DNA from: a virus
Direction: 5' to 3' (one strand)
Length of the DNA stretch: 20,498 nt
IMG/VR virus record: IMGVR_UViG_3300049212_000037
Location: 1 to 20,498 of that record
Part shown: positions 1 through 20,498 of the stretch, one piece after another
How the letters are laid out: the number at the start of each line of letters is the position of its first letter
Numbering within the stretch: the first letter of the stretch is position 1
Position numbers and translations under genes: made by a program
Notes under the pieces: generated by a model
What the model was told of the DNA's origin: nothing
Database searches by the model: none
What the model saw: the letters and a program-made list of their open reading frames with translations, nothing else

Positions 1-27
1 CCCCACCCCCGGCGCGCGGGACACGGG

Positions 28-64
28 GCGACGCGCTGGTTGGCTTGGGGGCCAGGCGCGTCGC
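28..64 (+). terminator. Terminator-like hairpin near the window edge
   Basis: A 9-bp perfect stem (28-36 with 56-64) is extended by TGG/CCA (37-39 with 52-54) with G55 bulged, around a 12-base loop. It is followed by TTCCCTT rather than a clean T-run. It lies before the first promoter-like module and may end transcription from a gene left of the window. All three + frames are open from base 1 to beyond 145, so the end of an upstream gene cannot be excluded or located. Confidence 0.35.
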
Positions 65-87
65 TTCCCTTATGTGCTCTTTTCCGC

Positions 88-140
88 TTGCCTTTGGACC
101 GCTGGCCCCTCACAAGGGGACATCAACACGAAGGAGCAAG
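88..140 (+). promoter_or_regulatory. Early promoter-like module, copy a
   Basis: TTGCCT (88-93), 17 bases, then CACAAG (111-116). A short inverted repeat CCCCT/AGGGG (106-110 with 115-119) overlaps the -10-like hexamer. The leader then reads ACATCAACACG, with AAGGAG at 131-136, 8 bases before the ATG at 145. The stretch TTTTCCG-N-TTGCC is shared with the module at 1233. This is the weakest hairpin of the set. That it is a promoter is inferred from the repeated spacing, not from a known consensus. Confidence 0.45.
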
Positions 141-144
141 TCGT

Positions 145-849
145 ATGTCTGACCAAACGAAGTTGATCGACCGGATCAAGGCGCTGCTGGCGAAGGCCAA
201 GGGCACCGACAACGAGCACGAAGCGGACGCGTTCATGGCGAAGGCCATGGCGCTCATGGAAGAGCACCAGATCGACCTCACCCAGCTCGACGATGCCGCG
301 GATCCGATTGCGGAGCGCGCCGGCATGGAGCAGGGCGCTGGTTCGCACGTTTGGGTGACCAACCTCTACTGCGACCTGGCCCGCCTCTATGGCGCTCGCA
401 CCTACTTCGACAACATCTGGACGGCAAAGGGTCGCCGGGTGCGGATTCAGGTCATCGGACGCGAAAGCGCCAAGGTCACGCTCGACCTTATGCACCCGTT
501 CGTTGTCCAGCAGGTGCGCGAGCAGGCAAAGCGCCTCGCCCCGCTCACCGGTATGTCGGTGCAGGGCCAGGCGAAGCGCATCGGCGCGGCGCTTCGTCAC
601 CGCATCTGGAAGATGATCCGCGAGCAGGAATCGGCCGAGGGCCAGGCGATCAAGACCGAGGCAGCGCGCAAGAACGCGCTGGTGACCACGAACCAGACGG
701 TCGCCCTCTACGAGCAGATCACCCAAGGCTTCGAGACAAAGAAGGGCGGCCGCTCGGTCACTGACGGGCTTGCCCGGGCCGCAGCAGGCCAGGTCTCGCT
801 CGCCCGCCAGATGGGCGGCGGCAACCAGCTCAAGCTGGGGTCGAAGTGA
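145..849 (+). CDS. DUF2786 domain protein
   Basis: A 234-residue protein whose first ~45 residues match the DUF2786 pattern: a short helix ending RIKALLAKAKGT, then an acidic HEADAFMAKAMALMEEHQID stretch with I/L spacing. The remainder (about 50-234) is basic and helical and resembles the longer second domain often found after DUF2786 in phage and plasmid proteins. The biochemical role is unknown; no catalytic motif is obvious. I chose ATG 145 because AAGGAG lies 8 bases upstream and the reading frame upstream is open but unconvincing. It is the first gene of the early block, directly behind the module at 88-140, and its stop overlaps the next start (GTGA). Confidence 0.85.
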   Translation: MSDQTKLIDRIKALLAKAKGTDNEHEADAFMAKAMALMEEHQIDLTQLDDAADPIAERAGMEQGAGSHVWVTNLYCDLARLYGARTYFDNIWTAKGRRVRIQVIGRESAKVTLDLMHPFVVQQVREQAKRLAPLTGMSVQGQAKRIGAALRHRIWKMIREQESAEGQAIKTEAARKNALVTTNQTVALYEQITQGFETKKGGRSVTDGLARAAAGQVSLARQMGGGNQLKLGSK

Positions 850-1220
850 AGAAGGGCGATAGCGTCCTCCTCCCCGTCGCTGACGCGCGGGGAGTGAAGG
901 CGGGGGCGCGCGGCGAAGTGGTCGCCGTGCGTCACCTCCCGACCGACACCAAGTCACAGGCGCTGGTGAAGTGGCAGGGCAAAGCCGGTCACGTTGCACA
1001 CGACCAGGACGCCCTGATCTTGCGCCCCGCCGAACCGTCCTGGCCCGAGCTCGCATGGTATCGCGGCTGGGAATGCGGCTACGAAGGCGAGCGGGCCGCG
1101 TGGACAGGCGAGGGCTATACCGCTTACAAGGGCGGGGCTGATCTCGACGTGCCGCAGCAAAGCGCCGCAACGTGGGAGGGGTTGCTCGATCTGATCGACG
1201 ACGAAGAAGACGAAGCCTAG
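846..1220 (+). CDS. KOW/SH3-like small phage protein
   Basis: A 124-residue protein starting at GTG 846, which overlaps the previous stop (GTGA), so translation is probably coupled. Residues 2-58 have the alternating pattern of a small beta-barrel: KKGDSVLLP, then GARGEVVAV, then ALVKWQGKAG. This resembles KOW or SH3-like modules seen in phage proteins. The C-terminal half is Trp/Gly-rich (ELAWYRGWECGYEGERAAW) and ends in a very acidic tail, DDEEDEA. I do not recognise a specific family. A nucleic-acid or ribosome contact would be typical of KOW folds but is only inference. Confidence 0.75.
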   Translation: MKKGDSVLLPVADARGVKAGARGEVVAVRHLPTDTKSQALVKWQGKAGHVAHDQDALILRPAEPSWPELAWYRGWECGYEGERAAWTGEGYTAYKGGADLDVPQQSAATWEGLLDLIDDEEDEA

Positions 1221-1232
1221 GCGCTTTTCCGG

Positions 1233-1278
1233 TTGCCAGCCCCCTTGTTCCTCTGGACAAGGGGGCATGAGCAACGGA
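1233..1278 (+). promoter_or_regulatory. Early promoter-like module with 9-bp hairpin, copy b
   Basis: TTGCCA (1233-1238), 17 bases, GACAAG (1256-1261). A perfect 9-bp inverted repeat CCCCCTTGT/ACAAGGGGG (1240-1248 with 1257-1265, 8-base loop) fills the spacer and the -10-like hexamer. The leader GCATGAGCAAC leads to CGGAG at 1274-1278. It starts 12 bases after the previous stop. If this is a promoter, transcription would start near 1268, which removes the ATG at 1267 as a start for the next gene. Confidence 0.5.
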
Positions 1279-1287
1279 GCAAACATC

Positions 1288-1485
1288 ATGTCCGACTTCA
1301 CGAAGGCCCGCAAAACCACTGCCACGCATACCGTGTCCCTGCACTGCGGGGGTCGCCCGACCGAGGGCATGCGCTGCGTCTCGTTCCGCGCGCTCAAGGG
1401 GGGCAAGCCCACTGGGCGCACCTTCACCAAGCAATTCGACACCGAGGCCGAGGCCGAGGCGTTCTTCAACACCAAAGGGGAATAA
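1288..1485 (+). CDS. Small hypothetical protein (65 aa)
   Basis: Not recognised. The protein begins MSDFTKARKTTATH and contains a basic middle (RALKGGKPTGRTFTKQF) and an acidic heptad-like TEAEAEAFF near the end. ATG 1288 is preferred over the in-frame ATG at 1267 because CGGAG lies 9 bases upstream and because ATG 1267 sits at the edge of the predicted hairpin and transcription start. The MSDF start is shared with the gene at 4451, which follows the same kind of module, so the leader and first codons may share an origin. The next gene follows after 5 bases. Confidence 0.65.
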   Translation: MSDFTKARKTTATHTVSLHCGGRPTEGMRCVSFRALKGGKPTGRTFTKQFDTEAEAEAFFNTKGE

Positions 1486-1490
1486 TCCAA

Positions 1491-1748
1491 ATGGCATACA
1501 CCAACGCAACACTGAGCTTCATGTCTCCCGAGGACGGCGAGATTGAGGTCGAGTTCGAGGTCAACGTCTGCGCCGCCGAGCGGGACGTTGGCATCATGTC
1601 CGACTACATCGACGACTGGAGCATCTCCGCGGTCGATGGCAACACCGACCTGACCGACGAGCGCAAGGCGGAGGTCACGCAGTGGCTCTTCGACGAGTTC
1701 GGCGGGGAGGACGGCCTGGTCGAGACGCTCAACGAGCAGCTCGACTAG
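1491..1748 (+). CDS. Acidic small hypothetical protein (85 aa)
   Basis: Not recognised. A strongly acidic 85-residue protein with beta-like alternation at the start (ATLSFMSPEDGEIEVEFEV) and an amphipathic helix towards the end (DERKAEVTQWLFDEFGGED). AAAGGGG at 1474-1480 lies 10 bases before the ATG, inside the 3' end of the previous gene, so the two are probably co-transcribed. Its acidity would fit a DNA-mimic or inhibitor-type early protein, but nothing in the sequence proves that. Confidence 0.7.
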   Translation: MAYTNATLSFMSPEDGEIEVEFEVNVCAAERDVGIMSDYIDDWSISAVDGNTDLTDERKAEVTQWLFDEFGGEDGLVETLNEQLD

Positions 1749-1754
1749 GTTCCA

Positions 1755-1810
1755 AGCGGGGGTTGCCGAGCGCGATCCCCGCTCCTACGCTCAGCCCAAC
1801 ATCAACGGAG
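1755..1810 (+). promoter_or_regulatory. Early promoter-like module, copy e (variant)
   Basis: TTGCCG (1763-1768), 17 bases, TACGCT (1786-1791). The inverted repeat AGCGGGG/CCCCGCT (1755-1761 with 1777-1783) encloses the TTGCC box instead of following it, so the geometry differs from the other copies. The leader AACATCAACGGAG (1798-1810) matches the shared ATCAAC-GGAG leader. It lies 6 bases after the previous stop. Confidence 0.4.
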
Positions 1811-1817
1811 TTGTCCA

Positions 1818-1991
1818 ATGCTTGTCTTCTGTGTCGTCCTGGCCATCGCGGTCGAGCTCACGCTCGGCTGGGCGTATCTGCGCCTAGCCTCATACCTGAA
1901 TCCGCCGCAGCGCCTTATGAGCTGGTTGGTTCTGGCCATGGCGGTAATGGCGTTCATCGCCGGCAGCCTCGCCGAACGGGCACTTCCATGA
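1818..1991 (+). CDS. Small two-helix membrane protein (57 aa)
   Basis: A 57-residue ORF with two hydrophobic segments: residues ~2-22 (LVFCVVLAIAVELTLGWAYL) and ~35-51 (SWLVLAMAVMAFIAGSL), joined by a short polar loop YLNPPQRLM. GGAG at 1807-1810 is 7 bases before the ATG and follows the module leader. Its stop overlaps the next start (ATGA at 1988). The size and topology would fit an inner-membrane early protein, for example one acting on host membrane functions or superinfection. No specific family is recognised, and it is far from the lysis genes. Confidence 0.65.
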   Translation: MLVFCVVLAIAVELTLGWAYLRLASYLNPPQRLMSWLVLAMAVMAFIAGSLAERALP

Positions 1992-2281
1992 CCGATCCGA
2001 CCCTTGGCTACGCCAACGGACACGCGGACGGCCTCGCCGAGATCAGCGTCCGGGGTTCGTCGCCTGAGTATCTCGCCGGCTACGACAGCGGGCGGATCGA
2101 GGCCATGAAGACCATGGAACGCTGCTCCGCGCACGGCAAGCAGGTGATGCTCGACGGGGTGCACTTTGCCGACGCCATCAGCAACGAAGCTGCTGTAGTG
2201 ATCGCTTGCGCCCTTAACCACGCGGGGACGGATATCCTCGACCCGTGGGCGAGCGACAAGCTGCAAAGTTACCTGGCCTGA
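1988..2281 (+). CDS. Small hypothetical protein with GY-x2-G motifs (97 aa)
   Basis: Starts at ATG 1988, overlapping the preceding stop by 4 bases. The N-terminal third carries two related motifs, GYANGHADGLAE and YLAGYDSGRIEA. This kind of G-Y-x2-G repeat is common in short phage and prophage proteins of unknown function. The C-terminal part (VMLDGVHFADAISNEAAVVIACAL) is mixed helix. Function is unknown. About 50 bases without a gene follow. Confidence 0.65.
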   Translation: MTDPTLGYANGHADGLAEISVRGSSPEYLAGYDSGRIEAMKTMERCSAHGKQVMLDGVHFADAISNEAAVVIACALNHAGTDILDPWASDKLQSYLA

Positions 2282-2333
2282 TGTGGCCGCTCAATCGACC
2301 TTGCAAACTCTTAACGAAAGGGGGTAATACCCG

Positions 2334-2468
2334 ATGACCCGCAAGGAGAAGGAACTGCTCAATGGACGTCGCCCGCCCAAGCTCGCTTGTCCCGAGTGCG
2401 GACGACTGCACCCAAGCATGTTCTCCCTCAAGCGGTGCACTCATGCACCCGGACGCGGAGAGCGATGA
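2334..2468 (+). CDS. Tiny zinc-ribbon-like protein (44 aa)
   Basis: Translation from ATG 2334 gives MTRKEKELLNGRRPPKLACP followed by ECGRLHPSMFSLKRCTHAPG and a short basic end. The pattern C19-x2-C22, H26, C35-x-H37 looks like a small zinc-binding site. A G-rich SD (AAAGGGGG, 2317-2324) lies 9 bases upstream. The 3' end overlaps the next ORF in another frame. This could be a nucleic-acid or host-protein binder. It is short, but the Cys/His spacing makes chance less likely. Confidence 0.5.
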   Translation: MTRKEKELLNGRRPPKLACPECGRLHPSMFSLKRCTHAPGRGER

Positions 2469-2589
2469 ATGGCTAGCGTCCGAGCGCCGTGGCTGCCGAA
2501 TGATGTTCCTCTGGCTGGGCGTGGGCCTGGCCCTTTGGACGGGGCTGGTGTGGAGCATCATCGTCCTGGCCCACCAGCTCAAGGGATAA
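2443..2589 (+). CDS. Small single-pass membrane protein (48 aa)
   Basis: The N-terminal ~20 residues are polar (MHPDAESDEWLASERRGCRM) and are followed by one hydrophobic helix, FLWLGVGLALWTGLVWSIIV, and a short HQLKG tail. ATG 2443 overlaps the previous gene by 26 bases. An upstream in-frame ATG at 2362 has a better SD (AAGGA around 2349) but would overlap most of the zinc-ribbon ORF, so the start is uncertain. The stop overlaps the next start (TAATG). Function unknown; a holin-like role is possible but it lies far from the endolysin. Confidence 0.45.
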   Translation: MHPDAESDEWLASERRGCRMMFLWLGVGLALWTGLVWSIIVLAHQLKG

Positions 2590-2702
2590 TGAGCCAGGAG
2601 GCCGCGTTGCGTGCTGCTACTCTCCATCGGGATAACGCCACCAGCGACGGCCTCCGCCGCTACTGGGATCAGGTGCTTGCCGGGATCAGGGCGCGGCCGT
2701 GA
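2589..2702 (+). CDS. Very small hypothetical protein (37 aa)
   Basis: ATG 2589 shares bases with the preceding TAA (TAATG), and its TGA shares bases with the following GTG (GTGA), so it is embedded in a coupled chain. It encodes one amphipathic helical peptide, MSQEAALRAATLHRDNATSD and then GLRRYWDQVLAGIRARP. No family is recognised. Support comes only from the coupling pattern on both sides. Confidence 0.4.
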   Translation: MSQEAALRAATLHRDNATSDGLRRYWDQVLAGIRARP

Positions 2703-3007
2703 CCGCCCGCCGCATGACCGACGCGGACTACCGCGAGCTCGGGATTCCTGTCCCTGAGCATATGCGCGCCCCGGATGGGGTGAGGGCGATCACTGTTGAC
2801 GTCCGCGAGTTTTACGAAGGATTCCGCAACCCGGGCGCGCCCCCAGCTGATCGCTGCGAGGCGTGCGGGGCGACCGACCAGGAAGCGGGATTGATCTGCG
2901 AAGGTTGCGCCTGTTGCCAATCGTGCTGCAACTGCACGGCGACGGATTGCGACTGCGACAGCTGCAACGAGCGAAGGGAGCAACGCTACAATGACTGGAT
3001 TACCTGA
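2699..3007 (+). CDS. Cysteine-cluster protein (102 aa)
   Basis: Starts at GTG 2699 by overlap with the previous TGA; an in-frame ATG at 2714 (MTDADYRELGIP) is the alternative. Residues 1-50 are ordinary and contain DYRELGIPVPEHMR. Residues 53-89 hold twelve cysteines at 53, 56, 67, 70, 72, 73, 76, 77, 79, 84, 86 and 89, including several C-x2-C and C-x-C steps. That density suggests binding of two or more zinc ions, in a zinc-ribbon or metallothionein-like way. A charged tail follows. The 3' end overlaps the next gene by 17 bases. Function unknown. Confidence 0.65.
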   Translation: MTARRMTDADYRELGIPVPEHMRAPDGVRAITVDVREFYEGFRNPGAPPADRCEACGATDQEAGLICEGCACCQSCCNCTATDCDCDSCNERREQRYNDWIT

Positions 3008-3170
3008 CAACCCGCATCTGCGCGCCCGCCTGGCCGCAATGGATCTCGAAGCTGCCGAGCGGCGCGTCCGCCGCGCTGTGGCCAGACCCGTGCTGATCGA
3101 CTTCAAGGCTGCGCTGTGCTGCGGCACGTCGCTGGGCCGCCGACCGCGGAGCATGTATGTCCCGGATTAA
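2991..3170 (+). CDS. Small basic hypothetical protein (59 aa)
   Basis: A 59-residue ORF from ATG 2991 with a good SD (GAAGGGAG, 2973-2980) 10 bases upstream. The first half is a basic amphipathic helix (LRARLAAMDLEAAERRVRRA), followed by ARPVLIDFKAALCCGTSLG and a basic end. It overlaps the previous gene by 17 bases and the next by 14. No family is recognised. Confidence 0.55.
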   Translation: MTGLPDNPHLRARLAAMDLEAAERRVRRAVARPVLIDFKAALCCGTSLGRRPRSMYVPD

Positions 3171-3555
3171 GTGGGATCGGACAGTGATCGACCGCCCGGG
3201 TGCGCCCGACGCGGTTGCCGTGCTCAAGTATAAGCTCCTGGCCACGCTGGGGAGCTGGGTCTTGCGCTTGCATAAGATCATGGTCGCCGATCCGCCCGGG
3301 CAGTTCCACGGGCACCCTGCCCGCTATCAGATCCGCGTCATCCTGTGGGGCGGCTATGTGGAAGAGATGCTCGACGGTCGCCGGCGTCGCTGGTTCCCCG
3401 GTCGCATCGGGCTGGTGCGCGACACTGACGTGCACCGGATCGACCGCCTGCTAAACGGCCCCAGCTACTCGCTGTGGTTCCGTTCGCCCACCAGCGGGAA
3501 GACGCTGCTGACGGGCTGGGGGTGGCCCCCGGAGAAGCGCGACACTTGGGTTTAA
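3157..3555 (+). CDS. Cupin-like phage protein, possible metal-dependent enzyme
   Basis: A 132-residue protein that resembles small cupin-fold proteins common in phages of proteobacteria. It has a beta-rich core with HGHP (H51, H53), the block VILWGGYVEE (E69/E70), a W-x-PG turn near 79-82, and DVHRI with H93. H-x-H, a later E, a PG turn and a final H are the usual cupin metal-ligand order. The end SLWFRSPTSGKTLLTGWGW also fits that group. The substrate is unknown; it could modify a small molecule or simply bind one. GGAG (3149-3152) precedes ATG 3157. It is the last gene of the first early run. Confidence 0.6.
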   Translation: MSRIKWDRTVIDRPGAPDAVAVLKYKLLATLGSWVLRLHKIMVADPPGQFHGHPARYQIRVILWGGYVEEMLDGRRRRWFPGRIGLVRDTDVHRIDRLLNGPSYSLWFRSPTSGKTLLTGWGWPPEKRDTWV

Positions 3556-3561
3556 CGAGCT

Positions 3562-3652
3562 ACGAGACGGGGTTAATTGGCCGACAATTACCATATCCAC
3601 CGGATCCCCCCTTTAAGTCCGGGAGGGCGTCGGACAGGTTGCCCCGTCTCGT
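3562..3652 (+). ncRNA. Candidate structured RNA closed by an 11-bp stem
   Basis: ACGAGACGGGG (3562-3572) is perfectly complementary to CCCCGTCTCGT (3642-3652). Inside, CCGAC near 3581 can pair with GTCGG near 3629, or alternatively GTCCG with CGGAC (around 3617-3634). These nested repeats would fold a ~91-base transcript into a closed multi-helix structure. No tRNA cloverleaf or known RNA family is recognised. It could be a small RNA, a leader structure, a terminator of the upstream run or a DNA site. Confidence 0.35.
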
Positions 3653-3672
3653 TCCGGCACGTTAGGTGCCAA

Positions 3673-3697
3673 TTAAATGCAAAGGCGTTAATGCAAA
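3673..3697 (+). repeat. Direct repeat, operator-like
   Basis: TTAAATGCAAA (3673-3683) and TTAATGCAAA (3688-3697) differ by one A. They start about 15 bases apart and lie just upstream of an extended-10-like TGTTATACA (3701-3709). Tandem A/T-rich half sites next to a promoter-like box are typical of a regulator binding site, but no good -35 is present. Confidence 0.35.
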
Positions 3698-3716
3698 TTG
3701 TGTTATACAGGTCCCG

Positions 3717-3740
3717 CCTCGGTCGAATCCTCGACTGAGG
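3717..3740 (+). promoter_or_regulatory. 10-bp hairpin before the SD of the next gene
   Basis: CCTCGGTCGA (3717-3726) pairs with TCGACTGAGG (3731-3740) around loop ATCC, with one G-T wobble. The SD GGAG (3744-3747) starts 3 bases after it. Its position is that of a leader hairpin affecting translation or mRNA stability of the gene at 3756. It contains GGTCGAATCC, which looks like part of a tRNA T-arm, but no tRNA can be folded. Confidence 0.45.
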
Positions 3741-3755
3741 GTTGGAGTATGGGCA

Positions 3756-3974
3756 ATGCAGAAGCATCCTATCGTGACGCTCGGGGGCGTCATCCACGCG
3801 CAATTCGTCCGCATCACCGCGGCCGAGCATGTGGATGAACGTGGACGCGGTAAGAACCTCAGACCCGCTCATTGGCTGCTGCGCTTGGCGCCGCTCAACG
3901 ATCCGGATGTGGAGGACATCACCCTCTGCATCTCGGACAGGCGCGCGGAAGAAGCCGGGCTGGTCATTCAATGA
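3756..3974 (+). CDS. Small hypothetical protein (72 aa)
   Basis: Not recognised. ATG 3756 is chosen because GGAG lies 8 bases upstream. The same frame is open back to a GTG at 3666, but that stretch has hairpins and no SD. The protein is mixed: a beta-like start MQKHPIVTLGGVIHAQFVRI, a basic middle DERGRGKNLRP and an acidic LNDPDVEDITLCI. It starts with MQKH, and the next gene starts with MQKQ behind a similar hairpin-SD arrangement. Confidence 0.6.
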   Translation: MQKHPIVTLGGVIHAQFVRITAAEHVDERGRGKNLRPAHWLLRLAPLNDPDVEDITLCISDRRAEEAGLVIQ

Positions 3975-3994
3975 GCTGATGATCCAATAACGTG

Positions 3995-4023
3995 TTGCCC
4001 CTGTATCGTGGGGCGTGTAGCAT
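3995..4023 (+). promoter_or_regulatory. Early promoter-like module, copy f
   Basis: TTGCCC (3995-4000), 17 bases, TAGCAT (4018-4023), the best match to a sigma-70 -10 box within this set. GCCCC/GGGGC (3997-4001 with 4010-4014) forms a short inverted repeat inside the box and spacer. It begins about 20 bases after the stop at 3974. A second, much stronger hairpin follows at 4026-4060. Confidence 0.45.
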
Positions 4024-4025
4024 CA

Positions 4026-4060
4026 CCGGCGACGCATAGGATTCCCCTATGTGTCGCCGG
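4026..4060 (+). promoter_or_regulatory. 15-bp leader hairpin abutting the SD
   Basis: CCGGCGACGCATAGG (4026-4040) pairs with CCTATGTGTCGCCGG (4046-4060) around loop ATTCC; 14 Watson-Crick pairs and one G-T wobble. The GG at the foot of the stem is also the first half of the SD GGAG (4059-4062). Opening the stem base would therefore affect ribosome access to ATG 4070. If TAGCAT (4018-4023) is a -10 box, this hairpin is the very 5' end of the mRNA. Confidence 0.55.
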
Positions 4061-4069
4061 AGATACGTT

Positions 4070-4387
4070 ATGCAGAAGCAACTGTCCCCCGTGCAACGCG
4101 GGGTCGAGATCGTGACCAACATTTCCCAGCTGGGCTGTTCGTCCGATCATTACCAGCAACAGATCGAAGAGCTCCATGAGCTTATGGCGCAGGCAGCGAC
4201 AAACGAGGTCCGCGAGGCCTTGGGCGACCGCCTGCCTGAGAGCGTCCGCGTCATGCCTGTGTCCGTCGCTGCGCTGTGGTTCAGCGGCGAAGAGAACGAG
4301 GGCTCGCCGGAGGCGGAGGCATACTGGGCGGCGACGTCCAAGTTCTTCCGTCGCATCTATCAGGCCTGCGCTGCGGGCTGTAACTAG
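4070..4387 (+). CDS. Hypothetical protein (105 aa)
   Basis: Not recognised. ATG 4070 has GGAG 7 bases upstream. The in-frame ATG 4049 lies inside the 15-bp hairpin and has no SD, so it is rejected. The sequence is helical and acidic (SDHYQQQIEELHELMAQAAT, later GEENEGSPEAEAYW) with aromatic residues near the end (FFRRIYQACAAG) and a total of three Cys. It is monocistronic in appearance, flanked on both sides by promoter-like modules. Confidence 0.65.
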   Translation: MQKQLSPVQRGVEIVTNISQLGCSSDHYQQQIEELHELMAQAATNEVREALGDRLPESVRVMPVSVAALWFSGEENEGSPEAEAYWAATSKFFRRIYQACAAGCN

Positions 4388-4390
4388 GGG

Positions 4391-4440
4391 TTGCCTGGCC
4401 CCTTGTCCGCATGGATAAGGGGCCATCGACCACGAAGGAG
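4391..4440 (+). promoter_or_regulatory. Early promoter-like module with 12-bp hairpin, copy c
   Basis: TTGCCT (4391-4396), 17 bases, GATAAG (4414-4419). The inverted repeat GGCCCCTTGTCC/GGATAAGGGGCC (4397-4408 with 4413-4424; loop GCAT) has one G-T wobble and includes the -10-like hexamer. The leader CCATCGACCACG is followed by AAGGAG (4435-4440). It starts 3 bases after the previous stop codon. Confidence 0.5.
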
Positions 4441-4450
4441 TAAACGTCTC

Positions 4451-4846
4451 ATGTCCGACTTCGATAAGATTCTCGCCAAGGCGCGCGACGCCGCATCCGC
4501 GGCGATCCAAGCCAAGTATGACGCCGGCGAGCGCGAGCAGCCTTTCAACTGCGGCTTCGCTTGGGTCACGATCAAAGGCACCAGCCCCCTCGCCCGTCAC
4601 CTGGCCAAACGCGTCGAAGCGCGCGGCGGCGAGCACCGCCTGACCCGTGAAGAGCGCATGCTGTGGGGCTCGAAGGGCTATCCGAAGGGGTGGCAGTTCT
4701 GGAAGCCCGGCATCTGGCCGACCCCGCCCGCCGACACGCGCTCCTACCAGCAGGACATGGACTTCCATGCCGCGGCAGCGCGCGCCTTCGCCGGCGTGCT
4801 CAAGGAGCACGGGATCGAAGCCGAGGTCGGAACCCGTCTCGACTAA
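4451..4846 (+). CDS. Conserved-looking hypothetical phage protein (131 aa)
   Basis: Starts at ATG 4451 with AAGGAG 10 bases upstream. Helical N-terminus (FDKILAKARDAASAAIQAKY), then FNCGFAWVTIKG, a basic segment with KGYPKGWQFWKPG, and a C-terminal helix, FHAAAARAFAGVLKEHGIEA, ending TRLD. The combination CGFAWV, KGW-x-FW-x-PG, an AFA-x-VL helix and a final RLD/RMD is one I associate with a widespread phage protein of unknown function. No catalytic role is known to me. It is transcribed alone between two promoter-like modules. Confidence 0.7.
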   Translation: MSDFDKILAKARDAASAAIQAKYDAGEREQPFNCGFAWVTIKGTSPLARHLAKRVEARGGEHRLTREERMLWGSKGYPKGWQFWKPGIWPTPPADTRSYQQDMDFHAAAARAFAGVLKEHGIEAEVGTRLD

Positions 4847-4851
4847 GGGGG

Positions 4852-4898
4852 TTGCCACCTTGTCCTGGAAACGCGACAAGGTGGCATCAACCAAGGAG
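4852..4898 (+). promoter_or_regulatory. Early promoter-like module with 11-bp hairpin, copy d
   Basis: TTGCCA (4852-4857), 17 bases, GACAAG (4875-4880). GCCACCTTGTC/GACAAGGTGGC (4854-4864 with 4875-4885) is an 11-bp perfect inverted repeat with a 10-base loop. Here the outer stem is CCACC/GGTGG instead of CCCCC/GGGGG, with both arms changed together. The leader GCATCAACC is followed by AAGGAG (4893-4898). It starts 5 bases after the previous stop. Confidence 0.5.
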
Positions 4899-4905
4899 AT
4901 GTCTG

Positions 4906-5160
4906 ATGTCCAAATACTTCGACCGCGTTGCTGACCTCCGCAACGATCCGTTCTTCCCGTGCTCGCTCGTCAAGGCGCTTTATCTCGCCGCGACCCCGTT
5001 CGTCCGTCGCCAATACGATGATTCCAACTACTACGTTGAAATCTCGTTCAAGGGCCGCGTCCTTGGGCGCGAGGCGCTCCCGTTCAACATGGCGAACGCC
5101 AACCGCATCGGGCACCTTCTCGCCGAGCTCAAGCGCAACACCAAGGGGACGCGCAAGTGA
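4906..5160 (+). CDS. Small hypothetical protein (84 aa)
   Basis: Not recognised. ATG 4906 has AAGGAG 7 bases upstream; a longer in-frame extension upstream crosses the module and is rejected. The protein starts MSKYFDRVADLRNDPFFPCS and has a beta-like block YYVEISFKGRVLGREALPF and a basic end, ELKRNTKGTRK. Its stop overlaps the next start as GTGA, so the two are coupled. Confidence 0.65.
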   Translation: MSKYFDRVADLRNDPFFPCSLVKALYLAATPFVRRQYDDSNYYVEISFKGRVLGREALPFNMANANRIGHLLAELKRNTKGTRK

Positions 5161-5396
5161 CCATCTTCGTGACACGGGGGCCGAGCGCCCCCACCCTTCG
5201 CCGCATCTCGTCCACCCGCTTCGTGACACGCGGGCGCTCGTTCCTCCTGCCGGCGACCCAGCCCCGCGTTGCCGACCCGCTGCCGACCCGCTATGAGCGG
5301 ATCGACGAGACGGCGGCCCAGCGGCAGCTTGTGGCCAGGCGTCGCCTCTTCGCTGCGGGCCTGTTGCCCGACGAAGTTCCATACCGAGGGGAATAG
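5157..5396 (+). CDS. Small Arg/Pro-rich hypothetical protein (79 aa)
   Basis: GTG 5157 overlaps the previous stop (GTGA). The sequence is rich in Arg, Pro and Thr and contains the pentapeptide FVTRG twice (residues ~4-8 and ~22-26), reflecting a repeated CTTCGTGACACG at the DNA level. The C-terminal half is a helix, RYERIDETAAQRQLVARRRL, and ends EVPYRGE. No family recognised. The next start follows after 2 bases. Confidence 0.55.
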   Translation: MTIFVTRGPSAPTLRRISSTRFVTRGRSFLLPATQPRVADPLPTRYERIDETAAQRQLVARRRLFAAGLLPDEVPYRGE

Positions 5397-5398
5397 CA

Positions 5399-5599
5399 AT
5401 GGCCATCGTGATCCCGGACAATATCCCCAACCGCACGAAGTGGTGCCAGATCTGCGGCCGCTACAATGCGTCCCCAGCCGATCCGACCCTCCTTCGTCCC
5501 CTCCTGGCCGCTAAGGGCGTTGCGGACTCGGAGAACAAACTGGGGCAGGCGCACTTTAGCTGCTTGAAGGATCTCCAAGCCGAAGTGGAGGGGGGCTGA
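5399..5599 (+). CDS. Small zinc-site protein (66 aa)
   Basis: ATG 5399 follows GAGGGG (5386-5391) by 7 bases. The sequence contains C16-x2-C19 (TKWCQICGRY) and, about 33 residues later, H52-x2-C55 (QAHFSCL), a plausible four-ligand zinc site. The end is an acidic helix, LKDLQAEVEGG. It is one of three small Cys/His proteins in this region, with those at 2334 and 2699. Function unknown. Confidence 0.6.
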   Translation: MAIVIPDNIPNRTKWCQICGRYNASPADPTLLRPLLAAKGVADSENKLGQAHFSCLKDLQAEVEGG

Positions 5600-5829
5600 T
5601 GGCGGTTGCCTGCTTCATGGCCGAAGGGGTTAGCGTCCAGCGCAACTTCGATCCGCCGAAGCGCGCCTCGCTGCGCGCTTGGTATAACGCGGCAACGAAG
5701 CTGATCCCGGACGCGCCCAAGTATGACCCGGCATTCGAGCGGGGCGTCCTGGTCGATGCCGACAGCATTATCTTCGCCAAGGGCGATTGGAATCTGATGA
5801 TAGCGCGGAGACGCTGGCTGCGGGGGTGA
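5599..5829 (+). CDS. Small hypothetical protein (76 aa)
   Basis: ATG 5599 shares bases with the previous stop (TGATG), and GGAGGGGGG lies directly upstream. The central segment PPKRASLRAWYNAATKLIPD is helical and basic; FAKGDWNLMIARRRWLRG is the C-terminus. No family recognised. It is the last gene before the putative lysis promoter, so it probably ends the early block. Confidence 0.6.
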   Translation: MAVACFMAEGVSVQRNFDPPKRASLRAWYNAATKLIPDAPKYDPAFERGVLVDADSIIFAKGDWNLMIARRRWLRG

Positions 5830-5957
5830 ATTGATCGCCCGCCCTTCGCATCGCGCGGAATCCTCGCCCTAACAAGGCGTTAACGCGGTCAAGGGTTGAC
5901 GAGCTCGCGTTTCGCCCCCTATGACGTCCTCCCATGTGAAGTCATGGGGTAGCCGAG
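5830..5957 (+). promoter_or_regulatory. Putative late promoter P1, palindrome and leader hairpin
   Basis: A gene-free stretch between the early block and the lysis genes. The perfect palindrome GCGTTAACGC (5877-5886) lies 9 bases upstream of TTGACG (5896-5901). CGCCCCCTA (5913-5921) follows exactly 17 bases from the first T of TTGACG, with TATGAC (5920-5925) as a possible -10 at an 18-base spacer. CCCATG/CATGGG (5931-5936 with 5943-5948) forms a small hairpin near the expected start of transcription. The TTGACG...CGCCCCCTA arrangement recurs at 8361-8389 before the terminase genes. Confidence 0.55.
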
Positions 5958-6593
5958 TTGGACGCCACGGTTCAAGTAGCACTAATCGCGGGTGTCTCGG
6001 CTATCGTTGGCGGAGGCCTGTCAACATTCGCCTCCACGTTCTTGTCCGTTAAGGTGACCGGACGCAAGGACGAGGTCGCGCGTTTGGACCAACACGTCAC
6101 CGCGCTGCGAGATGAGCTCTCGCAATGTGAGGAACGGCATGGAGTCCTCGAAACAAGGCTTAGGGCTGTTGAGCAGCGGTCAACCAGTTACTTCGCAATG
6201 TGGATCAAAGACCGCAATGGACGTCTTGTCTGGCTTAATGACAAGGCGTTCCTTACTCTATTCGCCCCGCTCGGATACTCCCGGGACGAGCTCGACGGAA
6301 AAACCTTCCGCGACCTGCTTGACCCTGTGGCCGCCGAAGAGATCGAGCTCCTTGACCGCGCGGCCCTCGCGCATCCTGGACACACTCAGTCAATCCTGAT
6401 CCAGCTGCACCCCGACTTGCCATTCCTGGTTGTTATCAAGGTGGCGGCCATCAGCGAAAGCGGGGAGGTCCAGTATGAAGGGTGCGCCTATAATCCGAGC
6501 GATCCCGAGATCCGTTCGGCGGCGGGGACGCGCCGCCAGATTCTGCAACGCGGCAAGTCCGCCAATCACATGCTCCCCGGAGACGAACAATGA
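5958..6593 (+). CDS. Membrane-anchored coiled-coil PAS-domain protein
   Basis: A 211-residue protein. Residues ~5-30 form one hydrophobic helix (VALIAGVSAIVGGGLSTFAS) followed by Lys/Arg, which predicts a cytoplasmic C-terminus. Residues ~37-74 are a charged heptad-like coiled coil (DEVARLDQHVTALRDELSQC). Residues ~78-185 read as a PAS fold: WIKDRNGRLVWLNDKAF, then GYSRDELDGKTFRDLLDP, an acidic helix and the closing strands FLVVIKVAAI and VQYEGCAY. PAS domains bind ligands or cofactors, or mediate dimerisation. There is no kinase, cyclase or HTH output domain. The start is TTG 5958 with GGGG 8 bases upstream; I see no better in-frame start. It is the first gene after promoter P1 and overlaps the endolysin start (ATGA), so a role in lysis timing or as a holin/antiholin is inferred. 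Confidence 0.7.
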   Translation: MDATVQVALIAGVSAIVGGGLSTFASTFLSVKVTGRKDEVARLDQHVTALRDELSQCEERHGVLETRLRAVEQRSTSYFAMWIKDRNGRLVWLNDKAFLTLFAPLGYSRDELDGKTFRDLLDPVAAEEIELLDRAALAHPGHTQSILIQLHPDLPFLVVIKVAAISESGEVQYEGCAYNPSDPEIRSAAGTRRQILQRGKSANHMLPGDEQ

Positions 6594-7246
6594 ACCGCAA
6601 GCTGATCTTCGACGCGGCAAAGGCCGCCGGCGCGGACTTCAACCAGCCGGGTGCTGTGGACAGGATGGACGCAGCGATCAACCAGGCGCTGACTGAGGCG
6701 CTCGGTTTGCCCACGCTGGTGGCTGCGTCTGTTGCGCTGCCGCCTCGCGTCGGGCTCACGGGTCACCAGGCGTCGGACGCCGCGGTCGAGCTGTTGCACT
6801 CATTCGAGCAATGCCGGCTCACGACCTACCCCGATCCTGGCTCGAAGAACGGCCTGCCGATCACTGGCGGCTGGGGGACGACCCGCGACCATAACGGCAA
6901 GCCCTTCAAGCTCGGATTCACCGCGGATCAGGCATACTGGGATCGTCTCTTCATTCGTGACCTGGCCGAGGTCGAAGCGGGCGTTAACCGGCTGCTCGGC
7001 AACGCGCCGACCACGCAGAACCAATTCGACGCGCTGGTGTGCATCGCTTACAACATCGGACTGGACGAGGATGAGGACACCAAGGCGGAAGGGCTGGGGG
7101 ACAGCACTCTGCTGCGCCTTCACCTACAGGGCAACTTTGCCGGCGCGGCCGACGCCTTCAAGTCGTGGCGCTTCAACGATGGCAAAGAGATGAAGGGTCT
7201 GGTCGCCCGTCGCAACGCCGAGGCCAAACTCTACAGAGGTGGATGA
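6590..7246 (+). CDS. Endolysin, GH24 (T4-type) lysozyme
   Basis: A 218-residue muramidase that cleaves the glycan strand of peptidoglycan. The catalytic domain (~60-218) shows E73 in LLHSFEQCR, D82 in YPDPG and T92 in PITGGWGTT; the E-to-D distance of 9 matches T4 lysozyme, while D-to-T is lengthened by a short insert. Typical downstream motifs are NQFDALVCIAYNIG, which is near canonical, and GLVARRNAEAKLY at the end. Residues 1-55 form an extra helical N-terminal region (LIFDAAKAAGADFNQPGAVD) that resembles a small cell-wall-binding or alignment module. There is no signal peptide or SAR helix, so export needs a holin. GGAG lies 7 bases before ATG 6590; ATGA overlap with the PAS gene. Confidence 0.92.
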   Translation: MNRKLIFDAAKAAGADFNQPGAVDRMDAAINQALTEALGLPTLVAASVALPPRVGLTGHQASDAAVELLHSFEQCRLTTYPDPGSKNGLPITGGWGTTRDHNGKPFKLGFTADQAYWDRLFIRDLAEVEAGVNRLLGNAPTTQNQFDALVCIAYNIGLDEDEDTKAEGLGDSTLLRLHLQGNFAGAADAFKSWRFNDGKEMKGLVARRNAEAKLYRGG

Positions 7247-7704
7247 TGGAAAAGGTCGCAGCATTCTTCCGTTGGCTCGGGACGCCCATCCGGGCGATCC
7301 GCGGTCTGTTTCCGTTCACCTATGACGGGCGCCAGACGCTGATCTATCTCATGTGCGCGCTGTCCGCCCCGGTGCTCACTCTGGCGGTCATGTATCTGAC
7401 CGAGAAGGCGGCGGACGCGAACCAATGGCCCGAGCACCGCGAGCTCGCCCGGATCGTGGCCTACTCGCTTCTCGTCTCGGTCTGCGCCTTCTCCATGTTT
7501 GTCGCCTTCCGCACCCTGAGCCTCGGTTCCAAGGACGGCCTGCTCAACCTGAGCAGCAAGGACACGCCGCCGCCTGATCCTGTTCTCGCTGCCAAGCATA
7601 TTGAGGACAAGGTGGCGACAGCCGCCAAAGAGGCAGTTGCCGATGTAGCGGTCGCTGCCGCACAACCAGCGCCCAACACGAACCCAGCAGGGGAACCGCT
7701 ATGA
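7246..7704 (+). CDS. Putative holin, two transmembrane helices
   Basis: A 152-residue protein with two hydrophobic helices (~27-48 LIYLMCALSAPVLTLAVMYL and ~65-88 IVAYSLLVSVCAFSMFVAF) separated by a charged loop with EKAADANQWPEHREL, then an Ala/Pro-rich hydrophilic tail of about 60 residues. A two-helix membrane protein between the endolysin and Rz is the usual position of a holin. ATG 7246 is preferred because AGAGG ends 6 bases upstream; ATG 7243 is immediately before it in frame and overlaps the endolysin stop. The stop overlaps the Rz start (ATGA). The long tail is unusual for a small holin, so a lysis-associated membrane protein is the alternative. Confidence 0.7.
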   Translation: MEKVAAFFRWLGTPIRAIRGLFPFTYDGRQTLIYLMCALSAPVLTLAVMYLTEKAADANQWPEHRELARIVAYSLLVSVCAFSMFVAFRTLSLGSKDGLLNLSSKDTPPPDPVLAAKHIEDKVATAAKEAVADVAVAAAQPAPNTNPAGEPL

Positions 7705-8072
7705 TCGCCGCACTCGCCCTCAAGTTTGGCCTGACCGAGAAGGCCGTTCGGATCGCGCTAGCGATCATCGCGGTCCTTGTGGTCATCGGCGCATTCTATG
7801 CCGTGCTCGACGCTTACGGCGATTCCAAGTTCGAGCAGGGCGAACAACATGCCGACCAGGCTTGGAAGGATGCCTCCAATGAGCTGGTGCAGTCGTCGCT
7901 CGAAGCGGGGACGAAGGCCGACAAGGCCGCGGCAGCGCGTCAACTGGAATACGCCGCTGAGGTCGAGGCCGAGAAGGAGAAGATTGATGAAGCGGTTTTG
8001 CATGGGACTAGCCCTCTTGACGTCCTGTTCCCTAGCACTGGCAGCGTGCCAGCCGGAACGAATAGCAACTAG
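7701..8072 (+). CDS. Rz: i-spanin (Rz-like)
   Basis: A 123-residue inner-membrane spanin subunit. The N-terminal anchor is at ~17-38 (VRIALAIIAVLVVIGAFYAV), followed by a long charged helical periplasmic domain (FEQGEQHADQAWKDASNELV, then KAAAARQLEYAAEVEAEKEK). This is the standard Rz plan, in which coiled coils bridge to the outer-membrane lipoprotein and fuse the membranes at the last step of lysis. The 3' quarter contains the start of Rz1 in the +1 frame, which is the classic nested arrangement. ATG 7701 overlaps the holin stop. Confidence 0.85.
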   Translation: MIAALALKFGLTEKAVRIALAIIAVLVVIGAFYAVLDAYGDSKFEQGEQHADQAWKDASNELVQSSLEAGTKADKAAAARQLEYAAEVEAEKEKIDEAVLHGTSPLDVLFPSTGSVPAGTNSN

Positions 8073-8349
8073 CCTCCCCATCCCGCCCGAGCGAATGGAT
8101 TGCGTCAAGACGTCAAAGCGCCCCGCCCTTCCGCCCGAGTATTCGATTGACTGGGTGCGCGTCGGCCAGGCGGCGACCGTTCCCGAGGCGCTTTCCCGCG
8201 CTAAGGAGGAGGTCGCCAAGTTCGTTGCGACGATCCGGGGCCGCGAGGGCCGGGTCGCCGGTTACATCCTCGAAGTCGAGGGCGAGCTTTTCGCTTGCTC
8301 CAATGATGCCTCCTGGCTTCGTGACTGGCAGGCCAAAGTCGCTAAGTGA
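7987..8349 (+). CDS. Rz1: o-spanin lipoprotein (Rz1-like), overlapping Rz
   Basis: A 120-residue lipoprotein from ATG 7987 in a different frame from Rz. It has a basic start MKRF, a hydrophobic segment GLALLTSCSLALAAC and a lipobox L18-A19-A20-C21, so processing should leave lipidated C21. The early mature part is Pro-rich (TSLPIPPERMD). AAGGAG (7974-7979) lies 7 bases upstream, inside the Rz coding region. The first 86 bases overlap Rz, and the rest extends beyond it. Classical Rz1 proteins have short mature parts of about 40 residues; this one has about 100, with an extra C-terminal region (FVATIRGREGRVAGYILEVE). Two further Cys (C39 and one in FACSN) could form a disulfide. Confidence 0.82.
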   Translation: MKRFCMGLALLTSCSLALAACQPERIATSLPIPPERMDCVKTSKRPALPPEYSIDWVRVGQAATVPEALSRAKEEVAKFVATIRGREGRVAGYILEVEGELFACSNDASWLRDWQAKVAK

Positions 8350-8360
8350 CTTGACAAAGG

Positions 8361-8416
8361 GGGTTGACGCCGGCAGGCATCGCCCCCTAATTCTCACGCA
8401 GGCGGGAAGTTCCCGC
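8361..8416 (+). promoter_or_regulatory. Putative late promoter P2 with dyad at the start site
   Basis: GGGTTGACG (8361-8369) and TCGCCCCCTA (8380-8389) are identical in sequence and spacing to 5893-5901 and 5912-5921. The possible -10 TAATTC (8388-8393) is a poor sigma-70 match. A near-perfect dyad GCGGGAA-G-TTCCCGC (8402-8416) lies where transcription would start. The element fills the 99-base gap between the spanin and terminase genes and should drive the packaging and head genes. Confidence 0.55.
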
Positions 8417-8448
8417 ATAGGGCAGTGCCCGAACGCGGAGCAAAAGTT

Positions 8449-9072
8449 GTGTTGGCGAAACCTTGGGAGAAGAAGGGTTCATCCCCGGTCATAGAGGACG
8501 CGATAGCGGACCAGACCCACGCCCCTTGGCATCCCAAGCCAGCAAAGGTGGCGCCTGAGATCAAGGCCGCCGCCCGTGAGAAAGACATCCGAAACGAGAG
8601 AACTCGCAATGTCACCCCGGCAGCGGTCTTCAAGCGGCAGGAGTTCGCCAAGTCGTATCTGATCGACTTCGACCCGACAATGGCCGCGCTCAGGTGCGGC
8701 CTCGCTGATCCAGAGGACATTGACAACGCGCGAACGCTCGGCTGGTATTACTATCGCCAGCCCGAGACGCTGGCCGCCATCCAAGCCTTTAGCGCGACCC
8801 TTGAGAATGACAAGATCGTCTCCCGTGAGCGCGTGCTGATGGGCCTGCTCGAAGAGGCCAACTACCGCGGCCTCGGTGCGTCCCATTCCGCCCGCGTCGC
8901 CGCATGGGGCAAGATCGCTCAGATGCTCGGCGCAGAGAAGCCTGCCGACACGCCCGACCCGGCGAAGGTGCGCGGGGGCGTCATGCTGATCCCGATGGCG
9001 CAGTCCATCGAAGATTGGGAGCAGGCGGCAACCAGCTCGCAGGCGCAACTCAAGTCCGCAGTCCGCCAGTGA
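8449..9072 (+). CDS. terS: Terminase small subunit
   Basis: A protein of about 207 residues that recognises phage DNA for packaging. The core matches the TerS plan: TPAAVFKRQEFAKSYLIDFD followed by PTMAALRCGL, a helix-turn-helix-like start in which T-x-AA is typical, then a -P-x-LAAIQAF segment, the ERVLMGLLEEA helix and RVAAWGKIAQMLG for oligomerisation. GTG 8449 has GGAG 8 bases upstream; GTG 8425 in frame is the alternative but has no well-spaced SD. It is immediately followed by the large subunit through a GTGA overlap, the usual order. Confidence 0.82.
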   Translation: MLAKPWEKKGSSPVIEDAIADQTHAPWHPKPAKVAPEIKAAAREKDIRNERTRNVTPAAVFKRQEFAKSYLIDFDPTMAALRCGLADPEDIDNARTLGWYYYRQPETLAAIQAFSATLENDKIVSRERVLMGLLEEANYRGLGASHSARVAAWGKIAQMLGAEKPADTPDPAKVRGGVMLIPMAQSIEDWEQAATSSQAQLKSAVRQ

Positions 9073-10583
9073 ACGCCCCCGCCGACCTTAACGTGGTCTG
9101 GAAGCCTTTGGCGGGCTCGCAGGCGCTTGCCATGTCCTGCCCGGCGCACACCCTGCTCTACGAAGGCACGCGCGGCCCGGGCAAGACGGACGCGCAGCTC
9201 ATGGCGTTCCGGAAGAACGTGGGCCTCGGTTATGGGCGCTTCTGGCGCGGCGTCATCTTCGACCGCGAATATAAGAACCTGGACGACCTCGTCTCGAAGG
9301 CGTTGCGCTGGTTCCCTCAGTTCAATGACGGGGCGCGCTGGTTGTCGAGCAATAGCGACTACAAGTGGGTCTGGCCGACAGGCGAAGAGCTGCTGTTCCG
9401 CCAGATCAAGCGCGACGCCGACTACTGGAACTATCACGGCGCGGAGTTCCCATTCATCGGGTGGAACGAGCTCAGCAAGTATCCGATGCCCACGCTCTTT
9501 GACGCCATGATGTCCTGCAACCGCTCGTCCTTCCGGCCTGTGGACCATCCGCTCATCACCCCCGGCGATCCCGAGCTTCGCTACCTGCCGGACATCCCCT
9601 TGGTTGTCTTTGCGACGACCAATCCGTATGGCCCGGGTCACAACTGGGTCAAGAAGCGGTTTATTGACGTTGCCGAACCGGGCCAGCTGGTGCGGCGGGT
9701 GATGAACGTCTTTAACCCCCGGACGCAGATGCGGCAGGACATCGTCAAGTATCAGGTTCGGATCTTCGGCTCATACAAAGAGAACATCTACCTGTCACCT
9801 GAGTATGTGGCCGAGCTCGAAAGCATCCGCGACGAGAACAAGCGGCGCGCGTGGCTGTGGGGAGATTGGGACATTGTCGCCGGCGGCGCATTGGATGACG
9901 TCTGGCGACAGGACGTCCACAAGATGCCGCGGTTCAAGGTGCCGAAGACTTGGCGCGTTGATCGGTCGATGGACTGGGGCTCAACGCACCCGTTCTCCGT
10001 GGGCTGGTGGGCCGAGGCGAACGGCGAGGAAGCGACCCTGCCCGATGGCACGACCTTCTGCCCGCCGCCCGGGACGCTCATTCGCATCAACGAGTGGTAT
10101 GGCACCAACGGACATCCAAACGAAGGTTTGAAGATGTCCGCTAAGAACGTCGCCAAGGGGATCGTCGAGCGTGAGGCGATCATGCTCCAGCAGGGCTGGA
10201 TCGCTGCCAAGGTGCATCCTGGCCCGGCCGACAACCAAATCTATGACGTGACCGAAAAGGACACGGACACCATCGGCAAGAAGATGGAGGACGAGGGCGT
10301 CATCTGGACGCGGTCCGACAAGTCGCCTGGCTCACGCATCAACGGCCTCCAGTTGGTCCGCGACCGCCTCGAAGCTTCGATTGACAGGCAAGGGCCAGGT
10401 TTATATGTTACCGAGAATTGCCGCGACTGGATTAGCCTTGTGCCGATCCTGCCGCGCGACGAAAAGAACCAAGATGACGTTGACACGGATGCCGAGGACC
10501 ACCCTTACGATGATACTCGCTACCGCGTTCTCGCCAGTGATAACCGGACGGCCACGGAGATCCCCGTGGCGTTCCTGCGCTAA
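9069..10583 (+). CDS. terL: Terminase large subunit
   Basis: A 504-residue packaging motor with an N-terminal ATPase and C-terminal nuclease. Walker A is GTRGPGKT (residues 33-40), the Walker B-like FIGWNE has its acid at E134, and a coupling motif VVFATTNPYG follows. The nuclease acids are D302 (SMDWGSTHP), D388 (HPGPADNQ) and D481 (HPYDDTRY), in the expected order and spacing. GTG 9069 overlaps the stop of the small subunit. The same frame is open upstream to 8904, but that part overlaps TerS in another frame and is not coding. The product feeds DNA into the portal encoded next. Confidence 0.95.
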   Translation: MNAPADLNVVWKPLAGSQALAMSCPAHTLLYEGTRGPGKTDAQLMAFRKNVGLGYGRFWRGVIFDREYKNLDDLVSKALRWFPQFNDGARWLSSNSDYKWVWPTGEELLFRQIKRDADYWNYHGAEFPFIGWNELSKYPMPTLFDAMMSCNRSSFRPVDHPLITPGDPELRYLPDIPLVVFATTNPYGPGHNWVKKRFIDVAEPGQLVRRVMNVFNPRTQMRQDIVKYQVRIFGSYKENIYLSPEYVAELESIRDENKRRAWLWGDWDIVAGGALDDVWRQDVHKMPRFKVPKTWRVDRSMDWGSTHPFSVGWWAEANGEEATLPDGTTFCPPPGTLIRINEWYGTNGHPNEGLKMSAKNVAKGIVEREAIMLQQGWIAAKVHPGPADNQIYDVTEKDTDTIGKKMEDEGVIWTRSDKSPGSRINGLQLVRDRLEASIDRQGPGLYVTENCRDWISLVPILPRDEKNQDDVDTDAEDHPYDDTRYRVLASDNRTATEIPVAFLR

Positions 10584-10594
10584 GGGGACCACCA

Positions 10595-12154
10595 ATGGGC
10601 GTTGAATCTGTCCGCAAGGAGCTTACTGATCGACTGCCCGACTACGAGCTCGTCCGAGACGTGGTCGCGGGATCGCGGGCGGTCAAGGCGAAGAAGGAGA
10701 AATACCTTCCGCATCCTGACCCGCTCGACACGTCCAAGGCCGGACAGCTGCGCTACCAGGACTACATCGCTCGGGCCGTGTTCTATCCGGCGACGGGGCG
10801 CACGTTGCGCGGGCTCGTCGGCATGGTATTCGACAAAGACCCGGCCATTGAAATCCCCGACCGCCTCAAGCCTGTGGTCATGGACGCGGCAGGCGATGGC
10901 ATGCACATCGACCAGCAGGCCAAGAAGACGCTCAATGACGTGGTCGGCATCGGGCGCCGCGGCCTCTTCACCGACTACCCGGAAACCGCTGGCCCGACGA
11001 CCATAGCGCAGCAGAACGCCGGCGACGTGCGTCCGACCATCCTGACCGTCGAAGCCGAGAACATTATCAACTGGCGCTTCGAGACGTTCGGCAGCCGCAA
11101 GCTGTTGACGCTGGTGGTCATCAAAGAGCGTTATGTCAAGACGGATGACGGCTTCGAGGCGGAGGAGGACACGCGCTACCGCGTCTTGCGCCTGACCCGC
11201 CAGCCGAACGGCGGGCGCGTCTATACGCAAGAGCTGTGGGAGGGCTCGGATTCCGCGCCGACCCGCACGTTCACGCCCAAGGACGGGGCAGGCAAGACGT
11301 GGGACGAGATTCCTTTCGAGTTTGTCGGCGCGCTGAACAACGAACCGAGCGTTGACGACCCGCCCCTGCTCGACCTGGCCGAGCTCAACAAGCATCACTA
11401 CCAAAACAGCGCCGACTACGAAGAGTCGGTCTTCCTGGTCGGGCAGCCGACCCCGGTGTTCGCCGGGCTCACGAAGGACTGGGTCACCACCGTGTTCCGC
11501 GAAGAGGCGGATGACGGGCATGGCGGCGTCCGGGTTGAGAACAAGGTGCGCCTCGGCTCGCGTGCCGCGGTGCCCCTGCCGGAAGGCGGAACGGCGACCC
11601 TGCTCCAGGCCGATCCGAACACCATGGCTTTCGAGGCCATGGAGCACAAAGAAAAGCAGATGATTGCGCTTGGCGCCAAGCTGATCGAGAACACAGGCAC
11701 GCAGCAGACGGCGACCGAAGCCTCGCTGGACGCCGTGCTCGACAACTCGGTCCTTGCCACCGCGGCGAACAACGTGTCCACGGGATACCGTAAGTCCCTG
11801 CAATGGGCTTGGCGCTACATGACGGGCCAGGTTGTGGACGATGATAAGATCATCGACTACAAGCTCAACACCGACTTCGCCGGCAAGCTGTTGTCCGCTC
11901 AGGATCGCCAGCAGATCATCCAAGCGTGGCAGAACCGGGCGATCACTTACACCGAGATGCGCTGGAATATGCGCCGGACGGGTGTCGCCTATCTCACCGA
12001 CGATGAAGCGAAGGCCGAGTCCGACAGCGAGCGGGAAGAGAGCATCGCTTTCGAGGCCGACGCTGCCGGCGCGCTCGCCGAGGCGACAGGCAATTCCGCG
12101 CCGCAGGACGGTCCGCCACAGAAGGGCAAGCCCCCAGTCAAGAAGGCCAAGTAA
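10595..12154 (+). CDS. Portal protein, DUF4055-like
   Basis: A 519-residue dodecameric-type vertex protein through which DNA enters and leaves the head. The start (YLPHPDPLDTSKAGQLRYQD, then YIARAVFYPATGRTLRGLVG MVF in sequence) is characteristic of the DUF4055 portal group; length is as expected. A helical QTATEASLD...VLATAANNVS region and an acidic C-terminal tail (DSEREESIAFEADAAGALAE) follow. AAGGGG, partly formed by the TAA stop of TerL, lies 7 bases before ATG 10595. Order TerL-portal-MuF-scaffold-capsid supports the call. Confidence 0.92.
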   Translation: MGVESVRKELTDRLPDYELVRDVVAGSRAVKAKKEKYLPHPDPLDTSKAGQLRYQDYIARAVFYPATGRTLRGLVGMVFDKDPAIEIPDRLKPVVMDAAGDGMHIDQQAKKTLNDVVGIGRRGLFTDYPETAGPTTIAQQNAGDVRPTILTVEAENIINWRFETFGSRKLLTLVVIKERYVKTDDGFEAEEDTRYRVLRLTRQPNGGRVYTQELWEGSDSAPTRTFTPKDGAGKTWDEIPFEFVGALNNEPSVDDPPLLDLAELNKHHYQNSADYEESVFLVGQPTPVFAGLTKDWVTTVFREEADDGHGGVRVENKVRLGSRAAVPLPEGGTATLLQADPNTMAFEAMEHKEKQMIALGAKLIENTGTQQTATEASLDAVLDNSVLATAANNVSTGYRKSLQWAWRYMTGQVVDDDKIIDYKLNTDFAGKLLSAQDRQQIIQAWQNRAITYTEMRWNMRRTGVAYLTDDEAKAESDSEREESIAFEADAAGALAEATGNSAPQDGPPQKGKPPVKKAK

Positions 12155-13402
12155 ATGCTCCCCGACGAGCTGGTTGAGTTCACAACCAGGCACCAAGTTT
12201 ATCTTGAACGGCTCAAGGCGGGCGAGATCAAGAAGACGGATAAGATCTTCGTTGTTCTCGCCGCCGAGCTGACCAAGATACTGCTCAAGGTGCGCGTGGC
12301 CGACTTTAGCGAGTTGTCCGCCGTGCAGCAAGCCAAACTTGTGCTTGACATCCAGCAGATCCATACCACGGCATACAACCAGCAGCTTAAGGACATCGCC
12401 AACCTGCTCAAAGACCTGGCCGAGCATGAGCGGCAGTTCGAGCTTGACGCGCTGAACGAAGTCACTATTGACGAGCTGGTTGCCGAGGACACGGACGAGG
12501 CCGAGGCTGCGCTGTGGCAGACGATCCAGGATCGCCCGATGTCCGCGACGGGCAAGCTGCTCGCCGCATATCTCGGCGCGTGGATGGGCCTGGAGGTCTC
12601 AAGAGCGGCTGATACGGCGCGCACGGCGATGGCCGAGGGGTGGACGCCGAGCGGGCTGTTGGGCGCTTTTCGCGGCTCGGGCAAACTGGGCTACAAGGAC
12701 GGCCTTTGGTATAGCGCAAAGACGAACACCGCGACCACGATCCGCACGGCCATCCAGCATGTGAGCTCGACCGCGCGCTGGGCGACTATGGGCGCAACGA
12801 TCTTCCGCCCTGCCGGCACGCCCAAGGCTCGCAGGCCAGGAAACGACAACGCCGAGCCCGGCGCAATCGAGCTGGACGGCGATGGTGTGGTCACGCGCAT
12901 CCCTAAGCAGGCCCGCGACGCCGCGGCACGGGCCGGTATCAAGCTCGGAGACAACGTCCGGGTCCGCGGCTACCGCTGGGTGTCGATCCTGGACAGCAAG
13001 ACGAGCCAGATCTGCCGATCACTCAGCGGGCGCCTTTTCCGCTTCGGACAAGGCCCGGTGCCCCCGGCGCACCCAAACTGCCGGAGCAACATTGTTGCCG
13101 AATTGCTCGGCCGCTGGCTCAAACGCGACGCCAAGGGTCGGTTCGCTAAGGACGACAGGACGCAACCAGCCGAGGGCGGCGCGCCTGTTCCCGTTCGGAC
13201 GACCTACTACGAGTGGCTCAAGACGCAGCCTGCCGAGTTTCAAGATGACGTTCTAGGGGTGACGCGAGGCGCGTTGTTTCGGAAAGGTGGGTTGAGCGCC
13301 GAGGCGTTCGCTCGTCTGAACCTTGACCGGAACTTCGAGCCCATGACCCTCGACGAGATGCGGAAGCGCGCACCGCTGGTATTCAAGCGCGCGGGATTGT
13401 AA
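12155..13402 (+). CDS. MuF-like head morphogenesis protein (SPP1 gp7 type)
   Basis: A 415-residue minor head protein. The first ~130 residues are helical. The MuF/SPP1 gp7 signature lies at about 268-312: GYRWVSILDSKTSQICRSLS, then LFRFGQGPVPPAHPNCRSNI, with the conserved W, D-x-x-T, C and P-x-HPNCR. These proteins bind the portal and DNA and are injected or help ejection in some phages. The C-terminus (~330-415) holds another small domain, TYYEWLKTQPAEFQDDVLGV followed by LFRKGGLSAEAF, resembling the region seen after the MuF core in related phages. ATG 12155 directly follows the portal stop with no gap. Confidence 0.88.
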   Translation: MLPDELVEFTTRHQVYLERLKAGEIKKTDKIFVVLAAELTKILLKVRVADFSELSAVQQAKLVLDIQQIHTTAYNQQLKDIANLLKDLAEHERQFELDALNEVTIDELVAEDTDEAEAALWQTIQDRPMSATGKLLAAYLGAWMGLEVSRAADTARTAMAEGWTPSGLLGAFRGSGKLGYKDGLWYSAKTNTATTIRTAIQHVSSTARWATMGATIFRPAGTPKARRPGNDNAEPGAIELDGDGVVTRIPKQARDAAARAGIKLGDNVRVRGYRWVSILDSKTSQICRSLSGRLFRFGQGPVPPAHPNCRSNIVAELLGRWLKRDAKGRFAKDDRTQPAEGGAPVPVRTTYYEWLKTQPAEFQDDVLGVTRGALFRKGGLSAEAFARLNLDRNFEPMTLDEMRKRAPLVFKRAGL

Positions 13403-13414
13403 GGAGCAAGGGAA

Positions 13415-14173
13415 ATGGCACTCAAGTCAGTCATCGACAGTCTGGACGACGCCGACGAAAGCGTCCGCGACCACTACAAGCAGGAATCGGACGGCAAGTT
13501 CTACCTCGAAACCGACAAGGGTTCGGTTCGCGGTCTGATCGCTGCCCGCGACCATGAGAAGAACCTCCGCGTCAACGCCGAGGCGAAGCTCGCCCCGCTG
13601 GAAACGCAGATCGGCGAGCTCAACGGGCAGATCGAAACCCTGACCACGGAACGGGACGACGCTCGCCGCAAGAAGACCGGCATGGACGACGCCTTGGAGC
13701 AGTCCTATAAGGACAAGATCGCCAAGATCGAAGGCGACCGAGACGCGCTGGTTGGCGAGCTCAACGGCGAGATTAACCGCCTCCTGGTCAGCGACACCGC
13801 ACAGCGCATGGCGGCCGAAATCTCGACCGTCCCCGACTTGATCGCTCCGGTGATCGAAGCTCGCCTGGCCGCCGAGAAGGGCGCAGACGGCAAGTTCTTC
13901 CTCCGCGTGCTGGATGGCGAAAAGAAGCCCTCCGCCGCGTCGCTTGACGATTTTAAGCAGGAACTGCTTGCCAACACAAAATATGCCGCTATTTTGGTCG
14001 GCGGAAAGGGATCGGGTGGCAGTGCCAACGATTCCGGCGACAAGGGCAGTGCCCCGTCGAAGAAGGGCTATTGGGATCACTCTGACGAGGAACTCAAGAC
14101 GCTCCGAACCGAGCAGCCGGAAGAGTATGAGCGCCTCCGCAAGGAAGCTTCGTCACCCGCCCCGGCTCTCTAG
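13415..14173 (+). CDS. Capsid scaffolding protein
   Basis: A 252-residue acidic, helical protein just before the major capsid gene. Residues ~45-115 form a long coiled coil (LETQIGELNGQIETLTTERD and onward). Near 128-150 AAEISTVPDLIAPVIEARLA is a typical scaffold segment. The C-terminal part is Gly/Ser-rich (VGGKGSGGSANDSGDKGSAP) and ends in a charged region with WDHSDEELKTLRTEQPEEYE, likely the capsid-binding end. AAGGAG, made partly by the preceding stop, lies 8 bases before ATG 13415. No protease motif is visible, so the head may mature without a dedicated scaffold protease. Confidence 0.82.
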   Translation: MALKSVIDSLDDADESVRDHYKQESDGKFYLETDKGSVRGLIAARDHEKNLRVNAEAKLAPLETQIGELNGQIETLTTERDDARRKKTGMDDALEQSYKDKIAKIEGDRDALVGELNGEINRLLVSDTAQRMAAEISTVPDLIAPVIEARLAAEKGADGKFFLRVLDGEKKPSAASLDDFKQELLANTKYAAILVGGKGSGGSANDSGDKGSAPSKKGYWDHSDEELKTLRTEQPEEYERLRKEASSPAPAL

Positions 14174-14198
14174 GCGCAACTCAGTTTAGGGGGTCATC

Positions 14199-15236
14199 AT
14201 GTCCCGTCTTGCAAACATCATCGACGTTGAGACGTTCAACACCATGCCGGCGATGGATTCGCCGGAACGCACCGCTTTCTTTGACAGCGGTGTGGTCGTC
14301 CGCAATGAAATGCTGGACACCTTCGCCAATGCGCCCGGCAAAACCGCCGAGCTGCATTACTGGAACGACCTCGATCCCGACCAGGAACAGAACTACAGCA
14401 ACGACAACCCGGCCGACGAAGCCGTGCCGTTGCTGCTCGACCAGTCCGAGATGAACGCCCGCAAGGCGTTCCTCAATCAGGGCTGGACCGAGTCCGACCT
14501 GGCCGCCGAGCTCGCATCGGGTGGCAACGCAATGCGCCGCATCCGCCAGCGCATTGACACCTACTGGCGTCGCCGTTGGCAGCGTCGGATCGTCGCCGCG
14601 TCGGTGGGCGTCATGCTCGCCAACATCGCTCAGGATGGCGGGGACATGGTCCACGACATCTCGATTGAGGACGGCAACCTGGCTGCGCCTGCCAACCTCT
14701 TCGGTCGTAACGCCGCGGTCGCCGCTGCGTTCACCATGGGCGATCGGTTCGACAGCGTTGGCACGATGGTCGTTCACTCGGTTGTCTATCAGCGCATGGT
14801 CGAGAACGACGAGATCGACTTCATCCCCGACAGCCAAGGCCGGATGACCATTCCGACCTATCTCGGCAAGCGGGTTGAGATCGACGATGGCGCCCCGGTC
14901 ATCGCCGGCACGACCAGCGGTTTCCGTTATGTGTCCATGCTGTTTGGCGCGGGCGCGTTCGGTTACGGCGAAGGCACGCCGACCGTCCCGACCGAGGTCG
15001 ACCGCAAGGCCGCTGGCGGCAACGGTGGTGGCATCGAGACGCTCTGGTCGCGCAAGACCTGGCTCGTCCACCCGCTGGGCCACTCGTTCACCAGCAACAC
15101 GGTGAGCGGCCCGGCAGCGCCGAAGAACCCGGCCGGCATCTCGCCGACCGACAGCGACCTCCGGCTCGCGGCAAACTGGGATCGCCAGTATGACCGCAAG
15201 CTGGTTCCGCTGGCCTTCCTGGTCACCAACGGCTAA
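14199..15236 (+). CDS. Major capsid protein (HK97-like fold, gp13-like group)
   Basis: A 345-residue coat protein. It starts MSRLANIIDVETFNTMPAMD, then FFDSGVVVRNEMLDTFANAP, TAELHYWNDLDPDQEQNYSN and a Trp/Arg-rich helix (IDTYWRRRWQRRIVAASVGV). This order resembles the capsid group of DUF-type 'gp13-like' proteins in which the E-loop-like WNDLD block is diagnostic. It lacks an N-terminal delta domain, consistent with a separate scaffold gene. AGGGGG precedes ATG 14199 by 8 bases. Two strong hairpins follow the stop codon, which fits a highly expressed gene. Confidence 0.88.
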   Translation: MSRLANIIDVETFNTMPAMDSPERTAFFDSGVVVRNEMLDTFANAPGKTAELHYWNDLDPDQEQNYSNDNPADEAVPLLLDQSEMNARKAFLNQGWTESDLAAELASGGNAMRRIRQRIDTYWRRRWQRRIVAASVGVMLANIAQDGGDMVHDISIEDGNLAAPANLFGRNAAVAAAFTMGDRFDSVGTMVVHSVVYQRMVENDEIDFIPDSQGRMTIPTYLGKRVEIDDGAPVIAGTTSGFRYVSMLFGAGAFGYGEGTPTVPTEVDRKAAGGNGGGIETLWSRKTWLVHPLGHSFTSNTVSGPAAPKNPAGISPTDSDLRLAANWDRQYDRKLVPLAFLVTNG

Positions 15237-15243
15237 GGGGTGC

Positions 15244-15303
15244 GCGGGGGACTCCGGTCCCCCGCCATTCCGATAAGGGCATCCGAGCTGGTGCCTTTAT
15301 CGG
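15244..15303 (+). terminator. Two tandem hairpins after the capsid gene
   Basis: Hairpin 1: GCGGGGGAC/GTCCCCCGC (15244-15252 with 15257-15265), 9 bp, loop TCCG. Hairpin 2: CCGATAAGGGCA/TGCCTTTATCGG (15270-15281 with 15292-15303), 12 bp with one G-T wobble and a 10-base loop. Neither is followed by a T-run. They could be weak or factor-assisted terminators or stabilise the 3' end of capsid mRNA. They fill most of the 105-base gap. Confidence 0.6.
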
Positions 15304-15341
15304 AGTGCATTTGCTCCCGGTCCTGAGAAAGGGGATACATC

Positions 15342-16142
15342 ATGGCTAAGAAGCCGACCACCACCAAAACCGAAACCGCGCCGGCCCAGCCGTGGGCTGC
15401 GCCTGCTGCCGCGCCTGCCGCAGAGGTCACTTCCGAGGCCAAGGATCAGGTCACGCCCGCTGGCGCGAACCCGTCCGAAGCCGTCAACGAGAAGCTCGGC
15501 GACGGTGCCGAAGGCAATGGCGGGATTGTGGACAGCGATGTTGCTGCCGACACCGACGCCAACCAGCTCGACGCCCCGGACGAGAACAAGCCCGAGGATG
15601 AGACTTCGTCCATCGAAAAGGACGAGGTAACGCCCGCAGCGTCCAACCCCTCCGAGAAACTCATGGCCGACGCGCCGCAGGCTTCGGAGGATCTCGTTGC
15701 CGAGCACGAAGCGGAGGGACGCGTCCGCGGCCTGCCGCCCAAGGAGGAGGTGCTTGCCGAGGCGAAGGATCAGCTGACCCCGTTCGGCGATGATCTCTCG
15801 CTCCAGGTCAGCCCGCCGCGCAATCCGATCAGCAACTCGGCGACGCCGGCTGCCTCGGACGCACTGCGTGCTCGTTTCGCCGCCCTCGCTCCCGAGGATC
15901 GCGCGAAGTTCGAGGACGCTATCAACAAGCTTGCCGAGCAGATGCTCGACAAGATGGAGCGCAACCAGCAGGCGGCCGAAATGGCAACCAAAATGGTGCG
16001 CGGCCAGGATGTCTATGGCAATCGCGCTCGCCGCGAAAACCACGACGAGACGCTTGGCGGCCTGAGCAACGGAAACGTGCAGCTGAACCGGCGTGCTCGC
16101 CGGCAGGCAGAGCGCGTGCTCCGCGAGCGCACGGCCAAGTAA
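15342..16142 (+). CDS. Low-complexity acidic protein with peptide repeats (266 aa)
   Basis: AAAGGGG lies 7 bases before ATG 15342. Residues 1-30 are Thr/Pro/Ala-rich. A short motif occurs three times: EAKDQVTPAGANPSE (32-46), EKDEVTPAASNPSE (92-105) and EAKDQLTPFGDD (140-151). Residues 175-266 are a charged, mainly helical region (LAPEDRAKFEDAINKLAEQM and a basic RRARRQAERVLRERTAK end). No family recognised. Its position between capsid and connector genes suggests a head-associated protein, such as a decoration or internal protein, but an accessory role is equally possible. Ala/Glu-rich codon use differs little from neighbours. Confidence 0.72.
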   Translation: MAKKPTTTKTETAPAQPWAAPAAAPAAEVTSEAKDQVTPAGANPSEAVNEKLGDGAEGNGGIVDSDVAADTDANQLDAPDENKPEDETSSIEKDEVTPAASNPSEKLMADAPQASEDLVAEHEAEGRVRGLPPKEEVLAEAKDQLTPFGDDLSLQVSPPRNPISNSATPAASDALRARFAALAPEDRAKFEDAINKLAEQMLDKMERNQQAAEMATKMVRGQDVYGNRARRENHDETLGGLSNGNVQLNRRARRQAERVLRERTAK

Positions 16143-16154
16143 GGGGAGGGGGTG

Positions 16155-16655
16155 GTGGCGCTAACGCCAGAAACAGGCGCGGGCTTGCCCGACGCCACCA
16201 CTCTCGCCACGCGAGCGGAGCTAATCGCTTTCGCCGCATTGCGCGGGATCGTTATCCCCGACGATGATGCCTCGGACGTGCATCTCGTAAACGCTATGGA
16301 CTACCTAGCGACGCTGCCGTTCCTTGGCACCCCCGTGGTCGTCGATCAAGGGACGCCGTTCCCGCGCCTCTATTATGCCAATGTCAACAGCGACATACCG
16401 ACCTGGCCCATCGACGCCGTTCCCGCTGGTGCGAAGCGCGCACAGCTGCTCCTGGCCGTCGCATCATTCAACGGGGTGACCCTGCTCGGACAGCGTTCGG
16501 CAGGGCGTCAACTCAAGGCGCGAGACGTTGGCCCGCTCAAACGTCAATACGGCGAGGAATCCTATTCACACGCGCAAGTCGCGGGCGTTGACGAGGCGTT
16601 GGCCCCCTACATCGTTGAGCAGGGCGGATTCCGCCTTGTAACGGGGCGGGCATGA
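16155..16655 (+). CDS. Head-tail connector / DnaT-like adaptor
   Basis: A protein of about 166 residues. The sequence LATRAELIAFAALRGIVIPD, then LVNAMDYLATLPFLG, TPFPRLYY and IPTWPIDAVPAGAKRAQLLL resembles the phage DnaT-like/gp6-type adaptor family: an entry helix, a YLD-like turn, a G-T-x-F-P-R block, and a P-x-x-VP-AG-AQ helix. Such proteins form the ring that joins portal and tail. GTG 16155 is chosen because GGAGG ends 5 bases upstream; GTG 16152 is directly before it. It starts a coupled run of three connector genes. Confidence 0.75.
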   Translation: MALTPETGAGLPDATTLATRAELIAFAALRGIVIPDDDASDVHLVNAMDYLATLPFLGTPVVVDQGTPFPRLYYANVNSDIPTWPIDAVPAGAKRAQLLLAVASFNGVTLLGQRSAGRQLKARDVGPLKRQYGEESYSHAQVAGVDEALAPYIVEQGGFRLVTGRA

Positions 16656-17032
16656 CATTGACCGCCGAAGATATCGCCGAGGCGAAAGACGCCATCCGCG
16701 AAGAGGGCGTCCGTGTCCTCTTCGAGCAGGTCGCATCCACGCCAATCGACGCGACAAAGCCGTGGCTGGGGACGACCGATGTCCCGACCGAATACCAAGC
16801 TTGGATCGCGTTTGTTGACCAGGCGACGGCTGCCGCCATGATTACCGATTGGAAGAAGGACGCGGACTATTCGTCCTCGACCCGCTTCGGCATCATGGGA
16901 AACCACGGCTTCGAGCCGCAAGTCGGCAACCGCGTCAAGCGCGCCGGCAAGGAAGACCTTGTGGTCAAGGATGTCATGGCGTCGGCCCCTGCCGATATCC
17001 CTGTTTTCTACGTTCTGGAGTTCAACGCATGA
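16652..17032 (+). CDS. Head closure/connector protein (126 aa)
   Basis: ATG 16652 overlaps the preceding stop (ATGA). Helical N-terminus MTLTAEDIAEAKDAIREEGV, then a beta-rich C-terminal part (GFEPQVGNRVKRAGKEDLVV, then IPVFYVLEFNA). The small size, beta-rich end and position between the adaptor and tail terminator fit a head-closure or stopper protein of the HK97 gp7 / SPP1 gp16 kind. Sequence similarity alone does not decide which. Confidence 0.62.
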   Translation: MTLTAEDIAEAKDAIREEGVRVLFEQVASTPIDATKPWLGTTDVPTEYQAWIAFVDQATAAAMITDWKKDADYSSSTRFGIMGNHGFEPQVGNRVKRAGKEDLVVKDVMASAPADIPVFYVLEFNA

Positions 17033-17481
17033 ACCGGGGCGAGGCGCGAGACGTCATCTACACATACGGCACCAAGGCGGTCACGGACACCAAGGGGCCT
17101 GCTGGCATTGACGCGGGAGCGCCTTTCGCAATGCGTTACGGCGGCGTCTCAGAGGCCGAGCCCCCGCAAGGCTCCTACTGGGGTCGCGTATCCATGCAGA
17201 CGGTCGATGAAAGCCAGGAGGGACTCCGCACGGGCGAGCGCGGGCGTCGCTTCCTGACCATCGGGCTGGTGATGGTGCAGCTATTCGTCCCGCGTAGCGC
17301 AGGCAAGGAACTGGTCGAGCTCGACAACTGGTCGGAGGCCGTTCGCAACGCGTTTCGAGATCTCGACACGCCGGAGGGTCTCGAGTTTACAGGCGCGCGC
17401 ATTGACGATAATGTGCGCGCCGAGCCTTCGTGGCTGAACGTGCTGGTGACAGCCCGGTTTAGTTACCGGCAATTCATGTAA
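17029..17481 (+). CDS. Tail terminator / tail completion protein (150 aa)
   Basis: ATG 17029 overlaps the previous stop. The sequence fits the DUF4128-like tail terminator group: an alpha-beta start with VIYTYGTK, a central strand region FLTIGLVMVQLFVPRSAGKE, helix LDNWSEAVRNAFRDLDTPEG and the closing NVLVTARFSYRQFM. These proteins cap the tail tube and contact the head connector. Its stop provides the start of the SD for the tube gene (TAAGGGGA). Confidence 0.7.
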   Translation: MNRGEARDVIYTYGTKAVTDTKGPAGIDAGAPFAMRYGGVSEAEPPQGSYWGRVSMQTVDESQEGLRTGERGRRFLTIGLVMVQLFVPRSAGKELVELDNWSEAVRNAFRDLDTPEGLEFTGARIDDNVRAEPSWLNVLVTARFSYRQFM

Positions 17482-17492
17482 GGGGAACTGCT

Positions 17493-19043
17493 ATGGACGG
17501 TGAACAGAAGAGCGGCAACCTGACCGGGCTTTACTCGGCACAGGAAGAGTCTTTGGGCGTGCTGCCCACCACCCCGGTCTGGAAGGAGCGCGAGCCGAAC
17601 AGCTACGGCGACTTCGGCGGCACGTTCGCCATGACCACGCGCAAGCCGATCACTCACGACCGGCAGTCGCGCAAGGGCGAAGTGTCGGACAACAACCCGA
17701 CCGCAGGCTATAACGAGGACTTCACCCTCACCAACATGATCGACCCGTTCCAGTCGTTCTTGTTTGCCGACGCCCGCGAGAAAGCGTCCAGCAAGCCGCT
17801 GAACGGCACCGAGCGGACGATTACCGCGGTCACGGCGACCACGTTCACGGCGGCCGCAGGCCTTTCCGTGTTCCTCCCCGGTCACATCGTTCTCGGCAGC
17901 GGGTTCGGTGATCCGAACAACAACGGGATCGACATTGTTACCGCCGCGGCGTCCGGCGTCCTGACCGTCGAAGGCCCGCGCGAGCCCGAGGCTGCCCCGC
18001 CTGCCACAGCGCGTCTTGACGCCGTTGGCTTCATGTTCGGTGCGGGCGACCTGAGCATCGCGGTCGACCTCGACTCCGTTCAGCTTGTCACCGTCGCCGG
18101 CGACTTCAACACGCTGGGTCTCGTCCTCGGCGAGTTCATCGGTGTTGGCGGCGATACGGCAGTGACCCGTTTCGCCGACACCGGGAACAACGCGCCGTTC
18201 TATGGCCGTGTTGCAGCGATCAGCGCGGACGGCAAGAGTCTCACGCTCGACAAGACGTCCGGGGTGCAGGCGACCGACGCCGGCGCAGGCAAGGAGATTC
18301 AAATCTTCTTCGGCACGGTCATCAAGAACGAGGACGATTGCGATCTTATCAAGATGCGGTCGTTCACCTTCGAGCGCCAGTATGGCTGCGGCGCGGGCCA
18401 GGAAGCGGAGTATGTTGGCGGCGCAGTCGCCAATCAGATCACGCTCAACATCCCGACGCCGGGAGCGGACGCCAAGGTCAACATCGACCTGGCCTATATC
18501 GCCACCACGTCATACGAGCGCACCGAGGCGGAAGGCGTTCTCGCCGGCGACCGCATTGCGGCGCTGAACGAGCCTGCCTATAAGCCCGGTGTCAACGTCT
18601 ACCGGAATCGCCTCGCGGTGGTCGATCCGGTGACGCTGAACCCGACGCCGCTAGTCGCTTACAACCAGCAGATGTCGCTGGTCATCAATAACAATCTCGG
18701 CGGCAACAAGGCGATTGAGACGTTCGGTAACTCGGGCATCAACATCGGCGAGTTCACGGTCAGCGGGACCGCGACCAGCTACTTCAACGGCGTTGGCGTT
18801 ACCCGTCGCGTCCGCGAAGGGGCCGAGCTCACTTGGGACATGATCCTGACCAAGGGCAATGCCGCGTTTGCCATGGATCTCGCATCCTACGGCCTCGGCA
18901 ACGCCAAGGCAAACGTCGCCCCGAACGAACCCATTACCCTGCCGCTCGAAGGGTCGGCAGGCAAGGGGCAGTTCGGCTACACGCTGCTGACTTCGTTCTT
19001 CCGCTACGTTCCGACCGTGCTGGTCGCAAACCGCACGGCCTGA
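17493..19043 (+). CDS. Major tail tube protein, unusually long
   Basis: A 516-residue protein. The start has the tail-tube signature GNLTGLYSAQEESLGVLPTT, then WKEREPNSYGDFGGTFAMTT, RKPITHDRQSRKGEVSDNNP and TAGYNEDFTLTNMIDPF, matching the phage tube group with a YGDFG-x-x and RKG motif. The rest is beta-rich with many Gly/Asn/Thr, and the middle (~110-270) may hold an inserted domain. Tube proteins of this group usually have about 300 residues or fewer. AAGGGG, formed with the preceding stop, lies 7 bases before ATG 17493. The chaperone genes follow. Confidence 0.88.
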   Translation: MDGEQKSGNLTGLYSAQEESLGVLPTTPVWKEREPNSYGDFGGTFAMTTRKPITHDRQSRKGEVSDNNPTAGYNEDFTLTNMIDPFQSFLFADAREKASSKPLNGTERTITAVTATTFTAAAGLSVFLPGHIVLGSGFGDPNNNGIDIVTAAASGVLTVEGPREPEAAPPATARLDAVGFMFGAGDLSIAVDLDSVQLVTVAGDFNTLGLVLGEFIGVGGDTAVTRFADTGNNAPFYGRVAAISADGKSLTLDKTSGVQATDAGAGKEIQIFFGTVIKNEDDCDLIKMRSFTFERQYGCGAGQEAEYVGGAVANQITLNIPTPGADAKVNIDLAYIATTSYERTEAEGVLAGDRIAALNEPAYKPGVNVYRNRLAVVDPVTLNPTPLVAYNQQMSLVINNNLGGNKAIETFGNSGINIGEFTVSGTATSYFNGVGVTRRVREGAELTWDMILTKGNAAFAMDLASYGLGNAKANVAPNEPITLPLEGSAGKGQFGYTLLTSFFRYVPTVLVANRTA

Positions 19044-19065
19044 GCGTAACAGGATAAGGGCCAAC

Positions 19066-19099
19066 GGTGGGGCGGCGCTGACACAAAAGTAGCCCCACC
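19066..19099 (+). promoter_or_regulatory. Hairpin before the tail-chaperone gene
   Basis: GGTGGGGC (19066-19073) pairs perfectly with GCCCCACC (19092-19099); loop 18 bases. It begins 23 bases after the tail-tube stop and ends 14 bases before GGAG (19114-19117). No TTGCC or TTGACG box is present, so it looks like a processing or leader hairpin or weak terminator rather than a promoter. Confidence 0.4.
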
Positions 19100-19123
19100 A
19101 ACAACGCAGACATGGAGCAAATG

Positions 19124-19537
19124 ATGTCTCTCAAAGGGAAGTTCAAGACCGACGCTGCCTTGACCAAGGATGGCGTTTGGTTCGACCTGGCCGACAATTC
19201 GGACGGATCGAAGTGCCGGATCAAGCTGCGCCGGCATGGCCGCAGCAACCGCGATTGGGTCAACTCGTTCCGCAAGCATACGGCGGACAAGGACATGGAA
19301 ACGATCTCGGCCGAAGAGGACGAGGCGATCACTGCCAACACGTTCGCCGAGGCGTGTGTGGTCGACTGGGAACACTTCCAGCCCGAGGACGATGGCAACG
19401 AGTTGCCATTCTCTGTGGCCAATGCCGTGTCCCTGTTCCTCGACCCCGATTGGAACGACCTGCTCAAGGAGTGCCAGACGCTCGCCGGGCAACGCGTCCA
19501 CTACCAGAAGAAGCTTGAGGGCGAGGCAAAAAACTAA
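19124..19537 (+). CDS. Tail assembly chaperone, short form (lambda G-like)
   Basis: A 137-residue product. ATG 19124 is preferred: GGAG (19114-19117) is 6 bases upstream, whereas ATG 19121 is too near and ATG 19112 contains the SD. The sequence KGKFKTDAALTKDGVWFDLA and RRHGRSNRDWVNSFRKH leads to an acidic part, WEHFQPEDDGNELPFSVANA, and ends KLEGEAKN. The gene lies directly after the tube gene and ends AAA AAC TAA, part of a slippery site. In lambda, the short form and the frameshifted G-T form both bind the tape measure and tube protein to guide tail assembly. Confidence 0.82.
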   Translation: MSLKGKFKTDAALTKDGVWFDLADNSDGSKCRIKLRRHGRSNRDWVNSFRKHTADKDMETISAEEDEAITANTFAEACVVDWEHFQPEDDGNELPFSVANAVSLFLDPDWNDLLKECQTLAGQRVHYQKKLEGEAKN

Positions 19538-19597
19538 TCGACGTCCTCCTCTATGGGCGGTCAAGGGGAAACGGCGTAGCCGACGACCTGGCCGCCC
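19528..19597 (+). other. Programmed -1 frameshift site with downstream stem
   Basis: A_AAA_AAC (19528-19534) is in the X_XXY_YYZ register: GCA AAA AAC TAA in frame 0. Slipping back one base bypasses the TAA and gives CTA ATC GAC and an open frame to 19908. GGGCGGTCA (19555-19563) can pair with TGGCCGCCC (19589-19597) with one wobble, with a small CGGC/GCCG hairpin in its loop; the distance of about 20 bases is longer than usual for a stimulator. Confidence 0.85.
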
Positions 19598-19908
19598 AAA
19601 TGAGGCGGGACGGGATTCAGATACCGGAGGACATAGCGACACAGCCAACACTGCCATCCAACCTGCTCGGTTACTTGGACGCGTTTTACGACCTCGACAC
19701 CGAGCGGAATCACGGGCAGGGGCTGGCGAGGATACCATGGTCGAAGATCACTTACTACGGTGAGTTCTACCGTTACGATCTCGACGAGTTGCACTACTTC
19801 ATCCGCAAGATGGACGACGCTCTTCTTGCAGATATGGCCGAGGGGTTGAAAAGTGGCAGATCTGCTGGCTCTGGCGAAACTGTGCAACGTCCTCCCCGAC
19901 CGGATTGA
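19534..19908 (+). CDS. Frameshift extension of the tail chaperone (lambda T-like)
   Basis: Read only as a fusion: 137 residues of the short form followed by about 124 from this frame, roughly 261 in all. The extension starts LIDVLLYGRSRGNGVADDLA and contains LLGYLDAFYDLDTERNHGQG, IPWSKITYYGEFYRYDLDEL and FIRKMDDALLADMAEG. There is no SD before its first internal ATG (19600), which would discard an open, conserved-looking 22-residue stretch, so an independent gene is less likely. It overlaps the next gene by 56 bases. Confidence 0.8.
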   Translation, partial: LIDVLLYGRSRGNGVADDLAAQMRRDGIQIPEDIATQPTLPSNLLGYLDAFYDLDTERNHGQGLARIPWSKITYYGEFYRYDLDELHYFIRKMDDALLADMAEGLKSGRSAGSGETVQRPPRPD

Positions 19909-20290
19909 CAAAGCCGCCAACCAGCTCGCGGTCGACTTCGTTAGCGCGGTCGACCGCGACTTGGTCGAGCATACGCCTGTGGACGTGACCACGGCGGTGT
20001 CAAACTGGCAGGCGTCACTCAACAGCCCGGCCTTCTTCGAGCTTCCCGCCATCGTCCCCGGATCGAAAGGGTCGACCGCGGCGCAGTCGAGCGCGGAGGC
20101 AATCTCGCACGTCAAGCGCGTAGCGGCCGAGAAACGCCCGGGCGAGCGGATCTTCTTGTCAAACCTCGCCCCGCATATTATCGACTTGAATAACGGGTCG
20201 TCGCAGCAGGAACCAGCAGGGTTCTTCCAGCGCGGCATCCTGGTCGGTGAATTGTTCATCCGACGCGCTGGCTTGAGGATCGAGAAATGA
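19853..20290 (+). CDS. HK97 gp10-like tail-completion family protein
   Basis: A 145-residue protein from GTG 19853, with GAGGGG (19840-19845) 7 bases upstream. The pattern TPVDVTTAVSNWQASL (the family's TPVDTG-x-NW block) and IFLSNLAPHIIDLNNGSSQQ followed by EPAGFF (the N-x-APYI-x-LE-x-G-S-QAPxG block) supports the gp10-like group. Such proteins usually lie in the head-tail joining block; here the gene lies between the chaperone and the tape measure. A minor tail-tip role is the alternative. ATGA overlap with the next gene. Confidence 0.65.
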   Translation: MADLLALAKLCNVLPDRIDKAANQLAVDFVSAVDRDLVEHTPVDVTTAVSNWQASLNSPAFFELPAIVPGSKGSTAAQSSAEAISHVKRVAAEKRPGERIFLSNLAPHIIDLNNGSSQQEPAGFFQRGILVGELFIRRAGLRIEK

Positions 20291-20498
20291 CGACCGAACG
20301 GTTCGACATTGAAGTCCAGGACAAGGTCGCACGGTCGATCCGTAGCGAGCTCGCGGCGATTGGCAACACGGCCAGGACGGCGCACACCGCGCTTGCAAGC
20401 GTGCGTTCCGAGCTCGCGGGCCTCGCAGGGGCGCGGGGCGGGGCAAACGCCGTTGCGACGAGAATCCGCGAGGAAGCACGGGCTGCCAACGATAATGC
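20287..20498 (+). CDS. Probable tape measure protein, N-terminus only
   Basis: An open frame from ATG 20287 to the window end, 70 codons visible. Starts MTTERFDIEVQDKVARSIRS, then helical and Ala/Arg-rich (ELAAIGNTARTAHTALASVR). The frame F-x-I-x-x-x-DK-x-x-x-SI with a regular helix is common at the N-terminus of tape measure proteins, which set tail length. The call rests mainly on position after the G/G-T chaperone genes. The rest lies outside the window. Confidence 0.6.
   Translation, partial: MTTERFDIEVQDKVARSIRSELAAIGNTARTAHTALASVRSELAGLAGARGGANAVATRIREEARAANDN

Follow-up and report, generated by a model that had tools for sequence, protein, structure and literature searches.

The window, i.e., the whole stretch of DNA analysed here, is a linear virus record of 20.5 kb with a GC content of 63%. 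In its late genes it is similar to siphophages of Variovorax, Pseudomonas, Sphingomonas, Paracoccus, and Rhodobacter, with the portal protein at no more than 50% identity, and a megablast comparison with named phages gave no match at the DNA level. The nearest relative extending into the early region is an IMG/VR contig, L004 (= L056), with a terminase at 76%. This relative encodes a permuted alphaproteobacterial tmRNA (L004:6549-6936, tag ANDNSPATALRLAA), and for this reason the hosts are probably Alphaproteobacteria. The early region contains a series of small genes, several of them preceded by the elements listed in Table 1. The gene behind promoter a codes for a DUF2786 protein with homologues in L004 (47% identity) and in Rhizobium phages (38%); for the 84-aa gene behind promoter f, relatives were absent from both collections searched.

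Table 1. Promoters, hairpins and associated elements in the early region of the window (SD, Shine-Dalgarno sequence).
Feature	Position	Strand	Composition	Downstream
Promoter a	88-116	+	TTGCCT 88-93, N17, CACAAG 111-116	predicted +1 near 122 (ATCAAC); SD 133-136; gene 145-849 (DUF2786)
Promoter b	1233-1261	+	TTGCCA 1233-1238, N17, GACAAG 1256-1261	predicted +1 near 1267; SD 1276-1279; gene 1288-1485
Hairpin b	1239-1266	+	12 bp, stops one nt short of predicted +1	
Element c	1755-1783	+	hairpin enclosing TTGCC 1763; TTGCCG-N17-TACGCT, outside the NAYAAG class	ATCAAC 1801-1806; SD 1807-1810; gene start 1818
Gene-junction hairpin	3717-3740	+	10 bp, without class promoter	SD of gene at 3756
Element d	3995-4060	+	TTGCCC-N17-TAGCAT (3995-4023), outside the NAYAAG class	
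Element d, main hairpin	4026-4060	+	15 bp, 3' of the second box	directly followed by SD of gene 4070-4387
Promoter e	4391-4419	+	TTGCCT 4391-4396, N17, GATAAG 4414-4419	predicted +1 near 4425 (ATCGAC); SD 4437-4440; gene 4451-4846
Hairpin e	4396-4425	+	13 bp including one G-U, reaching predicted +1 with its 3' foot	
Promoter f	4852-4880	+	TTGCCA 4852-4857, N17, GACAAG 4875-4880	predicted +1 near 4886 (ATCAAC); SD 4895-4898; gene 4906-5160
Hairpin f	4853-4886	+	12 bp, reaching predicted +1 with its 3' foot	

Four of the elements (a, b, e, and f) match TTGCCN-N17-NAYAAG exactly, against 0.07 matches expected. None of 100 shuffles of the window reached four, and when gaps from 8 to 26 were tried every gap other than 17 gave at most one match. 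In all four copies the second box is followed, after ca. 6 nt, by ATC(A/G)AC and then by a Shine-Dalgarno sequence. A preliminary description of this DNA had grouped them with c and d as six promoter-like copies. TTGCC is indeed present at each of the six positions, and the distances of 3 to 20 nt from the preceding stop codons are correct for b to f. The spacer of exactly 17 bases holds if the first box is read as the hexamer TTGCCN, but counted from TTGCC it amounts to 18 nt. The common second box and the promoter-like character have to be restricted to a, b, e, and f, which fit NAYAAG and share their spacing and +1 region with unrelated phages, whereas c and d have only TTGCC in common with them. 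The second boxes of c and d match nothing stricter than a loose TANNNN, which chance alone would produce at about two of the 33 TTGCC sites on the plus strand, and as promoters these two do not go beyond chance.

The spacing of 17 is found again in L004, in phages of Rhizobium and across many viruses of IMG/VR. L004 has TTGCCC-N17-GACAAG exactly ahead of its homologue of the DUF2786 gene, and a second copy, TAGCCG-N17-TAAAAG-GGGACATCAAC, ahead of another gene. The Rhizobium phages RHph_Y17 and RHph_X3_2 carry TTGC(C/T)N-N17-GATAAC/GATAAA/GACAAA ahead of DUF2786 and several neighbouring genes, with ATCATCGAAAC-like starts and then a Shine-Dalgarno sequence behind it. In gap histograms restricted to loci that had been retrieved without any spaced pattern (1.28 Mb), 19 sites fell at gap 17 and no more than three at any other gap, compared with ca. 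0.3 sites per set at gap 17 in shuffled sets; a slightly different pattern gave 20 sites against five at most, and those sites that have a TG at the extended -10 position were at gap 17 in 10 of 10 cases. A scan of IMG/VR returned 45 stretches, many of them with clear promoters 5' of genes, for example TTGCAA-gtttctgcaaggtatgg-GATAAG-gggacATCAACAAGGGAG. Strict IMG/VR patterns that included the GC arms found coding coincidences only, no peak at spacing 17 was seen in the Sphingomonas phages Eidolon and Kimi, and among bacterial genome contigs the consensus had just five scattered matches, in Clostridia and a Chloroflexota MAG, none of them alphaproteobacterial. We also observed that a near-identical promoter block, TTGCAAgtttctgcaaggtatggGATAAGgggacATCAACAAGGGAG, occurs in many different viral contigs (L098, L100, L101, L102, L104, L105, L114, L121, L122, L128, L132, and L133).

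Sigma-70 promoters start transcription 5-8 nt past the -10 hexamer, and the first A of ATC(A/G)A is conserved within this range, at 6-7 nt after the second box. The assignment of a, b, e, and f to a sigma-70-type promoter class is well supported by the spacing and the +1 region conserved in unrelated phages. Their -35 box begins with TTG and their -10 box has an A at position 2, but position 1 is G or C, and both GACAAG and CACAAG make weak -10 boxes. In the sphingomonad Zymomonas mobilis the published sigma-A consensus (TTGNNN, 17 bp, TANNNN, a discriminator of 6, and no T at -7; PMC7566282) is very similar in its TTGNNN, its 17-bp spacer, the ca. 6 nt to +1 and the dispensable T at -7. The absent final T of the phage -10 is therefore no objection. 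Unlike the Zymomonas promoters, the phage class prefers TTGC together with GAYAA (G or C at -12) and has a conserved ATCRA start. The consensus of the class is TTGCNN, 17 bp, GAYAAN or close to it, a predicted +1 at ATC(A/G)A ca. 6 nt further on, a very short leader and a Shine-Dalgarno sequence, and it is typical of this phage group. No description of TTGC-17-GATAA promoters was found in the literature searched, which consisted mostly of work outside subscription journals. We consider the promoter class a solid and useful finding that provides a usable promoter consensus for a large and poorly annotated set of phages.

On top of the promoters there is a second layer, made of hairpins. The stems of b, e, and f have 12-13 bp and -23 to -26 kcal/mol and, together with the one at L004:3205, they were more stable than all of 1000 shuffles in which only the 17-nt spacer was permuted (p<=0.001). 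The hairpin of copy a is a weak CCCC/GGGG pairing that was not significant in the same test (p 0.65), and there was no excess over spacer shuffles at L004:2482 or L074:2606, nor in other viruses with the same promoter class (Fisher p 0.23). The hairpin is therefore not part of the class, most of whose promoters lack it. In the Rhizobium phages a milder excess was found in some copies (p 0.004 and 0.001 in RHph_Y17; Fisher over 12 copies 6e-5).

The arms of the strong hairpins change together. Aligned, those of b, e, f, and L004:3205 contain three pairs with changes on both sides and 93.8% of the cells paired, a percentage biased by the choice of rows from folded elements; in this alignment of only four rows the covariation score was 0.389, against 0.180 in shuffles and at most 0.111 in slid controls. 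The distance between the CCTTGT and ACAAGG arms is 8, 8, 12, and 14 nt in b, e, f, and L004, while that from TTGCC to ACAAG is fixed. Every imperfect pair in these four stems is a sense-strand G-U, and folding the antisense strand gave weaker structures. Two pairs vary among the Rhizobium orthologues, G-U keeping both of them paired. The co-change of the arms noticed in the preliminary description is hence confirmed, with selection on pairing applying to b, e, f, and a relative rather than to all six copies. The idea of six copies of one hairpin element did not survive: the promoter class is conserved without the hairpin, only four copies belong together, the hairpin of c encloses TTGCC and that of d lies downstream.

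Leaving aside the outer helix of b, the main helices have their 3' foot at -1 (b), 0 (e), 0 (f), and -2 (L004), counted from the predicted +1, and the hairpin centres lie about 14.5-17.5 nt from it. In the Rhizobium copies the feet are at -7/-8 and not at +1. A foot at the predicted +1 means that RNA started locally would lack the hairpin and that only read-through RNA would carry one, just before the Shine-Dalgarno sequence. We infer that the promoters fire at the predicted +1 and that it is in read-through RNA that the hairpin has its effect; the spacing, the conservation, the hairpin excess, the arm covariation and the coincidence of foot and predicted +1 are direct observations. Promoters a, b, e, and f would be single-gene promoters, probably read by the host RNA polymerase, and in b, e, f, and L004:3205 a spacer complementary to the -10 and the discriminator would give read-through RNA a strong hairpin that is missing from promoter-started RNA. 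There it would most likely mark or protect the junction rather than mask the Shine-Dalgarno sequence, as a barrier shielding the 3' end of the upstream message, as a processing point or as insulation of the downstream start. This explanation as a whole, sigma-70-type promoters overlaid by a hairpin acting in read-through RNA, we regard as reasonably probable.

One alternative is that the hairpin terminates the upstream transcript, as a perhaps U-less terminator fused to a promoter. It stands 3-20 nt past stop codons, canonical terminators are no commoner in the window than in shuffles, and the hairpin after the capsid gene (15244-15265) is U-less, the one in its place in L004 having TTTTT. However, no U-tract follows b, e, or f on either strand, so that the hairpin is not a canonical terminator. 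Moreover, a Rhizobium phage has a separate canonical terminator just ahead of a hairpin promoter, and the occurrence of the hairpin in spite of it weakens a simple 3'-end role. The suggestion that the element ends the upstream transcript has no support in its canonical form, though the hairpin may have a processing or 3'-end role, and we think that termination is an unlikely function.

A translational switch of the T4 type, in which the Shine-Dalgarno sequence is hidden in read-through RNA and freed in the local transcript, appears to us unlikely to about the same degree. In T4, late promoters overlap hairpins at e, soc, and I-TevI (also at mobE of Aeh1), the promoter DNA encoding one strand of a hairpin that forms only in read-through RNA (PMC3014915, PMC2988022). 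The promoter-inside-hairpin layout matches these T4 cases, and at one Rhizobium phage promoter (L087:6704, L146:2495) the Shine-Dalgarno sequence is predicted free at 0.12 and 0.00 in read-through RNA versus 0.90 and 0.69 in local RNA. In the window it is no less free in read-through than in local RNA for e (0.31/0.31) and f (0.54/0.43), and for b the difference is marginal (0.16/0.25). The promoter/hairpin overlap thereby varies a strategy already known from phages: as in T4, the 5' arm precedes the predicted +1 and would be missing from the local RNA. However, the T4 helix takes in the Shine-Dalgarno sequence or the start codon and its 3' strand is transcribed locally, whereas in the window the main hairpin lies entirely 5' of the predicted +1 and the Shine-Dalgarno sequence is left free in e and f, with b marginal. 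Among published layouts, seg43(25) of Aeromonas phage 25 comes nearest: there, too, a predicted hairpin of great stability and unknown effect stands just 5' of an unmasked ribosome binding site (PMC2988022). That case concerns a single homing-endonuclease gene of a T4-like phage, while here the arrangement recurs ahead of a number of small early genes and is fused with a -35/-10 promoter. At the Rhizobium phage loci L087:6704, L144:2519, and L146:2495 a promoter of the window's class was found within a long hairpin with the Shine-Dalgarno sequence in the 3' arm and a UA/CG co-change between strains.

Somewhat less probable still is that the dyad serves as an operator in the DNA, for a repressor of phage or host that covers the promoter. 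The arms do include the -10 and are palindromic in b, e, f, and L004. But the CCTTGT-ACAAGG spacing ranges from 8 to 14 nt, and outside the -10 there are pairs that differ in sequence and yet stay paired, the departures being G-U and not A-C. The varying arm spacing, the double-sided changes, the sense-strand G-U pairs and the weaker antisense folds favour an RNA hairpin of the sense strand over an operator or cruciform in DNA.

The preliminary description had also raised the possibility of a hairpin promoter with its own dedicated polymerase, as in N4, where recognition by the virion polymerase requires a hairpin at a fixed distance to +1. The hairpin does adjoin the predicted start site, but the boxes, spacing, and +1 recur without it in copy a, in L004:2482, and in many viruses, the -35/-10 spacing is of the sigma-70 type, and no polymerase gene was noticed in the window, itself a genome fragment; we consider this very improbable. 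Accidental boxes and stems in GC-rich intergenic sequence might be suspected at such a GC content and with 8-bp stems in the window about as frequent as in shuffles, but the spacing peak, the shuffle tests and the covariation make chance as remote as an N4-like promoter, and for a, b, e, and f it is refuted.

Returning to promoters overlaid by a hairpin in read-through RNA, we tentatively propose a repeated module in which selection would have made the promoter DNA from -35 to -1 encode a hairpin in RNA. Each small early gene could in this way have two RNA forms, a hairpin-capped read-through and a clean local one, which the cell might distinguish at the RNA level with the ribosome binding site unmasked. 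The T4 idea of coupling promoter and RNA structure would then have a counterpart in unrelated siphophages, with the ribosome binding site left open. This is testable, as named and cultivable Rhizobium phages carry promoter/hairpin elements.

Strong folding is a general feature of the junctions between genes in the window, where z averaged -3.4 (n=8) versus -0.4 at random places, and it extends to junctions that have no class promoter, with the hairpins at 3717-3740 and 4026-4060. The junctions of the Rhizobium phages are also strongly folded (mean z -1.9), and no excess of junction hairpins was detected in the Sphingomonas phages Eidolon, Kimi, and Birtae. After the capsid gene there are two strong tandem hairpins without a U-tract (15244-15307), the L004 hairpin with TTTTT being at 16020-16053. 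A long imperfect inverted repeat (3562-3652), with 24-nt arms 43 nt apart, is located inside a non-coding stretch of 200 nt; tRNA and Rfam searches gave no match to it, and Rfam against the whole window gave nothing above threshold. In the region of element d (3987-4065) CcsR1, an sRNA of Rhodobacter, matched weakly, with 29 bits (E 4e-5) against a gathering threshold of 65; we discarded this match, in which the CcsR1 CCUCCUCCC motif is missing.

Further downstream, positions 5958-6593 code for a PAS-domain protein (Pfam PAS_4, E 1.4e-6) that probably has a membrane segment at its N terminus, directly preceding a 218-aa gene at 6590 whose product is lysozyme-like in appearance; the PAS part is apparently missing from the L004 counterpart. 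Finally, intergenic gaps at 5896-5924 and 8364-8392 contain promoter-like sites of another kind (TTGACG-N17-CTATGA/CTAATT), one ahead of the presumed lysis genes and the other ahead of the terminase genes, which are nearer to host-type promoters.

What the first reader, a model, noticed from the sequence alone, without database searches (positions are those of the whole stretch)
5958..6593. PAS-domain membrane protein at the head of the lysis genes
The first gene behind promoter P1 encodes one N-terminal membrane helix, a coiled coil and a PAS-like domain (WIKDRNGRLVWLNDKAF, GYSRDELDGKTFRDLLDP) with no output domain, and it overlaps the endolysin start. PAS domains usually sense ligands, redox state or light, or mediate dimerisation. 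A phage gene placing a sensor-like domain in the lysis unit suggests lysis timing that depends on a cell signal, or a holin/antiholin with a regulatory cytoplasmic domain. To my knowledge this is not a standard lysis component.
Basis: partly seen in the sequence, partly recalled or inferred. Interest (0 to 1): 0.78.

Follow-up and report, generated by a model that had tools for sequence, protein, structure and literature searches.

The report
Membrane-anchored PAS protein in phage lysis cassette
A bacterial virus carries, directly before its cell-bursting enzyme, a membrane-anchored protein with a PAS domain, a fold cells use to sense signals, so bursting of the host may be tuned by a signal; this is a strong structural hint, not yet shown.

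Summary
ORF 5958-6593 (TTG, 211 aa) has one N-terminal membrane helix, a coiled coil and a complete PAS domain (Pfam PAS_4 above cut-off; Foldseek matches only PAS/LOV domains). It overlaps the start codon of a phage lysozyme by 4 nt; a two-helix protein and an Rz/Rz1 spanin pair follow. The only relative found (70% identical; PAS under strong purifying selection) lies in an otherwise unrelated phage, again directly before endolysin, two-helix protein and spanin-like genes. It is the only gene shared between the two loci, so it moves as a lysis part. In other phages that slot, or one nearby, holds a short protein with one membrane helix and a coiled coil, without PAS. Unannotated Cellulophaga phage proteins with a membrane helix, linker helix and PAS-like domain also sit beside endolysins. 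T4's class III holin T, whose globular domain is regulatory, proves GAF-like in fold here. Best reading: a membrane lysis protein or regulator built like holin T, with PAS as regulatory or dimerising input. It is not a class III holin by membership: the T-type N-terminus is absent and the predicted orientation is reversed. Ligand and effect on lysis are untested. The claimed promoter was not found.

The parts
5958..6593 (+). TM - coiled coil - PAS protein, 211 aa, TTG start; stop overlaps the endolysin start (ATGA)
   Evidence: relative L002:7947-8579
5976..6032 (+). single predicted membrane helix, residues 7-25, small-residue rich (conserved GGGL-TF); no K/R before it, K32/R36/K37 after it, so predicted N-out/C-in
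6063..6188 (+). coiled coil, residues 36-77 (helix 36-75 in the model)
6189..6494 (+). complete PAS domain, residues 78-179
   Evidence: 85 of 102 residues identical to L002
6504..6569 (+). C-terminal helix, residues 183-204; no recognised output domain
6590..7246 (+). endolysin, GH24 phage lysozyme
   Evidence: PF00959 E 1.1e-26; phrog_7 endolysin E 5.7e-39
7246..7704 (+). two-helix membrane protein, candidate holin
   Evidence: hydropathy, helices at residues 31-49 and 70-88; no family match
7701..8072 (+). Rz-like i-spanin
   Evidence: N-terminal TM; weak phrog_4297 E 0.007
7987..8349 (+). Rz1-like o-spanin lipoprotein embedded out of frame in and beyond Rz (MKRFCMGLALLTSCSLALAAC), preceded by AAGGAG

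Best explanation
The gene encodes a membrane-anchored lysis protein. One small-residue-rich helix sits in the inner membrane, a coiled coil pairs two copies, and the paired PAS domains, most likely on the cytoplasmic side, act as a regulatory module: through a bound ligand or a protein partner they bias whether the membrane part assembles, or whether it restrains or helps the neighbouring two-helix candidate holin. The design matches T4 holin T (membrane helix and bridge helix execute, globular sensor-fold domain regulates), reached with a PAS instead of a GAF-like domain. Shown by sequence or computation: the domains, the overlap with endolysin, the conserved slot in an unrelated phage, purifying selection, slot neighbours lacking PAS, and the GAF-like fold of T. 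Inferred: insertion and orientation, dimerisation, control of lysis timing, and any ligand.
For: PAS by sequence and fold. Same slot in window and L002 (PAS / endolysin / two-helix / spanin-like), while the PAS gene is the only tblastn or blastn match between the window and the 16.6 kb L002 locus, and terL and portal have no match in the whole L002 record. PAS is the most constrained part (dN 0.11, dS 1.85). Phages with L002-type endolysins carry 85-111 aa TM + coiled-coil proteins at or near the same place without PAS. Cellulophaga phi38:2 gp11 (TM-helix-PAS-like) overlaps an endolysin start; the phi18:3 and phi19:1 homologues lie in lysis regions. T4 holin T has a GAF-like domain, known to be dispensable for holes and regulatory (PMC12162936).
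Against: Only two members of this exact family were found; no relative in 50,697 phage records, 72,556 plasmid records, a sample of 398 Pseudomonadota genomes or the genome-contig scan. No experiment. A separate candidate holin exists, so the PAS protein need not form holes. Predicted orientation is opposite to T4 T and to the Cellulophaga proteins. No sequence homology to T or, at significance, to the Cellulophaga proteins. PAS can serve dimerisation only. The membrane part of the model has low confidence.
Confidence: 0.5

Rival explanations
1. PAS acts only as a dimerisation or assembly domain: a bulky cytoplasmic cap that sets oligomer size or stability of a membrane lysis accessory, without sensing any ligand.
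For: The coiled coil plus PAS geometry suits dimers; PAS domains commonly dimerise, and the phage VP882 VqmA PAS domain is required for dimerisation as well as ligand sensing (PMC8284805). Neighbouring-slot proteins do without any globular domain.
Against: PAS is far more conserved than the coiled coil or membrane part (85/102 identical), more than a simple clamp would seem to need.
Confidence: 0.25
2. The PAS protein is itself the hole-forming holin (a class III-like single-helix holin), and the two-helix protein is an antiholin or accessory.
For: Architecture parallels T4 T; in T only the bridge helix is needed on the periplasmic side for holes (PMC12162936). It is the first gene of the cassette.
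Against: T needs an N-terminal cytoplasmic amphipathic helix (PMC12162936), absent here (6 residues before the helix); predicted orientation is reversed; no sequence similarity.
Confidence: 0.15
3. A membrane protein unrelated to lysis (superinfection exclusion or interference with host signalling) that merely shares the operon.
For: Phage operons carry passenger genes (general knowledge); there are no functional data. PADLOC gives two weak matches.
Against: The same slot is kept in a second phage with which no other gene is shared over 16.6 kb; similar proteins lie beside Cellulophaga endolysins.
Confidence: 0.1

Closest known systems
T4 holin T (class III holin)
   Same: One membrane helix, long helix, then a sensor-type alpha/beta domain and a C-terminal helix in the same order; the domain is GAF-like by fold and regulatory (PMC12162936).
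   Different: T has an essential N-terminal amphipathic helix, N-in/C-out orientation, GAF-like rather than PAS, and no detectable sequence similarity; no endolysin gene lies beside it in the T4 region read.
Cellulophaga phage families phrog_10199 and phrog_31932 (phi18:3 gp090, phi38:2 gp11, phi19:1 gp108)
   Same: N-terminal helix, linker helix, PAS-like domain (Foldseek BFVD prob 1.00) in lysis regions; phi38:2 gp11 overlaps the endolysin start.
   Different: No Pfam PAS hit; K/R-rich N-terminus predicts the domain outside; no significant profile match to the window protein.
Short one-helix proteins of lysis cassettes (L067, L068, L069, L070, L073; Gordonia phage proteins of PMC9671378)
   Same: Single membrane helix with a cytoplasmic or coiled-coil part, in lysis cassettes; the Gordonia ones are predicted N-out/C-in.
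   Different: 79-145 aa with no PAS domain; in L068-L070 the helix is C-terminal; the Gordonia ones have no coiled coil.
Vibriophage VP882 VqmA
   Same: A phage-encoded PAS domain tied to the lysis decision (PMC8284805).
   Different: A soluble transcription factor with an HTH, acting on qtip transcription; not a membrane lysis-cassette protein.

Membership tests
PAS domain superfamily (PAS_4) | Pfam model score above the curated cut-off | tested here: met
   28.9 against 23.1 bits; relative L002 24.8
PAS domain superfamily (PAS_4) | PAS fold (two strands, helices, three strands) | tested here: met
   model elements E78-84, E89-93, helices, E145-148, E157-165, E171-178; PAS/LOV top hits
PAS domain superfamily (PAS_4) | bound ligand or cofactor | not testable with these tools
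   needs purified protein
Class III holin (T4 T) | single membrane helix followed by a long helix and a globular C-terminal domain | tested here: met
   (membrane helix by hydropathy only)
Class III holin (T4 T) | N-terminal cytoplasmic amphipathic helix and N-in/C-out orientation | tested here: not met
   6 residues before the helix and no K/R there; K32, R36, K37 after it; orientation is a prediction
Class III holin (T4 T) | sequence homology to T | tested here: inconclusive
   hhalign prob 0.1%, E 0.46 with a profile of two sequences; weak Foldseek hits to class III holins E 0.08-0.1
Class III holin (T4 T) | forms holes that release endolysin | not testable with these tools
   needs expression
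PAS sensor kinase or transcription factor (including VqmA) | kinase, GGDEF, HTH or other output domain | tested here: not met
   only PAS-type and weak helix or coiled-coil type families match; 32 residues follow the PAS domain
XhlA-type haemolysin (holin partner) | Pfam/PHROG match to the family | tested here: not met
   no such match at E up to 0.1
phrog_10127 (103 aa, unknown function) | profile match of the N-terminal part | tested here: inconclusive
   residues 4-59 E 0.03 against the library; 1e-4 per record, in window and L002 only of 50 records

The most novel reading that the evidence does not exclude
Phages of several lineages have independently built lysis membrane proteins from one membrane helix, a connecting helix and a PAS/GAF-type sensor domain (T4 T, the Cellulophaga proteins, this family). 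In the window phage a cytoplasmic PAS domain reads a host metabolite, redox or quorum signal and directly gates lysis timing after synthesis, a one-component sensor-effector for lysis.
Probability: 0.25. Interest if true: 0.87.

Novelty: new variant of a known kind. Interest (0 to 1): 0.62.

Why it matters
How phages time lysis is known in detail for few systems. T4 lysis inhibition is the classic case of a holin controlled through a soluble domain. Showing that this domain has a GAF-like fold, and that unrelated phages put a PAS domain on a single-helix protein beside the endolysin, suggests a general design in which lysis proteins carry sensor folds. It gives a direct test: remove or mutate the PAS domain and measure lysis time. 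A confirmed ligand would be a host signal read directly by a lysis protein, not through transcription as in VqmA of phage VP882.

Tried and rejected
Close relatives in GenBank phages, plasmids, genome contigs and a sample of 398 Pseudomonadota genomes: none. PAS_4 in 50 viral records (window, L002 and terminase relatives): only window and L002. A PAS-motif DNA scan of IMG/VR gave 9 stretches, none a short TM-coiled-coil-PAS gene beside an endolysin. Weak tblastn hits of the N-terminal 77 residues (H129, H130) do not lie in matching proteins: chance. PF00959 found no lysozyme in the terminase relatives, so a count of slot neighbours there was not possible. Sequence search against PDB gave no PAS match. 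Homology to T4 T or to the Cellulophaga proteins by profile: not significant. Defence-system models: only weak matches. Promoter P1: not found.

Full report
OBSERVATION. The reading frame 5958-6593 (+, TTG, 211 aa) is as described. Pfam PAS_4 matches residues 82-151 at E 1.4e-6, above the curated cut-off. An AlphaFold2 model from a two-sequence alignment gives a helix 36-75, then a complete PAS arrangement at 78-178 with pLDDT about 80, then a C-terminal helix 183-204; residues 1-37 and 46-77 are of low confidence. Foldseek against the PDB returns only PAS and LOV-type entries in the top 50 (E 3e-5, prob 1.00) and VIA-align gives Z up to 12.5. Hydropathy shows one membrane helix near residues 7-25. 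Residues 36-77 fit a coiled coil: 8 of 12 a/d positions hydrophobic against 4 of 30 others. The start is TTG; the open frame extends only 6 codons further upstream (217 against 211 residues) and the ribosome site is weak (sequence). The stop overlaps the endolysin ATG (ATGA at 6590-6593). No sigma-70-like promoter was found in 5500-8600, so 'P1' is not supported.

THE CASSETTE. Next come a GH24 lysozyme (PF00959 E 1.1e-26; endolysin phrog_7), a two-helix membrane protein of no known family (candidate holin), an Rz-like protein with a weak spanin match and an embedded Rz1-like lipoprotein at 7987-8349. Terminase, portal and head genes follow. In terminase relatives such as Pseudomonas phage Baskent_P4_1 and Sulfitobacter phage M39 lysis genes also precede the terminase, and a short one-helix protein occurs in the cassettes of M39 and of Sphingomonas phage Kharn.

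THE ONLY CLOSE RELATIVE. IMG/VR holds one relative, L002 (70% identity), on a 64.7 kb contig, also directly followed by a phage lysozyme (PF00959), a two-helix protein and spanin-like genes. The lysozymes of the two phages do not match each other by phmmer at E 0.01, and tblastn of all window frames against the 16.6 kb L002 locus finds only the PAS gene; the window's large terminase and portal have no match in the whole L002 record. So the gene was exchanged between different phages yet kept its place before the endolysin. Between the two copies synonymous sites are near or at saturation while dN is 0.11 in PAS, 0.35 in the coiled coil and 0.64 in the membrane part.

WHAT FILLS THE SLOT ELSEWHERE. 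IMG/VR phages with L002-type endolysins carry, directly before the endolysin or one gene further up, proteins of 85-111 aa with one membrane helix and a coiled coil but no PAS (L067, L068, L069, L070, L073; in L068-L070 the helix is C-terminal). The window's residues 4-59 weakly match phrog_10127, a 103-position family too short to hold the PAS domain as well (E 0.03). This suggests (inference) a small membrane lysis accessory to which a PAS domain was joined.

SIMILAR DESIGNS. Among viral predicted structures the model matches Cellulophaga phage proteins (I assigned them to genes by matching protein lengths, then read the genes). They have a helix, linker helix and PAS-like domain: phi18:3 gp090 (followed by a multi-helix protein and the endolysin), phi19:1 gp108 and its Nekkels homologue (a few genes before the lysozyme), Ingeline gp36, and phi38:2 gp11, whose end overlaps the endolysin start by 14 nt. 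They form two related PHROGs of unknown function. Their profile aligns to the window PAS in register but without significance. Weak hits to class III holins in the same search (E 0.08-0.1) led to T4 holin T. An AlphaFold2 model of T reproduces its crystal structures (Z 23-25) and, after those, its best PDB matches are almost all GAF domains or GAF-containing photosensors (Foldseek E 1.6e-6 and weaker, prob 1.00; VIA Z 13.7 over 125-132 residues). GAF and PAS are related folds (general knowledge). I found no held paper that says this of T, but the crystal-structure paper itself is not held, so priority is unknown. PMC12162936 shows that T's globular domain is dispensable for holes and regulatory, whereas the bridge helix and the N-terminal cytoplasmic helix are needed.

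MECHANISM. I propose that the window protein works like T in layout: the membrane helix and coiled coil act in the membrane, and the PAS domain regulates, by ligand or by partner binding. The charge pattern (no K/R before the helix, K32/R36/K37 after) predicts PAS in the cytoplasm, opposite to T and to the Cellulophaga proteins, but like the ten N-out/C-in one-helix proteins of Gordonia phage cassettes (PMC9671378). It is therefore not filed as a class III holin. The best-described phage PAS protein met in the literature search, VqmA of phage VP882, senses the host quorum signal DPO and triggers the lytic programme by transcription (PMC8284805); it shows that phages can use PAS to read host signals, but by another route.

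VERDICT. Observation confirmed; the lysis link is well supported by genome context; signal-gated lysis is plausible but untested. New variant of a known kind.

Noticed in passing
L089:1722-2378 (T4 gene t); model m14b887f411d1: The periplasmic domain of T4 holin T has a GAF-like fold by Foldseek and VIA-align; no held paper was found that says so.
   Followed up: partly
L113:2911-3546, L112:2935-3537, L082:39102-39620, L083:4203-4925, L114:3594-4223: Unannotated Cellulophaga phage proteins with an N-terminal helix and a PAS-like domain lie in lysis regions (phrog_10199, phrog_31932).
   Followed up: partly
7987-8349: Rz1-like lipoprotein gene embedded out of frame in Rz and extending well past it, long for an o-spanin (121 codons with stop).
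   Followed up: partly
3157-3555: 132-aa ORF matching phrog_4786, labelled cysteine dioxygenase (E 1.6e-10).
   Followed up: no
L131:1253-1759: Stand-alone 169-aa PAS protein with a LOV-like motif lacking the usual cysteine (GKTPRVLQGD) on a 259 kb viral contig.
   Followed up: no
L113:4156-4708: phi38:2 gp13/gp14 look like a spanin pair; gp14 is a lipoprotein-like protein with an added C-terminal membrane helix.
   Followed up: no
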